From contig NZ_JARKPQ010000200.1 of assembly GCF_029975155.1 (NCBI RefSeq), forward strand, positions 62,001 through 126,000: a stretch of DNA of 64,000 nt, in the 5' to 3' direction. Below the pieces are notes generated by a model. It ran no database searches, was not told the origin of the DNA, and saw only the letters and a list, made by a program, of their open reading frames with translations. The stretch is from Propionicimonas sp. (GTDB taxonomy: Bacteria > Actinomycetota > Actinomycetes > Propionibacteriales > Propionibacteriaceae). Each line of letters begins with the position of its first letter. Within the stretch, counting starts at the first letter, position 1. Of the stretch, positions 1-64,000 are shown piece after piece. Both the position numbers and the translations under genes were made by a program.

Positions 1-1
1 G

Positions 2-1015
2 TACTCGTTCGAGACCTTCGTGATCGGCAACTCCAACCGCTTCGCGCACGCTGCCGCGGTCGCGGTGGCCGAGGCCCCCGGCAAGGCCTACAACCCACTG
101 ATGATCTACGGCGACTCCGGGCTGGGCAAGACCCACCTGCTGCACGCGGTGGGTCACTACATCCGCAACTACTACGACCGGGTGCAGGTGAAGTACGTCT
201 CCACCGAGGAGCTGACCAACGACTTCATCAACGCCGTCTCCGACAACCGCACGGCGGACTTCCGCCGCCAGTACCGCGAGGTCGACGTGCTGCTGGTGGA
301 CGACATCCAGTTCCTCGAGGGCAAGATCCAGACCCAGGAGGAGTTCTTCCACACCTTCAACACGCTGCACACCGCGCAGAAGCAGATCGTGCTCACCTCC
401 GACCGTCCGCCCAAGGCCCTGGAAGCACTGGAGCCGCGGTTGCGCAGCCGGTTCGAGTGGGGGCTGATGACCGACATCCAGCCGCCCGACCTGGAGACCC
501 GGATCGCCATCCTGCGGAAGAAGGCCGCCGCCGAGCGGCTCACCGCCGGCCCTGACGTCCTGGAGTTCATCGCGTCGCGGATCCAGACCAACATCCGCGA
601 GCTCGAGGGCGCACTGATCAGGGTGACCGCGTTCGCCAGTCTCAACCGCCAGGAGGTCGACCTCGCGCTCGCCGAGATCGTGTTGCGCGACCTGATCCCG
701 GACGGCGCAGAGACCCAGATCTCGTCCACGGCGATCATGACCCACGTGGCCGACTACTTCGCGATCACCGTCGAGGAGCTGTGCGGCCAGAGCCGGACGC
801 ACGTCCTGGTCACCGCCCGGCAGATCGCCATGTACCTGTGCCGCGAGCTCACCGACCTGTCCCTGCCGAAGATCGGCCAGTTGTTCGGCGGCCGCGACCA
901 CACCACCGTCATGCACGCCGACCGCAAGATCCGCCAGCTCCTGCGCGAGCGTCGCAGCGTGTTCAACCAGATCACCGAGCTCACGAACCGGATCAAGCAG
1001 TCCCCCCTGCGCTGA
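2..1015 (+). CDS. dnaA: Chromosomal replication initiator DnaA (5' end outside window)
   Basis: This is the AAA+ initiator that binds DnaA boxes at oriC and opens the origin. The reading frame is open from base 2, so domains I/II and the true start lie upstream; 337 residues are visible. Seen: Walker [12 protein letters not shown], Walker [13 protein letters not shown], a sensor region around [10 protein letters not shown], and the C-terminal DNA-binding signature with [13 protein letters not shown] and [11 protein letters not shown]. The stop is followed by a perfect long inverted repeat and then by the oriC-like spacer before dnaN, as in most actinobacteria. The identity is certain; only the N-terminus is missing. 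Confidence 0.98.
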
Positions 1016-1057
1016 CCGCACACCCCCGGCCCTCCAGGCCGCCACCCCTCGCCGCAC

Positions 1058-1123
1058 AGCCGCCCCCGAGGTTCACACCTGCCCCTGAAATTCCGGGGGC
1101 GGCTGTGAACCTCGGGGGCGGCT
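1058..1123. repeat. Long perfect inverted repeat after dnaA
   Basis: Two 20-base arms (1058-1077 and 1104-1123) are exact reverse complements around a 26-base loop that itself contains a GCCCC/GGGGC pair. There is no T-tract, so it is not a textbook intrinsic terminator. The architecture resembles the inverted repeats at 35121-35194 and 36333-36391. Confidence 0.8.
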
Positions 1124-1164
1124 GACGTGGGGAGCTGCGGGGCCGAGTCACCCGAAGGGGGGAC

Positions 1165-1400
1165 CGTCCACCACTGTGGATAACTCGGGGGATAACTACC
1201 GTCACCTGTGTGGCTGTCAACCGGCCGCGGTCTCCGTCCGCAAATCCTCCCCGTGTGATTCCGGGTTCTCCACAGGCCGTCTCCACAGCCGACACGCCGT
1301 GGCAGTACGTCGTTCACCGGTTGTCCACCGTATCCACACCCGCTGTTACTCCTACGAATTGATTACAGATCCCTCGAACATCAAAGTCAGCGGATGCACA
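1165..1400. other. oriC: Probable chromosomal origin (oriC) with DnaA boxes
   Basis: The dnaA-dnaN spacer holds a cluster of DnaA-box-like 9-mers. A perfect TTATCCACA lies on the minus strand at 1175-1183. On the plus strand are TTCTCCACA (1266-1274), GTCTCCACA (1279-1287), TTGTCCACC (1321-1329) and GTATCCACA (1330-1338), the last two abutting. A relatively AT-rich stretch follows at about 1345-1390 and could be the unwinding element. Position and boxes match the usual actinobacterial oriC; origin activity is inferred. Confidence 0.8.
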
Positions 1401-1484
1401 ACGTGGGGAAACCCGCCTTACGCGTCACGCACGGACCAGCGTCGATATGATCAACCGACCACGCGTGTGAGTTCCAAGGGAGCA

Positions 1485-2648
1485 ATGGTGAAGATCCGTC
1501 TCGACCGCGACGTCCTGGCCGAAGCAGTGCAGTGGGCTGCCCGCAGCCTGCCCACCCGTCCGAGCGTCCCGATCCTGGCCGGCCTGCTGGTCAAGGCATC
1601 GGGCGGCCAGGTCGTGATGAGCAGCTTCGACTACGAGACCTCGGCGCAGATCCAGGTGAAGGCCGACGTGTCGGACGACGGCGTCGCCCTGGTCTCCGGA
1701 CGCCTGCTCGCCGACATCGCGCGGTCGTTGCCGAACAAGCCGGTGGACATCACCGCGGACGAGACCCGCATGGAACTGGTCTGCGGCACGGCCCGCTTCA
1801 CCCTGCAGACACTGCCGGTCGCCGACTACCCGGCGCTGCCAGAGATGCCCGAGGCGACAGGCGCGATTCCGAGCGAGGAGTTCGCCCGGGCGGTCGGCCA
1901 GGTCGTGATCGCTGCCGGAAGGGACGAACTGCTGCCGGTCTTCACCGGCGTCCGGATGGAGATCGAGGGTGACACGCTGTCGCTGCTGGCAACCGACCGC
2001 TACCGGATGGCGCTGAAGGAACTCGACTGGAGCCCGCGCAGCAGCGGCGGTGAGGGCGCGGCGCTCGTGCCCGCCCGGGTGCTGGCGGAGACCGCGAAGA
2101 GCATGACCGCGGGCGAATCGGTGACGCTGAGCCTCTCGTCCGCGGCCACCGGGGACGGCCTGATCGGCTTCGAGGGGACGGGCGCCGCCGGCGTCCGGCA
2201 GATCACCACGCGACTGCTGGACGGGGAGTTCCCCAAGGTGCGGCACCTGATGAACGTGCAGGCGGCCCTGACCGTCCGCGCGAACACCGCTGAGGTGATG
2301 GCCGCGGTGAAGCGCGTGGCACTGGTGGCCGAGCGCAACACGTCGCTGCGGATGCTCATCGGCGACGGCTCGATCACGCTCGAGGCCGCCACCGGCGACC
2401 AGGCCCAGGCCGTGGAGGCGCTGGAGGCCGTCGTGGAGGACGTGACCGGCACCGGCCTGTCGATGACCGCGGCCGGCTTCAACCCCCACTACCTGTCCGA
2501 CGCGCTCGCCGCCCTGGACAGCCCGTACGTGCAGTTCTCGTTCACCCAGCCGGGCAAGCCCTGCCTGCTCACCGGCCTGACCGAGATCGACGGCGAGCCG
2601 AACGACGACTACAAGCACGTCATCATGCTCATGCGCCTGCCCGCGTGA
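1485..2648 (+). CDS. dnaN: DNA polymerase III sliding clamp (beta subunit)
   Basis: This is the ring-shaped processivity clamp that tethers polymerase III and repair enzymes to DNA. The start is placed at ATG 1485 ([15 protein letters not shown]), giving 387 aa, the normal family length. The frame is open back to 1176, but that extension would run through the DnaA boxes and does not look like protein. GTG 1488 is an alternative. Three repeated clamp domains are present, and the C-terminus ends in the usual hydrophobic pattern ([10 protein letters not shown]). It lies directly after oriC and ahead of recF. Confidence 0.97.
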
Positions 2649-2660
2649 CGGGCCCTCAAC

Positions 2661-2709
2661 GGTCCCTGAGGAGCGTTCGCGAGGCACGAGCGGGCGCGTC
2701 ACGAAGGGC
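2661..2709. repeat. Dispersed repeat family C (TCCCTGAGGAG ... TCACGAAGGG)
   Basis: A short element between dnaN and recF, beginning GGTCCCTGAGGAGCG and ending GTCACGAAGGG. Related copies occur at 16481-16523 and, inverted, at 30695-30740. Fragments occur near 38283 and 48453. This is an intergenic repeat and carries no gene. Confidence 0.65.
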
Positions 2710-2721
2710 CTCCGACGATGG

Positions 2722-3987
2722 ATGCCAGACATGTTCGTCACTCACCTGAGCCTGGCTGACTTCCGGTCCTACCCGCTGACGGAGGTTCCGCTCGAGGCCG
2801 GCGTCACGGTGTTCACCGGAGCGAACGGACAGGGGAAGACCAATCTCGTCGAGGCGGTCGAGTTCCTGGCCACGCTGGGTTCGCACCGCGTGGCCTCGGA
2901 AGCGCCGCTGGTGCGAGCCGGCGCGGAACGGGCGATCGTCCGGGCCCGCGTGCAGGCCGGACGCGACGACACCCGCAGCCTGCTGCTGGAGATCGAACTG
3001 ATTCCGGGACGGGCCAACAAGGCGTCCCTGAACCGGTCGCCGCTGCGGCGGCCGCGTGACCTTCTCGGCGCGCTGCGCGTCGTGTTCTTCTCGCCGGAGG
3101 ATCTGTCCATCGTGAAGGGCGACCCGAGCGAACGGCGCCGGTTCATCGACGAGCTGGTGGTGGCGCGCTGGCCGCGCCTCGCCGGCGTCCGAGGCGACTA
3201 CGACCGGGTTCTCAGGCAGCGTTCGACCTTGTTGAAATCCCTTTCCGGACGAGGTCCGCGCGCGGTCACCGAGGACGTGGCCGCTACGCTCGACGTCTGG
3301 GACGGCCAGCTGGCCGCTTTCGGCGCCGAGATCGTGGCCGCCCGGCTCCTGACTCTCGACGCGCTGCGTCCGCACCTGGTCGAGGCCTACGCGAGCATCG
3401 CACCCACCAACAACGTCGCCGCCGCCGAGTACAAGTCGTCATCCCTGGTCGCGCCGGAGCCGCTGGCCGATCCGGAACCGCTGGTCGATCCGGAGCCGCT
3501 GGTCGATCCGGAACCGTTGGTCGAGCCTGTCGAGACCCCACCCCCCGGCGTGCCCGAGCTGAAGGAGGTCCTCACCGCACGCATGCTCGAACGCCGCAAC
3601 GAGGAGATCGCCCGTGGCGTGTGCCTCGTCGGCCCGCACCGCGACGACATCACACTGACGCTGGGCGAGCTTCCGGTGAAGGGCTACGCATCCCATGGCG
3701 AGTCGTGGTCGATGGCGCTGGCGCTGCGGCTCGCGTCGTTCCAACTGCTGCGGTCCGACGGGGTCGAGCCGGTGCTGGTCCTGGACGACGTGTTCGCGGA
3801 GCTGGACGAGTCGCGTCGCGCCCGCTTGGCGGAGCTGGTCTCCGGCGCCGAGCAGGTTCTGGTCACGGCCGCGGTTGCCGCCGACGTGCCGGAGTCCTTG
3901 AACGGACGCCGCTTCACGGTGCAGGCTGCGACGGTGACTCTGGAAGCGAGCGCGTCCCCACCGAGCCCTGAGGGCCCCGATGACTGA
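2722..3987 (+). CDS. recF: DNA replication/repair protein RecF with repeat-derived insert
   Basis: SMC/ABC-like ATPase of the RecFOR pathway that loads RecA at gaps. Seen: Walker [14 protein letters not shown] (about residues 33-45), signature [14 protein letters not shown], and Walker [20 protein letters not shown]. The start is ATG 2722, with a purine-rich stretch 13 nt upstream; ATG 2731 ([13 protein letters not shown]) matches the family N-terminus equally well. At 421 aa it is longer than most RecF proteins. The excess is a proline-rich tract at about residues 240-275 made of four six-residue repeats ([12 protein letters not shown] twice, EPLVEP) followed by VETPPPG, encoded by 18-bp tandem repeats. 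The downstream gene overlaps its stop. Confidence 0.95.
3457..3537 (+). repeat. In-frame tandem repeat inside recF
   Basis: Four consecutive 18-bp units at 3457, 3475, 3493 and 3511 of the form GAGCCGCTGGTCGATCCG, each encoding EPL(V/A)(D/E)P. The last runs into TCGAGCCTGTCGAGACC, which is the intergenic repeat family B also seen at 12901-12957 and 38320-38337. The length is a multiple of three, so recF stays open. Confidence 0.85.
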
Positions 3988-4456
3988 CGAGACCCGTCCC
4001 GACCACGACCCGCAGGGCATGGACCTCGCCAAGCGGATCGCCCGCGCCGCGCGCGGCGCGACACCGCCGCCGGCGCGCAGGAAGCAGCCGCCGAAGCGGA
4101 CGGACGAGCCGACCCTGCTGGGCGATCTGGTCAAGGAAGTGATCGCCGAGGAGGGCTGGACGCGCGAGGTGAACGTCCACCAACTACTGGCCCGTTGGCC
4201 CGTCCTGGTCGGTCCGGTGAACGCCGCGCACTCGGCACCGGAGTCGTACAAAGACACGGTGCTGACCGTCCGCGCGGAGTCGTCGACGTGGGCCACCTCA
4301 CTGCGGACGATCGCACCGCAGCTGGTCGCCGTCCTCAACGAGCAGCTCGGCCAGGGCACGGTGACGCGCGTCCTCGTGCTCGGCCCGGAGGCGCCGAGCT
4401 GGAAGAAGGGCCGCCGCTCCGTCCCCGGCCGCGGCCCCCGCGACACCTACGGCTGA
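3980..4456 (+). CDS. dciA: DUF721 / DciA-type helicase-associated protein
   Basis: Small basic protein (158 aa) with a DUF721 fold: an N-terminal disordered stretch rich in Arg/Pro, then [28 protein letters not shown] and a C-terminal half containing [22 protein letters not shown]. The actinobacterial DUF721 protein encoded after recF is the DciA-type factor that interacts with the replicative helicase DnaB; that role is taken from family knowledge. Its ATG overlaps the recF stop by 8 bases, so it is probably translated from the recF transcript. Confidence 0.85.
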
Positions 4457-4459
4457 ACC

Positions 4460-5617
4460 GTGCAACTCCGACACGATTCGCCTTTGGACGGAGAAGTGGC
4501 AGGCAAAGTCGTAACCAGACCGACGCTCCCACCGCCGGCGTCGCGAAGAGTCCCCGCCGCAAGCCGCGGCGGAGTCGAGTGGCGGCCCCTGCTCGGCATG
4601 GGCGCGTTCGTCACGCTGCTGCACGTGCTGGGCTGGGGGACGCTGCTCGGGGTGGTCGTGCCGCAGCAATTGGCACTCGGTTCGTCCCAGGTCTTCGGCA
4701 TCGGGCTGGGTGCGACTGCCTACGCGCTCGGCATGCGGCACGCGTTCGACGCCGACCACATCGCCGCGATCGACAACACCACCCGCAAGCAGCTCGCCGA
4801 AGGCGGCCGGCCGATGTCGGTGGGGTTCTGGTTCTCCCTCGGCCATTCCACGATCGTGCTCGTCCTGGTCGCGCTCCTGACCGCGGGGATCGGTGCGTTG
4901 GCCAGCCAGGTGGTCGACGACAGCTCGACGCTGCAGCAGGTGACCGGACTGTTCGGCACGCTGGTGTCGGGCACATTCCTGGTGCTGATCGGGCTGGTGA
5001 ACCTGGTCGTGCTGGCTGGGCTTGCCCGGCTGTTCGTCCGGATGCGGCGCGGGAAGCTCGACGAGGCCGCCCTGGAGGCGCAGCTGCAGCGCCGGGGCGT
5101 GCTCTCCCGGATCATCGGCCGGTCGACCGGACTGGTGACCAGGCCTTGGCACATGTACCCGGTCGGCCTGTTGTTCGGGTTGGGCTTCGACACGGCCACC
5201 GAGGTCGGGCTGCTGGTGCTCGCCGGTGGCGCGGCCGCCCTGAGCCTGCCGTGGTACGCGGTGCTCACCCTGCCGGTGCTGTTCGCCGCCGGCATGTGCC
5301 TGCTGGACACCGCGGACGGCGTCCTCATGTTCCACGCCTACGGGTGGGCGAACGCGCGTCCGGTGCGGCGAGTGTTCTACAACCTGACGGTCACCGGCCT
5401 GTCCGTGGTGGTCGCCCTGCTGATCGGCGGGATCGAACTCCTCGGCGTCCTGGCTGATCGGCTCGGCATCACCACCGGACCGCTGGCCGCCGTCGCCGCC
5501 ATCGAACTGGGTGACATCGGGTACCTCGTCGTCGGCCTCTTCCTCACGGCGTGGCTCGTGGCCGTGGCGGTCTGGAAGCTGGGACGGGTGGAGGAGCGGT
5601 GGAGCCGTGCCGACTGA
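4460..5617 (+). CDS. HoxN/NiCoT family nickel/cobalt permease
   Basis: Membrane permease for Ni2+ or Co2+ uptake, about eight membrane segments in 385 aa. The NiCoT signature RHAFDADHIAAIDNTTRK is at about residues 93-110, followed by GFWFSLGHSTIV, LGFDTATEVGLL and LLDTADGVLM, all hallmark motifs. The start is uncertain: GTG 4460 lies 3 nt after the dciA stop, while GTG 4496 would remove a 12-residue polar leader. Metal preference cannot be read from sequence, although the cobalamin genes at 36460-39554 make cobalt plausible. It converges on the regulator at 5629. Confidence 0.9.
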   Translation: MQLRHDSPLDGEVAGKVVTRPTLPPPASRRVPAASRGGVEWRPLLGMGAFVTLLHVLGWGTLLGVVVPQQLALGSSQVFGIGLGATAYALGMRHAFDADHIAAIDNTTRKQLAEGGRPMSVGFWFSLGHSTIVLVLVALLTAGIGALASQVVDDSSTLQQVTGLFGTLVSGTFLVLIGLVNLVVLAGLARLFVRMRRGKLDEAALEAQLQRRGVLSRIIGRSTGLVTRPWHMYPVGLLFGLGFDTATEVGLLVLAGGAAALSLPWYAVLTLPVLFAAGMCLLDTADGVLMFHAYGWANARPVRRVFYNLTVTGLSVVVALLIGGIELLGVLADRLGITTGPLAAVAAIELGDIGYLVVGLFLTAWLVAVAVWKLGRVEERWSRAD

Positions 5618-5628
5618 CCTCGTCGGCG

Positions 5629-6354
5629 TCACGGTCGCCGAGCGTGTTCCCGCTCGGCCTCGCTGAAGGCTTCGCGCACCTCGTCCAGGATCGCCTGCAT
5701 GGCGGCACGCGCGGCCGCCGGATCGCCCCGGAAGACCGCCTCGGCGACCGCCTCGTGACCAGCGAGCGCCTCCGGCTTGGGCTGAGCTGGCATCAGCCCC
5801 AGCTCGGTACGTCCCTGGAGGACCACGGCCACCAGGTCGCTGAGCGCGGCGAACAACTCGTTGCCGCACGACTTCAGCAGCAGACTGTGGAACTCGATGT
5901 CGAACGCCAGGAACTCCTGCAGTTGTCCGGCCTCGCCGGTGCGGCGCATCTCGGCGGCCAGGGGCAGCAGGCGCGCGCGAGTGTGGATGGACGCCAGCCG
6001 AGCTGCGCTCTCGGCAGCCGCCGGCTCGACAGCCAGGCGGAGCTGGGTGAGGGAGTAGATCTGGTCCTCGCGCCTCGTGGAGTGCAGCCGCCAGTCGATC
6101 AACTGCGGATCCAGGACGCTCCACTCCTCGATCGGCTGTGCGACCAGGCCAAGTCGCCTCCGGGTGCGGACGAGGCCCATGGACTCGAGTTGGCGCGATG
6201 CCTCTCTGGACACGGTCCGCGAGACCCCGAAGCGCGACTGGATGTCCTCCAGCGTGCGGGCCTGTCCAGCGACCCAGCGCTCGTCGATGATCTCGATCCC
6301 GAGCTCTCGCGAGATCCGGTGGTGCAGGAGAGGGTTGCTGGACTCCGTGCTCAT
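5629..6354 (-). CDS. FadR-type (FCD) GntR family regulator, probable gluconate repressor
   Basis: A winged-helix GntR N-terminus (TLEDIQSRFGVSRTVSREASRQLESMGLVRTRR, about residues 34-66) is followed by an all-helical FCD effector domain of about 150 residues. Length (241 aa) and layout fit the FadR subfamily. It is divergent from gntK-gntP-gnd with a shared 157-bp AT-rich control region, which argues that it senses gluconate or 6-phosphogluconate and represses the operon. Corynebacterial GntR-type regulators act this way, so this is inference from context. The start is ATG 6354. Confidence 0.85.
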   Translation of the reverse strand: MSTESSNPLLHHRISRELGIEIIDERWVAGQARTLEDIQSRFGVSRTVSREASRQLESMGLVRTRRRLGLVAQPIEEWSVLDPQLIDWRLHSTRREDQIYSLTQLRLAVEPAAAESAARLASIHTRARLLPLAAEMRRTGEAGQLQEFLAFDIEFHSLLLKSCGNELFAALSDLVAVVLQGRTELGLMPAQPKPEALAGHEAVAEAVFRGDPAAARAAMQAILDEVREAFSEAEREHARRP

Positions 6355-6397
6355 CGACCCTCCTGCTAGCCCTGGTCTGACAAAGCATACCCTCTAC

Positions 6398-6469
6398 GGG
6401 TCTCAACACCCTTCTACCAAAATTAATACACCCAATCTCTTGAAAGAGAGTATGAATCTGTCGTAAGGT
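6398..6469 (+). promoter_or_regulatory. Control region of the gluconate operon
   Basis: Candidate promoter TTGAAA (6440-6445), 18-nt spacer, TAAGGT (6464-6469). A 14-bp dyad TCTCTTGAAAGAGA (6436-6449) overlaps the -35 box and is a good candidate operator. A second dyad, GGGTCTCAACACCC, lies at 6398-6411. The region is clearly more AT-rich than its surroundings. Confidence 0.5.
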
Positions 6470-6511
6470 CATCCTGCTGGGTTCAGTGAAGTGCTCAGGA
6501 AGAGGTCAAGG

Positions 6512-7030
6512 ATGACGAATATTCACGTCGTGGTGATGGGTGTCGCCGGCTCCGGCAAGTCGACGGTCGCTCACCTGCTCCACCAGCGACTCGGCTGGGT
6601 CGTCGCTGAGGGCGACGACTATCACCCGGCGAGCAACATCGCCAAGATGAGTTCTGGTACCCCGTTGACAGACGAGGACCGCTGGCCCTGGCTGGACTCG
6701 ATCGTGGAATGGACCGCCCAGCAGGATCGGGGCGGGTTGTCGACGATCGTCACCTGCTCGGCGCTCAGACGGGCCTATCGGGACCGCCTCCGCGGCGCGC
6801 CCGGACGCACGCTGTTCGTCCACCTGGTCGGATCGCCCGAGTTGCTCGCCGAACGCATGCAGGCGCGCACCGACCACTTCATGCCGCCTTCGCTGCTGCC
6901 GTCCCAGTTGGCCACACTCGAGCCCCTCGATGCCGACGAGGCGGGGACCACCATCGACATCGGCCGTCCGGTCGACCTGATCGCCGAGCTGGCGATCAGC
7001 CAACTCAACCTCAACCCCACCCACGAATAG
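6512..7030 (+). CDS. gntK: Gluconokinase
   Basis: Phosphorylates D-gluconate to 6-phosphogluconate using ATP. The P-loop GVAGSGKST comes right after the first strand (VVVMGVAGSGKSTVAHLL), followed by the gluconokinase motif EGDDYHPASNIAKMSSGTPL and the LID-region segment RTDHFMPPSLLPSQLATLE. The start chosen is ATG 6512, 7 nt after AGGAAGAGG, giving 172 aa, the typical GntK length; an upstream GTG (6491) would overlap the ribosome binding site. It is first in an operon with gntP 14 nt downstream. Confidence 0.95.
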   Translation: MTNIHVVVMGVAGSGKSTVAHLLHQRLGWVVAEGDDYHPASNIAKMSSGTPLTDEDRWPWLDSIVEWTAQQDRGGLSTIVTCSALRRAYRDRLRGAPGRTLFVHLVGSPELLAERMQARTDHFMPPSLLPSQLATLEPLDADEAGTTIDIGRPVDLIAELAISQLNLNPTHE

Positions 7031-7044
7031 ACAACGGAGTCCTC

Positions 7045-8379
7045 ATGTCCACACCCCTGATCCTCGCCGCCCTCGGCGGCATCGCGACGATCGTCGTCCT
7101 GATCGTCTGGCTGAAGGTGCACCCCTTCCTGTCGCTGATGGCCGGCTCGGCCGTGATGGCCATCGCGGCCGGCGTGCCGTACGCCGACCTGTTCAAGAGC
7201 TTCACCGCCGGGCTCGGCTCGACCCTGTCCGGTGTGGGGCTGCTGATCATTCTCGGTGCGATCATCGGCACCCTGCTGATCTCCTCAGGCGGCGCGGACG
7301 TGATCGTCGACACGATCCTCTCGAAGACGCCGCTCCAGCGGCTGCCCTGGGCCATGGCGCTGATCGCCTTCGTCGTCGGCATCCCGCTGTTCTTCGAGGT
7401 GGGCGTCGTGATCCTCATCCCGGTGGTGATGTTCGCCGCGCGGCGGGCGAAGCTGCCCGTCATCCTGCTCGGCATTCCCGCTCTCGCCGGGCTCTCGGCC
7501 CTGCACGGCCTCGTGCCGCCCCATCCCGGCCCGCTGATCGCGATCGACGCGCTGCACGCCAACCTCGGGCTGACCCTCGGCCTCGGCCTGCTCGTCGCCA
7601 TCCCCTGCGTGATCCTCTCCGGTCCCGTCCTCGGCCGGATCATGGCGAAGTGGGTGCCCATCGAGGCTCGGGCCGACCTCCTGGGCACCGGTGGTCCGGC
7701 CGAGGGCAGCAAGCGGCCCGGCTTCGCCGCGTCCCTGACCGTCGTCCTCCTTCCGGTGGTGCTGATGCTCGCCCGGACCATCGTGGAGATGAGCGGGGCG
7801 GAGGAGACTCCCCTCGGTGCCGCGGTCGTGTTCGTCGGCACCCCGCTGATCGCACTGCTGATCACCACGATCGTCGCGATGTTCGTGTTCGGCTTCCTGC
7901 TGTCGAAGAGCCGCGAGGAAGTCAGCAAGCTGGTGGGCTCGGCGCTGGGCCCGATCGCCGGCATCCTGTTGATCGTGGGTGCCGGTGGCGGCTTCAAGCA
8001 GACCCTGGTCGACTCCGGCATCGCGGACGTGATCGCCAAGGGCCTGGTCGACGCGGCGCTCCCGCCGTTGCTGGCGGGCTGGCTGGTCGCCGTCCTGATC
8101 CGTCTGGCCACCGGCTCGGCGACCGTGGCCACCATCACCGCGTCCGGCATCATGGCACCGTTGGCCGCCGGCCTCTCGCCGACGCACGCCGCACTCATGG
8201 TGCTGGCCATCGGGGCCGGATCGGTGTTCCTCAGCCACGTCAACGATGCCGGGTTCTGGATGGTCAAGGAGTACTTCGGCATGTCCGTCGGCCAGACGTT
8301 CAAGACCTGGTCACTGATGGAGACGGTCCTGTCGGTGACCGGCCTGGTCTCCGTGCTGCTGCTTAGCCTGGTTGTCTGA
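7045..8379 (+). CDS. gntP: Gluconate permease, GntP family
   Basis: Inner-membrane gluconate:H+ symporter of 444 aa with about 12-14 hydrophobic segments. Seen: the GntP signature SGVGLLIILGAIIGTLLISSGGA, then GIPLFFEVGVVILIPVV, LVPPHPGPLIAIDAL and the C-terminal ATGSATVATITASGIM and HVNDAGFWMVKEYFGM, all typical of the family. The start is ATG 7045 with GGAG 5 nt upstream; the open frame upstream lies over gntK and is a shadow. It lies between gntK and gnd. Confidence 0.95.
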   Translation: MSTPLILAALGGIATIVVLIVWLKVHPFLSLMAGSAVMAIAAGVPYADLFKSFTAGLGSTLSGVGLLIILGAIIGTLLISSGGADVIVDTILSKTPLQRLPWAMALIAFVVGIPLFFEVGVVILIPVVMFAARRAKLPVILLGIPALAGLSALHGLVPPHPGPLIAIDALHANLGLTLGLGLLVAIPCVILSGPVLGRIMAKWVPIEARADLLGTGGPAEGSKRPGFAASLTVVLLPVVLMLARTIVEMSGAEETPLGAAVVFVGTPLIALLITTIVAMFVFGFLLSKSREEVSKLVGSALGPIAGILLIVGAGGGFKQTLVDSGIADVIAKGLVDAALPPLLAGWLVAVLIRLATGSATVATITASGIMAPLAAGLSPTHAALMVLAIGAGSVFLSHVNDAGFWMVKEYFGMSVGQTFKTWSLMETVLSVTGLVSVLLLSLVV

Positions 8380-8398
8380 GTCGAAAGGAACCCACGAC

Positions 8399-9853
8399 AT
8401 GAGCACTGACGTCTCCCGATTCCCCTCCGCCGACATCGGCATCGTCGGCATGGCCGTGATGGGCAGCAACCTCGCCCGCAACTTCGCCAGCCGCGGCCAT
8501 GCGGTAGCCGTGTTCAATCGCACACCCACGCGCACCCGAGAGCTGATGGCCGAGCACGGCGCAGACGGCGCCTTCGTGCCGTCGGAGGACATCACCGACT
8601 TCGTCGCCAGCCTGAAACGGCCCCGCCGGATCATCATGATGGTCAAGGCCGGCGCGGCCACCGACGCGACCATCGACTCCCTCGTCCCGCTGCTGGAGCC
8701 CGGTGACATCCTCGTGGACGGCGGCAACTCCCACTTCCCGGACACGATCCGTCGCGAGGCCGCGCTGCGGGAGTCGGGGCTGCTGTTCGTCGGCGCCGGG
8801 ATCTCCGGTGGCGAGGAGGGGGCGCTGAACGGTCCGGCGATCATGCCCGGTGGACCCGCCGAGTCGTACGAGAGCCTCGGCCCGCTGCTGGAGAGCATCT
8901 CAGCCCACGTGGACGGGGTGCCGTGCTGCACCCATGTCGGACCCGACGGCGCCGGCCACTTCGTGAAGATGGTGCACAACGGCATCGAGTACGCCGACAT
9001 GCAGCTGATCGGCGAGGCCTACGACCTGCTGCGGCAGGGCCTGGGCGCCAGCCCGGCCGAGATCGGCGACATCTTCGCCGACTGGAACTCCGGCGATCTG
9101 GAGTCGTTCCTGATCGAGATCACCGCCGAGGTGCTGCACCAGGTGGACGCGGCGACCGGCACGCCGTTCGTCGACATCGTCGTGGACGAGGCCGGCCAGA
9201 AGGGCACCGGACGCTGGACCGTCCAGAACGCGCTCGACCTCGGGGTTCCGGTGACGGGTATCGCCGAGGCCACCTTCGCCAGGGCGCTGTCCAGCTCGCT
9301 GCCGCAGCGCGAGGCGGCCCGCCGGGTGCTGCCGGCGTCCGTGCAGCCGCTGGCGGTCAGCGACCGCGCGCAGTTCGTCGAGGACGTCCGGTCCGCGCTG
9401 TACGCGTCCAAGGTGGTCGCGTACTCCCAGGGCTTCGACCAGATCGCCGCGGCCAGCGCCGAGTACGGCTGGGGCATCGACCGGGGCGCGATGGCCCGGA
9501 TCTGGCGGGGTGGCTGCATCATCCGCGCCCGCTTCCTGAACCGGATCACCGAGGCGTACGAGCGCGACCCGCAGCTGGCGCTGCTGCTCGCCGACCCCTA
9601 CTTCACCGACGCGGTCACCGCGGGCCTGCCGGCATGGCGACGGGTGGTCGCGCAGGCGGCGCTGGCGGGCATCCCGGCACCGGCGTTCGCTTCCTCACTG
9701 GCGTACTACGACGGACTACGGGCCGAGCGCAGCTCCGCGGCGCTGATCCAGGGCCAGCGCGACCTGTTCGGTGCGCACACCTACCGCCGCGTCGACCGTC
9801 CGGGCACTTTCCACACCCTGTGGTCCGGCGACCATACCGAGGTGGAGGCCTGA
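8399..9853 (+). CDS. gnd: 6-phosphogluconate dehydrogenase, decarboxylating
   Basis: Oxidises 6-phosphogluconate to ribulose 5-phosphate and CO2 with NADP+, completing the gluconate route. Rossmann motif GIVGMAVMGSNLARNFASRG is at the N-terminus, followed by VDGGNSHFPDT, the catalytic stretch FVGAGISGGEEGALNGPAIMP, and HFVKMVHNGIEYADMQLI with the catalytic Lys. At 484 aa it is of the long, homodimeric type. ATG 8399 is preceded by GAAAGGA; an in-frame TTG at 8372 overlapping gntP is less likely. It ends the operon and is followed by a repeat-rich gap. Confidence 0.97.
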   Translation: MSTDVSRFPSADIGIVGMAVMGSNLARNFASRGHAVAVFNRTPTRTRELMAEHGADGAFVPSEDITDFVASLKRPRRIIMMVKAGAATDATIDSLVPLLEPGDILVDGGNSHFPDTIRREAALRESGLLFVGAGISGGEEGALNGPAIMPGGPAESYESLGPLLESISAHVDGVPCCTHVGPDGAGHFVKMVHNGIEYADMQLIGEAYDLLRQGLGASPAEIGDIFADWNSGDLESFLIEITAEVLHQVDAATGTPFVDIVVDEAGQKGTGRWTVQNALDLGVPVTGIAEATFARALSSSLPQREAARRVLPASVQPLAVSDRAQFVEDVRSALYASKVVAYSQGFDQIAAASAEYGWGIDRGAMARIWRGGCIIRARFLNRITEAYERDPQLALLLADPYFTDAVTAGLPAWRRVVAQAALAGIPAPAFASSLAYYDGLRAERSSAALIQGQRDLFGAHTYRRVDRPGTFHTLWSGDHTEVEA

Positions 9854-9870
9854 ACCGCGGGGTCAGACTC

Positions 9871-10018
9871 CGTCCCGCCCTCTTTCGTCGTCCCGCCCTC
9901 TTTCGTCGTCCCGCTCTTTCGTCGTCCCGGCCCCCTTTCGTCATCCCGGGCTTGACCCGGGATCTCCGTGACCGGCGTGCCGACCAGCGCGCCGGATCCG
10001 CGTTCGCCGGGATGACGG
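9871..10018. repeat. Tandem pyrimidine-rich repeats plus REP-like palindromes
   Basis: Four near-identical units (CGTCCCGCCCTCTTTCGT at 9871 and 9889, shortened at 9907, longer at 9923) lead into a REP-like palindrome ATCCCGGGCTTGACCCGGGAT (9943-9963) and an oppositely oriented end GTTCGCCGGGATGACGG. This is repeat family A, found again at 28925, 40620, 44458 and 48283-48441. I see no gene in 9854-10115. Confidence 0.75.
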
Positions 10019-10115
10019 AAGGGCGGTCTCGGCGCGAGTTGGCCGATCGGAGGCGGCCATGGCGGCTGGTGCGCGCCGGCCGCAACGTCACGACTCCGAA
10101 CGGCGTGCTTCTGGC

Positions 10116-10856
10116 ATGAAGCGACTGCTTGCCCTCGCGGGGCTCCTTCTCACCGGCTGCGCGACGGTGACCCCGGCTCAGCCGGCCGCGTCCCCACCGC
10201 CACCGACGCAGGTGGCCAGCCGCGAAGCACAGGGCGGGCTGTGCGTGAGCGGGCAGGAGTGCCGCTCGCTGCTCACCGTCCGCAGTGACGGCACCTGGGT
10301 GCTGGAGGGAGCAGAGGACCGGACGGGCACACTCGAACCCGATCAGCTGACCCGACTCCAGGACGCGGCCGCCCGCACCACGATGGCGGCCGCGCTGCCG
10401 TTCACCGGCACGTGCCCGACGGCCTGGGACGGTCAGGAGTACACCTACACCTGGACGTCGGGCGATCAGCGCCACACGGTGGCGTCCTGCGACCGGGAGG
10501 TCGACCCCGCCGACCCGCTGGTGACGGCGTTCGAGGAGTTGGTGGCCGACCTCGGCCGAGCCTGTCGTGATCTGGCCACTCGAGCTCGCAGGTGTGACAG
10601 CCGAGACGAGTGGGACGCCGTCAGTGGCCGGATCGCGACATCCGAAAACGCCCTCTCTGGCCGCCTGCGGCCCCCGGACGCATATCCGACCTTGTGTCAG
10701 CCCCTGCCAGAGCCTGCGGAACGCCAATTCGGGCCGCGCAGGCCCACATGCCGGGCGTCGAGGCCCGGAATTCCGGGCCGATCCGCTAGAATGGGTCCGT
10801 TCTGGAGCGTGCCGCCGTTGGCGGCTTTCTTACGTGAGGATTCCGCGATTGACTGA
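10116..10856 (+). CDS. Putative lipoprotein of unknown function (3' part doubtful)
   Basis: A short lipoprotein signal peptide, [18 protein letters not shown], has a clear lipobox (LLTGC) and is followed by a Pro-rich linker and about 120 residues with paired cysteines ([23 protein letters not shown]). I do not recognise the family. The frame stays open to 10856 and overlaps the gyrB start, but residues after about 150 ([13 protein letters not shown]...) look like read-through of intergenic DNA and contain the gyrB -10 box. A frameshift or true end near 10560 is likely. The start is ATG 10116. Confidence 0.6.
10787..10792 (+). promoter_or_regulatory. gyrB -10 element
   Basis: TAGAAT at 10787-10792 is close to the ideal -10 hexamer and would start gyrB RNA near 10799, about 50 nt before the TTG start. 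A perfect 16-bp palindrome, GCCCGGAATTCCGGGC (10763-10778), covers the -35 position and could be an operator. Confidence 0.5.
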
Positions 10857-12873
10857 CGAGGCCAACCTCGCCGTGTCCGCTGCCCAGGCTGCCCATGTGG
10901 CCGAAGGCAGTTACGACGCGTCCGCGATCACCGTTCTCGAGGGACTTGAGGCCGTCCGCAAGCGTCCCGGCATGTACATCGGCTCGACCGGAGAGCGCGG
11001 TCTGCACCACCTGGTCTACGAGGTGGTCGACAACGCCGTGGACGAGGCGCTGGCCGGCTACTGCGACGCCATCCTGGTCGAACTGCTGGACGAGGGCGGC
11101 ATCCGGGTCACCGACAACGGCCGCGGCATCCCGGTCAAGGAGCATCCCAAGGAGAAGATCTCTGCGCTGACCGTGGCGCTGACCATGCTGCACGCCGGCG
11201 GCAAGTTCGGCGACGGCGGCTACAAGGTGTCCGGCGGCCTGCACGGCGTGGGCGTCTCCGTGGTGAACGCGCTGAGCGACTCGCTCACCGTCGACGTCCG
11301 CCGCGACGGCTACCACTGGCGGCAGTCCTTCACCCTCGGCGACCCGAACGAGCCGCTGCAGCAGCTGGAGAAGAGCACCGAGACCGGGACGATCGTCACC
11401 TTCTACGCCAGTCCGGCGATCTTCGAGACCACCACGTACTCCTACGAGACCCTGGTCACCCGGTTCCGCGAGATGGCGTTCCTGAACAAGGGCCTGAAGA
11501 TCACGATCGCCGATCGCCGCGCGTCCACCGCGACGGACGAGGACGAGGAGGATGCGCTCGACGCGCAGCCCCGGGTCCGCGAGCAGACCTTCCAGTACGC
11601 GGACGGCCTGATCGACTACGTGAAGTACCTGACCGGCAGCAAGGAGACCATCCACTCCTCCGTGATCGCGATCGATGCGATCTCCGAGGAGCAGCGAATG
11701 AGCCTCGAGGTCGCCATGCAGTGGAACTCCTCGTTCACCGAGAGCGTCCACACCTTCGCGAACACGATCAACACCCACGAGGGCGGCACCCACGAGGAGG
11801 GCTTCCGCGCGGCCCTGACCAACACGGTCAACAAGTGGGGCGAGACGTGGGGGATGATCAAGAAGCGCGAGGACCGGGTCTCCGGCGACGACATTCGCGA
11901 GGGCCTGACCGCGATCATCTCGGTGAAGCTGTCCGAGCCGCAGTTCGAGGGCCAGACGAAGACCAAGCTCGGCAACACCGAGGCGCGGTCGTTCGTGCAG
12001 AAGGTCGTCAACGACCTTCTCGGCGACTGGTTCGAGAAGAACCCGTCCGACGGCAAGGACATCGTCCGCAAGGCGCAGGCCGCGGCGACCGCTCGCGTCG
12101 CCGCCCGCAAAGCCCGCGACCTGGCCCGCAGCCGCAAGGGACTGCTGAACAAGGGCCAGTACGGCAAGCTGAGCGACTGCTCGTCCACCGAGCCGGCCGA
12201 GTGCGAGGTGTTCATCGTCGAGGGCGATTCGGCCGGTGGCTCCGCGAAGGGCGGACGCGACCCGCGCACTCAGGCGATCCTGCCGATCCGCGGCAAGATC
12301 CTGAACGTCGAGAAGGCGCGGCTGGACAAGATCCTGCAGAACAAGGAGGTCGAGGCGATCTTCAACACCCTCGGCACCGGCGTGCAGGACGACTTCGACG
12401 TGGACAAGCTGCGCTACCACAAGATCGTGCTGATGGCCGACGCGGACGTGGACGGCGCGCACATCCGCACGCTGCTGCTGACGCTGCTGTTCCGGTTCAT
12501 GAAGCCGCTGATCAACGCCGGCCACGTGTACCTCGCGCAACCGCCGCTGTTCCGGCTGCGCTGGTCGAACGCGCCGCACGAGCTCGCCTACTCCGACGCC
12601 GAGCGCGACTCACTGCGCGACGCGGGGGTCGCGGCGGGCAAGAAGCTGCCGAACGTGAACCCGATCCAGCGCTACAAGGGCCTCGGCGAGATGAACGCAG
12701 AGGACCTGTGGGACACCACCATGGACCCGGGCAAGCGGGCGCTGCTGCAGGTGACGCTGGAGGACGCCGCCGCGGCGGACGAGATGTTCACGATCCTGAT
12801 GGGCGAGGACGTCGAGCAGCGCCGCAGCTTCATCCAGCGCAACGCCAAGGACGTCCGCTTCCTCGACATCTAG
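10849..12873 (+). CDS. gyrB: DNA gyrase subunit B
   Basis: ATPase subunit of gyrase. GHKL motifs are seen ([38 protein letters not shown]), then the transducer domain and the TOPRIM segment ([19 protein letters not shown], then [18 protein letters not shown]), ending with [22 protein letters not shown]. The start is set at TTG 10849 because GTGAGGA sits 8 nt upstream and the resulting N-terminus leads smoothly into [28 protein letters not shown] 10873 is an alternative. 674 aa is normal. It is followed by a repeat and gyrA. Confidence 0.97.
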
Positions 12874-12900
12874 CCCGACTTCACCCACACCCAGCAACCG

Positions 12901-12957
12901 ATGGTCGAGCTTGTCGAGACCTCACGAGGCGTCTCGATACTTCGACAAGCTCAGCAA
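12901..12957. repeat. Dispersed repeat family B, inverted pair
   Basis: GAGCTTGTCGA (12907-12917) and its exact complement TCGACAAGCTC (12942-12952) form a hairpin in the gyrB-gyrA gap, with GAGAC and GTCTC as inner arms. The half-element GTCGAG(C/G)(C/T/G)TGTCGAGAC recurs at 3520-3537 (inside recF), 38320-38337 and 51162-51179. Confidence 0.75.
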
Positions 12958-12996
12958 GGCCAAGCCGACGAACGGTAGGCAGGCAGGAGAACACCA

Positions 12997-15634
<2,638 letters not shown>

Positions 15635-15642
<8 letters not shown>

Positions 15643-16447
15643 GCGACAAGGCACCGTACGGGGCCGCACCGACCAGAGTCCCGACGACTCCGGCTGGAGC
15701 ATCGAGGGCGCCGAGTCGTACGGCGACGGCGGCCTGGGTGACACGGTCGTCCGGCTGCCGAGGATCCCGGCCGACGGCCCGCCTCCGGAACTTCCGACGC
15801 CACCGAAGGTGCGTCCACCGAGGAACTCGGGGGCGAAGAAGAACGCCGCCAGTGAGGAGACCACGATCGTGAAGCCGGCTGCTCCGGCGGCGCCTGCTGC
15901 CCGCGAGGACCACCACTCCTCGCCGTTCGCCGAGCCCAGCGGCCCGGGAATGGCTCCGCCCGCGATGCCGCCGGCGGCGGCCCCGACGGCGTTTGCCGTG
16001 CCGGCCGCGGCTGCCACGTCCGTGACGGCGCCGGTTGCCGCGCCCGCGACGAAGCCGAAGGCGTCCGGACTACGGCGCACGCGCAAGGCCCGGCTGCGGC
16101 TGGCGAAGGTCGACCCGTGGTCGGTGATGAAGACCTCGTTCCTGTTCTCGATCGCGTTCGGGATCATGTTCTGGGTGAGTGTGTCCGTGGTGTGGACGGT
16201 GGTCGTCAGCTCCGGTCTGTTCGACGCCATCAACCAGCAGATCATCGACCTGTTGTCGAGCCCCACCAGCCAGACCACCTGGCGCATCGAGGACTACATC
16301 AACACGAACAAGGTGCTCGGCATCACCGCCCTGCTCGCTGTGATCAACGTGGTGATCTCCACCGCCCTCGGCACCCTGACCGCGTTCCTGTACAACCTGA
16401 GCGCCAACATCCTCGGCGGCCTGGAGCTCACCCTCGCCGAGGACTGA
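15635..16447 (+). CDS. DUF3566 transmembrane protein
   Basis: Conserved actinobacterial membrane protein encoded directly after gyrA. The first ~150 residues are Pro/Ala-rich and look disordered; the C-terminal DUF3566 domain begins at [20 protein letters not shown] and has two membrane segments, ending [19 protein letters not shown] 15635 is chosen because GAGGAGGAAAAG precedes it and it overlaps the gyrA stop (GTGACTGA), so it is probably translationally coupled to gyrA. 270 aa. The molecular function is not established from sequence; in related actinobacteria it lies between gyrA and tRNA-Ile, as here. Confidence 0.88.
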
Positions 16448-16480
16448 AGCCGGGGAGGCCGCGCCACCCGCGACAGCACC

Positions 16481-16523
16481 GCTCCCTGAGGAGGTCGCGA
16501 GGAACGAGCAGCCTCATGAAGGG
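16481..16523. repeat. Dispersed repeat family C
   Basis: GCTCCCTGAGGAG at the left and CTCATGAAGGGC at the right match the layout of the dnaN-recF copy at 2661-2709. It lies between the DUF3566 gene and tRNA-Ile; no gene is seen in 16448-16645. Confidence 0.55.
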
Positions 16524-16645
16524 CAGCCCACCCTTCGACACACCCAACGCACCGTTCCGTGCCCGCTGAACATCTCTCCGCGAGCCCTCAAGTTGAGCCT
16601 GTCCACCGGAGTCTGTAACGTTTCCTCCTGCGTGCTTCGCATCCC

Positions 16646-16719
16646 GGGCCTATAGCTCAGACGGTTAGAGCGCTGCCCTGATAAGGCAGAGGTCACTGGT
16701 TCAAGTCCAGTTAGGCCCA
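16646..16719 (+). tRNA. ileT: tRNA-Ile (GAT)
   Basis: Acceptor arms GGGCCTA (16646-16652) and TAGGCCC (16712-16718) pair exactly. The D-loop carries TAGCTCAGACGGTTAGAG, the anticodon loop is CTGATAA with GAT at 16680-16682, and the T-arm has GGTTCAAGTCC. The CCA end is not fully encoded (ACCG). The position after gyrA-DUF3566 is the classical ileT site. The partner tRNA-Ala often found next to it is absent here. Confidence 0.97.
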
Positions 16720-16775
16720 CCGGAATCCCTGGCTCAGCTATGGCTGGGTGATCCGTTCTGGCTGGAGAGATCAGC

Positions 16776-18026
16776 TCAGGCACCGAGGACGCCGAGCGGA
16801 ACCACGTGCACCTTCGACGGCAGGGTGTAGGCGTACTGGGTTCCGGTGATGATGGCGAGGAATGCGGGTGGGCCTATGCGGTTGAGGTCGACCCGGTTGT
16901 CGCGCAGGGTGAGCAGGCTCCTCTCGGCGTCTGGGATCCTGGTCGAACCGAGCTTCACCTCGATTGCCGCCCAACGACCATCCGGGTACTCCAGGATCGC
17001 GTCGACTTCGAGCCCGGTGTTGTCGCGGTAGTGGTAGACCCGTCCCAGCTCGGCGCCGGCGAGGGCGCGGATGTCGCGGATCGCCATCGCTTCGAACACT
17101 TGGCCGAAGAACTCGGGGTCCCCAGCGAGTCGTTCAGCGCCGATCCCGAGCGCTGCGCACGCCAGGGCGGGATCGGCGAGGTGCAGCTTTGAGCTGGTGC
17201 GCAGCCGCGACTTTGAGCGAAGGGCGACGCTCCAGGCCGGCAGTTCCTCTAGGGCGAACACCCTGGTCAGGGCGTCGAGGTATGTGCGCACCGTTTCGGG
17301 GTTGAGGTGGCCCCCGTCGGCCGATACGTCGCGGGCGAGGTTCTCCAGGGTGGCCTCACTCGTGAGGTTGCGTGACACGCTCTCCAGCAGTCGCCGCATC
17401 CGCACCGAGTCGTGGCGGACGCCGGTCGCCAGCTGAATGTCGGAGGAGCACAGGTCGTCAACGTAGGAACGGTTGAAGGTGACGGCGTCCGAGGGTGTGG
17501 CGGTGAGCAGTGCCGGCCAGCCGCCCCGAACGGCTTCAGCCGCAAGGTCGGGATAGCTCAGCGGACTGGTTCCGCTCACCTGGACCTCGGCGCTGAGGTC
17601 GGCCAGTGACACAGCCGACGAGGAGCGCTGGCTCTCGGCCAGCGACATGGGTCGCATCCGCAGCCGGGCGATCCGACCGGCGCCCGAGTGCCGGCTGACG
17701 TCCTCAGGTGGGGTGGCCGAGCCCGACAGGATGAACTGTCCGCGCTGTTGACGGTCGTCGATCTCGTGCCGGATCACGTTCCACAGTGTTGGGGCGAGCT
17801 GCCATTCGTCGATCAGCCGCGGGATGTCTCCTTTCAGGAGCTCGGCCGGGTTGAGCGACGCGAGCTCGACCAGCTGAGGTGAGCTGTCTAGGCGGAGCGA
17901 GCTGCGGGAGTGTTCAAGCCCTGTTGACGTCTTTCCGCAGCCGCGGGGGCCCTCGATGAGGACACCTCCCATGGCGTGGAGAGACCGGTCGAGCGGCTTG
18001 TCCGCAGCCCGGGCAAGGTACGTCAT
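16776..18026 (-). CDS. AAA_14/DUF4143 family ATPase
   Basis: P-loop ATPase of the archaeal-type AAA_14 plus DUF4143 family. Seen: Walker A GPRGCGKTSTG (about residues 24-34), PRLIDEWQLAPTLWNVIRHEID, sensor-like GQFILSGSATPP, and the C-terminal DUF4143 fold with a PD-(D/E)XK-like core (VYHYRDNTGLEVDAILEYPDGRWAAIEVKLG, then RPDAERSLL-like end). ATG 18026 (MTYLARAADKPLDRS) is chosen; the frame upstream has no homology-like sequence. 416 aa. These proteins are mobile accessory genes of unclear function, sometimes linked to toxin or defence loci. Three direct repeats lie immediately upstream. Confidence 0.9.
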   Translation of the reverse strand: MTYLARAADKPLDRSLHAMGGVLIEGPRGCGKTSTGLEHSRSSLRLDSSPQLVELASLNPAELLKGDIPRLIDEWQLAPTLWNVIRHEIDDRQQRGQFILSGSATPPEDVSRHSGAGRIARLRMRPMSLAESQRSSSAVSLADLSAEVQVSGTSPLSYPDLAAEAVRGGWPALLTATPSDAVTFNRSYVDDLCSSDIQLATGVRHDSVRMRRLLESVSRNLTSEATLENLARDVSADGGHLNPETVRTYLDALTRVFALEELPAWSVALRSKSRLRTSSKLHLADPALACAALGIGAERLAGDPEFFGQVFEAMAIRDIRALAGAELGRVYHYRDNTGLEVDAILEYPDGRWAAIEVKLGSTRIPDAERSLLTLRDNRVDLNRIGPPAFLAIITGTQYAYTLPSKVHVVPLGVLGA

Positions 18027-18035
18027 GGTGGGAGC

Positions 18036-18103
18036 ATACCGGAGATCGCAACAGTTTTGTACCGGAAACTGCAACTGTTGAGTATCGGAGATTGCAAGGC
18101 ATT
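18036..18103. repeat. Three 23-bp-spaced direct repeats upstream of the DUF4143 gene
   Basis: The motif TA(C/T)CGGA(G/A)A(T/C)(T/C)GCAA occurs three times, at about 18037, 18060 and 18083, with a regular 23-bp period (about two helical turns). The first copy ends 10 bp before the ATPase start codon. They look like operator or iteron-type protein-binding sites covering the promoter. Confidence 0.75.
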
Positions 18104-18304
18104 GTCTCCAGTGCCGTCCGAGCAAGCCGCACGTGCAGCGGGCGGTGGCCAGGCAGACACCGAGAGCTCGGCTGTCAGCACGCTGGAGACCCCTTGTCAA
18201 AACCGGTTTCGAACAGCGACTAGCTTTTCTGCCCAGGGCAGCTGCCGTTCGTCCAGGCATCCAGCCGTCCGTCTATTCGAAAGGTCTGGGCTAGCTTTGG
18301 CAAC

Positions 18305-19264
18305 GTGTTCGTCGACACGGAGATCGCACCGGGCGTCGTGACCCGAGCCTTGACGCCCGAAGAAGCGTCCGAGAGCCGCGGGTGGCGTGAGGCGTTGCTG
18401 CCGGGACTGGAGCCGGACGCGGTGGCCCGGTTCATCGATCCCCGTCTGGACAAGGTCTACTCGGTCTTCGCTATGGCCGCGGGGAGTCGTCGTCTCGTCG
18501 TCAAGCAGGCCGAGGGCAACGAAGTGGCTGTCTACCGCTCGCATCTGGATGGTCGAGGCCTGCCCGTGCCAGAGCTCTTGCGAGTCGCGGACGTGGACGG
18601 CGCAACGTGGCTGTTGTTCGAATCGTTTCCGGGAGGTGATCTGCAGCGCTGCTCAATTGGGCAGGCTCGTGACGCCGGGCGCGCCGTCGGCCAGATAGCG
18701 GCCAGTGGTTGGTCGGAGCGGGGCGGCTCGCCGGACGCTACTGCCGCCTATCTCGCGACGCTCGATCGCGATCGTGATGTTCTTGAGGATCTCCCCGAGG
18801 TCCGACGGGCGTATGCCGTTCTGGCCCATCGCGCCGAAACGGGGCCCTGGGCTCTCGCCGAGGCTGATCTGCTCCCGATCAACGTTCTCCACGATGGCCA
18901 GAGAGCGTGCGTCATTGACTGGGGGTATGGCGAGGTGCTCCCCGTGATGCTGGATCCGGGCCGCTTCCTGGCCCACGGCGGTCCGGGGGAGAGTTCCATG
19001 TTCGTCCACGAGGACGGCGTCCGCTCCACGTTCCTCGCGGCGTGGCTGGATGAGGTCTGCTCCCGGGTCGACACCGCCCTCACCTCCGACCTGATGACGC
19101 GTGACGTCATGCTTGAGCACGTGCACCAGCACGTCGAGTGCTTCCGGTGGGTACGGCGCCTACTGGCCGCCGGAGAACAGCTTCCTGACCGGTACGACCC
19201 CGATCGTGACTTGTACTCGCACCTTGAGGCGGCCCGCCGTTTCGCGTGCGAAGCACTGAACTGA
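18305..19264 (+). CDS. APH-fold phosphotransferase, variant active site
   Basis: Protein-kinase-like small-molecule kinase of the aminoglycoside/choline kinase superfamily, 319 aa. The catalytic loop reads LAEADLLPINVLHDGQ followed by VIDWGYGE. The Asp and Asn of the usual HxDxxxxN motif and the metal-binding DW are present, but the His is Glu. A beta-rich N-lobe contains SRRLVVKQAEGNEVAVYR. The substrate is unknown. GTG 18305 follows TAGCTT by 7 nt, so the mRNA is probably leaderless. It is transcribed away from the DUF4143 gene. Confidence 0.75.
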   Translation: MFVDTEIAPGVVTRALTPEEASESRGWREALLPGLEPDAVARFIDPRLDKVYSVFAMAAGSRRLVVKQAEGNEVAVYRSHLDGRGLPVPELLRVADVDGATWLLFESFPGGDLQRCSIGQARDAGRAVGQIAASGWSERGGSPDATAAYLATLDRDRDVLEDLPEVRRAYAVLAHRAETGPWALAEADLLPINVLHDGQRACVIDWGYGEVLPVMLDPGRFLAHGGPGESSMFVHEDGVRSTFLAAWLDEVCSRVDTALTSDLMTRDVMLEHVHQHVECFRWVRRLLAAGEQLPDRYDPDRDLYSHLEAARRFACEALN

Positions 19265-19390
19265 CAGCGGTCGTGCGGTTGGCAGCGGACGCCAGTTCCT
19301 AGATCCGTCAGTACGACGAACGCACCGAGGTCTGGATCCGTTTCGCGCGACCTTGGAGGTCACGCGAGAGGCCGGACTATCCTGATCCGC

Positions 19391-19711
19391 ATGTCGCCCG
19401 CCTACCTGCCGGAGAGCATCACCCGCGCGCAGGCCGACGCCCTCCCGGGGGCCACCGTGCTCCAGTTCGGCACCGACTGGTGCGGCTACTGCCGGGCCGC
19501 GGAGCGCGTGATCGAGCCCGTGCTCGAAGCGACGGACGGGCTGCGCCGCATCCTGATCGAGGACGGCAAGGGACGCCCACTCGGCCGCTCCTATCGGGTC
19601 AAGCTCTGGCCCACGCTCATCTTCCTCGTCGACGGTGCCGAGGTTGCCCGGGTCGTTCGGCCCTGGCGCTCCGACGACCTGGCCGAGGCCATGGACCTGA
19701 TCGTCCGTTGA
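19391..19711 (+). CDS. Thioredoxin-like protein
   Basis: Small (106 aa) cytosolic thioredoxin-fold protein with the redox motif W-C-G-Y-C (Cys31/Cys34) and the cis-proline loop KLWPTLIFL. It lacks a signal peptide. The CGYC active site differs from CGPC of classical thioredoxin, so a specialised disulfide reductase role is possible. A TATCCT hexamer at 19378-19383 lies 7 nt before ATG 19391, suggesting a leaderless transcript. The last ~30 bases of the gene are imperfectly duplicated at 20783-20817, on the other side of the secreted-protein gene. Confidence 0.85.
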   Translation: MSPAYLPESITRAQADALPGATVLQFGTDWCGYCRAAERVIEPVLEATDGLRRILIEDGKGRPLGRSYRVKLWPTLIFLVDGAEVARVVRPWRSDDLAEAMDLIVR

Positions 19712-19727
19712 CCGTCGCCCACGGGCG

Positions 19728-20666
19728 TCACCACGCATTCAGACGGTAGATCACATCCGGAGCGCCATTGTGGTTGATGCCGAGGTAGAAAGTGTTTGAG
19801 ATATGGAACATGCCTTCAACCTCTTCGGCCGCCTTGTGGCCGGTGTCCAGGTCGTCGGCTGACTTGTACACGAGCTTGTGGGTCCAGCTGTCCGGGCTGT
19901 TGGAGCTCCACGGGTACTGATAGATGTAGTTGTTCGTCCCTCCACTGCCCTTCGCTATGGACAAGACATTGTAGAAGCTGGTACTGGAGCAGTCGAGTCC
20001 CTGTTTCCCAGTCGTCTCAGTGGGTTGCGCGTAGTCGAATGGCCCCGCAGGCAGGCGGGTACCGACGGTATGTGTGGAAGTTTCACGATAGCCAACCAGA
20101 TCGTTGCCCGTTCGAACGACATATTTGTAGCCGGTCGCGGCCGTGCTGTAGCAGATTCCCGACGGAGTGGTACCCGAGATCTTGATCGTCCCCCTGGACG
20201 AGAGATCCGACACCCGCACCACGGTGATCTCCGCGCGAGGCGTGCTCTTCGTACCATTCGGCACGAGAAGCACATCTCCGTACGAGCCGTAGCTCGGGAC
20301 ATATGTCAGATCATTGCCGTGCCCAAGCGGAAGTCCCTTTTTGGCCCTGTCACACCACATGGAGTTCCCCGATATTGTCCACTCGGTCAGCAGAGTACCT
20401 CCGGCCTTTTCCCAAGTACTGGTGCCCTTGGGTACCGCGAAGATGATGTAGACATGGCCGTTGCCATATGCGAGCCCGTCCATGACGTCGAAGTAGTCCG
20501 TGTCCGAGGCGGTCAGTCCCGGGCACACACTCGGATCAACGATGCGTTTGAAAGACGAGTCAACGGTAAGGTACGTGTTGGCCGCGTGCGCGCTGGTGCT
20601 TGGTGCCAGAGTGTTGACCAGCGACAGTACTGCAATTGCTGCGACGGCGATAGCGGTTCTTTTCAC
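19728..20666 (-). CDS. Secreted protein of unknown function, low-GC
   Basis: A 312-aa exported protein with a clear Sec signal peptide (VKRTAIAVAAIAVLSLVNTLAPSTSAHAA). The mature part is rich in Gly/Ser/Thr/Tyr with repeated aromatic beta-strand-like blocks (YGNGHVYIIFAVPKG, GNDLTYVPSYGSYGDVLLVP, GYKYVVRTGNDLVGY), suggesting a beta-propeller-like fold. Four cysteines could form disulfides. No family is recognised. GTG 20666 is the start. Base composition is markedly less GC-rich than its neighbours, and the gene is bracketed by an imperfect direct repeat, both signs of transfer. Confidence 0.75.
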   Translation of the reverse strand: MKRTAIAVAAIAVLSLVNTLAPSTSAHAANTYLTVDSSFKRIVDPSVCPGLTASDTDYFDVMDGLAYGNGHVYIIFAVPKGTSTWEKAGGTLLTEWTISGNSMWCDRAKKGLPLGHGNDLTYVPSYGSYGDVLLVPNGTKSTPRAEITVVRVSDLSSRGTIKISGTTPSGICYSTAATGYKYVVRTGNDLVGYRETSTHTVGTRLPAGPFDYAQPTETTGKQGLDCSSTSFYNVLSIAKGSGGTNNYIYQYPWSSNSPDSWTHKLVYKSADDLDTGHKAAEEVEGMFHISNTFYLGINHNGAPDVIYRLNAW

Positions 20667-20782
20667 CCGGGTTGTCCTTCGGCTGGGGTTGGTGGTATGT
20701 CGATCGTATCGACGTGGGGTGCACTGCGCTGGCGAACCGGCGCACAAGTCACTCCGATCACCGCCGGCTTGCGAGGGAGCGA

Positions 20783-20817
20783 GCGGAGGCCATGGACTGG
20801 ATCGTCCCGTTGACCGT
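20783..20817 (+). repeat. Imperfect copy of the thioredoxin gene 3' end
   Basis: GAGGCCATGGACTGGATCG followed by TCCCGTTGACCGT matches 19682-19715 (the last codons and stop of the thioredoxin-like gene) at about 31 of 35 positions with one 1-base gap. The two copies flank the low-GC secreted-protein gene. Confidence 0.65.
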
Positions 20818-20824
20818 GAGCGGC

Positions 20825-21003
20825 TCAGCCGCGAGTGGGTGCCGGGGCATCGTCCGGTCGCCACGGCAGATGCTCGTGCGCGAGCCAGACCGCACGGGGA
20901 TCGAGGGAACGGATGAGCACCTGGCCCTCGGCGCGGGGCTCGTCCAGTTCGCCGAACCAGACGGCCGTGTCGCCACCGATCACGGCGTGGACGCTAGGCT
21001 TGA
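20825..21003 (-). pseudogene. C-terminal remnant of an enzyme-like gene
   Basis: The minus strand reads VHAVIGGDTAVWFGELDEP, then TEG-like AEGQVLIRSLDP and VWLAHEHLPWRPDDAP to a stop at 20825. This looks like the conserved C-terminal end of a folded protein, perhaps a metallo-hydrolase. Upstream of about 21003 the frame continues into unrelated sequence (FHRTWRTDSQLARIPNQQ), so the N-terminal part is missing. The family assignment is uncertain. Confidence 0.4.
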
Positions 21004-21065
21004 AAGAAAATATTGTCAAGCTCTGCTGATTCGGGATACGGGCTAGCTGTGAATCAGTCCTCCAT

Positions 21066-21106
21066 GTTCGGTGGACAAAGTCACACCACGAGGCCGTCCA
21101 CCGAAC
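21066..21106. repeat. Hairpin GTTCGGTGGAC / GTCCACCGAAC
   Basis: Perfect 11-bp arms (21066-21076, 21096-21106) with a 19-nt loop, sitting at the junction between the remnant and the TMEM175-like gene. It could be a terminator-like structure or an insertion scar; there is no T-tract. Confidence 0.6.
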
Positions 21107-21150
21107 TCCCACCTTGCGCGTCACCGGAGATGCCGGAAGCATGCTCCGGC

Positions 21151-21780
21151 ATGAAGACCACTCGACTCGAGGCGTTCAGCGACGGCGTGCTCGCCATCAT
21201 CATCACGATCATGGTTCTCGAGTTGCGAGCGCCGGAGGGCCCCGAGCTGCACGACCTGCTCGGCGCGGCGACGGGCCTGCTGACCTACTTGCTGTCGTTC
21301 GTCTACGTCGGCATCTACTGGAACAACCACCACCACATGTTCCAGCTCGTCGGACGGGTCACCGGCGGCATCCTGTGGAGCAACCTCGCCCTGCTGTTCT
21401 GCCTGTCGCTGCTGCCGTTCACGACGGCGTGGATGGACGAACAGCAATTCGCCCCCGTACCGGTCATCACCTACGGCGTGAACCTGCTCGCCTGCGCCGT
21501 CGCGTACTGGACGCTGCAGACCAGGATCACGCGGGTGCAGGGCGCGGGTGGCCCGCTCGCGACCGCACTCGGCCGGGACGTCAAGGCGAAGCTGAGCCCG
21601 GCCGTCTATGTCGCCGGCATCCTCGGCACGCTGCTGACACCGTGGCTGGGAGTGGCGATCTACGCGGTCGTCGCACTCATGTGGCTGGTGCCCGACCGCC
21701 GCGTGGAGCGGTACATCGCCGCGCACGGTGTCGACGAGTCCTCGTGCGTTCCGCCGACGGCTCACGACGAGCGGGGCTGA
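21151..21780 (+). CDS. TMEM175/DUF1211 family potassium channel-like protein
   Basis: Membrane protein of 209 aa with six hydrophobic segments. The first contains the family signature RLEAFSDGVLAIIITIMVLELRAPE (FSDG filter-region motif), and the second is followed by YWNNHHHMF, also characteristic. Prokaryotic TMEM175 homologues form tetrameric K+-selective leak channels; that function is transferred from the family. The start is set at ATG 21151 (MKTTRLEAFSDG), because sequence upstream of the signature is not protein-like. A strong bidirectional hairpin follows the stop. Confidence 0.88.
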   Translation: MKTTRLEAFSDGVLAIIITIMVLELRAPEGPELHDLLGAATGLLTYLLSFVYVGIYWNNHHHMFQLVGRVTGGILWSNLALLFCLSLLPFTTAWMDEQQFAPVPVITYGVNLLACAVAYWTLQTRITRVQGAGGPLATALGRDVKAKLSPAVYVAGILGTLLTPWLGVAIYAVVALMWLVPDRRVERYIAAHGVDESSCVPPTAHDERG

Positions 21781-21790
21781 CCCACACGCA

Positions 21791-21820
21791 CGAAGGCCCG
21801 GGCCGAAGCCCGGGCCTTCG
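21791..21820. terminator. Bidirectional terminator hairpin
   Basis: A perfect 13-bp stem CGAAGGCCCGGGC / GCCCGGGCCTTCG around a CGAA tetraloop lies between the convergent TMEM175-like gene and chvE. Confidence 0.85.
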
Positions 21821-21838
21821 TCGATCTGGAGGGACTGA

Positions 21839-22996
21839 CTACTTCCCGCAGACCTGAGCTGCCGCCTTGCCCGCAGCGGTGTCCGCCGCGTACTGCGTGC
21901 AGACGTTGTCCTTGGTCACGATGACCGGGGTCAGCAGGTAGGCCGGGACGATCTTCACGCCGTTGTCGTAGCTCTTGGTGTCGTTGACCTCGACCGGCTC
22001 GCCCTTCTGGATCTTGCCGATGTACTCGACGACCTTGGTCACGAAGGTCTTCGTGTCCTTGTCGATGGTGGAGTACTGGACGCCCTGGAAGACCAGCTTC
22101 ACCGACTCGACCTCGGAGTCCTGACCGGTGATGACCGGGTTCGGCTTGCCGGCCGACTTGACCGCCGTCAGAGCCGCGCGGGCGAGAGTGTCGTTCGGGG
22201 ACAGCACGCCGTGGAGCTGGACGTCGCCGCCGTAGTTGGCGGACAGGATGGCGTCCATGCGCTTCTGCGCCTCGGCGGCCTTCCAGCCGGCCGTCGAGGT
22301 CTGCTGCTGCGTCACCTGACCGGAGAGCACCTTCAGCGTGCCGTCATCGATCTTCGGCTGCAGGATGCTCATGGCACCCTCGAAGAACGGCTTGGAGTTG
22401 GCGTCGTCCGGGGAGCCGGAGATCAGCTCGATGTTCCACGGGGACGCCTTGCCGGTCTTCTCGAGTCCCTCCAGCAGTGCGGTGCCCTGGAGCACACCCA
22501 CCTTGAAGTTGTCGTACGCCATGTACAGATCGACGGCGTCGGTGTTCATCAGCAGCCGGTCGTAGGCGATCACCGGGATGCCGGCGGCCTTGGCGGCCTC
22601 GAGCTGGCTGCCCAGCTGAGAGCCGTCGACGGCGCCGACGACCAGGAGCTTCACGCCCTGCTCGACCATGGCCGAGATCTGGTTCTGCTGCTCGGGCGCG
22701 CCACCGTTGGCGAACTGGACGATCGGGTCGAAGCCGGCGGCCTTGAGCTGATCGGTGAACAGACCCTCGGCGAGAACCCAGTTCTCCGAGGTCTTCTGCG
22801 GCAGCGAGACGCCGATCTTGGCGCCGGCCTCGAAGCCGGAACCAATCTTGATCATGCCCTCGGGAACCGCGGCCTCGCTCGTCGCGGAGGACTGCGGGGC
22901 CGCACTCGTCGCCGCACGCTCACTGCTGCCACAGCCGGTCAGCAGCAGTGAGGCGGAGGCACCGAGAGCGAGAATCGCGGTTGCGATCTTCTTCAT
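21839..22996 (-). CDS. chvE: Multiple-monosaccharide ABC transporter, substrate-binding lipoprotein
   Basis: Periplasmic-binding-protein-like lipoprotein, 385 aa. The signal peptide has lipobox LLLTGCGSS, followed by a Ser/Ala linker and a type I sugar-binding fold (IGVSLPQKTSENWVLAEG, VDGSQLGSQLEAAKAAGIPVIAYDRLL, GSPDDANSKPFFEGAM, SPNDTLARAAL, TGQDSE). The segments around AYDRLL and GQDSEVESVK match ChvE-type binders of several aldoses. It is the last gene of the mmsA-mmsB-chvE operon. The exact sugar cannot be read from sequence. Confidence 0.92.
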   Translation of the reverse strand: MKKIATAILALGASASLLLTGCGSSERAATSAAPQSSATSEAAVPEGMIKIGSGFEAGAKIGVSLPQKTSENWVLAEGLFTDQLKAAGFDPIVQFANGGAPEQQNQISAMVEQGVKLLVVGAVDGSQLGSQLEAAKAAGIPVIAYDRLLMNTDAVDLYMAYDNFKVGVLQGTALLEGLEKTGKASPWNIELISGSPDDANSKPFFEGAMSILQPKIDDGTLKVLSGQVTQQQTSTAGWKAAEAQKRMDAILSANYGGDVQLHGVLSPNDTLARAALTAVKSAGKPNPVITGQDSEVESVKLVFQGVQYSTIDKDTKTFVTKVVEYIGKIQKGEPVEVNDTKSYDNGVKIVPAYLLTPVIVTKDNVCTQYAADTAAGKAAAQVCGK

Positions 22997-23042
22997 GTGT
23001 CTACCTTCTGTGTGTAGGGGAATCGGATGACAACTAGGGGAA

Positions 23043-24587
23043 TCAGCTCAACAGACCGGTGGTCTGGGCCAGGGCGACGAACATCAGGATCACGCCGAGG
23101 AAGACCGCGGCGAGCACCGCGGCGATGACGCCGTTGCGGGCCTGCTTGGCGTTGTTCGGCTTGGTCTTGCTCCACATCGCCCACAGAGCGATGCCGACGG
23201 GGAACACCAGGAAGCTGAGCACCGCCCACAACGCGTTGCCGGCATCACCGGTCCGGACGGCGGGGCCTTCGAGCTCACGCTCGACGCCCTTGGGGTTGAG
23301 GCCGCGGGTGAAGGCCCCGATGATGGACGGCTTGCCCTGCGACTTGCTGTACAGGTCGAAGGCGACCGCGACCAGCAGGACGAAGCCCTTGATGATCTGG
23401 GTCATGTCCGAGCCGACGCCCATCAGGTACAGGCCGTTGTTCAGCACGGCCATCACCAGACCACCGATCAGGGAGCCGGTCACCGTGCCGATGCCACCGG
23501 AGACCGCCGCGCCACCGATGAAGACGGCGGCGATGGCGTCCAGCTCCCAGCCGACGCCGTCGGCGGGACCGGTCGAGGTCGAGCGCCCGAAGAACATGAT
23601 CCCGGCGACAGCCGCGAGGAAGGACATGTTCGTCATGGCGAGGAAGTAGACCCGCTTCACGCTGATGCCGGTCAGCGCTGCCGCGGCCTTGTTGCCACCG
23701 ACCGCGTACACGCCGCGGCCGATGGTGGTGCGGGTGGCGATGAAGTTGTAGATGAGCCCGAGGACGACGAGGATCAGGCCGGTCACCGGGAACGACGTGC
23801 CCGGACGCCCGCTGCCGAACAGCCAGGTGAGGTACCCGAGCGCGATGCCGATGACGGCGAGCCGGAGAATGGTGGTCCACAGCGGCGCCGGCGTGCCGCC
23901 GGCCTTGACCACCCGCGCGCGGCGGCGGAGGTCGAGGATCAGGATGATCGCGAAAGCGGCGATGCCGAGCACCAGCGTGGAGTTGTTCAGGCCGGTGTTG
24001 GGACCCCACTCGGGCAGGTAGCCACCGCCGATGAACCGGATCTCGGTCGGTGCGGGCTGGGACGAGGCCTTGCCGACGTACTGGTAGAGGCCACGGAAGA
24101 GCATGTAGCCGGCGAGCGTGGTGATGAAGCCCGGGACGCCGACGAAGGCGAGCCAGGAGCCCTGCCACATGCCGATGAGGATCCCGACGAACAGGCCGAA
24201 CAGGATGCCGAGCCACCACGGGAATGCCCAGAAGTTGATCGACAGCGCCGTGCAGATGCCGACCACCGCCGCGACCGAGCCCACCGACAGGTCGATCTGC
24301 CCGGTGATGATCACGAACAGCATGCCGATGGCGAGCACCAGCACGTAGGAGTTGCCGTTGAGGATGTTCTGCGCGTTGGACGGCGTCAGCATCTTGCCGC
24401 GGCTGAGGACCTGGAAGAGCAGCGCCACCAGGATCAGCGCGCCCAGCATGCCGTACTGGCGCACGTTGCCACCGGAGAACTGCCTGAGCCCTTCGGTGAT
24501 GCGCTTGACCAGGGACTCCTGGGCGGGTTGGCTCCCGCCCGGCTCCGTGGCACCCAGGTCGGTGGGGTTCGCCTTCGTTGCGGTCAT
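23043..24587 (-). CDS. mmsB: Multiple-monosaccharide ABC transporter, permease
   Basis: BPD_transp_2-type sugar permease with about 10 core membrane segments. The EAA-like loop is around GRGVYAVGGNKAAAALTGISVKRV, preceded by the typical NGNSYVLVLAIGMLFVIITGQIDLSVGSV. At 514 aa it carries an extra C-terminal ~100 residues with two further hydrophobic segments (ALWAVLSFLVFPVGIALWAMW, GVIAAVLAAVFLGVILMFV) beyond the usual family end. ATG 24587. It pairs with the mmsA ATPase (13 nt apart) and the chvE binder. Confidence 0.93.
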   Translation of the reverse strand: MTATKANPTDLGATEPGGSQPAQESLVKRITEGLRQFSGGNVRQYGMLGALILVALLFQVLSRGKMLTPSNAQNILNGNSYVLVLAIGMLFVIITGQIDLSVGSVAAVVGICTALSINFWAFPWWLGILFGLFVGILIGMWQGSWLAFVGVPGFITTLAGYMLFRGLYQYVGKASSQPAPTEIRFIGGGYLPEWGPNTGLNNSTLVLGIAAFAIILILDLRRRARVVKAGGTPAPLWTTILRLAVIGIALGYLTWLFGSGRPGTSFPVTGLILVVLGLIYNFIATRTTIGRGVYAVGGNKAAAALTGISVKRVYFLAMTNMSFLAAVAGIMFFGRSTSTGPADGVGWELDAIAAVFIGGAAVSGGIGTVTGSLIGGLVMAVLNNGLYLMGVGSDMTQIIKGFVLLVAVAFDLYSKSQGKPSIIGAFTRGLNPKGVERELEGPAVRTGDAGNALWAVLSFLVFPVGIALWAMWSKTKPNNAKQARNGVIAAVLAAVFLGVILMFVALAQTTGLLS

Positions 24588-24600
24588 CGTTTGTCGTTTC

Positions 24601-26211
<1,611 letters not shown>

Positions 26212-26312
26212 GTGGCTCCCTCCTACGGGCGGGACGTCGGGACCCGCTCCCCCCCACGTCGACGTGTGAGGCCAGTTCGGCCCGACCAAGGATGTGAACC
26301 CGCCTGAACGGC

Positions 26313-26341
26313 AGGCTATGAAGGGTTTTTAGGCCTGTCAA
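26313..26341 (-). promoter_or_regulatory. Promoter of the mmsA-mmsB-chvE operon
   Basis: On the minus strand, TTGACA (26341-26336), a 17-nt spacer and TAGCCT (26318-26313) form a near-consensus housekeeping promoter. The predicted 5' leader is about 95 nt. Confidence 0.75.
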
Positions 26342-26360
26342 CGGTCGTATCCGGCTCGTT

Positions 26361-26381
26361 ATCGAATTGTTTTCATTCGAT
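26361..26381. promoter_or_regulatory. Candidate ROK operator
   Basis: ATCGAAT (26361-26367), 7-nt spacer, ATTCGAT (26375-26381): a perfect dyad in the AT-rich gap between the two divergent promoters. It overlaps neither -10 box and lies 20 bp upstream of the mmsA -35, so it may serve both genes. Confidence 0.55.
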
Positions 26382-26408
26382 GGTTGGTAAAATCATGCCC
26401 CCAAACCG

Positions 26409-26437
26409 TTGTGCTGCGGCCCCGGCGAGCCTAGGCT
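26409..26437 (+). promoter_or_regulatory. Leaderless promoter of the ROK regulator
   Basis: TTGTGC (26409-26414), 17 nt, TAGGCT (26432-26437). The ATG at 26445 is 7 nt beyond the -10, where transcription is expected to begin, so the mRNA is probably leaderless. Confidence 0.6.
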
Positions 26438-26444
26438 CTCAGCC

Positions 26445-27656
26445 ATGCCCCATCCGACCGGACGTCCCTCGCTCAGGGACCGCACCCGTGAGGAGGTCTA
26501 TCGGCTGATCTGCGACACCCGCGATCTCACCCGCGCCGCGCTGGTCGAGCGGACCGGACTTCCCAGCAGCACGATCGGGCACGCCGTGGCCCGCCTGCTG
26601 GCGGAGGGCCGGATCGCCGAGTCCCCGGCACCGGCGAAGGGTCCGGGGTCCGGCAGCGGGCGTCCCGGCACTCTGCTCAATCCAGTCGCATCCGCGCTCC
26701 GCACCGCCGCGATCGACTACGGCCACCGGCATTTCCGGGTCGCGCTCGGCGACGACATGGGGCACATCGTCGACGAGGCGATCGTCGCCCTGAACGTCGA
26801 CAGCTCGCCGACCCGCGGGCTGGACGCGGCCGCGCGCAGTCTTCGGGAGCTGGGCGAGCGGAACGGTGTGTCCGAGTTCGCCTGCGTGGTCGCGGGGGTG
26901 CCCGGTCCGATCGAGAAGACGACCGGTCTGGTGTGCTCCACGACGACGTTGTCCAACTGGGCGGGCATGTTTCCCGCCCGCGAGCTGGAGCAACGACTGG
27001 GAGTGCCGGCCCTGGTGCGGAACGACGCCAGTCTCGGCGGCTTCGGGGAGCTCCACCACGGTGCGGGGCGTGGCCACAGTGATTTCCTCTACATCAAGGC
27101 GTCCCACGGCATCGGTGCCGGACTGGTCGCGGGCGGCGAGCTCTATCAGGGCGGCAGCGGCTTCGCCGGCGAGATCGGCCACATCATCATCGCCGGACGG
27201 CCCGAACTGTGCCGCTGCGGCAATCGGGGCTGTCTCGAAGCGGTCGTCTCCGTGCCATCGGTGAAGGAGCAGATCACGCACACCCATCCCCATCTGGACG
27301 TGGCGGCGATCGACCTCGCCGACCTGGACGACCCGACCGCCCACCGCATCCTCAACGAGGCCGGGCGCACCCTCGGCGCGGTGCTGGCCGGGCTGTGCGA
27401 CCTGCTCAACCCGACCGTCCTGGTGATCGGGGGCGAGCTCGGCGCGTCCGGACCTGCTCTGATCGACGGCGTCCGCGCGTCGGTGCGGCGGTTCGCGCAG
27501 CCCTCGACGTCACAGGTGCTCGAGGTCGTGCCGGCAGAGCTCGGTCAGCGCGCGGAACTGGTGGGAGCCGTCCAGCTGGCGGCCAGCATCGCGCGAGGTG
27601 CACAGCAACTGACTGTGACTTCGTACACCGTCATCGGTGGACGAACTCACAGGTAG
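26445..27656 (+). CDS. ROK family transcriptional regulator
   Basis: N-terminal winged helix (TREEVYRLICDTRDLTRAALVERTGLPSSTIGHAVARLLAEG, about residues 13-54) followed by a ROK sugar-kinase-like fold with the zinc motif CRCGNRGCLEAVVS and GAGLVAGGELYQGGSGFAGEIGHI. The phosphate-binding DxGxT of true kinases is replaced by AIDYGHRHF, so it is a repressor rather than a kinase. 403 aa. It is divergent from the sugar ABC operon and most likely controls it in response to a sugar. The start is ATG 26445, leaderless. Confidence 0.9.
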   Translation: MPHPTGRPSLRDRTREEVYRLICDTRDLTRAALVERTGLPSSTIGHAVARLLAEGRIAESPAPAKGPGSGSGRPGTLLNPVASALRTAAIDYGHRHFRVALGDDMGHIVDEAIVALNVDSSPTRGLDAAARSLRELGERNGVSEFACVVAGVPGPIEKTTGLVCSTTTLSNWAGMFPARELEQRLGVPALVRNDASLGGFGELHHGAGRGHSDFLYIKASHGIGAGLVAGGELYQGGSGFAGEIGHIIIAGRPELCRCGNRGCLEAVVSVPSVKEQITHTHPHLDVAAIDLADLDDPTAHRILNEAGRTLGAVLAGLCDLLNPTVLVIGGELGASGPALIDGVRASVRRFAQPSTSQVLEVVPAELGQRAELVGAVQLAASIARGAQQLTVTSYTVIGGRTHR

Positions 27657-27720
27657 CCGGCTGCGGTGTTGCGGCGGTCGAGCTGCACCGTCCAGGTCAT
27701 CTGACCCGGGGTTTCGAGGG

Positions 27721-28794
27721 CTAGTCGTACTGGCGGGCAGTGGCCCGGAGGCGCTCGGCGTGCTTGTAGATGTCCTCCACTCGATCGAGTGGAACCCGCT
27801 CCTCCTGCTTGTCCTCGTCGAAGAGACCGAGGTACTTCTGCATCCGGTTGAAGTGCAGGCGACAGATCGGCTTGCGGTTGTTGTCGTCCAGGAGGATGCC
27901 GCAGTACGACTTGGTGTCGCGGGCGACCACCCGTGAGTAGTCGACCTCGCTCACGACGATGGCACGAACGATGTTGTATCCCTCGACCTCCTCCATCGTG
28001 GTCTCAATCTCGTCTCGAAGAGCTTCGCTGGAGGCGTCTGAGCTGTTGGTGTCGGGTGCCGCGCCGACAGCCGGTGCATGGCCCTGGAGCGCAGTCTTCA
28101 GACGGTCGTTGACCCGGTCATTGATGAACTGCGCCAACGACTTGCGGACGATCTCGGTGAACAAGTCGCGGACCTTCGCGGTGATCGTGCCCTGGTAGAC
28201 CCTCGAGATCAGGAGGCGCACGAAGTCCTCCGGTGGGTTGGCGAACATCTCACCCACGCTCCGCTTGACTGCACTGACGTACTTCAGTTCCTCCGCGGCG
28301 GCAAGAACCGACTCCAGGTCGAACTCGTCCTTGGTCAGCTTGCGGAGCTCGGGCAACGCATAGGGATCGATGTTGAGGAGATCGAGTCGAAGGAACGGGC
28401 GCTCGTCCATGACGTTGGGTCGGTCGAGGTCTGTGTAGAAGTCCCAGAACTGGCCGTTCGTCAGGATGGCGATGCGAGCATTCGACACATGGAAGTACCG
28501 GATCAGCTGTCCGGCGTGGATCAGCTTGAGTGAGTCACCGATCTTCTTGGCCTCGATCAGGATCTGGACCTGGCCGTCCCGGACGATCGCGAAGTCGATC
28601 TTCTCGCCCTTCTTCGTGCCGATGTCGCACACGAACTCCGGAACCACTTCCGCGGGGTTGAAGACGTCGTAGCCGAGGACTCGGCTGATGAAGGGCATGA
28701 CCACCGCTGTCTTGGTGGCTTCTTCCGTTGCCAGCGTCGACGTGTAGGCGACGATCTTCGAAGCCAGATCCGCGAGGGCATCCTCGAACGCCAT
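27721..28794 (-). CDS. Stand-alone HsdR N-terminal-like nuclease-fold protein
   Basis: 357 aa. The N-terminal 150 residues resemble the type I restriction HsdR_N_2 domain, with a PD-(D/E)XK core KIDFAIVRDGQVQILIEAKKIG (about residues 61-82: D63, E78, K80) and a following QLIRYFHVSNARIAILTNG. There is no helicase part, no hsdM/hsdS nearby, and a C-terminal winged or dimerising region ends with AIVVSEVDYSRVVARDTKSYCGILLDDNNRKPICRL-like strands. ATG 28794 is preceded by AGGAGTGGGAC. The upstream open frame to 28998 crosses a REP element and is rejected. Orphan proteins of this kind occur in defence contexts; the role is unknown. Confidence 0.8.
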   Translation of the reverse strand: MAFEDALADLASKIVAYTSTLATEEATKTAVVMPFISRVLGYDVFNPAEVVPEFVCDIGTKKGEKIDFAIVRDGQVQILIEAKKIGDSLKLIHAGQLIRYFHVSNARIAILTNGQFWDFYTDLDRPNVMDERPFLRLDLLNIDPYALPELRKLTKDEFDLESVLAAAEELKYVSAVKRSVGEMFANPPEDFVRLLISRVYQGTITAKVRDLFTEIVRKSLAQFINDRVNDRLKTALQGHAPAVGAAPDTNSSDASSEALRDEIETTMEEVEGYNIVRAIVVSEVDYSRVVARDTKSYCGILLDDNNRKPICRLHFNRMQKYLGLFDEDKQEERVPLDRVEDIYKHAERLRATARQYD

Positions 28795-28924
28795 GTCCCA
28801 CTCCTGTTCATTGCACGTTGGGGTGACGAGATGATCATTGCGTCTAGGACGGGCACAGGGGCGCGAACGCGCCGAATCCATGACCGCTCCCGCCTGGTTC
28901 GTGGCAACGTGGCCGTCAGAGTGC

Positions 28925-28955
28925 GTGGGATCCCGGCTTTCGCCGGGATGACGGT
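28925..28955. repeat. REP-like palindrome (family A)
   Basis: GGGATCCCGGCTTTCGCCGGGATGACGG-type palindrome in the gap upstream of the HsdR-like gene. It reads through as RHPGESRDP on the minus strand, which explains the spurious N-terminal extension. Confidence 0.8.
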
Positions 28956-29021
28956 AACCGGTGACCTGCTCGCCCGATTCGGCGGCGGGCAGTGCCATCG
29001 TGGTTGACGGCGACGCGAGCC

Positions 29022-29264
29022 TCAGCCCGCCTGATCCTGCTGCTCTTCCACCTCAGCCGGTGGCACCAGGGTGCGGGCCAGGCCTGCGATGAGTTCGGCG
29101 ACGTCCTCGGGCGCCAGTCGGACGGTCGCCACGCACGTCGCGTCCTGCCACACCGAGAGCACCACCCGCGAGGTCTCGGCATGGTGGGCGAGCCGCAGCG
29201 TCCGGCCCTTTCGGTCCCGGCCGGTGAGGACATCGCCGTCCCGCGGCAACGGTGACACCGTCAT
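29022..29264 (-). CDS. Small conserved hypothetical protein
   Basis: 80-aa protein starting at ATG 29264 (MTVSPLPRDGDVLTG). It has an alternating strand pattern (RTLRLAHHAETSRVVLSVWQ, then CVATVRLAPEDVAELIAGLARTLVP), suggesting a compact beta-beta-alpha fold. No signal peptide, motif or known family is recognised. It stands alone between the nuclease-like gene and the SRPBCC gene. It is supported by protein-like composition and third-position GC. Confidence 0.6.
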   Translation of the reverse strand: MTVSPLPRDGDVLTGRDRKGRTLRLAHHAETSRVVLSVWQDATCVATVRLAPEDVAELIAGLARTLVPPAEVEEQQDQAG

Positions 29265-29394
29265 GACTTCAGGATGACACGCCGCGTCCGCCACAGGAAG
29301 GGGCGGTGCGGGGGCACCTCTACGCCGTCTCGACGATCCGGCCCCGCCGCGGTGCGGGTCTGGCTAGCCTTGCCAGTGAGGAGAGGAGTGGTCG

Positions 29395-30036
29395 ATGCGT
29401 CGGGTGACCCCGCTGTTGCTGGTAGCCACAGGTTATGCCGGCTACCGGGCGGTGCGCTGGATGAACCACTGGGGAGCGAGCGAGGACGAGATCGGAGCGC
29501 CCTATCCCGGGGACGAACTGATCGACTCCCCCGCCGACCAGACGACCATGGCGGTCACGGTGGCCGCACCCCCGGAGCGGATCTGGAGTTGGCTGGTGCA
29601 GATCGGCCAGGACCGCGGCGGCATGTACAGCTACGACGGCCTGGAGCAGGCGATCGGCCTGGACATCCACTCGGCCACCACGATCAACCCCGCCTGGCAG
29701 CACCTCGAGGCCGGCGACCGCGTCCAGTTGGTGCCCCCGGGCTGGGCGCCGCTGCCCGACGGCTACGCCTTCGAGGTCTCCTTCGTCGATCCACCGCACA
29801 CCCTGGTACTGCGGCAGGGTCCGCCGGACCATCCCTGGAACGGGGTCTGGACGTTCGCCGTCCGTCCGGTTGGACCCAACCTGTGCCGGCTGATCTCCCG
29901 CACGAGGACCCAGCGCAAGCCGGGCGTCGGCGAGGCCGCGTTGCGAGCGCTGACCTCCCTCGGCATCCCGATCACCTGGCTGATGACCCGCAGGATGCTG
30001 CTCACGCTCAAGGAGCGGGCGGAACAGCCCGGCTAA
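29395..30036 (+). CDS. SRPBCC superfamily protein with N-terminal membrane anchor
   Basis: 213 aa: an N-terminal hydrophobic stretch (VTPLLLVATGYAGYRAVRWM) followed by a START/SRPBCC-type ligand-binding fold (VTVAAPPERIWSWLVQIGQDRGGMYSYDGLEQ, then WTFAVRPVGPNLCRLISRTRT). These helix-grip folds bind hydrophobic ligands; no ligand can be predicted. A TAGCCT -10 lies at 29365-29370 and a good Shine-Dalgarno GGAGAGGAG precedes ATG 29395. It is followed at 9 nt by the ACT protein, whose own -10 box overlaps this stop codon. Confidence 0.8.
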   Translation: MRRVTPLLLVATGYAGYRAVRWMNHWGASEDEIGAPYPGDELIDSPADQTTMAVTVAAPPERIWSWLVQIGQDRGGMYSYDGLEQAIGLDIHSATTINPAWQHLEAGDRVQLVPPGWAPLPDGYAFEVSFVDPPHTLVLRQGPPDHPWNGVWTFAVRPVGPNLCRLISRTRTQRKPGVGEAALRALTSLGIPITWLMTRRMLLTLKERAEQPG

Positions 30037-30045
30037 GCTGCCGGC

Positions 30046-30561
30046 GTGTCCACTCTCGTACTGACGGTCGTCGGCGACGATCGGGCCGGCCTGGTCGCCG
30101 CCCTGGCGGACGCGGTGTCCGCCCACGGCGGCAACTGGGAGCACAGCCAGCTGGCCGAACTCGCCGGGACGTTCGCCGGCATCGTCGTGGTCTCCGTCCC
30201 CGATGACCGGGTGAGCGCTCTGACTTCTGCCCTCGCCGGATTGGACGGGTTGCTGAAGGTCACCGTCCATCCGGGGACGGAGTTCGTGGCCGCCATCGAG
30301 CCGCAGGAGATCGCGATCACCGTGCTCGGAAACGACCATCCCGGGATCGTCCGGGACATCTCCGCCGTGCTCGGCCGCCACGGAGCGAGCATCGAGTCGC
30401 TCACCAGCGAGGCCCGTGAGGCCCCGATGTCGGGTGGACGCCTGTTCGAGGCGCAGGTGGTCGCCAGACTGCCTCGGGACGCCGAGCCGGCCGCGGTCAA
30501 GGCCGACCTCGAGCGGCTGGCCGCCGAGATCCTGGTGGACATCACCCTCGATCTGCCCTGA
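30046..30561 (+). CDS. Tandem ACT-domain protein (GcvR-like)
   Basis: 171 aa made of two ACT domains: VLTVVGDDRAGLVAALADAVSAHGGNW at the N-terminus and ITVLGNDHPGIVRDISAVLGRHGASIESL in the second half. The arrangement matches the glycine-cleavage regulator-like (GcvR) family, which binds amino acids and lacks its own DNA-binding domain. GTG 30046 lies 6 nt after TAAGCT (30034-30039), which itself spans the preceding stop codon, so a leaderless transcript is likely. Confidence 0.85.
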   Translation: MSTLVLTVVGDDRAGLVAALADAVSAHGGNWEHSQLAELAGTFAGIVVVSVPDDRVSALTSALAGLDGLLKVTVHPGTEFVAAIEPQEIAITVLGNDHPGIVRDISAVLGRHGASIESLTSEAREAPMSGGRLFEAQVVARLPRDAEPAAVKADLERLAAEILVDITLDLP

Positions 30562-30597
30562 TTCACTCGCCGTCCCGGCCTGCCCGCTCCGACAGCC

Positions 30598-30630
30598 CGG
30601 GCGTGCAGGCCGGGAGGAATTGCACGCCCG
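30598..30630. repeat. Inverted repeat CGGGCGTGCA / TGCACGCCCG
   Basis: 10-bp perfect arms (30598-30607, 30621-30630) with a 13-nt loop after the ACT gene; a likely terminator. It is followed by an inverted family C repeat at 30695-30740. Confidence 0.65.
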
Positions 30631-30694
30631 ATGGCCACACGTGGCGCGTCGGGGGTAGTTGAGAGCATCGAGAGTGCATGTCCGCAGGCGGCCG

Positions 30695-30740
30695 GACCCT
30701 TCGTGACGGCCGTTCGTTCGCACGGCCTCCTCAGGGAGCG
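30695..30740. repeat. Dispersed repeat family C, inverted orientation
   Basis: GACCCTTCGTGACG at the left and CCTCCTCAGGGAGCG at the right are the reverse complement of the family C layout seen at 2661-2709. No gene is visible between 30562 and 30815. Confidence 0.6.
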
Positions 30741-30815
30741 CCGGGTGACGTCGCTCGGACGCGAATCGCCCGCCGTCCCTGTTGCGGGCCGGCGGGCGAG
30801 ACGTGTGGTGGTGGG

Positions 30816-30965
30816 TCAGCTGATGTTGAAGATGCTGACTCCGCCCGGCCCCACGAGAAGGCCGACGACGATCAGCACAATGCCCCACAGAATCTGCTTC
30901 CGGACGATCGCGAAGATGCCGGAAATAACCAGGATCGCTGCGAGGATCCACAGCAGAGTAGCCAT
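30816..30965 (-). CDS. GPGG-motif small membrane protein
   Basis: A 49-residue membrane peptide. It starts at ATG 30965 with GGAGGGAGGG upstream: MATLLWILAAILVISGIFAI, a short basic turn (VRKQ), a second hydrophobic segment ILWGIVLIVVGLLV, then the motif GPGG and VSIFNIS. The two transmembrane helices and GPGG turn are a recognisable actinobacterial small-protein pattern of unknown function. It is 29 nt downstream of the CsbD gene and probably in the same stress-regulated transcript. Confidence 0.85.
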   Translation of the reverse strand: MATLLWILAAILVISGIFAIVRKQILWGIVLIVVGLLVGPGGVSIFNIS

Positions 30966-30994
30966 CGAGGCCCTCCCTCCCCTTCCGTGATGAA

Positions 30995-31168
30995 TTACTT
31001 CTTGAAAGCGTCCTTGACGTTCTCGCCGGCCTGCTTCACGTCCGCCGCAACCTGATCGGCCTTGCCCTCAGCCTCGAGCCGCTCGTCGTCGGTGAGCTTG
31101 CCCCAGCCTTCCTTGACCTTGCCCTTGGCGTCCTGGGCGGCGTTCTTGACCTTGTCGTCGATACCCAT
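30995..31168 (-). CDS. CsbD family stress-response protein
   Basis: 57-aa hydrophilic helical protein, MGIDDKVKNAAQDAKGKVKE followed by GWGKLTDDERLEAEGKADQ, the standard CsbD pattern. The start is ATG 31168 with AGGAGG 9 nt upstream; the in-frame ATG 31177 abuts the ribosome binding site and is unlikely. CsbD proteins are general-stress (SigB) regulon members whose biochemical role is unknown. A SigB/SigF-type promoter lies just upstream and the matching sigma factor gene is adjacent. Confidence 0.92.
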   Translation of the reverse strand: MGIDDKVKNAAQDAKGKVKEGWGKLTDDERLEAEGKADQVAADVKQAGENVKDAFKK

Positions 31169-31209
31169 TTTCGACATCCTCCTGCTCGTTCTGTGATTGC
31201 GATATTCGG

Positions 31210-31235
31210 TTACCCGCCGCCTCGGGCGGATAAAC
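31210..31235 (-). promoter_or_regulatory. SigB/SigF-type promoter for CsbD
   Basis: On the minus strand, GTTT (31235-31232), a 16-nt spacer and GGGTAA (31215-31210) match the GTTT-N14-17-GGGTA(T/A) consensus of actinobacterial general-stress sigma factors. The leader is about 35 nt. Confidence 0.7.
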
Positions 31236-31254
31236 CCCCGCGGGCTCGAAGCGC

Positions 31255-32061
31255 TCAGCCGGCCAGGCTCTCGTCCTCGGTGAGAGCGTCCCGGGCACGG
31301 TCGAGGCTGCGGCGGAGAATGCGGGAGACCTGCATCTGGGACACGCCCAGCCGGCGGCCGATCTCCGCCTGCGTGCAGCCCTCCTCGAACCGCCACTTCA
31401 GCACGAGGCGCTCCCGCCGGCTCAGGCCGGCGAGTGCTCGCTGCAGCGCGAGGCGATCGATCAACTGGTCGGTGCCGCCGTCCTCGGCAAGGGTGGCCCC
31501 GAAGGTCGCGCCGGAGTCGGCGTCCAGCGGGGCGTCCAGCGACCACGGCCGGTAGCTGCCGTCCGAGGCGGTGGCCTCGCGGACGAGGCTCGCGTCCACC
31601 CCGAGTTCGGAGACCAGCTCGCCGGTCGTCGCCCGGCGGCCGAGACGCTGTTCGAGCTGCTGGCCCTGGCGGCTGGCGCGGGCGCGGAGCTCCTGGATCC
31701 GCCGGGGCGGCCGCACCATCCAGCAGTGGTCGCGGAAGTGTCGCTTGATCTCACCGGTGATCGTCGGGACGGCGAAGGCGACGAAGCTGCGCCCCTCCTC
31801 CGGGCGGAACCGCCGGACGGCGAGCAGCAGCGCCATCCGCGCGACCTGGACCAGGTCGTCCCGGTCGGCGCCCCGGTTGGCGTAGCGGTTGGCGAGCGCG
31901 TCGCACAGGCCGAGGTTCAGCTCGACGAGCTGTGCGGTGAGGTCTGCCCGCTCGGATTCCGCGGTGCAGTCGGCGAGCCGCGTGAGGAGTTCCTCCGTGT
32001 GCAGTTCGCGGGTGGTGGAAGCGGTGGTGACGCTGGATGCGGACGCAATGCCACGTGCCAT
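31255..32061 (-). CDS. SigB/SigF/SigG-type RNA polymerase sigma factor
   Basis: 268-aa group 3 sigma factor. Region 2: LNLGLCDALANRYANRGADRDDLVQVARMALLLAVRRFRPEEG-like helices, with the core-binding VAFAVPTITGEIKRHFRDHCW. Region 3: PPRRIQELRARASR. Region 4: LSRRERLVLKWRFEEGCTQAEIGRRLGVSQMQVSRILRRSL. ATG 32061 is chosen for its GAAAGGAG site and because upstream residues are not sigma-like. No anti-sigma or anti-anti-sigma gene is adjacent, so control is not visible here. It probably drives the CsbD/GPGG genes and possibly dps. Confidence 0.92.
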   Translation of the reverse strand: MARGIASASSVTTASTTRELHTEELLTRLADCTAESERADLTAQLVELNLGLCDALANRYANRGADRDDLVQVARMALLLAVRRFRPEEGRSFVAFAVPTITGEIKRHFRDHCWMVRPPRRIQELRARASRQGQQLEQRLGRRATTGELVSELGVDASLVREATASDGSYRPWSLDAPLDADSGATFGATLAEDGGTDQLIDRLALQRALAGLSRRERLVLKWRFEEGCTQAEIGRRLGVSQMQVSRILRRSLDRARDALTEDESLAG

Positions 32062-32250
32062 CGTCGTCTCCTTTCGGAGTGGACGCCGGAGTCGGCACGT
32101 GGTTTGACCGCTCTGACTCCTTCGAGGCTCGCAGAGTCGTCGCGTCCGGGTCAATGGGCGGAAAGGGCACCTCCCGTGGATACCGACTGCGGTCATACGC
32201 AATTGCGCGCAAGCCGGAGGGGGCATAGTGGAAGCACTGAGGTGAGGACC

Positions 32251-35085
32251 ATGGCTGCCACCGCGTCATCCCCGCTGACTGGACGCGACTGGGACCCGTC
32301 GCTCGTGCCGGCGGGTGATGCGGCCGAGCGCCTGGTCACCGACGCCGACGCCGGCCTCACCGCTGCGGACGCCGCGTCCCGGCTCGTCGCACACGGCCCG
32401 AACGTGTTGCGCTCCGCTCCCCCGACGCCGCTCTGGCGGCGGATCCTGCGCCAGTTCGCCGACCCGTTGGTGTACCTGCTGCTGGTCGCCGTGGCGATCT
32501 CCCTGGTCGCATGGGTGGCCGAGGGTGCCCACGGCTGGCCGGTCGACGTGCTCGCGATCCTGGCGATCCTGGTCGCCAACGCCGTGATCGGGCTCGTCCA
32601 GGAGCAGCGTGCCGCCGATGCGGTGGCGGCGCTGGCCCGGCTGACCGCCGCGTCCGCCACAGTGGTCAGGGACGGCCGGCTGCACCAGGTGCGCGCGGAC
32701 GACCTCGTCCCCGGCGACCTGCTCGAACTCGCCGAGGGCGATGCGGTCGGCGCGGACGCCCGGCTGGTCGTCTGCAGCGGACTGCGAGTGCTGGAGGCCG
32801 CGCTCACCGGGGAGAGCGAGGCGGTGTCGAAGGATCCCGCGCCACTCGCGGCGCCCGCGGGAGTGGGCGACCGGCTCAACATGGTGTTCCGCGGTACGGC
32901 GGTCGTGCAGGGGTCCGGACGGGCGGTGGTCACCGCGACCGGCATGGACACCGAGGTCGGCGGCATCGCCGAGCTGCTGGAGGCCACGCTCGAGGAACCC
33001 AGTCCGCTGCAGCGCGACCTGGCCAGGGTGTCGCGGCTGCTGGGCATCACCGTGGTGGCGATCGCCGTCCTGGTGATGGCTGTGACCGCGCTGCTGAACG
33101 GCGTCCACGACCTGCGGGACGCGGTCACCGTCCTGCTGCTCGGCGTCTCGCTCGCGGTGGCCGCCGTGCCGGAGGGGCTGCCGGCGATCCTGTCCGTCGT
33201 GCTGGCGATCGGCGTGCAGCGGATGGCGACGCGGGGTGCGGTGGTGAAGCACCTGCACTCGGTGGAGACGCTCGGCTGCGCGACCGTGATCGCGTCCGAC
33301 AAGACCGGGACGCTCACCCGGAACGAGATGACCGTGCAGCGAGTGCTGACCGCGTCCGGGGAGGTGCGGCTGACCGGCACCGGGTACCGCGCGGACGGTG
33401 AGCCGAAGGCCGTCTCGGGCGACCTTGGCGACCCGGCCCTGCGGGCGGAGGTCGAACTGGTGCTGCTCGGCGGGGCACTGGCCAACAACGCCGTCGTCAC
33501 CGAGGACACCGACGACGTGGAGGTGCACGGCGACCCCACCGAGGCGGCGTTCCTCGTGGCCGCGCGCAAGCTGGCCGGGCTGGAGGCAAGGGCGGACGCG
33601 TTCGAGCGCCGCGGCGAGATCTCGTTCACCGCCGAGCGGCGACTGATGTCGTCCGTGGGCTGGCACGGCCCGCTGGCCCGGCTCGGCATTGTCACCAAGG
33701 GTGCTGCCGACGTGCTGCTGGCGCGCTGCGTCGCCGTCCAGCACGGCGAGGAGGCCGTCCCCCTCACCGCTGCCGAGCGGGAGCGGATCACCGCCGGGAT
33801 CGACGGGCTGTCCGCGCAGGCCTATCGGGTGCTCGGCGTCGGCTACGCGTGGTTCTCCGCGGACGAGCACGACCGGGTGCTGGACCGGCTCGGCACCGAC
33901 GCGGCCGGCGAACTCGAGCAGGACCTGGTCTACGTCGGCGCCGTGGGCATTCTCGATCCGCCGCGTGCGGAGGCGCTGGACGCGATCGCGGAAGCGCAGC
34001 GCGCCGGCGTCCGCGTGCTGATGATCACCGGCGACCACCCGGCCACCGCCGCCCGGATCGCCACCGACCTCGGCATCTCCACTCCGGACCAGCCGGCCAC
34101 CACCGGTGCCCAGGTGGAGGGCGCGACCGCCGACTGGCTGGCCGACCGGGTCCGGAGCAGCCCGGTGTACGCGCGGGTGGCGCCCGCGCACAAGCTCGCC
34201 CTGGTGCGTGCGCTGCAGGCCGACGGCCAGGTGGTCGCGATGACCGGGGACGGGGTGAACGACGCCCCGGCGCTCAAGGCGGCCGACATCGGGGTGGCGA
34301 TGGGCCGCGGCGGCACCGAGGTGAGCCGCGAGGCGGCCGACATGGTGCTCGCCGACGACAACTTCGCCACGATCGTCGCCGCGGTGCGGGAGGGCCGGCG
34401 GATCTTCGCCAACATCGGCAAGTTCCTGCGCTACCTGCTGTCCTCGAACCTCGGCGAGGTGTGCACGGTGTTCGGCGGCGTGGTCTTCGCCGGCGCGCTC
34501 GGGCTCACCGCGGCCGGACCACAGGGGATCGTCGTGCCGCTGCTGGCCACTCAGATCCTGTGGATCAATCTCGTCACCGACTCCGCGCCCGCGCTGGCGA
34601 TGGGCATCGATCCGGAGGTCGAGGACGTGATGGCGCGGCCGCCGCGGCATCCGGGCGCACCGCTGATCGACGGCCGGACCTGGGCGTGGTTCTGCTGGCT
34701 GGGCGTGCTGATGGGGACGGTCACGCTGCTGACCATCGACCTGTTCCTCCCGGGCGGGCTGCTGCCCGGTGACGACTCGCTGACGGTCGCCCGGACGGCC
34801 GGCTTCACCACGCTGGTGTTCGCCCAGCTGTTCAACGCCTTCAACTCCCGCTCGCTGACCGCGTCGGCGTTCAGCCGGATGTTCGGCAACCGCTGGCTGT
34901 GGGCCGCGGCGGCGCTGGCGGTGGCTCTGCAGGTGGCCGTGGTGGAGGTGCCCTGGCTGCAGGCCGCGTTCGGCACCGCGTCGCTGGACAGCTGGCACTG
35001 GCTCGCGTGCGTCGCGATGGCGTCCGTGGTGCTGTGGGCGGAGGAGTTGCGCAAGCTCGCCGTCCGCCTGCTGTGGCGCCACTGA
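32251..35085 (+). CDS. P2-type cation-translocating ATPase (Ca2+/Mn2+ class)
   Basis: 944-aa P-type ATPase. Order: N-terminal cation ATPase domain (SRLVAHGPNVLRSAPPTPLWRRI), actuator motif LTGESEAV, M4 with VPEGLPAILSVVLAIG, phosphorylation site SDKTGTLTRNEMTV (Asp about 350), nucleotide-binding domain with FTAERRLMSSVG and KGAADVLL, hinge MTGDGVNDAPALKAADIGVAMG, and six C-terminal membrane helices. The PEGL in M4 and overall layout fit PacL/CtpF-like pumps; ion specificity is uncertain. ATG 32251 follows GAGGTGAGG. It is divergent from the sigma factor gene. Confidence 0.93.
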   Translation: MAATASSPLTGRDWDPSLVPAGDAAERLVTDADAGLTAADAASRLVAHGPNVLRSAPPTPLWRRILRQFADPLVYLLLVAVAISLVAWVAEGAHGWPVDVLAILAILVANAVIGLVQEQRAADAVAALARLTAASATVVRDGRLHQVRADDLVPGDLLELAEGDAVGADARLVVCSGLRVLEAALTGESEAVSKDPAPLAAPAGVGDRLNMVFRGTAVVQGSGRAVVTATGMDTEVGGIAELLEATLEEPSPLQRDLARVSRLLGITVVAIAVLVMAVTALLNGVHDLRDAVTVLLLGVSLAVAAVPEGLPAILSVVLAIGVQRMATRGAVVKHLHSVETLGCATVIASDKTGTLTRNEMTVQRVLTASGEVRLTGTGYRADGEPKAVSGDLGDPALRAEVELVLLGGALANNAVVTEDTDDVEVHGDPTEAAFLVAARKLAGLEARADAFERRGEISFTAERRLMSSVGWHGPLARLGIVTKGAADVLLARCVAVQHGEEAVPLTAAERERITAGIDGLSAQAYRVLGVGYAWFSADEHDRVLDRLGTDAAGELEQDLVYVGAVGILDPPRAEALDAIAEAQRAGVRVLMITGDHPATAARIATDLGISTPDQPATTGAQVEGATADWLADRVRSSPVYARVAPAHKLALVRALQADGQVVAMTGDGVNDAPALKAADIGVAMGRGGTEVSREAADMVLADDNFATIVAAVREGRRIFANIGKFLRYLLSSNLGEVCTVFGGVVFAGALGLTAAGPQGIVVPLLATQILWINLVTDSAPALAMGIDPEVEDVMARPPRHPGAPLIDGRTWAWFCWLGVLMGTVTLLTIDLFLPGGLLPGDDSLTVARTAGFTTLVFAQLFNAFNSRSLTASAFSRMFGNRWLWAAAALAVALQVAVVEVPWLQAAFGTASLDSWHWLACVAMASVVLWAEELRKLAVRLLWRH

Positions 35086-35120
35086 CCCGTGCCACGTCCG
35101 CCCCCCGCGTCCCTCACTGA

Positions 35121-35194
35121 CGCCGAACGCCTCCGTTCCGGTCATTCGCCCCACCCTGCGGTGGAGCGGTTGACCGGAACGGAGGCGTTCGGCG
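35121..35194. terminator. Long perfect hairpin between convergent genes
   Basis: 24-base arms (35121-35144, 35171-35194) are exact complements around a 26-nt loop containing a CCACC/GGTGG pair. The position between the ATPase and dps, which converge, suits bidirectional termination, but the stem is far longer than needed. Confidence 0.75.
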
Positions 35195-35214
35195 AGTGGG
35201 GGTGTGGTGGCCGG

Positions 35215-35733
35215 TCAGCCGGGGATGGCGCCGGCGGCGTTCTCCAGGTGGGCACGGATGAACCACTGGAACTTCTCCAGCTCCGCGGTGTGGTCGATCA
35301 GCAGGTCCTGGGTGACGAGGTCGAGCTCCTCGAGGTCCGCCAGCGCCTTGCGGTTGGACTCGATCACGCCGTCGTAGACCTTGTCGAGTTCCTCCAGGTG
35401 GGCCTGGACGGTGTCACGCCCCAGCTTGTAGTCCTCCCAGCTGCGGGTGGAGACGATCGCGCCCGGCGTCCCCTTCGGTGAGGCGCCCAGGGCCGCGATG
35501 CGCTCGGCGACCGCGTCCGCGAACAGCCGGACGAGGTCGACCTGCGGGTCGATCATCTCGTGGACTCCGATGAAGTTGGGGCCGACGACGTTCCAGTGCA
35601 CGTGCTTGAGGGTGAGGTGCAGGTCGCTGTAGCAGACGAGCCGCTCCCGCAGGATGGTCACGACCTGTGATGCCTGGTCGTTGGTCAGTCCGGGCAGGGT
35701 GAACCGGGTGGTCTTGGACTTGGCGTTCGCCAT
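35215..35733 (-). CDS. dps: Dps family DNA-binding/iron-storage protein
   Basis: 172-aa mini-ferritin. The ferroxidase ligands are in LHLTLKHVHWNVVGPNFIGVHEMIDPQVDLV (His, His-Trp, then Asp/Glu) and the four-helix bundle continues to DLLIDHTAELEKFQWFIRAHLE. It forms dodecamers that oxidise and store iron and protect DNA in oxidative stress. The short N-terminal extension MANAKSKTTRF is basic, consistent with DNA binding. ATG 35733 with AAGGAGCAGCC upstream. A possible stress-sigma promoter lies at 35773-35798. Confidence 0.95.
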   Translation of the reverse strand: MANAKSKTTRFTLPGLTNDQASQVVTILRERLVCYSDLHLTLKHVHWNVVGPNFIGVHEMIDPQVDLVRLFADAVAERIAALGASPKGTPGAIVSTRSWEDYKLGRDTVQAHLEELDKVYDGVIESNRKALADLEELDLVTQDLLIDHTAELEKFQWFIRAHLENAAGAIPG

Positions 35734-35772
35734 GGCTGCTCCTTGTCTGCGTGGTCACGTCTCCCGGCGCAG

Positions 35773-35798
35773 GTACCCCGTTGGGCGTGCGGATATGC
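35773..35798 (-). promoter_or_regulatory. Possible stress-sigma promoter of dps
   Basis: On the minus strand, GCAT (35798-35795), 16 nt, GGGTAC (35778-35773). The -10 fits the SigB/SigF consensus well; the -35 matches only in part. The spacing equals that of the CsbD promoter. Confidence 0.4.
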
Positions 35799-35818
35799 AG
35801 CGGGGACGCACGGCGGGG

Positions 35819-36316
35819 TCAGATCCCGTTGAGCACCGCCACCAGCCATACCCCGGACGCGGCCAGCGCGAGCCCGAGTTCGCCCAGCATCCCCAGCCCG
35901 GTGGCCTTCAGCGCGACCAGAGCGGACGCCCATGCGGCCGAGGCCGGCTGAGCGCTGCCGGCCCGGGAGAGCCGCAGGTACTCGGCGAGGAAGAGCCCTG
36001 CGGGGAAGAACAGCAGCAGGCCGATCACGGGCACGACGAAGAAGCCCACGATGCCGGCGACCCCCGCGACGACCATCGAACGTCCCGGCACACCGGCGGC
36101 CCGGGTGCGACGGGTGGCCAGCAACCAGGTGAGGACGGCCCCGGCCGCCAGCAGCACCAGCGCGATCGCGGCCACCAGCCACGCGGCCGGCGTCCCGGTG
36201 AGCGCCGCCCACACGACCACGGCGACCCCGATCAGGATCGAGCCGGGCAGCACCGGAATGACGATCCCGACCAGTCCCACCAGGATCGCGATCCCGACGA
36301 GCACCTCCAGCAGCAT
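35819..36316 (-). CDS. DUF456 family membrane protein
   Basis: 165-aa hydrophobic protein with about five membrane segments: MLLEVLVGIAILVGLVGIVI then PVLPGSILIGVAVVVWA, and the Gly-rich GRSMVVAGVAGIVGFFVVPVIGLLLFFPAGLFLAEYLR that marks DUF456. The function is unknown. ATG 36316 is preceded by GGAGG at 5 nt; the open frame upstream passes through the long inverted repeat at 36333-36391 and is not coding. Confidence 0.88.
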   Translation of the reverse strand: MLLEVLVGIAILVGLVGIVIPVLPGSILIGVAVVVWAALTGTPAAWLVAAIALVLLAAGAVLTWLLATRRTRAAGVPGRSMVVAGVAGIVGFFVVPVIGLLLFFPAGLFLAEYLRLSRAGSAQPASAAWASALVALKATGLGMLGELGLALAASGVWLVAVLNGI

Positions 36317-36332
36317 CCGTACCTCCAATATC

Positions 36333-36391
36333 GGGGACAGGTCCCATTCCCGTTCACCCACCGGGCCTGAACGGGAATGGGACCTGTCCCC
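36333..36391. repeat. Long perfect inverted repeat upstream of DUF456
   Basis: 24-base arms (36333-36356 and 36368-36391, starting GGGGACAGGTCCC) with an 11-nt loop, in the divergent gap between the DUF456 gene and cobT. It is the third such long hairpin in the window. Confidence 0.85.
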
Positions 36392-36447
36392 GGTCGTTCG
36401 GGTCTGCCACATAGTGTGCCCGGGGCATCCCAACGGGTCGGCGTCGT

Positions 36448-36453
36448 TAGGGT
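36448..36453 (+). promoter_or_regulatory. cobT -10 element (leaderless)
   Basis: TAGGGT at 36448-36453 ends 6 nt before the cobT GTG start at 36460, predicting transcription from the start codon itself. No cobalamin riboswitch fits in this gap. Confidence 0.5.
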
Positions 36454-36459
36454 GGGCGG

Positions 36460-37503
36460 GTGAACCTCGAGACCACCCGCACCCCCGTCAAGGCACCGAG
36501 CAACGAGGCGTACGCCGCCGCGCGCGCATTGAGCGATGGGCAGGCGAAGCCGCTGGGGGCACTCGGCGACCTGGAGGAGCTGGCCGCCTGGGTCGCGTCC
36601 TGCCAGGGCACCTGCCCGCCGCGGCAGCTGGACGACGTCCGCGTGGTCGTGTTCGCCGGCGACCACGGCGTCGCGGCGGACGGGGTGTCGGCCTATCCGG
36701 TGGAGATCACCCCGGCCATGGTCTACGGGATCGCCGCCGGGCATGCCGGGGTGTCTGCGCTGGCCGCGGCGAACGACGTCCGGGTGTCGATCTACGACCT
36801 CGGTGTCGCGGTCGACTTCCCAGACCTGCCGGCGGAGGTGAGCCGGTTCAAGGTGCGCCGCTCGTCCGGGGCGATCCACCTGGCCGACGCGCTCACCCGC
36901 GATGAGGTCGAGGCGGCCCTCGCCGCCGGTGACACCATCGCCGTCGAGCAGATCGCGGACGGCGCCCAACTCCTGATCGCCGGCGACCTCGGCATCGGCA
37001 ACACCACGATCGCGGCCGCGCTGATCGCGGCGACGCTCGGCGTCCCTGCCGCTGCGGTCACCGGACGCGGGACCGGCATCGACGACGGCGCGCTGGTGCA
37101 CAAGACCGCCCTGGTCGAGGCGGCGATCACCCGCGCCGGGGCCCGGGTCGCCGACCCGGTGGAGCGACTGGCCGCGCTCGGCGCCGCCGACTTCGCCGCC
37201 GCCGTCGGGTTCATCTCCGGCGCCGCCCGGCGTGGGGTGCCCGTGCTGCTGGACGGGGTGATCGCGGTCGCGGAGGCCCTCGTCGCCGAGGACTACGCGC
37301 CGGGCACGAAGGCGTGGCTGCGGGCCGGCCACCGTTCGACCGAGCCCGGGCAGGCGCTCGCGCTGGACCGCCTCGGGCTGAAGCCCCTGGTCGACTTCTC
37401 GATGCGCCTCGGCGAGGGCAGCGGCGCCGTGCTCGCGGTGCCGATGGTCCGCTCCGCGGTGGCCGCCCTCACCGGCATCGCCCAGCTCGCCGATCTGACG
37501 TGA
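36460..37503 (+). CDS. cobT: Nicotinate-nucleotide-dimethylbenzimidazole phosphoribosyltransferase
   Basis: Makes alpha-ribazole phosphate from dimethylbenzimidazole and NaMN for the lower loop of cobalamin. Motifs: FAGDHGVAADGVSAYP, AGDLGIGNTTIAAAL, AVTGRGTGIDD, GFISGAARRGVPVLLDG, and MRLGEGSGAVLA containing the conserved catalytic Glu. 347 aa, family length. GTG 36460 is the start, with a -10 6 nt upstream. cobS follows with overlapping stop/start. Confidence 0.95.
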   Translation: MNLETTRTPVKAPSNEAYAAARALSDGQAKPLGALGDLEELAAWVASCQGTCPPRQLDDVRVVVFAGDHGVAADGVSAYPVEITPAMVYGIAAGHAGVSALAAANDVRVSIYDLGVAVDFPDLPAEVSRFKVRRSSGAIHLADALTRDEVEAALAAGDTIAVEQIADGAQLLIAGDLGIGNTTIAAALIAATLGVPAAAVTGRGTGIDDGALVHKTALVEAAITRAGARVADPVERLAALGAADFAAAVGFISGAARRGVPVLLDGVIAVAEALVAEDYAPGTKAWLRAGHRSTEPGQALALDRLGLKPLVDFSMRLGEGSGAVLAVPMVRSAVAALTGIAQLADLT

Positions 37504-38273
37504 GCTCGTTCGCCGGCCTGCGGCTGGCGGTCGGCCTGCTGACCGTCGTCCCGGTGCGTCCGCCCGAGGAGATCGGACGGAGCCAGGCCCGCGCGGCGAT
37601 GCTGCTCGCGCCGGTCGCCGTCCTGCCGGTGGCCCTGGTCGCGGCCGCGGTGGGCTGGGTCGCGACGCTGTCCGGGATGCCGTCCGCCCTGGTAGGGGTG
37701 CTGGTGGTCGCCGTCCTCGCGTTCGGCACCCGGGCGATGCACCTCGACGGCCTCGCCGACACCACCGACGGACTGGGCTCGGGAAAGGGCGCCGAGCAGG
37801 CGCTGGAGATCATGAAGCGCGGCGACATCGGTCCGATGGGGACGGTGGCGGTCGTCCTCGCGCTGGGTGCCCAGGCGCTGGCCGCGGGCGCGATCCTCGA
37901 GCGTCCGCTCGGGTGGGCTGAGGTGGTGGTGCTGGTGTGCTTCTCGCGCGCGGCGCTGACCCTGGGGTGCGCGGACGGCGTCCCGGCTGCCCGTCCCGGC
38001 GGGCTCGGGGCTCTCGTGGCGGGCAGCGTGCCCGTGCCGGGAGCCGTGGCCTCCTGGCTGGTGGCGGGGAGCTGTTGGCAGGTGCTCGGCATCGTCACGG
38101 GACAGCCGTGGTGGCTTTCGGTGACCGGATCGGCATTGACCCTGCTGGGGTGCATCTGGCTGCTCACGCGCTGCGTCCGGCGCTTCGGCGGGATCACCGG
38201 GGACGTGCTCGGCGCGCTGGTCGAGGTGGCTGCGTCCGTGTTGCTGGTGGTGGCTGCGGCCGTTCGTGGGTGA
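37500..38273 (+). CDS. cobS: Adenosylcobinamide-GDP ribazoletransferase (cobalamin synthase)
   Basis: Integral membrane enzyme joining adenosylcobinamide-GDP with alpha-ribazole. About 7 hydrophobic segments in 257 aa; family motifs LLTVVPV, HLDGLADTTDGLGSGKGAEQALEIMKRGDIGPMG (metal-binding DGxxDxxDG-like) and the C-terminal RRFGGITGDVLGALVE. GTG 37500 overlaps the cobT stop (GTGA), so it is translationally coupled. The longer open frame upstream lies inside cobT. Confidence 0.95.
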   Translation: MSSFAGLRLAVGLLTVVPVRPPEEIGRSQARAAMLLAPVAVLPVALVAAAVGWVATLSGMPSALVGVLVVAVLAFGTRAMHLDGLADTTDGLGSGKGAEQALEIMKRGDIGPMGTVAVVLALGAQALAAGAILERPLGWAEVVVLVCFSRAALTLGCADGVPAARPGGLGALVAGSVPVPGAVASWLVAGSCWQVLGIVTGQPWWLSVTGSALTLLGCIWLLTRCVRRFGGITGDVLGALVEVAASVLLVVAAAVRG

Positions 38274-38341
38274 GGCTGGCGGCCCTTCGTGACGCCCCTC
38301 GTTCCCCCGGCAACCGCCCGTCGAGCCTGTCGAGACGCGGC

Positions 38342-38986
38342 TCAGGGGGCGGTCTCGCTGTCGAAGCGGACCTCCAGGCCGGTGAGCACCGTGTCGAGGC
38401 AGAACTCGAAGCGCTCGTCGTTCTGGGCGAACAGGCCGGGTCCGACGCGGGCGATCAGCGGGAGGTCGGCGGCGAGGTCCTGGTCCGGCTTCGTGGCCAG
38501 GGACCGCCGTCCGTGCGGATCGGCGCGCTCCTGCTCCTCGATCACGAAGCCGATGACGAACCAGGTCACCAGCTGGGCGGCCCGGGCGACCTTCTCGGGC
38601 GCGAGCCCGGACGCGGTCCAGTGCACCAGCCACCGCTCCTGGGAGCGCAGCACGGCCGGATCGGTGATCCGGACGCCGGCGAAGGTGCGAGCGCCGTCCC
38701 GGTGGACGAGGTACTCCCGCCGCAGCACCCGTGCGAACAGGGCGAGCCCGTCGCGCCAGCCCTCGGTCGGAGGTGCGGAGTCCATCGCCGCGGCCACCCG
38801 CCGGCTGACCTCCGTCCCCATCTCGTCGAGCAACTCGCGCTTGTTCTCCACGTGCCAGTAGAGCGCGGGGGCCTGGACGCCGAGTCGGTTCGCGAGGGCG
38901 CGGACGGTCAGCCCCTCGATGCCCTTCTCGTCGAGCACGGCGAGTGCCGCCTCGATGATGCTCTCCCGGCTGATCCCTTTGGCCAC
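38342..38986 (-). CDS. TetR family regulator with TetR_C_1-like domain
   Basis: 214 aa. N-terminal HTH (SRESIIEAALAVLDEKGIEGLTVRALANRLGVQAPALYWHVENKRELLDEM) and a tetracycline-repressor-type C-terminal domain (WFVIGFVIEEQERAD ... FEFCLDTVLTGLEVRFD). The YWHV recognition helix is as in TetR proper. The start is taken as GTG 38986 because TAGCAT (38999-38994) ends 7 nt upstream; ATG 38995 lies within that -10. The -10 box shares its first three bases with the cobU stop codon. No efflux gene is next to it, so its target is unclear. Confidence 0.85.
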   Translation of the reverse strand: MAKGISRESIIEAALAVLDEKGIEGLTVRALANRLGVQAPALYWHVENKRELLDEMGTEVSRRVAAAMDSAPPTEGWRDGLALFARVLRREYLVHRDGARTFAGVRITDPAVLRSQERWLVHWTASGLAPEKVARAAQLVTWFVIGFVIEEQERADPHGRRSLATKPDQDLAADLPLIARVGPGLFAQNDERFEFCLDTVLTGLEVRFDSETAP

Positions 38987-38996
38987 GCGCGTCATG

Positions 38997-39554
38997 CTAA
39001 CCCCGATCGGACCGGGCTCCTGACACGACGAGCGGACGCCCGGCGACAAGAAGTACGACCTGATCGCACGCCTCCGCGAGCCGCTGGTTGGTGCGGCCGA
39101 GGTGGTCGGCGAACAGCCGTCCGGCGCGGTATTCGGACACCAGTCCCCAGCCCACTTCGTTGGTCACCACCACCACCTCGGACGGGTGGGCACGGACGGC
39201 CGCGACGAGCCCGTCCACCTCTGTGGCAAGGCGTGATGCCCACTCGGACTCGTCGGCGTCCCAGGCGTTCCAGGCGTCCAGGAGCCGGGTGAGCCAGGTG
39301 CCGACGCAGTCGATCAGCACGGGACCGGGGGCGGTCGCGACGGCCGCGGCGAGGTCGAGGGTCTCCACCGTCCGCCACGCCACCGGACGGCGCGCCTGGT
39401 GGGCGGCCACCCTGGCGGCCCACTCGGTATCTTTCGCAGGATCCGCGGGGTAGCCGGGGGTGAGGTAGCTGACCGGCTCGGTGTCGCCGAAGCGGGACTC
39501 GGCCCAGCGGGACTTGCCGCTGCGCACCCCGCCGGTGACCAGGACGTGAGCCAT
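38997..39554 (-). CDS. cobU: Adenosylcobinamide kinase / guanylyltransferase
   Basis: Bifunctional enzyme that phosphorylates adenosylcobinamide and transfers GMP. N-terminal P-loop VTGGVRSGKSRWAESRF; then DTEWAARVAAHQARRP with the guanylylated His in the AAHQARRP segment; LIDCVGTWLTRLL; EVVVVTNEVGWGLVSEYRAGRLFADHLGRTNQRLAE. 185 aa. ATG 39554 follows TAGGGT by 7 nt (leaderless). Together with cobT and cobS it completes the nucleotide-loop assembly set, though in opposite orientation. Confidence 0.95.
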   Translation of the reverse strand: MAHVLVTGGVRSGKSRWAESRFGDTEPVSYLTPGYPADPAKDTEWAARVAAHQARRPVAWRTVETLDLAAAVATAPGPVLIDCVGTWLTRLLDAWNAWDADESEWASRLATEVDGLVAAVRAHPSEVVVVTNEVGWGLVSEYRAGRLFADHLGRTNQRLAEACDQVVLLVAGRPLVVSGARSDRG

Positions 39555-39561
39555 GACGTGA

Positions 39562-39574
39562 ACCCTACTAACCT
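39562..39574. promoter_or_regulatory. Back-to-back leaderless promoters of cobU and glsA
   Basis: Minus strand TAGGGT (39567-39562) ends 7 nt before cobU; plus strand TAACCT (39569-39574) ends 6 nt before glsA. Only 26 bp separate the two start codons, so the -10 boxes sit side by side. Confidence 0.55.
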
Positions 39575-39580
39575 GCGCTG

Positions 39581-40558
39581 GTGACCGACGCCTTCGTCTC
39601 CACCGGGCACCTGCCGGCGACCACCGACGTGCAGCGCGTCCTCGAGACGACGTGGCGTGAGGTCGCGCGGGACACCAGCGGCGAGAACTCCGCGATCTAT
39701 CCGGCGTTGGCCGCCGCGGACTCCGACCAGTTCGGCCTGTGCATCGTGAGCACGGACGGACGGGTCTCCGAGTGCGGGGACGGCCACGCCGGCTTCGCCC
39801 TGATGAGCGTTGCCAAGCCGTTCACTTTCGCGCTGGTCTGCGCGCGGCTCGGGACCGAACGGGCGCGTGCCGAACTCGGTGTCAATGCCACGGGGGCCGC
39901 GTTCAACGCTGTCGACCCGGTGCTGGCCGCACCCGGTGGCCGGACCAACCCGATGGTCAACGCCGGCGCGATCGCCACGTGCAGCCGCCTTCCCGGCGCG
40001 GGCGTCGAGGAGCAGTGGGCGTATCTCGTGGCCGGGTTGTCCGCGTTCGCCGGGCGCACGCTCGCGCTCGACGAGGATCTCTACGCCAACGTCAGTGCGA
40101 CGAACGTCCGCAACCGGGAGATCGCCGCCGCGCTGGCCACGCGGGGTGCTCTGGCCACCTCCGGCGAGGACGCCCTCGAGCTGTACACCCGGCAGAGCAG
40201 CCTGCTGGTCACCGCGCACGACCTCGCGGTGATGGGCGCGACCCTCGCCGACGGCGGCGTGAACCCGGTGACCCGGCAGCAGGTGGTCCCTGCGGAGCTG
40301 TGCCACCCCGTGCTCGCCGTGATGGCGACCGCGGGCATGTACGAGCACTCCGGCGACTGGCTCTACGACGTCGGCCTGCCGGCCAAGTCGGGCATCGGCG
40401 GTGGCGTGGTCACGGTGTCGCCGGGCAAGGGCGGGCTGGGTTCCTTCTCACCCCGGCTGGACGCCGCCGGCAACAGCGTCCGCGGCGTGCGCGCCGCCGC
40501 GATCCTGGCGCGCGAGCTGGGCCTGGGCGTGTTCGCGTCCCGCCCCCTCAGCCACTGA
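39581..40558 (+). CDS. glsA: Glutaminase A
   Basis: Serine-dependent beta-lactamase-fold glutaminase hydrolysing L-glutamine to glutamate and ammonia. Catalytic Ser76-x-x-Lys79 in MSVAKPFTFALV, then GGRTNPMVNAGAI, NVRNREIAAAL, YTRQSSLLVTAHDLAVMGATLADGGVNP, and KSGIGGGVVTVSPGKGGLG with the KSG-like third motif. 325 aa, standard. GTG 39581 is the start. It is followed by REP-like repeats. Confidence 0.95.
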   Translation: MTDAFVSTGHLPATTDVQRVLETTWREVARDTSGENSAIYPALAAADSDQFGLCIVSTDGRVSECGDGHAGFALMSVAKPFTFALVCARLGTERARAELGVNATGAAFNAVDPVLAAPGGRTNPMVNAGAIATCSRLPGAGVEEQWAYLVAGLSAFAGRTLALDEDLYANVSATNVRNREIAAALATRGALATSGEDALELYTRQSSLLVTAHDLAVMGATLADGGVNPVTRQQVVPAELCHPVLAVMATAGMYEHSGDWLYDVGLPAKSGIGGGVVTVSPGKGGLGSFSPRLDAAGNSVRGVRAAAILARELGLGVFASRPLSH

Positions 40559-40619
40559 CCCACTCGGCGTCCGGTGCCGACGCTGCTGGACCGAGTACGG
40601 AACCGTCCGGGACTCCACC

Positions 40620-40665
40620 ACGTCATCCCGGCGAACGCCACGTCATCCCGGCGAACGCCGGGACC
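40620..40665. repeat. Tandem REP-like half elements (family A)
   Basis: ACGTCATCCCGGCGAACGCC occurs twice back to back (40620-40639, 40640-40659), the second continuing to GGGACC. It lies between convergent glsA and the kinase gene. Confidence 0.85.
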
Positions 40666-40670
40666 CTGCG

Positions 40671-41477
40671 TCAGCCGGCGAACTCCGCAGGAGCCGGCTG
40701 TTGCCGGGCGGACTTCTCCAGCGCGTCGTTGCCCGCGAACGGGACGCGCCACGCAGCGAGGCGTTCGGCGTCCGCCCGGTAGCCGGCGGCGTGCGCGCGC
40801 AGTTCCGGGTTGCCGAGCCGGGCTGCGGCGTCGTCACTGAAGGCGGCGAGCGCGAGCAGCCGTTCGACCACCACCGCCACCAGCTCGGCAGGACCGACCG
40901 GCAGGCCGTAGGCCTCGATCAGCCGGGTGAGCCGGGACGCACGCTCAGCGTCGGCCACCGGTCCGCCCGGTTCCTGCGGACCGGTGAGCGGCGCGAGCCG
41001 ATAGGCGAGATAGGCGAGGTCCCAGATCCGGGGACCGGGCGAGCAGTAGTCGAAGTCGATCACGCCGGCCAGCCGGCCGTCGGCGAAGACCAGGTTGTAG
41101 GGCGCGAAGTCGTTGTGGCACACCACGTCCGCCGGTTCGCGAACGGGCGAGCGCCAGCCGTCCCGCACGCCGGCCAGCGGCACCGACGCGTCATGCAGCC
41201 GGCGCAGCAGCCGGGCGGCGTCCACCAGCACCGATGCGCTCCACACCAGGTCCGGCCTCGGGTAGCTCGGCACCGTGCCGGCGAGATAGGTCAGCCGCTC
41301 GCGGCCGTCGTCGGTGAACCCGAGCGGACGGGGTGTCTCCGCGATGCCGGCGTCCGCGAACAGGTTCAGCAGCCGGTGCACGTTCGGCGTCCATGGCCCT
41401 GCGCTGCGGCGCACCTCGTCGCCGACCCGGGTCACCGGCCCCATGTTGCCGCCGGCGAGCGGCTGCTCGGCGTCCAT
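40671..41477 (-). CDS. APH-fold phosphotransferase
   Basis: 268-aa small-molecule kinase. Catalytic loop VVCHNDFAPYNLVFADGRLAGVIDFDYCSPG has the complete HxDxxxxN and DFD motifs; an N-lobe with RLTYLAGTVPSYPRPDL precedes it. The family includes aminoglycoside, choline and other alcohol kinases; the substrate is unknown. ATG 41477. It lies 12 nt downstream of ldh on the same strand and probably shares its transcript. Confidence 0.8.
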   Translation of the reverse strand: MDAEQPLAGGNMGPVTRVGDEVRRSAGPWTPNVHRLLNLFADAGIAETPRPLGFTDDGRERLTYLAGTVPSYPRPDLVWSASVLVDAARLLRRLHDASVPLAGVRDGWRSPVREPADVVCHNDFAPYNLVFADGRLAGVIDFDYCSPGPRIWDLAYLAYRLAPLTGPQEPGGPVADAERASRLTRLIEAYGLPVGPAELVAVVVERLLALAAFSDDAAARLGNPELRAHAAGYRADAERLAAWRVPFAGNDALEKSARQQPAPAEFAG

Positions 41478-41489
41478 GCGCTCAGACCT

Positions 41490-42467
41490 TCAATAGCCGA
41501 TGGCCTTCTGCGTCGCGCGGATGGCCTCCGCGGACTTGTGCAGCAGGCTGATCTCGTGGGCGTCCATCGGGAACTCGTAGACCCGCTCGATGCCGGACGG
41601 CCCGACGAGACTGGGCACGCTCAGGGCCACGCCGGAGACGCCCCGGTAGTCGGTCAGCACGCTGGAGAGCGGCCAGATCTTGTGCTGGTCACCGAGGATC
41701 GCCTCCACCAGCCGGGCGCCGGCGAGCCCGATCGCGTAGTTCGTCGCGCCCTTGCCCTCGATGATCGAGTACGCCGCGTGCACGGTGTCGTACGCGATGG
41801 ACGCGAGCACCTCCTCGCTGAACACGCGCCTGCCCTCGGTGTCGGTCCAGTCGCGGATCGGAATCTGGGCGATCGACGCCGACGACCAGATCGGGAACTC
41901 GGTGTCGCCGTGCTCGCCGAACATCGCCGCGTGGACGTTCGACAGCGACACCCCCGCCCGCTGTGCGATCCCCCAGCGCAGCCGCGAGGTGTCGAGCAGC
42001 GTGCCGGTGGACAACACCCGCGACACCGGTAGCCCGCTGACCTTCTGGGCCACCACGGTGAGCACGTCGCACGGGTTGGTGACCAGCACGAGGACGGCGT
42101 TGGGCGCCTGCTCCAGCAGTTCAGGCACCAGGGTGGCCATGATCCCGGCGTTCACCGCGGCGAGGTCGAGGCGGGTCTGGCCAGGCTTCTGCCGCGCGCC
42201 GGCGGTGATGATGATCACCGAGGAGTCCTTGACCACCTCGATGTCCGCGCCGCCGGTGACGATCCGGGTGGGGGTGAACTGCGTTCCGTGCGCGAGGTCG
42301 TGGACCTCCGCCTCCACCTTCTTCGCGTCGATGTCGTACAGCGCGATCTGGCGCGCGGAGCCGCGGATCAACGCGGCGTAGGCGATGGACGTGCCCACCG
42401 ATCCCGCCCCCACCACCGTGAGCTTCGAGTGGGCGAGATTCAGGCTTTCGACGGACGCAGGAGTCAT
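41490..42467 (-). CDS. ldh: L-lactate dehydrogenase
   Basis: Reduces pyruvate to L-lactate with NADH. Rossmann motif [14 protein letters not shown], loop [16 protein letters not shown] with the substrate arginine region, [19 protein letters not shown], and the catalytic His186 in [10 protein letters not shown]. 325 aa, typical of bacterial LDH. The start is ATG 42467 ([10 protein letters not shown]) with TACGCT 6 nt upstream, giving a leaderless transcript; the longer frame upstream encodes a low-complexity Arg/Pro stretch and is rejected. Confidence 0.96.
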
Positions 42468-42581
42468 GGCTTCAGCGTATCGGCGGCGGCGGCGCCTGCG
42501 CCGGTCGCGGCCCCTCCGCGGCCCCGTCCCAGCTGCCCCAACCGTCCCAACCGTCTCCACGGGCTGCCGAAAGTCGCTTCG

Positions 42582-42620
42582 GCTGCCGAACCTTCGGCAG
42601 CTTCGGCAACCTTCGGCAGC
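42582..42620. terminator. Clustered TTCGGCAGC hairpins
   Basis: GCTGCCGAA (42582-42590) pairs with TTCGGCAGC (42593-42601) and again with 42612-42620. It lies downstream of the TetR gene at 42661 on its strand and may terminate it before ldh. Confidence 0.55.
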
Positions 42621-42660
42621 TTCTGTGGCGGGCGGGCGGGCGGGGGGTCAGGGACGCGGG

Positions 42661-43326
42661 TCAGGGACGCGGGAGGGCCGGGTCCGCGGGCAGGACCACC
42701 AGCGAGCGGACGAGGCGCTCGAGGCCGTCGCGCCAGGTGTGGTTGCCGCTGGGGTCACCGGAGAGGATCGCGTCCAGGCGCGTCCGCTCGCAGTAGGCGT
42801 CGAGGGTGAGCATGAGCTGGTCGAGGGGGATCAGCAGGTCGGCGCGGTGCCGGGCGAGGGCGTCGGCGAGGGCCGCGGTCGCGAGACTGGTCGCGGTGCG
42901 CTCGATCTCCAGCAGGGGCGGACGGAACGAGGGGTTGCGGTAGGCGTACAGACGCAACTCGTTCCGGACGAGCACCCAGTTGTCGTCCAGCGTGATGCCC
43001 ACGTCCAGCACCGCGACGACCTTGGCGATGATCTCGTCCAGGGAATGCGCGCTGACCGGGGTGTCCGGGATCATTGCCAGCGCCTGCCGGGTCGTGGCCA
43101 GCAGTTGCTCGCCGCGCCGCCGGACGATCTCCAGGCAGAGCTCTTCCTTGCCCTCGAAGTTCGAGTAGAACGCGCCGCGAGTGAAGCCGGCCCGCTCGCA
43201 GATCTCCTCGACGCTGGCGCCGGGGATGCTCTTCTCCGCGAACAGGTCGGTCGCCGCGGCGATCAGGAGATCGCGCGTGTGCTGGCGACGGCTGCTCACC
43301 ACACTGGTCACCTGCTCCACCTCCAC
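42661..43326 (-). CDS. TetR family repressor of the MMPL locus
   Basis: 221 aa. HTH: RRQHTRDLLIAAATDLFAEKSIPGASVEEICERAGFTRGAFYSNFEGKEELCLEIVRRR, a standard TetR N-terminus, then a helical ligand domain with no recognised subfamily. The start is uncertain among in-frame GTG codons at 43326, 43320 and 43311. It is divergent from the MMPL-YhgE operon, and the ~86-bp gap is filled with GATAC/GTATC dyads, so it most likely represses that operon and itself. A 14-bp duplication (GGTCAGGGACGCGG) spans its stop codon. Confidence 0.85.
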   Translation of the reverse strand: MEVEQVTSVVSSRRQHTRDLLIAAATDLFAEKSIPGASVEEICERAGFTRGAFYSNFEGKEELCLEIVRRRGEQLLATTRQALAMIPDTPVSAHSLDEIIAKVVAVLDVGITLDDNWVLVRNELRLYAYRNPSFRPPLLEIERTATSLATAALADALARHRADLLIPLDQLMLTLDAYCERTRLDAILSGDPSGNHTWRDGLERLVRSLVVLPADPALPRP

Positions 43327-43338
43327 GGTCCAAGGGTC

Positions 43339-43388
43339 GATACGACAGTGTATTGGATACACCACCGTATCGGATACAGTTCTGTATC
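43339..43388. promoter_or_regulatory. TetR operator array and MMPL promoter
   Basis: Three perfect dyads: GTGTATTGGATACAC (43348-43362), GTATCGGATAC (43367-43377) and GATACAGTTCTGTATC (43373-43388), plus an extra GATAC at 43339-43343. A promoter TTGGAT (43353-43358), 16 nt, TACAGT (43375-43380) lies within them, so bound repressor would cover it. Confidence 0.75.
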
Positions 43389-43412
43389 GACTTGTGTCGA
43401 AAGGGGCTTCGG

Positions 43413-46214
43413 GTGTCGTCTTTCCTGTACCGGATGGGCCGGGCGTGCTATCACCGCCGCGGCCGGGTGCTGGCCGGCTGGCTGGTCGTGCTCGCCGTCC
43501 TCGGTGGCCTGACCCTGACCATCGGCGGAGCGTTCGACGACGCCTTCACGATCCCGGGCGCGGAGTCGACGATCGCGCTGAACCAGCTCAAGGTCACCTT
43601 CCCTGAGGCCGCGGACGCCACCGCGACCGTCCTGATCACGGCCCCCGAGGGCAGCCGGATGGAGGACAAGGATGTGCGGAAGGTCGTCGAGACCTGGATC
43701 GACCGGATGGAGGAGCTGCCCTTCGTCAACGGTGTGATCGGCCCCTACAGCGAGGTCGTCGACGGGGAGAACGTCGTCGACGGCCTGATCAGCGCGGACG
43801 GAGGCAGCGGGCGCGCCACCGTCCGCGTCGACGGCACCATCTCGACCTTCACCGACGCACAGCGCGAGGAGCTCACCGCCACCGCCCAGACCCTGCACGA
43901 CACCCTGCCCGGTTCCCGCGTGCTGGTCGGCGGCGAGGTCTTCTCCACCCACCTGCCCACGCTGAGCGTGGTCGAGGCGTTGGGCCTCGTGGTCGCGCTG
44001 ATCGTGCTGCTGGTCACCCTCGGCTCCGTGGTCGCGTCCGCGATGCCGATCGCGACGGCGATCACCGGCGTCGGCATCGGCGTGATGCTCGTGAAGCTCG
44101 GTGCCGGCGTGTTCGAGGTCAGCTCGACCACCCTGATCCTCGCCATCATGCTCGGCCTGGCGGTCGGCATCGACTACGCCCTGTTCGTGATCTCCCGGCA
44201 CCGCGACCAGCTCGCCGCCGGCATGGACGTCGAGGAGTCGGCCGCGCGGTCGATCGGCACTGCCGGCTCCGCGGTCGTCTTCGCCGGCCTCACCGTGATC
44301 ATCGCCCTGGTCGGACTGAGCATCTCGGGCGTCCCGTTCCTGTCGGTGATGGGCATCTTCGCCGCGATCACCGTGGCCTTCGAGGTGGTCCTGGCGCTCA
44401 CCCTGCTGCCGGCCCTGATGGGCTTCGCCGGCGAGCGCCTGCGGCCGGCCCCTCGCGCGTCATCCCGGCGAAAGCCGGGATCCCGTGACGACGCGTCGGG
44501 GATCCTGAGTCAAGACCGTGATGACGGCTCGGTGCGTGATGGAGACCCGGTGGAGAAGCCGGACGTGAAGCGCCCGCGCTTCAACCCGTCCGCGTGGTGG
44601 GTGGGCGTGGTCACCAAGTGGCCGGTGGTGACGGTGATCGTCGTCCTGGTCGGACTGGGTGCGCTGGCGTTGCCGACGAAGGACCTGTACCTCGCGCTGC
44701 CGACGTCCGGACGGTCCCTGCCCGGAACGCAGGACCGGGAGACGTTCGACGAGATCAGCCGCATCTTCGGCGTGGGCTTCAACGGGCCGCTGGTGGTGAC
44801 GGGCTCGATCGTCGAGTCCGACGACCCGGTGGAGATCATGGACTGCCTCAAGGCCGACATCGAGGCCGTGCCGGGCGTGCACATGGTGGCTGCGTCCACC
44901 CCGAACTCCAACGCCGACACCGGCATGGTGCAGATCGTCCCCACCACCGGGCCGGACGACCCGGCCACCGCCGACCTCGTCCAGGCTCTCCGCGACCGCC
45001 ACGGCTACTGGCAGGAACACTGCGACATCGACACGGCGATCACCGGCTTCACCGCCGTGCAGATCGACGTCACCCAGCGGCTGCGGGACGCGCTGCTGCC
45101 GTTCGGCATCTTCGTGGTCGGTCTCTCGCTCGTGCTGCTGACGATGGTGTTCCGGTCGATCTGGGTGCCGGTCAAGGCCGCGCTGGGCTACCTGCTGAGT
45201 GTCGGGGGCGCGTTCGGTGCCACCGTGCTGGTGTTCAACCAGGGCTGGTTCGCCTCGCTGATCAACCTGCCCGAGCCCGGCCCGGTGATCAGCTTCCTGC
45301 CGATCATCATGATGGGCCTGCTGTTCGGCCTGGCGATGGACTACGAGGTGTTCCTCGTCTCCCGGATGCGGGAGGAGTTCGTCCACGGCAACACCGAACG
45401 CTCCGTCGAGGACGGCTTCGTGCACTCGGCGAAGGTCGTGGTCGCGGCGGCGCTGATCATGTTCTCCGTCTTCGCGTTCTTCGTCCCCAATGGCGAAGGC
45501 GCGATCAAGCCCATCGCGTTCGCGCTGGCCGTGGGCGTGGCGCTGGACGCCTTCGTCGTCCGGATGACCCTGGTGCCGGCGGTGATGAAGCTGCTCGGCC
45601 GGCACGCCTGGTGGCTGCCGGCCTGGCTGGACCGGCGCCTGCCGTCCCTCGACATCGAGGGGGAGTCGCTCACCCGGCAGGTGCATCTCGCCGACTGGCC
45701 CGCGCCCGGCGACGCCGCCGCGATCGTGGGCGAGGGCCTCGCCGCGGCCGTGGGCGAGCGGACCCTGTTCGCGGACGTCGCGCTGCGGGTGGAGCCCGGC
45801 GAGGTGCTGGTCATCGAGGGTGAGCACGCCGCCCGCCGCGCGCTGCTCCTCGCGCTGGCCGGACGGGTGAAGCTGACCGGCGGCACGCTGAAGGTGCTCG
45901 GCCACGTCCTGCCGGAGGAGGCGGCGGTCGTGCGCGGGCAGGCGCCGGTGCTCGGGCCGTCCGTCCCGCACTTCGGCCGGGTGCTGAAGGGCCGCACCGG
46001 CGGCCTGGTCTGCGTGGACAACGCGGACGAGCTGTCGGACGTCCAGGACCGATCGCTGCGGCGAGCCCTGGAGGCGTCCGCGGGTGGCGGCGGCGACCCG
46101 ATCACGTGGGTGCTCGGCGTGATGCCCGGTTCCGACCTCGAGGCCCAGCTGCCGGTGCCCTACCGGGTGCTGCGGCTGGCCTCCCACCTCGCCCTGGAAG
46201 GAGCGACCCGATGA
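43413..46214 (+). CDS. MMPL/RND-type transporter with REP insert and ABC-ATPase-like C-terminus
   Basis: 933-aa exporter. Two MMPL halves, each with a large extracytoplasmic loop and membrane helices: AGWLVVLAVLGGLTLTIGGAF and VGIDYALFVISRHRDQL in the first, FLPIIMMGLLFGLAMDYEVFLVSRMREEFVHG in the second. Between them, residues about 349-360 (SSRRKPGSRDD) are encoded by a REP element (44458-44485). After the last helix a domain from about residue 762 resembles an ABC ATPase (VGERTLFADVALRVEPGEVLVIEG, then LTGGTLKVLGHVLPEE), but its P-loop position reads EGEHAARRALL, so it cannot bind ATP in the usual way. GTG 43413. Overlaps the YhgE gene. Confidence 0.88.
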   Translation: MSSFLYRMGRACYHRRGRVLAGWLVVLAVLGGLTLTIGGAFDDAFTIPGAESTIALNQLKVTFPEAADATATVLITAPEGSRMEDKDVRKVVETWIDRMEELPFVNGVIGPYSEVVDGENVVDGLISADGGSGRATVRVDGTISTFTDAQREELTATAQTLHDTLPGSRVLVGGEVFSTHLPTLSVVEALGLVVALIVLLVTLGSVVASAMPIATAITGVGIGVMLVKLGAGVFEVSSTTLILAIMLGLAVGIDYALFVISRHRDQLAAGMDVEESAARSIGTAGSAVVFAGLTVIIALVGLSISGVPFLSVMGIFAAITVAFEVVLALTLLPALMGFAGERLRPAPRASSRRKPGSRDDASGILSQDRDDGSVRDGDPVEKPDVKRPRFNPSAWWVGVVTKWPVVTVIVVLVGLGALALPTKDLYLALPTSGRSLPGTQDRETFDEISRIFGVGFNGPLVVTGSIVESDDPVEIMDCLKADIEAVPGVHMVAASTPNSNADTGMVQIVPTTGPDDPATADLVQALRDRHGYWQEHCDIDTAITGFTAVQIDVTQRLRDALLPFGIFVVGLSLVLLTMVFRSIWVPVKAALGYLLSVGGAFGATVLVFNQGWFASLINLPEPGPVISFLPIIMMGLLFGLAMDYEVFLVSRMREEFVHGNTERSVEDGFVHSAKVVVAAALIMFSVFAFFVPNGEGAIKPIAFALAVGVALDAFVVRMTLVPAVMKLLGRHAWWLPAWLDRRLPSLDIEGESLTRQVHLADWPAPGDAAAIVGEGLAAAVGERTLFADVALRVEPGEVLVIEGEHAARRALLLALAGRVKLTGGTLKVLGHVLPEEAAVVRGQAPVLGPSVPHFGRVLKGRTGGLVCVDNADELSDVQDRSLRRALEASAGGGGDPITWVLGVMPGSDLEAQLPVPYRVLRLASHLALEGATR
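44458..44485 (+). repeat. REP-like element inside the MMPL gene
   Basis: CGTCATCCCGGCGAAAGCC followed by GGGATCCC is a full family A palindrome within the open frame, translated as SSRRKPGS. It falls in the cytoplasmic linker between the two MMPL halves. Confidence 0.9.
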
Positions 46215-48244
46215 ACGTCGAACGCCTCGACTCCGCACCGGCCCGCTGGTACACACTGCTCGGCCTGGTGCTGGTGCCGATCCTCGTGGCCGGTGGTTTC
46301 CTGCTCGCGGGCGTGAACGCCGGCGACCGGCTGCACACCGTCCAGGCAGCGGTGGTCAACCTGGACGAACCGGTGACGATCGACGACCAGTACACCCCGC
46401 TGGGCCGGCAGCTGACCGCCAATCTCGTCGACTCCGACCGCACCGAGAACCTCACCTGGGTGCTGGAGACCGAGGAGAACGCGCGTGCGGGGCTCACCAC
46501 CGGCGAGTACGCGGCGATGGTGATCATCCCGAAGAACTTCTCGGCCGCGGCGACCTCCTTCAGCAAGGACGCGGACGAGGCCGAGCAGGCCACGATCGAG
46601 GTGCACACCTCGCCCGTGGCCGGTGTCGCCGACGCGACCCTCGGCCGGCTGGTGGCCAGCGAGGCCGCGGCCATGCTGAACTCGACGCTGACCGAGAGCT
46701 ATCTCACGCAGATCTACATCGGCTTCAACGACATGGGCGACCAGTTCGTCACCATGGCGGACGGTGCCGACCAGCTCGCCGACGGGGCCGAGAAGTTCGC
46801 GGACGGGATCAGTTCGGCGTCCGACGGCACCCAGGAGCTGTACGGCGGCGCCCGGCAGCTGGCCGACGGCCTGGGCCAGCTGCACAGCCAGACCAAGGGC
46901 ATGCCGAAGGACATCCGCAAGCTGGCGAACGGCGTCGGCGACTACGTGTCCGGGGTGAACCAGCTGGTGGACTCCTCGGCCGCGGGCCAGCAGACCATCA
47001 TCGCCACCGTCCGGCAGATCGAGGCCGGCGCGGACGCCGCGGGTGCGCAGTTCGGCGACTTCGGCTCCAACCAGCAGCTGGTGGCCGGCGCGACCCAGGC
47101 CGCGGAGCAGGCGACCGCCCAGGTGGACTGCCCCGACTTCGGAGTCGACCCGGCGACCCAGGGTGCGATGTGCACGGCCTTCAGGGCCGGCCTCAAGGGG
47201 GGCGCCGGCGTCGGTGCCGCCGTGGGTGTCACCGCTGCCGGCAAGGCCGCGGAGCAGGGCATGCAGCAGTTCAAGGGAGCGGCGCTCACCCCGTTCCGGC
47301 AAGGCCTCGAAGCCGCCGCGAGCGATCCCGGCACCGCCGCGCAGCTCGCCCAACTCAAGAAGGGCGGCAAGAAGCTGGCGAACGGGACGGACGAGCTCGC
47401 CGACCAGATGCCCAAGCTCGTCGACGGCATCGGCCAGTTGGCGGACGGCGGCGCGCAGCTCGCCGACGGTGTCGACCAGCTCGGTGCCGGGCTGATCAAG
47501 GCGTCGTCCGGCGGCCAGAAGCTGGCGGACGGCATGCGCGAGATGGCCGACGGCATCTCCGAGGGCAAGGACAAGCTGCCGAGCTACAGCAAGGCCGACC
47601 GGGAGAACCTGTCCACGGTGGTGGCCGCGCCGGTCGACACGTCCTCGCTCAGCGGGCTGGCGAACCCCAACATCGGCTGGATCAGCCTGGTGCTGGTGCT
47701 CGCGCTGTGGCTGGGCGCCCTGGCGACCTACTCGGTGGTGAAGGCGATCGGACGCGGGCTGCTGAGTTCCGCGGAGCCCACCGCCGTGCTGATCGGACGG
47801 TCGCTGGTGCCCGGCCTGGTGGTCGTGGGCGTCCAGGCGGTGCTGGTGGCGGCGCTGAGCCGTTTCGGCCTGGACCTGTCCGGTCAGCAGTGGCTGGCGG
47901 TGACCGGGGTGCTGCTGCTGGCGGGAGCGACGTTCGTGGTGATCAACCACGCCCTGGTCGCCTGGCTGGGCGGACTCGGCCGGTTGGTGTCGGTGGCCCT
48001 GGCGGTGCTGACCACGGCGTCCGCGCTGATCGGTGCCGCGCCGGCGCTGTTCGCCGCACTGCGTCCGTTCTCGCCGCTCACGCCGGCACTGGACGCCGTC
48101 CGCGCGATCGCCACCGACTCAAGCGGCGCGGCGATCGCCACCCTCACCCTGGTGGGCTGGCTGCTGATCGCCTTCACCGCCAGCGCCGTCGCCATCGCCC
48201 GCCGCCGCACGACAACCCTTGCCGCGGTCCTGGCCACCGGCTGA
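46211..48244 (+). CDS. YhgE/Pip-type ABC-2 membrane protein
   Basis: 677 aa. An N-terminal membrane segment (WYTLLGLVLVPILVAGGFLLAG) is followed by a long extracytoplasmic region with repeated heptad-like QLADGAxxLADG units (ADQLADGAEKFADGI, GARQLADGLGQLHSQ, GIGQLADGGAQLADGVDQLG) typical of YhgE/Pip proteins, and about five C-terminal helices (GWISLVLVLALWLGALATYSVVKA onward) of ABC-2 type. ATG 46211 overlaps the MMPL stop (ATGA). Family members include phage-infection and type VII-associated proteins; with MMPL it likely forms an envelope exporter. Confidence 0.88.
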   Translation: MNVERLDSAPARWYTLLGLVLVPILVAGGFLLAGVNAGDRLHTVQAAVVNLDEPVTIDDQYTPLGRQLTANLVDSDRTENLTWVLETEENARAGLTTGEYAAMVIIPKNFSAAATSFSKDADEAEQATIEVHTSPVAGVADATLGRLVASEAAAMLNSTLTESYLTQIYIGFNDMGDQFVTMADGADQLADGAEKFADGISSASDGTQELYGGARQLADGLGQLHSQTKGMPKDIRKLANGVGDYVSGVNQLVDSSAAGQQTIIATVRQIEAGADAAGAQFGDFGSNQQLVAGATQAAEQATAQVDCPDFGVDPATQGAMCTAFRAGLKGGAGVGAAVGVTAAGKAAEQGMQQFKGAALTPFRQGLEAAASDPGTAAQLAQLKKGGKKLANGTDELADQMPKLVDGIGQLADGGAQLADGVDQLGAGLIKASSGGQKLADGMREMADGISEGKDKLPSYSKADRENLSTVVAAPVDTSSLSGLANPNIGWISLVLVLALWLGALATYSVVKAIGRGLLSSAEPTAVLIGRSLVPGLVVVGVQAVLVAALSRFGLDLSGQQWLAVTGVLLLAGATFVVINHALVAWLGGLGRLVSVALAVLTTASALIGAAPALFAALRPFSPLTPALDAVRAIATDSSGAAIATLTLVGWLLIAFTASAVAIARRRTTTLAAVLATG

Positions 48245-48282
48245 GTAGTCGCGGGCCGCTGCTTGTCATCCCGACCCGGGCG

Positions 48283-48441
48283 ACGTCATCCCGGCCCTGA
48301 CACGTCATCCCGGCCCCGATACGTCATCCCGGCCCCGACACGTCATCCCGGCCCCGACACGTCATCCCGGACTTGATCCGGGATCCCTTCGGTCGCGTAG
48401 CCAGTCACGTGCAGGGATCCCGGCATCCGCCGGGATGACGT
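48283..48441. repeat. REP-like array: four 19-bp tandem units plus two full palindromes
   Basis: ACGTCATCCCGGCCCCGAC-type units start at 48283, 48302, 48321 and 48340 (period 19). They are followed by a palindromic copy ATCCCGGACTTGATCCGGGAT near 48363 and an oppositely oriented one ending GCCGGGATGACGT (48429-48441). A family C fragment follows. No gene lies in 48245-48502. Confidence 0.9.
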
Positions 48442-48502
48442 GGGGCTGGCGAGCGTCACGAAGGGCGTCACCGGAGAGGACGACCCTTCGTGAGGGACGG
48501 TG

Positions 48503-49369
48503 TCAGCTGGTTGACTCCACGGGCTGCACGTCGATCGGGTCCGGCGGCTCGAGGGGCTGGACGGCGACGGCCTCCGGCGGTTCGAGCGGGGTGACCTCGG
48601 CCTCGGCGGCCTTGGCCGCGAGTTCGGCCTGGGCAGCGGCGGCCCGGAGCGCCACGGCGCGGGCGAAGTCGGCCTGGGTGGGCATGCCGTAGGCGCGGGC
48701 GGTGGTGTCGTGCATCTCGACGACGTAGCGGTGCAGCCGCTCCGAGAACTGATGGGCGATCTCGCCGGGAGCGGCGCGCAGCGGGCGTCCGAACACGACG
48801 TGGACGTGCGGGCGACCGGGCACGGGAACGGTCGCACCGTACGGCATGGCGGCGTACGCACCCACCAGCGCGATCGGCAGGACCGGCACGTTGCGGGAGA
48901 TGCTCAGCGCCGCAGCGCCCGGGGTGAAGTTCGCCATCGCCCCCGTCCGGGAGCGGGTGCCCTCGGGGAAGATCAGGATCGGTACGCCCTCGCTCACCAG
49001 GCGGGCGGCGAGCCCGCGGTGACCGGTTCGGTTCGCGTGGCCCTGGCGCTGCACGGGGAACGAGTTGAAGAACAGGGCGGTGGGCAGGGCTTTGTACCAG
49101 GTGCTGAAGAAATAGTCACCGGCGGTGGCCGCGGCCAGGTTCTTGGACAGCCGCCGGGGCAGCGCTCCGTAGATGAGCGGTGCGTCGAGGTGGCTGGAGT
49201 GGTTCGCGATCACCACGAACGGGGGTTTGAGCCCGTCGAGGTTGCGGACACTGTGCTCGTGCACGGTCACCGCGGACCAGATGTACGGCTTCATGAGCAG
49301 GTGCTGCGCCACGAACCGCGCGGTTCCCGGTCCGGCGGAGGTGTACCTGTTCAGGTTCGGCTCTGTCAC
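48503..49369 (-). CDS. PlsC-like 1-acylglycerol-3-phosphate acyltransferase
   Basis: 288-aa acyltransferase that probably acylates lysophosphatidate or a related acceptor. Motif I NHSSHLD (H-X4-D) is at about residues 60-66, motif III PEGTRSRTG, and motif IV PVLPIALVGAYAAMP. It is unusual in a C-terminal Ala/Glu-rich extension (ALRAAAAQAELAAKAAEAEV, then Pro/Val-rich). The start is GTG 49369 (VTEPNLNRY) with GAGAGGAA upstream; the open frame further upstream overlaps the SDR gene. It is transcribed in the same direction 56 nt after the SDR gene. Confidence 0.88.
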   Translation of the reverse strand: MTEPNLNRYTSAGPGTARFVAQHLLMKPYIWSAVTVHEHSVRNLDGLKPPFVVIANHSSHLDAPLIYGALPRRLSKNLAAATAGDYFFSTWYKALPTALFFNSFPVQRQGHANRTGHRGLAARLVSEGVPILIFPEGTRSRTGAMANFTPGAAALSISRNVPVLPIALVGAYAAMPYGATVPVPGRPHVHVVFGRPLRAAPGEIAHQFSERLHRYVVEMHDTTARAYGMPTQADFARAVALRAAAAQAELAAKAAEAEVTPLEPPEAVAVQPLEPPDPIDVQPVESTS

Positions 49370-49425
49370 CCGATTCCTCTCGGCGTCGATCCCGCCATTG
49401 TGGCGCACTCCTGGGCGAGGGGTCA

Positions 49426-50193
49426 CTACCGCCGGCTCTTTGTGAGAAGCCGGGACGCCGCATGGATGGCGGCTCGCGGCGCCAGGTCGGCGGCGAACCG
49501 GGCGATCTTCCACCGTGTGGTGGGCACCGAGATGGCCTTGCCCCGTTCGGCGTCGGCAAGGGCTTCCGCCGCGCAGCGGTCGGCGTCCACCCACACCCAG
49601 TCGGGGATCGCCGACGTGCGGATCCCGGCACGTTCGTGGAACTCGGTCCGCACCCAGCCCGGGCACAGTGCCGTCACGGTCACCCCGGTGCCGTGCAACT
49701 CGCCGGCCAGGCTCTCGGAGTAGATCTTCACCCAGGCCTTGATGGCTGAGTAGTGCCCTTGCGTCAGCCACGCGGCGAGGGAGGACACGTTGATGATCCG
49801 GCCGTGCCCGCGCGCCCGCATCGCCCGCCCGGCCGCGCCGCCGAGGATGAGCACGGCAACGCACATCACGTCGAGCGCGTACTCGTGCCTGCCGGTGTCG
49901 GGATCGAGCAGGGCACTGTGCACGCCGAAGCCGGCGTTGTTCACCAGCACGTCGACGGGACGGCCGGGATCCTCCAGCCGGGCGGCGACCTTGAGCACAT
50001 CCTCACGGACGGCGAGGTCCGCCGGCAGGACCTCCACCTCCACTGCCGCGGCCTCGCGCAGCCGGGCGGCCACCTCCTCCAGCCGAGCGGTGTCGCGGGC
50101 GACGAGCACGAGGTCGTCGCCGCGTGCGGCCAGGGCGCGGGCGAAGGCGGCTCCGATGCCGGCGGTTGCGCCGGTGACCAAGGCAGTGGGCAT
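49426..50193 (-). CDS. Short-chain dehydrogenase/reductase
   Basis: 255-aa classical SDR. Cofactor motif TGATAGIGAAFARALAARG, NNAG (VDVLVNNAGFGVHSALLD), catalytic Ser in INVSSLAAWL and YSAIK (Tyr-x-x-x-Lys). The C-terminus is longer and basic (RWKIARFAADLAPRAAIHAASRLLTKSRR), as in membrane-associated acyl-chain reductases. The substrate is unknown. ATG 50193 with TAGCGT 6 nt upstream (leaderless). Probably co-transcribed with the acyltransferase, which hints at lipid metabolism. Confidence 0.88.
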   Translation of the reverse strand: MPTALVTGATAGIGAAFARALAARGDDLVLVARDTARLEEVAARLREAAAVEVEVLPADLAVREDVLKVAARLEDPGRPVDVLVNNAGFGVHSALLDPDTGRHEYALDVMCVAVLILGGAAGRAMRARGHGRIINVSSLAAWLTQGHYSAIKAWVKIYSESLAGELHGTGVTVTALCPGWVRTEFHERAGIRTSAIPDWVWVDADRCAAEALADAERGKAISVPTTRWKIARFAADLAPRAAIHAASRLLTKSRR

Positions 50194-50239
50194 GGCGGCA
50201 CGCTACCGGGTTTCGCGAAACGGCTCTCGGTCACCGTGG

Positions 50240-50881
50240 TCAGGCCACGAGCTGATGGGCGTGGGACGCAAGCCGGCGCAGCGCCCACGAGCAGCGCCAG
50301 CGCACGGACTCCGGCGTGCCGCCGAGCGCCGTGGCGGCCTGAGCGCTGGAGAGGCCCGCGACGTACACCGTCCACAGCGTGCGGTGGGTGCGTTCGTCGA
50401 TCAGGCCGAGTTGGCGCGCCTGGGTCAGCACCGCGACCGCACTCCCCTCGGCCGACGGCTCCGCGGGATCCGGTTCGCCCACCGGACGGACGGGCCGCGG
50501 CCGGGCCAGCCGGTGGTGCATCGTCCAGGCCAGGTTCGCGGCGATCGCGCGTGGACGGCGGTCGAGCGGGTACTCGGCGATCGCGAGCCACAACTCGGAG
50601 ATGGCCTCCGGCAGCAGCTCCGGACGCCGCGCGCACAGCAGCACGACCTTGCCCAGCATCGTCTGCAGCACGACCCGGTACGCGAGCCGGTCTCCCGCCG
50701 TGCCCAGCCGGAGCAGCGCCGCCAGCACGTCGTCGGGGCGATCCCGGATCAGTCCGAGCACCGCGGCCAGATCGGGGACGCCGGCGAGCGCCGGCTCCGT
50801 CCGGCTCCATCCCGGCACCGGCAGCCCGGCCAGGTCGTGCCATTCGCGATTCAGCGCCGCCAGCGCCTGTCGTCCGTCCAT
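50240..50881 (-). CDS. Sigma-70-like helix-turn-helix protein
   Basis: 213 aa. The C-terminal 60 residues resemble sigma region 4 (LIDERTHRTLWTVYVAGLSSAQAATALGGTPESVRWRCSWALRRLA). The middle part (ISELWLAIAEYPLDRRPRAIAANLAWTMHHRLAR) recalls a divergent region 2, but core-binding residues are not obvious. Similar proteins are conserved in actinobacteria and are usually annotated as hypothetical. ATG 50881. It may be an unusual transcription factor rather than a true sigma factor. Confidence 0.6.
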   Translation of the reverse strand: MDGRQALAALNREWHDLAGLPVPGWSRTEPALAGVPDLAAVLGLIRDRPDDVLAALLRLGTAGDRLAYRVVLQTMLGKVVLLCARRPELLPEAISELWLAIAEYPLDRRPRAIAANLAWTMHHRLARPRPVRPVGEPDPAEPSAEGSAVAVLTQARQLGLIDERTHRTLWTVYVAGLSSAQAATALGGTPESVRWRCSWALRRLASHAHQLVA

Positions 50882-50989
50882 GGCCCGCAGCCTTGCGACC
50901 GGGTGTTGTCCGGAGTGTTGCCCGGAAGGCAGGCACTGTCTGCGCTTGTGCTGAGGGTTTCTTGCACTTTTCTAACAATTTCACAACGA

Positions 50990-51120
50990 CACGTCCGCGG
51001 CGCCCCATTGAATCGTGCGAACCCGTATCCTGAGAGCGTACTCATCCAGGGTTGACGGCCGACAACCGTCATCATGAACGCCCAGGGGGACGCTCGGATA
51101 TCCAGCGGCCCCCTGGTGCC
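50990..51120 (+). ncRNA. Possible structured RNA in a 317-bp gene-free gap
   Basis: Plus strand of 50882-51198 contains two stacked hairpins: TGACGG/CCGTCA at 51054-51072, and 51082-51116 with CCAGGGGG / CCCCCTGG closing an inner CGCT/AGCG pair. No open frame and no downstream gene on this strand fit, so it could be a small RNA or its terminator. A family B half-repeat follows at 51162-51179. Only the folds are seen; transcription is not shown. Confidence 0.3.
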
Positions 51121-51198
51121 GTCTCTGGCGCATCCTCCCGCCAGGCTTCCGGCAACCGCTCGTCGAGCGTGTCGAGACGCCCCCGGGTGCAGCTCAGG

Positions 51199-51609
51199 TC
51201 AGCGGCCGGCGTAGTCGTCGAAGGCGCGGGCGAGAAACTCGGCGAGGTCACCGGTCTCACCGTCGCGGCCGCCGCGGCCGATCACCAGGGTCGGCGGGCT
51301 GGGTTGCGGCGTGACGCCGGTGAACCGGGCGAGCGCCGATCCGGCGCTGACGAGTTGGTAGTAGTGCCCGTCGGGCGCGACGGCGAGGGTCCGGGCCCGG
51401 TTGAGGTACCAGCCGACCAGGCCTGTCTTCACCCTCGAACCGTTGAGCAGGGTGGCCTGGAGTGGCTCGGGCGCAGCACCCGCGGCCTGCACGCGGACGA
51501 TGAAGGCGTCCAGCTGTTCCTGGGCGGCGCGGGCCTCCGCCTCGGCCGCGGCGCGCGCGAGTTCGTGCCGACGCCGCGCGTCCGCCTGGCGCTGATTCTC
51601 CTCGGCCAT
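51199..51609 (-). CDS. Conserved hypothetical protein with N-terminal coiled coil
   Basis: 136 aa. Residues 1-40 are a charged Ala/Arg/Glu helix (coiled-coil-like; RRRHELARAAAEAEARAAQEQ). The remainder (GSRVKTGLVGWYLNRARTLAVAPDGHYYQLVSAG) looks like a small beta domain. No family function is recognised. ATG 51609 is preceded by TAGCCT (51622-51617) at 7 nt, so it is probably leaderless; the frame extends further upstream without protein-like content. Confidence 0.65.
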   Translation of the reverse strand: MAEENQRQADARRRHELARAAAEAEARAAQEQLDAFIVRVQAAGAAPEPLQATLLNGSRVKTGLVGWYLNRARTLAVAPDGHYYQLVSAGSALARFTGVTPQPSPPTLVIGRGGRDGETGDLAEFLARAFDDYAGR

Positions 51610-51657
51610 GGGGACAAGGCTAGACGCCGGACACGCGCGGTCCACCACGCCGGTCGC

Positions 51658-52185
51658 TCAGTGCGTCCCCTGCACGACCTCGCGGACCGCGGTGAGCGAC
51701 GCTCGCTCGCCGAGCTCGACGCCGAGGGCCGCGGCCAGCGCGGGATCGCGCACCGGCTCGGTCAGGTCGCCCTGTTTGAAAAGGAACGCGACGTCGAGGA
51801 TCTCGAATCGCGGCGACCCGTCGGCCAGGAGGTCCTGAAACCGGGATCCGCCTGCTCGGAACTCGCACTCGATGAGCGGAAACGTCCGCCGCGACTCGGT
51901 CTGTCGATCCCACGCGCGCACGGCCGCGACGGTGTCCGCCACCGCCTGGCCGAAGACGGCGACGTTGTCCCGGGTGACGTCCGCGACCCGGCCGTCCACT
52001 CCGGCCAGGCACTCCACTCCGACCCATCCCGAGGCCACCGCGCGTTCCACCAGCGCTGCCCAGGCCTCATCGGCGCCCGCCCGCACCTGGACGGCGGCGC
52101 AGAACACCAGGTCGTCCACGTCGCAGCCGGCGCTGTCGACACTCACTCCGATCGTGGGGATCCGGAACGGCTGACGCTCGGTCAT
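51658..52185 (-). CDS. Hypothetical protein
   Basis: 175 aa, cytosolic, no signal peptide or membrane segment. It contains IPTIGVSVDSAGCDVDDLVFCAAVQVRAGADEAWAALVERA, then DVTRDNVAVFGQAVADTVAAVRAWDRQTESRRTFPLIECEFRAGGSRFQDLL. It does not match a family I recognise. The start is ATG 52185 (MTERQPFRIP). It is divergent from the LCP-like gene; the open frame beyond 52185 is antisense to that gene and is not coding. Confidence 0.55.
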   Translation of the reverse strand: MTERQPFRIPTIGVSVDSAGCDVDDLVFCAAVQVRAGADEAWAALVERAVASGWVGVECLAGVDGRVADVTRDNVAVFGQAVADTVAAVRAWDRQTESRRTFPLIECEFRAGGSRFQDLLADGSPRFEILDVAFLFKQGDLTEPVRDPALAAALGVELGERASLTAVREVVQGTH

Positions 52186-52269
52186 CGTCCCATTGGACTG
52201 CACGCCGGAACGGATCACAAGCCTGCGGTTGGCCCCGCCTCCTAGGCTTGGCGAGGAGCAGGGGGTGGC

Positions 52270-53310
52270 ATGGAATCGGACACCGGCACGCGGACGACGA
52301 CGCGTCGTCTCGTCGACCGAGTGGCCATCTGCCTCCTCCTGGGCGTCGTGGTCGCGTCCGTGGGCGGCGCTGCGCTGCTGACCGTCTACCTCAATCGGGT
52401 GGGCGATGCGGTGGCGGGCCTGCAGCGCTCGGATCCCCTGCCCACCTATCCAGGCCGGCCCAGCGCGGTCGGGATCGACGGGGTGAGCCCCGTCAACTAC
52501 CTGCTCATGACCACCCGCGCGGACGGAACGCTGGACGCCGTGCTGATCGCGCACCTGTCCGCGTCCCGGCGCGACCTGATCCTGATCGCGCTGCCGGCCG
52601 ACCTGCTCGTCGCCGACGGCGTGAGCCAGAGCACCCTGGCGGCCAGCTTCCGTGAGGACCCGCTGGTGATGGCGCGCGCGGTGGAGGCCCTCACCGACGC
52701 CCGGATGGACCACCAGGTGCGGCTCGATCTGGACGCCTTCGCCGGTGTGGTGGACACCCTCGGCGGCATCGACCTCGCCGGCGGCCGCCTGGACGGCGAC
52801 GAGGTACTGGCCCACCTGACCGCTGCCCCGGACCCGCTGTCCCGCTCGCTGCGCACCGCCGACCTGCTGCGAGCGGCGCTGAGCCGGGCGAACCTTGGCG
52901 TGGCGATCGCCGATCCCAACCGCTTCGACAAGGTGATGGACGCCCTCACGCCCTGTCTGGTGGTGGACACCGACCTCACCAGCGAGGAGATCCGCAGCAC
53001 CATGGTGGAGTCTCGGGTGCGTGCGGACGAGGTGGTGACCTGGCCGCTGACGGCCACCCCGGCCCCGTCCGGCGCTGCTCCCGATCCCGTGGGGCTCGCC
53101 GACCTGCGCTCGGCCCTCGCCAGCGACGTGATGCCGTCCCCCGCCGTCGTGCCCACGGCCAGCCCTGCCTCCCAGAGCCTGCGCGGCGTGCCGGCGACGC
53201 CGGTCACGGCTGAGCCGACGACGACGGAGCCGCGACCCGCCCCGACGGTCGCCAGCCACAGCAGCAGCCCCCGGGTCGAGAGCACTCCGACGCCTTCGGT
53301 CACCCGCTGA
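52270..53310 (+). CDS. LytR-CpsA-Psr-like membrane protein, degenerate
   Basis: 346 aa. A short cytoplasmic N-terminus, one membrane segment (VAICLLLGVVVASVGGAALLTVYL), then an LCP-like core: INYLLMTTRADGT-type strand, HLSASRRDLILIALPADLLVADG (where typical LCP proteins have PRD), LDAFAGVVDTLGGIDLAGG, and a Thr/Pro/Ser-rich tail. LCP enzymes attach glycopolymers to peptidoglycan; the PRD arginine appears replaced (PAD), so activity is doubtful. TAGGCT at 52242 and GAGCAGGGGG give a normal leader. Confidence 0.7.
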   Translation: MESDTGTRTTTRRLVDRVAICLLLGVVVASVGGAALLTVYLNRVGDAVAGLQRSDPLPTYPGRPSAVGIDGVSPVNYLLMTTRADGTLDAVLIAHLSASRRDLILIALPADLLVADGVSQSTLAASFREDPLVMARAVEALTDARMDHQVRLDLDAFAGVVDTLGGIDLAGGRLDGDEVLAHLTAAPDPLSRSLRTADLLRAALSRANLGVAIADPNRFDKVMDALTPCLVVDTDLTSEEIRSTMVESRVRADEVVTWPLTATPAPSGAAPDPVGLADLRSALASDVMPSPAVVPTASPASQSLRGVPATPVTAEPTTTEPRPAPTVASHSSSPRVESTPTPSVTR

Positions 53311-53332
53311 ACGGAACGGTAGGCTCGGGCGG

Positions 53333-53485
53333 GTGAGGAAGCTGCACAAGAGGTCACGCGGGCTCGCTGTGCTGCGGTGCGTGGTGGTGGTCGCCGGTTG
53401 CGCCTACGCCGGGTGGCGCTGGTGGCGGCTGGCGAACCAGGAGAACGCCGAGGCCTGGGCCGCGGCCACCGACCGGATCAGGTGA
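53333..53485 (+). CDS. DLW-39-like small protein
   Basis: 50-aa peptide from GTG 53333: a basic start (MRKLHKRSRG), a hydrophobic segment LAVLRCVVVVAGCAYAGWRW, and an acidic tail QENAEAWAAATDRIR. The layout matches the DLW-39 family of tiny actinobacterial membrane proteins, with EAW where DLW is expected. TAGGCT (53320-53325) lies 7 nt upstream, so the mRNA is likely leaderless. It follows the LCP-like gene by 22 nt. Confidence 0.55.
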   Translation: MRKLHKRSRGLAVLRCVVVVAGCAYAGWRWWRLANQENAEAWAAATDRIR

Positions 53486-53494
53486 GCCGGCCGG

Positions 53495-53902
53495 TCATTC
53501 CAGGTAGTCGTCGGCCGGCGCCGGTTCGTGTTCGAGCACGCGTTCCATCGCCTCGCCCACGGCGACCGCGTGGTCGGCCGGGTCGTCCATCGTGCTCAGT
53601 CGCGCGTGGAGTTCGGGATCGACGGACGCAGCCCACGCCAGCAGGTCGAACACCTCGAAGCTGATCTCCACCGGGTCGCCGTGGCGGTCGAACTTGAGCC
53701 ACAGATCGAGGCAGGCCGGCGGCCAGTGCGTCCCGTACGAGTCCTCGATCCCGAGCCCCGGGTGTGAGCGGACGAAGGACTCCGGTTCGGCCTCGAACAG
53801 CACGGCCTCGCCGTCGTCGGTCTCGGTGACCGAGTTGAACTCGAAGCCGTACGGAGCGAGCTCGTCGATGAGCGCGTCGGGGTAGTCGTCCGGGATCTGC
53901 AT
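53495..53902 (-). CDS. Acidic hypothetical protein
   Basis: 135 aa, very acidic, MQIPDDYPDALIDELAPYGFEFNSV followed by PPACLDLWLKFDRHGDPVEISFEVFDLLAWAA. No family is recognised. ATG 53902 is 1 nt after the stop of the DUF89 gene, and a TAGCGT hexamer within the DUF89 tail (53914-53909) ends 6 nt upstream, so it may be both read through and transcribed on its own. It converges with the DLW-39-like gene. Confidence 0.6.
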   Translation of the reverse strand: MQIPDDYPDALIDELAPYGFEFNSVTETDDGEAVLFEAEPESFVRSHPGLGIEDSYGTHWPPACLDLWLKFDRHGDPVEISFEVFDLLAWAASVDPELHARLSTMDDPADHAVAVGEAMERVLEHEPAPADDYLE

Positions 53903-53903
53903 G

Positions 53904-54815
53904 TCACCACGCTAGTGCGTGTGACCGCGCGGTGGCTGTGGGGGAGCATGAGTCCCGGATGGAAGGATCAACAGCCACGAGGGAGTAGTCGCCAACGGCA
54001 ACCCCGAGAGCGCTGGCTATCCTGATGCACTTCGCCTTCAGAAGAAAGTACACCCTGCGCTGCGTGGTGCCCGCGAGCGCTTCGAAGTTCCCTTGTCCTT
54101 TGGACAGAACGACATCTGCCCGACCCAGGAGATCAAGGAACTCCGGGCTGGCCGAGTTCAGGAGCAGGCCGGGTGCTGCGCAGCCCGTGGAAACAACGCG
54201 AGTGACTCCGGACATCCCCGCCTTCTGGGCATCGGGCAGCGTCGCATCGTTGATGATCGGTTCGCTTCGAACGGCGAACACCACATCGTGATTCTGTCCG
54301 AGATAGCGAATCAACGGCTTGTCGAAGACCGCCTCGCCGGCGTTGTCAGCGACGACCACGACGAGGCCAGGGCTGATCAGGTCCTCCTCGAGCAGATCGA
54401 GATCGCAGCGCGCGAAGGGACGCTCGAGTTCGTCGGTCACACAGGTCTCGATGCTGAGGTCGGAGTAGACGGCGGCGTCCAGGATGTTGCCCGTGGCCGA
54501 GATCTTGAGAGCCCTCAGCAGTGTCCCTGGGCCAGAACCGAGGAATCGGTCAAGCAGCGGTTCGAGCCGCAGCGCGGCTTCGATGTCGCGGTCCTTGATG
54601 CTTCGGTACGGATCGGCTTTCCCCGTGGTGCGCTTGATGGTCGCGTGAACAGCTCGCGCGATTTCCGGCGCGGATGAGTAGGCGCCGTGCCCGCCAAGGA
54701 TCTGGAGCGCATCATCGAGGATGCGGCCTTGTGTCTGCTCGTCGTCAGTGGCGAGTCGCGCGGCTTCGAGCGCCTGTCTGAGCAGGCACGGAAGGCAGTC
54801 GAGGAACAGTTGCGT
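53904..54815 (-). CDS. DUF89 damage-control phosphatase, no canonical start codon
   Basis: A coherent DUF89 frame of about 303 aa: N-terminal FLDCLPCLLRQALEAARLAT, then TGNILDAAVYSDLS, the metal-binding ADNAGEAVFDKPLIRYLG (Asp/Asn/Glu), VRSEPIINDATLPDA and SKGQGNFEALAG. DUF89 enzymes are metal-dependent phosphatases acting on sugar phosphates and related damaged metabolites. The frame is open up to a TAG near 54944, yet it has no ATG, GTG or TTG before the internal GTG at 54440, which would lose the N-terminal half. AAGGGAG sits 6 nt before an ACG codon (54815-54813), with CTG two codons later. Either a non-standard start or a mutated ATG. Downstream of the DeoR gene. Confidence 0.75.
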   Translation of the reverse strand, partial: TQLFLDCLPCLLRQALEAARLATDDEQTQGRILDDALQILGGHGAYSSAPEIARAVHATIKRTTGKADPYRSIKDRDIEAALRLEPLLDRFLGSGPGTLLRALKISATGNILDAAVYSDLSIETCVTDELERPFARCDLDLLEEDLISPGLVVVVADNAGEAVFDKPLIRYLGQNHDVVFAVRSEPIINDATLPDAQKAGMSGVTRVVSTGCAAPGLLLNSASPEFLDLLGRADVVLSKGQGNFEALAGTTQRRVYFLLKAKCIRIASALGVAVGDYSLVAVDPSIRDSCSPTATARSHALAW

Positions 54816-54944
54816 GGTATCTCCCTTCGTTTTCGCGGCCGACGAGTCCTGGCCTGCCGCGTCCTTCGTTGCACATGCCCTGACGGAGCAGGTCCCGGTG
54901 GCGGGTCTCCACGGGCGCCCCGGCCGGGCGGCGGCAGTGTCGTC

Positions 54945-55742
54945 CTATGGGCGCATGACCTTGACGCCTTCGTGACCGAGTCGCTCTCGAAGCTCCACAG
55001 GTGCGTCGTCGGTCACCAGGACATCCACCTCGGCCCAGGAGAGACCGGAGGCGGGGGCGCGCAACCCGAGCTTGCTTGAGTCGGCGAGTACGACCACGGT
55101 CTGTGAGCGGGAGGCCATCACCCTCGCGACATGAGCGTCATCGACGGAGCGCCACATCACGCCGAACGCGGGGTCGATGGCGTCGCAACCGATGAACGCG
55201 ACACTCGCGGTGAGCGCCTCCAGGCTGCGGGCGGCGAGCGGGCCCACCGTTCCGAAGGAGGAGTGTCGCAGGAAGCCGCCGAGGCAGAGCACGTCGACGG
55301 TGGGCACCGCTGCGAGGAACTCAGCGATGTTGAGGGCTGACGTCGCGACGGTCAGTTCCTTCGCCGACGCCGCGACCTCATGGGCGAAGGCGAGCATGGT
55401 GGAGCCATCGTTGATGAACACGAGGGATTCGGGCGGGACCAACTCCGAGGCCACGTGGCCGATCTGGGTCTTCTCCCTGGCCTTGCGCAGGCGCCGGCTC
55501 TCGTACTCCTCGTCCAGCGTCGAGGGCACTTCGATCGCGCGAGCTCCGCCCCGGGTGCGTTCGAGCGTGCCTTGCTCCGCGAGCCGGCTCAGGTCCCGTC
55601 TGAGCGTCGCGAGACTGGCACCCGTCACCTCCTGCAGTTCGGCGAGTCCGACGATTCGCCGTTGCTCGACAGCGTGCAGGATGAGCGCTTCCCGCTCAGC
55701 CGATGTCGACACTCCGACGGCCCCAGCGTCAAGATCACTCAT
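54945..55742 (-). CDS. DeoR family transcriptional regulator
   Basis: 265 aa. N-terminal DeoR HTH (SAEREALILHAVEQRRIVGLAELQEVTGASLATLRRDLSRLAEQGTLERTRGGA) and a C-terminal DeoRC sensor domain that binds phosphorylated sugars (INDGSTMLAFA, TSALNIAEFL, LGGFLRHSSFGTVGP, GCDAIDPAFGV, LADSSKLG). ATG 55742. It is divergent from the kinase-transporter-oxidoreductase operon and upstream of the DUF89 gene, so it probably controls both in response to the phosphorylated intermediate made by the kinase. Confidence 0.9.
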   Translation of the reverse strand: MSDLDAGAVGVSTSAEREALILHAVEQRRIVGLAELQEVTGASLATLRRDLSRLAEQGTLERTRGGARAIEVPSTLDEEYESRRLRKAREKTQIGHVASELVPPESLVFINDGSTMLAFAHEVAASAKELTVATSALNIAEFLAAVPTVDVLCLGGFLRHSSFGTVGPLAARSLEALTASVAFIGCDAIDPAFGVMWRSVDDAHVARVMASRSQTVVVLADSSKLGLRAPASGLSWAEVDVLVTDDAPVELRERLGHEGVKVMRP

Positions 55743-55759
55743 TTTCGCTCACTCAATCC

Positions 55760-55788
55760 TTGACTATGATTGTTCTTGATCGTACAGT
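55760..55788 (+). promoter_or_regulatory. Promoter of the kinase operon
   Basis: TTGACT (55760-55765), 17 nt, TACAGT (55783-55788), near consensus. The spacer contains repeated TGAT half-sites (TGATTGTTCTTGAT, 55767-55780) that could bind the DeoR regulator. The leader to GTG 55965 is about 170 nt, with no gene in it. Confidence 0.65.
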
Positions 55789-55964
55789 CTACCTCACGCC
55801 GGCAGCTCCTCAGTCGGAAGAGGGCACTCGTAGCCGAGGTCACTCTCGAAGACCAGAACCGAGCCGGACCACAGTCGCATCGATCCAGCGGCATGGAACC
55901 AGTTGCCCCACGCCGCCAACCGCGCTCGCCGACGACGCACGAGCCGGAACAGGAAGGAGTAGGC

Positions 55965-57227
55965 GTGAGCACGACAATCGGTGGGGAGCAGATCATCCCC
56001 GTGGGCGACGCCGGTGTCGACCCGCAGATCGTCAGGGACGAGGTGCTGGACGTCCTCATCGCCCGATACGACCTGGGTGACATCATCGATGTCTGGCCAA
56101 TCTCGGGTGGCTACGTCAACTGGAGCTTCGGCGCCAAGGCTGTCTCCAAGGGTGTGGAGACGCAGTACTTCATCCGCAAGTACAACCGAGGCGCAACGGC
56201 CGAGAGCGTCCGATACGAACATGCACTGGTGGAGCACCTGGTCGAGTGCGGGTTCGACAAGGTCGCTCCCGTTGTCCGGGCTGATGACGGGGAATCGTTC
56301 GTGATCACGCATGAGGCGGGGAGTGCTCAGGCCGAACGATACGTCGCGGTCTACGGGTTCCTTCCAGGCGAGTGCAAGTACTCCTGGTGCTTCGACACAG
56401 ATGTCACCGAAAAGGAGTTGAACAGCTGCGCACGAACCCTTGCGGAGTACCACGCACACATCAGCAGCATTCCGCCGGGCCTCGTAGGGCCCGCCCCATC
56501 GCCAGGTGCATACCAGGGCAGTGGAGTGATGCCAAGGATCATGGATCTCCTGCCCACTCTTCCGCCGATCTACGAGTCGCTGGCTGCGCGGACGGAGAAG
56601 AACGTCTTCGGACGGTACCTGCGCGAGAACATCGATGACATCCTTCGATGCGTCCGTGACGCGACCCGAACCGCCCACCAGCTCCACGGTCTCCCCTCGC
56701 TCACCGTGCACTCTGACTTCCACGCCGGGAACGTGAAGTACCGCGACAGCGAGGTTGTCGCCCTCTTCGACTTCGATTACGCCCGGTTCGACTACCGCAT
56801 GTTCGACATCGGGCACGCGCTGCACTTCTTCTGCTTCTCCTGGGATCCGCAGCATGACGGCGACCTGTGGCAGGACAAGCTGAGGGCCTTCGTTCGTGAG
56901 TACCAGATGGCCGCCGAGGAAATCGATGCCGTGGGTCCCCTGAACGCCGCAGAACTGCGGAACACCATCCCCTTCCTTCACGCAGGGAACATCTTCACGC
57001 TCGATTGGGACATCCGCGACTTCTTTGCCGCGCCCGGGCGCGACCCGGAGGAATACATCGGCTATCTACAGCACAACGTGCGGCTCATGAAGACAATCGA
57101 CGCGAAACAGGACGAGATCGGCCGCCTGGTGGCCGAAGCCGCCCGGTGGGACAAAGCCAGCGATCGGGTGCTTCGAGGGCGTGAGAAGACAAAACCGGCT
57201 GCAACACTCGACGGAAAGGCAAAGTAA
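55965..57227 (+). CDS. APH-fold kinase of an uncharacterised catabolic cluster
   Basis: 420-aa phosphotransferase (homoserine kinase type II/choline kinase superfamily). The N-lobe has ISGGYVNWSFGAKAVSKGVETQYFIRKYN. The catalytic loop LTVHSDFHAGNVKYRDSEVVALFDFDYARFD (about residues 246-276) has complete HxDxxxxN and DFD motifs. The substrate is unknown; its neighbours suggest a small alcohol or polyol. GTG 55965 follows AGGAAGGAG. The stop overlaps the EamA start (TAATG), so the two are translationally coupled. Confidence 0.85.
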   Translation: MSTTIGGEQIIPVGDAGVDPQIVRDEVLDVLIARYDLGDIIDVWPISGGYVNWSFGAKAVSKGVETQYFIRKYNRGATAESVRYEHALVEHLVECGFDKVAPVVRADDGESFVITHEAGSAQAERYVAVYGFLPGECKYSWCFDTDVTEKELNSCARTLAEYHAHISSIPPGLVGPAPSPGAYQGSGVMPRIMDLLPTLPPIYESLAARTEKNVFGRYLRENIDDILRCVRDATRTAHQLHGLPSLTVHSDFHAGNVKYRDSEVVALFDFDYARFDYRMFDIGHALHFFCFSWDPQHDGDLWQDKLRAFVREYQMAAEEIDAVGPLNAAELRNTIPFLHAGNIFTLDWDIRDFFAAPGRDPEEYIGYLQHNVRLMKTIDAKQDEIGRLVAEAARWDKASDRVLRGREKTKPAATLDGKAK

Positions 57228-58264
57228 TGCCAGTTTTGACGAAGGCAGAAGACCTGCGAGCCTCAGTGGATCTGCGACACGCGCGGCGGGGGCTGGGTAC
57301 CGGGTCGATCGCCGGCGCGAGCTACGGCCTGGTCGGAGTCGTCGGCGGCATCGCGCTCGCCACCGATCCGCTCGTGAGCGCCCAGGGCATCGTGACCGCG
57401 GCGCTCGTGCTCGCGGCTCTTCAGATGGGCCTCGGTGGGATCTGGGTCACCCTCTGGAACGTCGTTACCGGTCGGGACCGCGAAATCCTCAGAGCGGTGA
57501 GGACCAAGCCCGGCGTGGTCGTGATGGTGGCATCGCTCTTCGGGGGAGTGCTCGCCATGGTCGGCTTCTGGGTCGGCCTCAGCATGACCACACCCGCCTA
57601 CGCACTGGCGATCAGCGCCATGTTCCCCATCGTGGGAGCCATTCTCGCCGCCGTCTTCCTGCGCGAACGGATCGTGCGCCGGGTCTGGCTGGGCGTCCTC
57701 CTCGCTGTCGCAGGTGCGGTCGTCGTCGGGTGGACACCTCCCGAAGGCGACTACCCGCACTTCTACCTGGGTCTCATCCTGTGTGGCCTCGCCACACTCG
57801 GGTGGGGAATCGAGGGCGTCGTTGCGACCTTCGGCATGGACATGGTCGACCCAGCGATCGCGGTCAACATCCGAGAGCTCACTGCGGGCCTGGTGTTCCT
57901 GCTGGGCGTCTTCCCGTTCGTTGCCCTGACGGGAGGCAACCCGTACGAGACGATCGGGCACATCTTCACGGCCGGCTTCCGAACGGGGGCCTTCTGGCTC
58001 GTCCTGCTCTGCGCCTTCCTGCAGGCAACGACAGACCTGACCTGGTACCGGGCCATGAACACCACCGGCGTGGCCCGTGCGATGGCCCTCAACGTCACCT
58101 ATGCGTTCTGGGGATTCCCGTTCGGATTCCTTCTCTCCAAGGTCAGCGACGCCGTCGTGTTCGTCTTCAATGGGTACCTGGTCGGCGGCGCCGTACTCAT
58201 TGTTCTCGGTGTTGTGCTGGTGATCGACAACCCGCGGGAACTGGTCAAGCTGCGGAACCGCTAG
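57227..58264 (+). CDS. EamA/DMT superfamily transporter
   Basis: 345-aa membrane protein with about ten helices in two EamA repeats (SLFGGVLAMVGFWVGLSMTTPAYALAISAMFPIVGAILAAVFLRERI in the first, YRAMNTTGVARAMALNVTYAFWGFPFGFLL in the second). The drug/metabolite transporter family moves small metabolites by proton exchange. Between kinase and oxidoreductase it is the likely importer, or overflow exporter, of the cluster's substrate. ATG 57227 overlaps the kinase stop by one base. Confidence 0.88.
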   Translation: MPVLTKAEDLRASVDLRHARRGLGTGSIAGASYGLVGVVGGIALATDPLVSAQGIVTAALVLAALQMGLGGIWVTLWNVVTGRDREILRAVRTKPGVVVMVASLFGGVLAMVGFWVGLSMTTPAYALAISAMFPIVGAILAAVFLRERIVRRVWLGVLLAVAGAVVVGWTPPEGDYPHFYLGLILCGLATLGWGIEGVVATFGMDMVDPAIAVNIRELTAGLVFLLGVFPFVALTGGNPYETIGHIFTAGFRTGAFWLVLLCAFLQATTDLTWYRAMNTTGVARAMALNVTYAFWGFPFGFLLSKVSDAVVFVFNGYLVGGAVLIVLGVVLVIDNPRELVKLRNR

Positions 58265-58282
58265 TAGAAAGACACAATCATC

Positions 58283-58582
58283 ATGCTTCTCCCCCTGAGA
58301 TTCAGAATCATCACCGAACTCGCTACGGGCGGTGCGCAGGACACGGCCGCGATCATGCAGTCCCTGGCCCCGGAGTACGGCCGTGAGCGGCAATTCACCA
58401 AGAAGATGATCGATAACCACCTCCAGTCGCTGCGCGCGGTGGGGCTGGTCGAGGACGTGGCCGTCTCACTCGACCGGGACGGAGGTCTGGTCAGGACCGC
58501 CGGCATCACCGACGCCGGCCGGAAGCTGCTCAAGTACCTACCCCGAGACTGGCGCAGAAGAGTCGGCGCACCGGGTCGTTGA
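58283..58582 (+). CDS. Small winged-helix protein
   Basis: 99 aa: LRFRIITELATGGAQDTAAIMQ, then a helix-turn-helix KKMIDNHLQSLRAVGLVEDV and a basic end. The pattern suggests a winged-helix DNA-binding fold of the ArsR/PadR sort, but the family is not certain. ATG 58283 is 18 nt after the EamA stop, so it is in the same operon and may be a second regulator of the cluster. Confidence 0.65.
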   Translation: MLLPLRFRIITELATGGAQDTAAIMQSLAPEYGRERQFTKKMIDNHLQSLRAVGLVEDVAVSLDRDGGLVRTAGITDAGRKLLKYLPRDWRRRVGAPGR

Positions 58583-58628
58583 CCGGTCGCACGAGCCTCA
58601 GTGAACCTGTAAGAGAAGGAAAGACGTA

Positions 58629-60023
58629 GTGACCGAAGCACAATACGACGTGGTCGTCATCGGTGCGGGCGCAATTGGCTCAGCCGTGGCCAGGGACCTC
58701 GCCGGCACAAGCAATCGAGTGGCTCTCATTGAGGCCAGAGGTGACGTCTGCGAGGGAACGTCCAAGGCGAATACTGCACTTCTCTGCACGGGATTCGACG
58801 CCAAACCGAACTCACTGGAGTCCAGGCTCTACTCTCGCGGCTACGAGCTCATGATGAAGTATTGTGAGGAAACGGGCATTGCCGTGGACAGATGTGGCGG
58901 AGTCCTCGTTGCCTGGGATGAGGAGCAGGCCGCGACACTTCCACAGTTGCAGGCGGAGGCCGAACTCAACGGATACATGGAGTCGCGGATTCTCAGCTCG
59001 AGCGAGGTGTACGCGCTGCTACCCGAACTCGGGCACGGCGTGACCGCAGGTCTGGAAGTGCCGGGCGAGTCGATCATCGATCCGTGGTCGGTTCCGCTCG
59101 CGTGCGCGACCGATGCAGTCAGCCGCGGAGCCGATCTCCATCTGAACTGTCGTGTCGAGTCGATTCAGGTCGGTGCCGAGGTGACCACCCTGTCCACCTC
59201 CTCAGGCGATATCACCACGCGCTGGGTGGTGAACTCGGCAGGACTCGGTGGTGACGTCATCGACAGGTTCTACGGCTACGACCGCATTCATCTGTTCCCC
59301 AGGCGCGGTGAACTGCTCGTCTTCGACAAGCTCTCCGCGTCCATCGCGCCGAAGATCGTGCTCGCTGTTCCGTCCAAGGTCACCAAGGGCGTCCTCATCT
59401 CGCCCACAGTCTTCGGCAACGTGATGTTGGGCCCAAATGCGGAGATCATCGAAGACCGGGAGGACACGTCGACGACCCGCGACGGCTTTGACTTCATCCT
59501 TGAGAAGGGTCGGCGTGTCTTCCCCCAGCTCATGGAGGAAGAGGTCACCGCGGCCTATGCGGGCCTGCGGGCCGGTCACGACCAGAAGGACTGCCTGGTC
59601 GAGCGCGACTCGGCTCAGCGATACGTCATCACCGCCGCCTTCAGGGCCGGCCTCACCTTCGCGCTCTCCGTCGCGGAACTCGTACACCAACTGCTCGGTG
59701 AGTCTGATCTGGACATGAGCTACCGACCGTCGCTCCCAGCGCCGGTGAGGGTGCCACCGCTGGGCGCCAAGCAGTTGCGTCCGTATGAGGACGATGTGTT
59801 GATCGCTCAGGATTCTGCGTATGGGGAGGTGGTGTGTTTCTGTGAGCGGGTCACGAGGGGTGAGATCCGCGACGCCTGCCACAGCCTGATCCCGGCCCGT
59901 GACCAGGGGGGGCTCCGGCGGCGGACCCGGGTCATGAACGGCCGCTGCCAGGGGTTCTTCTGCGGGGCGGCGGTGAAGGCCATCCTCGACGAGGCTCTGG
60001 CCAGTAAGGACGACGCGCGATGA
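58629..60023 (+). CDS. GlpA-like FAD oxidoreductase with C-terminal BFD 2Fe-2S domain
   Basis: 464 aa. N-terminal FAD site DVVVIGAGAIGSAVARDLAG, the DAO-type fold characteristic of glycerol-3-phosphate dehydrogenase and L-2-hydroxyglutarate oxidase (SKANTALLCTGFDAKPNSLESRLYSRGYELM, PGESIIDPWSVPLACATDA, YAGLRAGHDQKDCLVE). The C-terminal 65 residues are a bacterioferritin-associated-ferredoxin-like domain with four Cys (VVCFCERVTRGEI and GRCQGFFCG). This matches the GlpA layout. GTG 58629 follows AGAGAAGGAAAG. The likely substrate is a 2-hydroxy- or phospho-polyol. The next gene overlaps by ATGA. Confidence 0.9.
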   Translation: MTEAQYDVVVIGAGAIGSAVARDLAGTSNRVALIEARGDVCEGTSKANTALLCTGFDAKPNSLESRLYSRGYELMMKYCEETGIAVDRCGGVLVAWDEEQAATLPQLQAEAELNGYMESRILSSSEVYALLPELGHGVTAGLEVPGESIIDPWSVPLACATDAVSRGADLHLNCRVESIQVGAEVTTLSTSSGDITTRWVVNSAGLGGDVIDRFYGYDRIHLFPRRGELLVFDKLSASIAPKIVLAVPSKVTKGVLISPTVFGNVMLGPNAEIIEDREDTSTTRDGFDFILEKGRRVFPQLMEEEVTAAYAGLRAGHDQKDCLVERDSAQRYVITAAFRAGLTFALSVAELVHQLLGESDLDMSYRPSLPAPVRVPPLGAKQLRPYEDDVLIAQDSAYGEVVCFCERVTRGEIRDACHSLIPARDQGGLRRRTRVMNGRCQGFFCGAAVKAILDEALASKDDAR

Positions 60024-61273
60024 GCCAGCCCACCAAGACCCCCGCGGTCGCTGTCGTCGGTGCCGGACCCTCGGGCCTGCAGGCTGCAGCCGACCTGGCC
60101 AGGACGCTCAGGGGCGACGTGCTCGTCCTCGACCGCGAGACCCAGCCCGGCGGCATTCCCCGCCACTGCTTCCACTCCGGCTACGGCATCAAGGACCTGC
60201 ACCGGTTCATCAGCGGCCCTCACTATGCCGGGATCCTCACCGATCGGGCCGTGGCCGCCGGCGCCGACATCGTCACCAGCGCGATGGTCACCGGGTGGAC
60301 GCCTGAAGGCTCGCTCGAGATCACCTCCCCCGGCGGACGGTTCACCGTTGCGGCGAAGGCGACGATCCTGGCCACGGGTGCGCGGGAGCGCCCCCGCACC
60401 GCCCGGCGCATTCCGGGTGACCGTCCGGCGGGGGTGTACACCACCGGGCAGCTGCAGAACCTCGTCCACCTGCACCACCAGAAGGTCGGCACCCGCGCGG
60501 TGATCGTCGGCTCGGAGCTGGTCAGCTGGTCGGCGGCGCTCACCCTGCGGCACGCCGGCTGCCGCACCGTACTGATGACCACCGAGTACCCGGCACCGGA
60601 CGTGTACCGGCTGTTCTCCACCTTTGGCCGCGTCTGGTTCCGCACCACGGTGGCCACCCGCACCAGGGTCGTGCGAGTCATCGGTCGCGGCCGGGTGTCG
60701 GGGGTCGAGATCGAGGACACCCTCAATGGCGCCCGGACGATCGTGGACTGCGACACGGTGGTCTTCACCGGTGACTGGATTCCCGACTACGAACTGGCCC
60801 GTTCTGCCGGCATCGCACTCGATCCGCACACCCTGGGGCCGGCCGTCGACACGCGGTTGCGGACCGAGCGGGACGGCGTCTTCGCCATCGGCAACCTCGT
60901 CCACCCGGTCGACACGGCCGACGGGGCCGCCCTGGACGGGGCGCACGTCGCGCCGCATGTGCTGCGGTACCTCGACGGTCAGGCGCCGGCTCGGCCCGGC
61001 GTGGAGCTGGCACCAGGCCGGGGCTTCCGGTGGGTGTCGCCGTCCCGATTCCACCCGGGCGACACCGGGCCGGCCCGAGGGTTCCTCCTCATGTGGCCTG
61101 ACGAGTTCCACAGCCGGCCGACCGTGGTCGCCAGGCAGGCCGGGCACGAGATCGGGCGGATCAGGACCTGGTGGCCCGCCGCTCCCGGCCGCGTGTTCCG
61201 CATCCCGTATCTGCTGCTGGCCGAGGCGAACCAGGCCAAGGGGCCAGTCACCGTCGAGATCGCGAGCAGCTGA
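60020..61273 (+). CDS. FAD-dependent pyridine-nucleotide-disulfide-type oxidoreductase
   Basis: 417 aa. AVVGAGPSGLQAAADLARTL at the N-terminus, GGIPRHCFHSGYGIKDLHRFISGPHYA, ATGARERPRTARRIPGDRPAG, and a C-terminal GVFAIGNLVHPVDTADGAALDGAHVAPHV typical of enzymes paired with GlpA-like or HcnC/sarcosine-oxidase-like subunits. ATG 60020 overlaps the previous stop (ATGA). It may act with the GlpA-like protein as a two-subunit dehydrogenase passing electrons through the Fe-S domain. There is no GlpC-like membrane subunit next to it. Confidence 0.88.
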   Translation: MSQPTKTPAVAVVGAGPSGLQAAADLARTLRGDVLVLDRETQPGGIPRHCFHSGYGIKDLHRFISGPHYAGILTDRAVAAGADIVTSAMVTGWTPEGSLEITSPGGRFTVAAKATILATGARERPRTARRIPGDRPAGVYTTGQLQNLVHLHHQKVGTRAVIVGSELVSWSAALTLRHAGCRTVLMTTEYPAPDVYRLFSTFGRVWFRTTVATRTRVVRVIGRGRVSGVEIEDTLNGARTIVDCDTVVFTGDWIPDYELARSAGIALDPHTLGPAVDTRLRTERDGVFAIGNLVHPVDTADGAALDGAHVAPHVLRYLDGQAPARPGVELAPGRGFRWVSPSRFHPGDTGPARGFLLMWPDEFHSRPTVVARQAGHEIGRIRTWWPAAPGRVFRIPYLLLAEANQAKGPVTVEIASS

Positions 61274-61583
61274 ACTCCCAACCCCAGTCGGTCCGGTCCA
61301 GGTTATCGAGTTGGCCCGCGAGTCGTTGCGGGCCAACAGAGCCCAGTCCGGGCCGATGGCCCAGGGATCCAAGTAACCGATGACGCGACTCAGCTGTCAC
61401 CCATGTCGCGACTCATCACAGAGGTGGAGCCTGAGGTACCCAACTTGAACCTCATGCGCCGGCTGGATCGCCTTGACTCCGCGTGGATTCAGGGATCTAC
61501 GACCATTGAGGCGCCGCCGCCATTCGTGTTCGACGAGGGTTTCGACGTCATCGAGAACCCTAGTAAACGTAGTAGAACCCCTT

Positions 61584-61712
61584 TTGACTGAGAAGGAAGT
61601 AGAAGCTATTCGAACCGCCCGGGCGGGCGGCGAGAGCGTCACGGTGATCGCGGAGCGATTTGGTGTGAGCCGGATGACGGTGTGGCAGAAGACACGAAAC
61701 TCGACCACCTGA
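61584..61712 (+). pseudogene. Recombinase-type HTH remnant
   Basis: LTEKEVEAIRTARAGGESVTVIAERFGVSRMTVWQKTRN reads like the C-terminal helix-turn-helix of a serine resolvase. No catalytic domain precedes it in any frame, and the region 61403-61583 carries only an overlapping 62-codon frame (from 61403, MSRLITEVEPEVPN...) of doubtful coding value. The HTH fragment may start at TTG 61584 or be a dead remnant. Direct repeats containing CGCGACTCA lie at about 61383 and 61405. The rest of 61274-61816 holds no clear gene. Confidence 0.45.
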
Positions 61713-61781
61713 TACCCAGGCACGCGGCTTGGCCCGAATCCTCAGTCTCCTGAGCTCGCCGTACTGCACACTAAGTACACA

Positions 61782-61810
61782 AGTCCACAAAGTCCACAAT
61801 CTGCTACACT
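61782..61810 (+). promoter_or_regulatory. Leaderless promoter with tandem repeats
   Basis: AGTCCACAA occurs twice in tandem (61782-61790, 61791-61799) in the -35 region, followed by TACACT (61805-61810), which ends 6 nt before ATG 61817. The 9-bp repeats could be operator half-sites. Confidence 0.55.
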
Positions 61811-61816
61811 AGTGGT

Positions 61817-64000
61817 ATGAGCAGTGCAGATGAGCTCGGGCCGTTCCTAAACGTTCGCGAAACCGCGAAGCTTCTTGGGGTACATGAGAACACGGTCAGG
61901 AACTGGGTGACGGCGGGCACCCTCGTATCGGCTCGTGTGCCTGGCTCGAAGCAGCATCGCTTTGCCAGAGAAGAGGTACTGCGTCTTCAGAAGGAACGCG
62001 GCTCAATCGCGTCGTCGGTTGCGCCCACGCTCCGCACGGACGGGCCTGAACTCATCACCGCCAACGAGCTGAACATCTGGGCTGCTCGCGATGATGCTAA
62101 GACCGCCTTTCCCGAGTTGATGCGTCGTCTTCTCGCGGTGACTCCAGGGATCAGCAATCTGCAAGTCCGTGCTCACGAAGGTGTGGCTGCATCTGGTTGG
62201 GACGGCACCGCCACGTCTGCAGGTAGCGCGCACCTTCCGGTCGGCGAACTGCGCTTCGAGTTCGGCACGGACGCCAACCCCAAAGGAAAGGCTCAGAGCG
62301 ACTACGACAAGCGAGTGCTCGCCCTCCCCGCTGACGCGAGTTCAGTCTTTGTCTTCGCCACGCCGAGAAACTGGGCTAGCGGTAGCGCGTGGGCTTCCGA
62401 TCGCGCAGCCGAGAAGAAGTTCTCTGACGTGAAGGCCATCGATGCGCACACTCTGGAGGGTTGGCTCCAAGAATTACCACCCGTACATCGTTGGATCTCG
62501 GAGCGATTGGGCTACCGACCGCGAGACGCACAGACCATCGAACGGTGGTGGCAGGCTTTTCAGGGTCGCACGACGGTGGCGCTTCCGGCTGACTTCTTCA
62601 CGGCTGGACGCACCGCTGAGGCCGACGAATTGCGTGCAACCCTTACTGCTGCAGGATCCGGCGATGAGATCGTGGCTATTCAAGCGCCGTGGCGCGATGA
62701 GGCCCTTGCCTTCATGTTCGCCGCCTTGGCTGCGCAGAACAACCTTCTGTACCGGGCCATTGTTGTCACCGACAGCGCCGCCTGGCAGCGGCTGACCGAA
62801 TCGCGGTCTCCTCTGATTCTCATTCCGTTGTTTTCCGATGCGCCCGGCCTCGCGGCCGCCGTCGACAACGGACATCGGGTGATCTTGATCGCCGAGCCCG
62901 GCGACATCATTCGAAACACCAAGAAGATTGAGCTCCGCAAGGTCGACCGCGCAACCGCTCGCGAGGCGCTGAAGGCTGTCGTGTCCGACTCGAAAAAGGC
63001 CCAAGCGATGGTGGCCCTCGCGCGTCGCAGTTTGCCCGCGCTCGTTCGTTCGATCGCACGCGAGCCACGCTTCCGAGCCCCAGAGTGGGTCACCAATACC
63101 GATCAAGCCGCTATCCTCGCACCGCTCGTTCTGGTGGGTTCGTGGACGAGCGCTGAAGGTGACTTCGCAGTGATCGAAAGGCTGACCGGACGATCACGCG
63201 ACGATATCGATCGCCTTCTGAAAAGTCTCGCCGGCCGTGCGGATGCACCGTTCGTTCGTTCGGGCGGCACCTGGCGTGTCACCTCGCCGACAGAGGCTGC
63301 TCTTCTCCTCCTGCCGACGCTCACTGATGGTGAACTAGCGAAGTGGGCCGAGGTTGTCGCAGATGTCCTGTTGACACCGGACCCCTATCAGGGGATGGAT
63401 GCCGTCGCTCGTCTGACCGCGAGCGCCCAAGGCATCAACCCGACCCATTCAGAGACGCTCAGGAAAGGTGTGGCGGACGGACTAGCGCTCGCCGCCGCGA
63501 GCGACGTCGAGCTTCCCGCTGACCTAGCCATGCAGGGGCGGGTCAGTCGGCTCGTTCACGATCTACTTCAAGCTGCAAACGCCGACGACACAGGAACGAC
63601 CTGGGCTCGACTGGCCAGTGTCCTGCCCAGCTTGGCGGAAGCCGCCCCGGAGGTATTTCAGGATGCGGTTGAACTCGACTCGGACCGCACCGACCCGATT
63701 CTTCGCACGATGTTCCAAGACAGCGGCGCGGACACTCTTTTCGGACCATCGTCGCCACACCCCAACTTGCTATGGGCACTCGAGACGCTGTGCTGGTCGC
63801 CGACCTATTTCGGTCGGGCGGCAGCGCTTCTTGGAAGGCTGTCCGCACTGGATCCCGGTGGTCGGTTAAGCAATCGTCCGATCGAGAGCCTGCAGAATGT
63901 CGCCGCGGGCTGGTTGCCTCAGAGCGGCGCGAGCGTCGACGACAAACTCGCCGTCATCGCGCGTCTCATGCAGCGCGAACCCGATGTCGGCTGGAAGCTT
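61817..64000 (+). CDS. Large HTH - nuclease-like - NTPase-like protein (3' end outside window)
   Basis: Open from ATG 61817 to the window edge (728 residues seen). Residues about 9-55 are an excisionase/MerR-type HTH (FLNVRETAKLLGVHENTVRNW). Residues 78-225 look like a restriction-endonuclease fold: NIWAARDDAKTAFPELMRRLL, GWDGT, GELRFEFGTDANPKGKAQSDYDKR (possible PD-(D/E)XK acidic/Lys residues), VFVFATPRNWA, then DAHTLEGWL. From about 255 a P-loop-like NTPase region follows (VAIQAPWRDEALAFMFAALAAQ) without a proper Walker A, then IPLFSDAPGLAAA and long helical repeats. I recognise no named family. Lower GC than the core genome and next to a recombinase remnant. Confidence 0.75.
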   Translation, partial: MSSADELGPFLNVRETAKLLGVHENTVRNWVTAGTLVSARVPGSKQHRFAREEVLRLQKERGSIASSVAPTLRTDGPELITANELNIWAARDDAKTAFPELMRRLLAVTPGISNLQVRAHEGVAASGWDGTATSAGSAHLPVGELRFEFGTDANPKGKAQSDYDKRVLALPADASSVFVFATPRNWASGSAWASDRAAEKKFSDVKAIDAHTLEGWLQELPPVHRWISERLGYRPRDAQTIERWWQAFQGRTTVALPADFFTAGRTAEADELRATLTAAGSGDEIVAIQAPWRDEALAFMFAALAAQNNLLYRAIVVTDSAAWQRLTESRSPLILIPLFSDAPGLAAAVDNGHRVILIAEPGDIIRNTKKIELRKVDRATAREALKAVVSDSKKAQAMVALARRSLPALVRSIAREPRFRAPEWVTNTDQAAILAPLVLVGSWTSAEGDFAVIERLTGRSRDDIDRLLKSLAGRADAPFVRSGGTWRVTSPTEAALLLLPTLTDGELAKWAEVVADVLLTPDPYQGMDAVARLTASAQGINPTHSETLRKGVADGLALAAASDVELPADLAMQGRVSRLVHDLLQAANADDTGTTWARLASVLPSLAEAAPEVFQDAVELDSDRTDPILRTMFQDSGADTLFGPSSPHPNLLWALETLCWSPTYFGRAAALLGRLSALDPGGRLSNRPIESLQNVAAGWLPQSGASVDDKLAVIARLMQREPDVGWKL

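Follow-up and report, generated by a model that had tools for sequence, protein, structure and literature searches.

The stretch of DNA analysed here (the window: 64,000 nt of Propionicimonas sp., NCBI RefSeq GCF_029975155.1, contig NZ_JARKPQ010000200.1, positions 62,001-126,000, forward strand) ends inside a giant gene, which its edge cuts at codon 728. The contig continues, and the sequence beyond position 64000, whose recovery the original prediction had proposed, completes the gene to 1,320 codons, at 5818-9780 of L002, our label for this locus on a stretch that reaches past the window end (window position = L002 position + 55999). The features at this end of the window are as follows.

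61435..61782, no strand: left end of a 12.3-kb mobile element common with Tessaracoccus caeni (L002 5436-17761; 93.6% identity)
61783..61799, + strand: putative operator of 17 bp, two tandem GTCCACAA units with a 9-bp period (exact match)
61805..61810, + strand: -10-like hexamer TACACT, 6 nt before the ATG (leaderless); TAnnnT at the same place in 14/17 loci
61817..64000, + strand: giant gene, codons 1-728 of 1320; the gene ends at window-equivalent 65779, outside the window
61844..61999, + strand: HTH, residues 10-61, HTH_17, excisionase/BldC-like (Pfam HTH_17, 6.6e-10)
62051..62521, + strand: predicted PD-(D/E)XK-type nuclease domain, residues 79-235, with D129, E148 and K158 (element order in the model; residues invariant in 20/20)
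62564..63079, + strand: AAA+/STAND-like domain without P-loop, residues 250-421
63098..63280, + strand: winged-helix-like segment, residues 428-488, judged from the helix/strand order in the model
63095..64000, + strand: first part of a GapS6b-like region (residues 427-1306 align), mostly HEAT-like solenoid

An unrelated-looking metabolic cluster adjoins the element (58629-61273 of the window); it comprises a pair of FAD-type oxidoreductase genes and, farther to the left, a DeoR-like regulator, each assigned by eye.

The chain originally proposed for this gene, an HTH followed by a PD-(D/E)XK-like block, a P-loop-less NTPase-like block and long helical repeats, is borne out in the form of HTH_17, a predicted nuclease, an AAA+/STAND-like domain and a HEAT-like solenoid. 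In the predicted model of the protein, the nuclease block has the alpha-beta-beta-beta-alpha-beta core order in a nuclease-type arrangement, and D129, E148 and K158 are invariant in all 20 aligned family members, across four phyla. K158 stands 10 residues after E148 in every one of the 20, in departure from the D ... (D/E)-x-K pattern; a displaced active-site lysine is known in the PD-(D/E)XK fold. Profile-profile comparison, also suggested at the outset, gave no match for this block to PDB profiles (best rows ribosomal proteins, E 0.3), to Pfam or, with hhalign, to the Avs2 nuclease. Foldseek with the protein model returned Avs5 and Avs4 as best matches and listed MspJI, FokI and EcoT38I only at E 0.05-0.14, over aligned ranges that are not shown.

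For the NTPase-like block, a motif search found a Walker A motif in none of 18 members, and inspection of the 20 aligned members by eye showed no P-loop. Its best rows against PDB profiles were designed TIM barrels over a short stretch, which we judged to be chance and set aside. Because the P-loop is missing also from HTH-less and XRE-type members, the HTH is no simple replacement of the ATP switch. Outside the HTH, the window protein reaches no Pfam or NCBIfam cut-off and, at E up to 1, matches none of the PADLOC models.

The predicted model shows the same domain order as Avs/NLR receptors: as in Avs4, Avs5 and Avs2, an N-terminal effector appears to be followed by an AAA+/STAND-like core and C-terminal helical repeats. 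The giant protein differs from Avs in lacking Walker A and in carrying a fused HTH; Walker motifs are needed for Avs5 immunity (PMC12931631). Membership in Avs by sequence was rejected, as no PADLOC or NCBIfam Avs model matched the window protein at E up to 1.

The C-terminal two thirds (residues 427-1306), by comparison, are homologous to a component of a named system. Compared with 5,426 E. coli genomes, the DNA of a Buttiauxella relative had matches in 14, and in 7 of the 14 the match covered most of its length. In one of these genomes a relative is placed after a gene annotated gapS6a, inside a prophage that is P2-like by its neighbours. The product of this gapS6a scores 136 bits against the NCBI model antiphage_GapS6a (cut-off 90), and we take the protein encoded next to it, a hypothetical protein in the record, as GapS6b. 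It aligns with residues 427-1306 of the giant protein at 25.8% identity over 902 columns (E 1.4e-73). NCBI labels gapS6a antiphage, and GAPS6 is reported to protect against phage. GAPS6 combines a separate HetE-N partner, GapS6a, with a 930-residue GapS6b that has no nuclease, NTPase-like or HTH block, whereas the giant protein holds all blocks in one chain; no HetE-N/GapS6a gene was found beside it, whether among the five large proteins of the locus (Pfam and NCBIfam) or in four short frames next to them (Pfam). To the initial statement, which could match the protein to no named system, the analysis adds this link of the solenoid to GapS6b.

The same solenoid occurs with another, unclassified N-terminal domain on an E. 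coli chromosome (EC96; L052 7546-11088) and a Shewanella plasmid (L047 6164-9727). For the N-terminus of the EC96-type relative there was no PDB match below E 0.08 and none in Pfam, which leaves the idea of a Cap4/DUF4297-like nuclease there unsupported. As the GapS6b, EC96 and L047 forms illustrate, one sensor-like arm bears varied N-terminal parts, as in STAND receptors.

A fainter likeness leads to PD-lambda-4. Two of seven proteins scanned match its protein A weakly in PADLOC (L029, 9.5e-5; L043, 5.2e-4), in the solenoid and nearly colinearly, and a search for the PD-lambda-4 family gave a weak match in 3 of 4 plasmids with relatives and in 0 of 14 control genomes. The window protein itself differs in being unmatched by PADLOC. 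In a review, PD-lambda-4 is listed with a P-loop NTPase (PMC10952713); the string 'lambda-4' was not found in the main text of the original PD-lambda-4 paper (PMC9519451).

At the other end of the protein, the HTH scores 31.5 bits against the NCBIfam excise model TIGR01764 (cut-off 28.8) and 24.9 bits against the BldC model, below the curated NCBIfam cut-off of 77. Upstream, 15 of the 17 HTH_17-bearing loci have the tandem GTCCACAA-A-GTCCACAA, with its 9-bp period, 31-43 nt ahead of the start codon (≤4 mismatches of 16; near-copies among the 17 are L002/L004, L003/L013, L008/L009 and L012/L014), and in 13 it stands exactly at -34; it is missing before the start in L015 and L016. Elsewhere in the same loci there are 30 such sites in 617,428 positions, and the 5.0-Mb genome of the window holds a single copy at ≤2 mismatches (reversed control, 0). 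Among a further 13 loci, the two with an HTH in frame, L082 and L075, both carry the motif (1 and 2 mismatches); the other 11, two of which are broken genes (L083, L086), lack it, their best sites having 4-7 mismatches. In 14 of the 17 HTH_17-bearing loci, TAnnnT stands exactly 6 nt upstream of the start, which leaves no space for a ribosome-binding site. A leaderless promoter of the gene's own, as first suggested, is consistent with this placement of TACACT; a promoter consensus scan at the gene was negative.

Relatives with an XRE-type HTH carry a different element: of their 10 upstream regions, 8 contain a TGANNTCA palindrome 18-33 nt ahead of the start (background 0.03 per 90 nt), which was not found upstream of L103 and L042; the ten include close kin (L025/L046 and L040/L101/L102), and the start codon of L041 is our choice. 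No common upstream motif was seen for the HigA-like class (L029, L044, L045). As read from these upstream regions, the promoter motif changes with HTH class between HTH_17 and XRE-type members. The fusion of an effector to an apparent autoregulator, suspected at the outset, stands as a fusion, and since the promoter motif follows the HTH type, 'apparent autoregulator' becomes a specific prediction. BldC binds 9-bp direct repeats head to tail (PMC5859096), which makes a head-to-tail array of HTH units on the putative operator a concrete prediction. The likeness to BldC lies in the weak match of the HTH and in the 9-bp direct repeats; unlike BldC, a free 68-residue protein with AATTXXXX(C) repeats, the HTH here belongs to a 1,320-residue effector, with AGTCCACAA as its repeat.

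The spread of the family across genomes is sparse and patchy. Our genome-contig scan returned 19 loci, of which 14 (L003-L016) match over the whole protein (L016 over the first two thirds, L013 in pieces), one (L017) stops at a contig edge and four match in the HTH or little more. A survey found the family in 11 of 391 genomes at order level, in 6 of 394 at class level and in 3 of 296 at phylum level, the window's own genome being included each time. A tblastn search with the part after the HTH returned 22 plasmid records, including rhizobia, Shewanella, Cupriavidus and Adhaeribacter. Four of five scans of viral contigs gave no relative; the fifth gave six short matches to the HTH end, of which the longest covers residues 10-125. 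Phage records gave one weak match, to an unannotated record, and the viral fold library gave no match at E ≤ 0.001. No paper on an HTH-nuclease-solenoid family was among the literature matches listed.

In a solenoid tree of 37 rows, the MerR/HTH_17, XRE and HigA-like members fall into three groups, one per class and each well supported, with HTH-less members between the three; a length filter removed L080, L083, L086 and L087, L084 and L085 were dropped as duplicates, and near-copies, L004-L006 for instance, did not enter the tree. As the tree is unrooted, two HTH fusions are the minimum and three the likely, though not forced, number.

The gene seems to travel in more than one way. L002 5436-17761 is 93.6% identical over 12,330 bp to a Tessaracoccus caeni stretch, with unrelated flanks, and both stretches end at a tRNA-Ala gene, from which we infer a mobile element. 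A resolvase HTH_7 remnant lies in its left end (L002 5501-5710, 29.8 bits), in keeping with the recombinase remnant noted earlier beside the gene. The giant gene is followed by a gene for a 1,389-aa protein, Avs2 by PADLOC (882 bits) and related to the solved Avs2 9o4e (E 2e-86), with an NCBIfam Avs2 score of 558 bits, below the cut-off of 1000; a terminator and promoter scan between the two found nothing. AbiEi, AbiEii and a serine recombinase frame come next, then the tRNA-Ala gene. This recombinase frame is without the first 45 positions of the Resolvase domain.

L003, L006 and L013 have only 4.04-4.10 kb in common with L002, in a block that begins at the operator (L002 5782-5784) and stops 46-96 bp beyond the stop codon. 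Between L005 and L002, the giant-gene block is 94.4% identical and Avs2 forms a separate block at 88.8%, and in seven loci compared the ungapped identity to L002 is about chance beyond 40 nt upstream. By these block limits, the giant gene seems also to move on its own, from the operator to just past the stop codon. The Microbacterium elymi copy (L013 10001-13967) has several broken frames despite about 95% identity to intact copies.

The surroundings of the relatives are often those of defence genes. Avs2 adjoins the giant gene on the same strand in L002, L004 and L005, and in L005 (Pseudoclavibacter helvolus, 18647-22242) the Gabija pair GajA/GajB lies directly beyond the family gene and Avs2. 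L007 has Hachiman HamB, and in L012 the PADLOC candidate PDC-S53 (1246 bits; 16071-18818) adjoins the family gene; the scan behind Gabija, HamB and PDC-S53 covered nine proteins picked by eye, five without a match. AbiE adjoins L040, L101 and L102, abortive infection and SIR2 proteins lie near L027, and an Abi family protein and superinfection exclusion protein B are encoded just upstream of L047. Scanning eight proteins (five without a match at 1e-25) found DISARM DrmD and DrmMI in L085 and DpdE in L081. Some plasmid relatives, L025, L026 and L043 among them, showed no named defence neighbour in the annotated stretch. Against the possibility that homologues occur only in housekeeping contexts, the relatives are mobile and often beside defence genes, though not in every locus.

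Further neighbours deserve mention. The L014 neighbour at 14005-16803 begins like the L012 PDC-S53, a possible recurrent pairing, and large hypothetical proteins encoded directly after the family gene on two Rhizobium plasmids (L103 7838-11683, L102 8179-11676) are possible partners. On an Adhaeribacter plasmid (L028 4926-6980), an HTH_3 regulator, an ImmA/IrrE peptidase and an annotated PDDEXK nuclease precede an HTH-less relative, and at L023/L085 an HTH-less relative adjoins an ImmA/IrrE-type peptidase gene as well as DISARM DrmD and DrmMI. A PIN-like gene noted by eye beside L023 was dropped, having no Pfam match.

A coarse neighbour comparison, made with our own ORF caller, covered 136 focal ORFs of 13 loci (3 of 139 excluded by size), of which L084 and L085 hold genes already met as L024 and L023, and, as controls, 122 ORFs from 9 regions, size having excluded 3 of the 12 regions and 32 of the 154 ORFs; L074, which is the L004 locus, and its control L088 were excluded. 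The focal ORFs matched 56 families at 1e-25, the best 25 of which include DISARM, DpdE, type IIG, type IV restriction and RmrA, where the DISARM, type IIG and helicase-type rows come from two L085 proteins and the DpdE row from L081. The best 25 of the 43 control families include PD-T4-6, C3a189, mad6, MkoA, DEDDh and PDC-S48, which we judge to represent common kinase, nuclease and helicase types. Without being a statistical test, the comparison favours a defence context.

Several readings can be weighed against this evidence. Regulator and effector in one chain might form a built-in lock resembling a toxin-antitoxin pair, with the operator-bound nuclease inactive and armed by loss of DNA binding; HTH-less L028, with its separate upstream HTH_3 protein and ImmA/IrrE peptidase, and the ImmA/IrrE peptidase of L023 would suit such an arrangement (Peptidase_M78 is above cut-off in both ImmA/IrrE genes, and the spr1629 repressor/antitoxin model matches weakly). 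HTH-less relatives retain the same nuclease, however, so the lock is not needed, and a single operator cannot hold many molecules; we consider this reading unlikely. DNA-guided restriction, in which the nuclease would cut incoming plasmid or phage DNA at 9-bp repeats recognised by the HTH, would make sense of a DNA-binding domain fused to a predicted nuclease, and the one self-site in the genome would limit self-cutting. It strikes us as quite improbable, given that the site has a fixed promoter position, where the host's own gene would be cut, and that the other HTH class has a different promoter motif.

That the protein is a large regulator of transcription, whose nuclease-like domain is inactive and structural and which plays no part in defence, is very improbable in our view: many plasmid relatives are publicly annotated 'helix-turn-helix transcriptional regulator', but the D-E-K triad is invariant across four phyla and the distribution is mobile, patchy and often defence-linked. 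A role as partner or regulator of the neighbouring Avs2 gene, to which the adjacent same-strand genes of L002, L004 and L005 might point, we regard as extremely unlikely and have rejected: no other long-flank locus has an Avs2 match (some end early), and the giant-gene and Avs2 units differ in identity to L005.

Our preferred reading, which we hold to be probable, is a sensor-effector against phage, encoded by one gene and in control of its own expression. To judge from the footprint, the N-terminal HTH would bind the tandem 9-bp operator over the leaderless promoter and hold the level low. The C-terminal solenoid, homologous to GapS6b, may sense an infection product, and the STAND-like core, lacking its P-loop throughout, would relay the change without an ATP switch. 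The nuclease, with its invariant residues, would then cut nucleic acid and stop infection, in a defence that could be abortive or direct. The gene would move between genomes as an operator-to-past-stop unit, sometimes within larger defence elements. The modular style of anti-phage effectors that the original prediction saw in this chain gains support from the nuclease-type predicted fold and from the mobile, often defence-linked relatives.

The family is undescribed and probably anti-phage. Its member here would work like an Avs/NLR receptor, yet is outside Avs by sequence and Walker motif, and has a GapS6b arm without the GAPS6 partner. As beyond the HTH no cut-off or model was reached, surveys by Pfam, NCBIfam and PADLOC would miss the giant protein. 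A broader and tentative proposal, about which we have more doubt than confidence, is that an immune-receptor family lost nucleotide binding and came to be controlled through DNA, by at least two and probably three fusions to different HTH domains with matching operators; the receptor would sense its own level at its own promoter, where the window form may assemble head to tail, and GAPS6 would be a later offshoot, its nuclease/dead-NTPase part replaced by a separate HetE-N protein.

The finding brings together Avs/NLR-like receptors, GAPS6, PD-(D/E)XK effectors and the autoregulators of defence genes, which are usually studied apart. Since Avs5 needs Walker motifs and this family shows none, it offers a direct test of nucleotide-free STAND-like signalling, and with a defined 17-bp putative operator it provides a clean and testable example of a defence effector that may repress itself.
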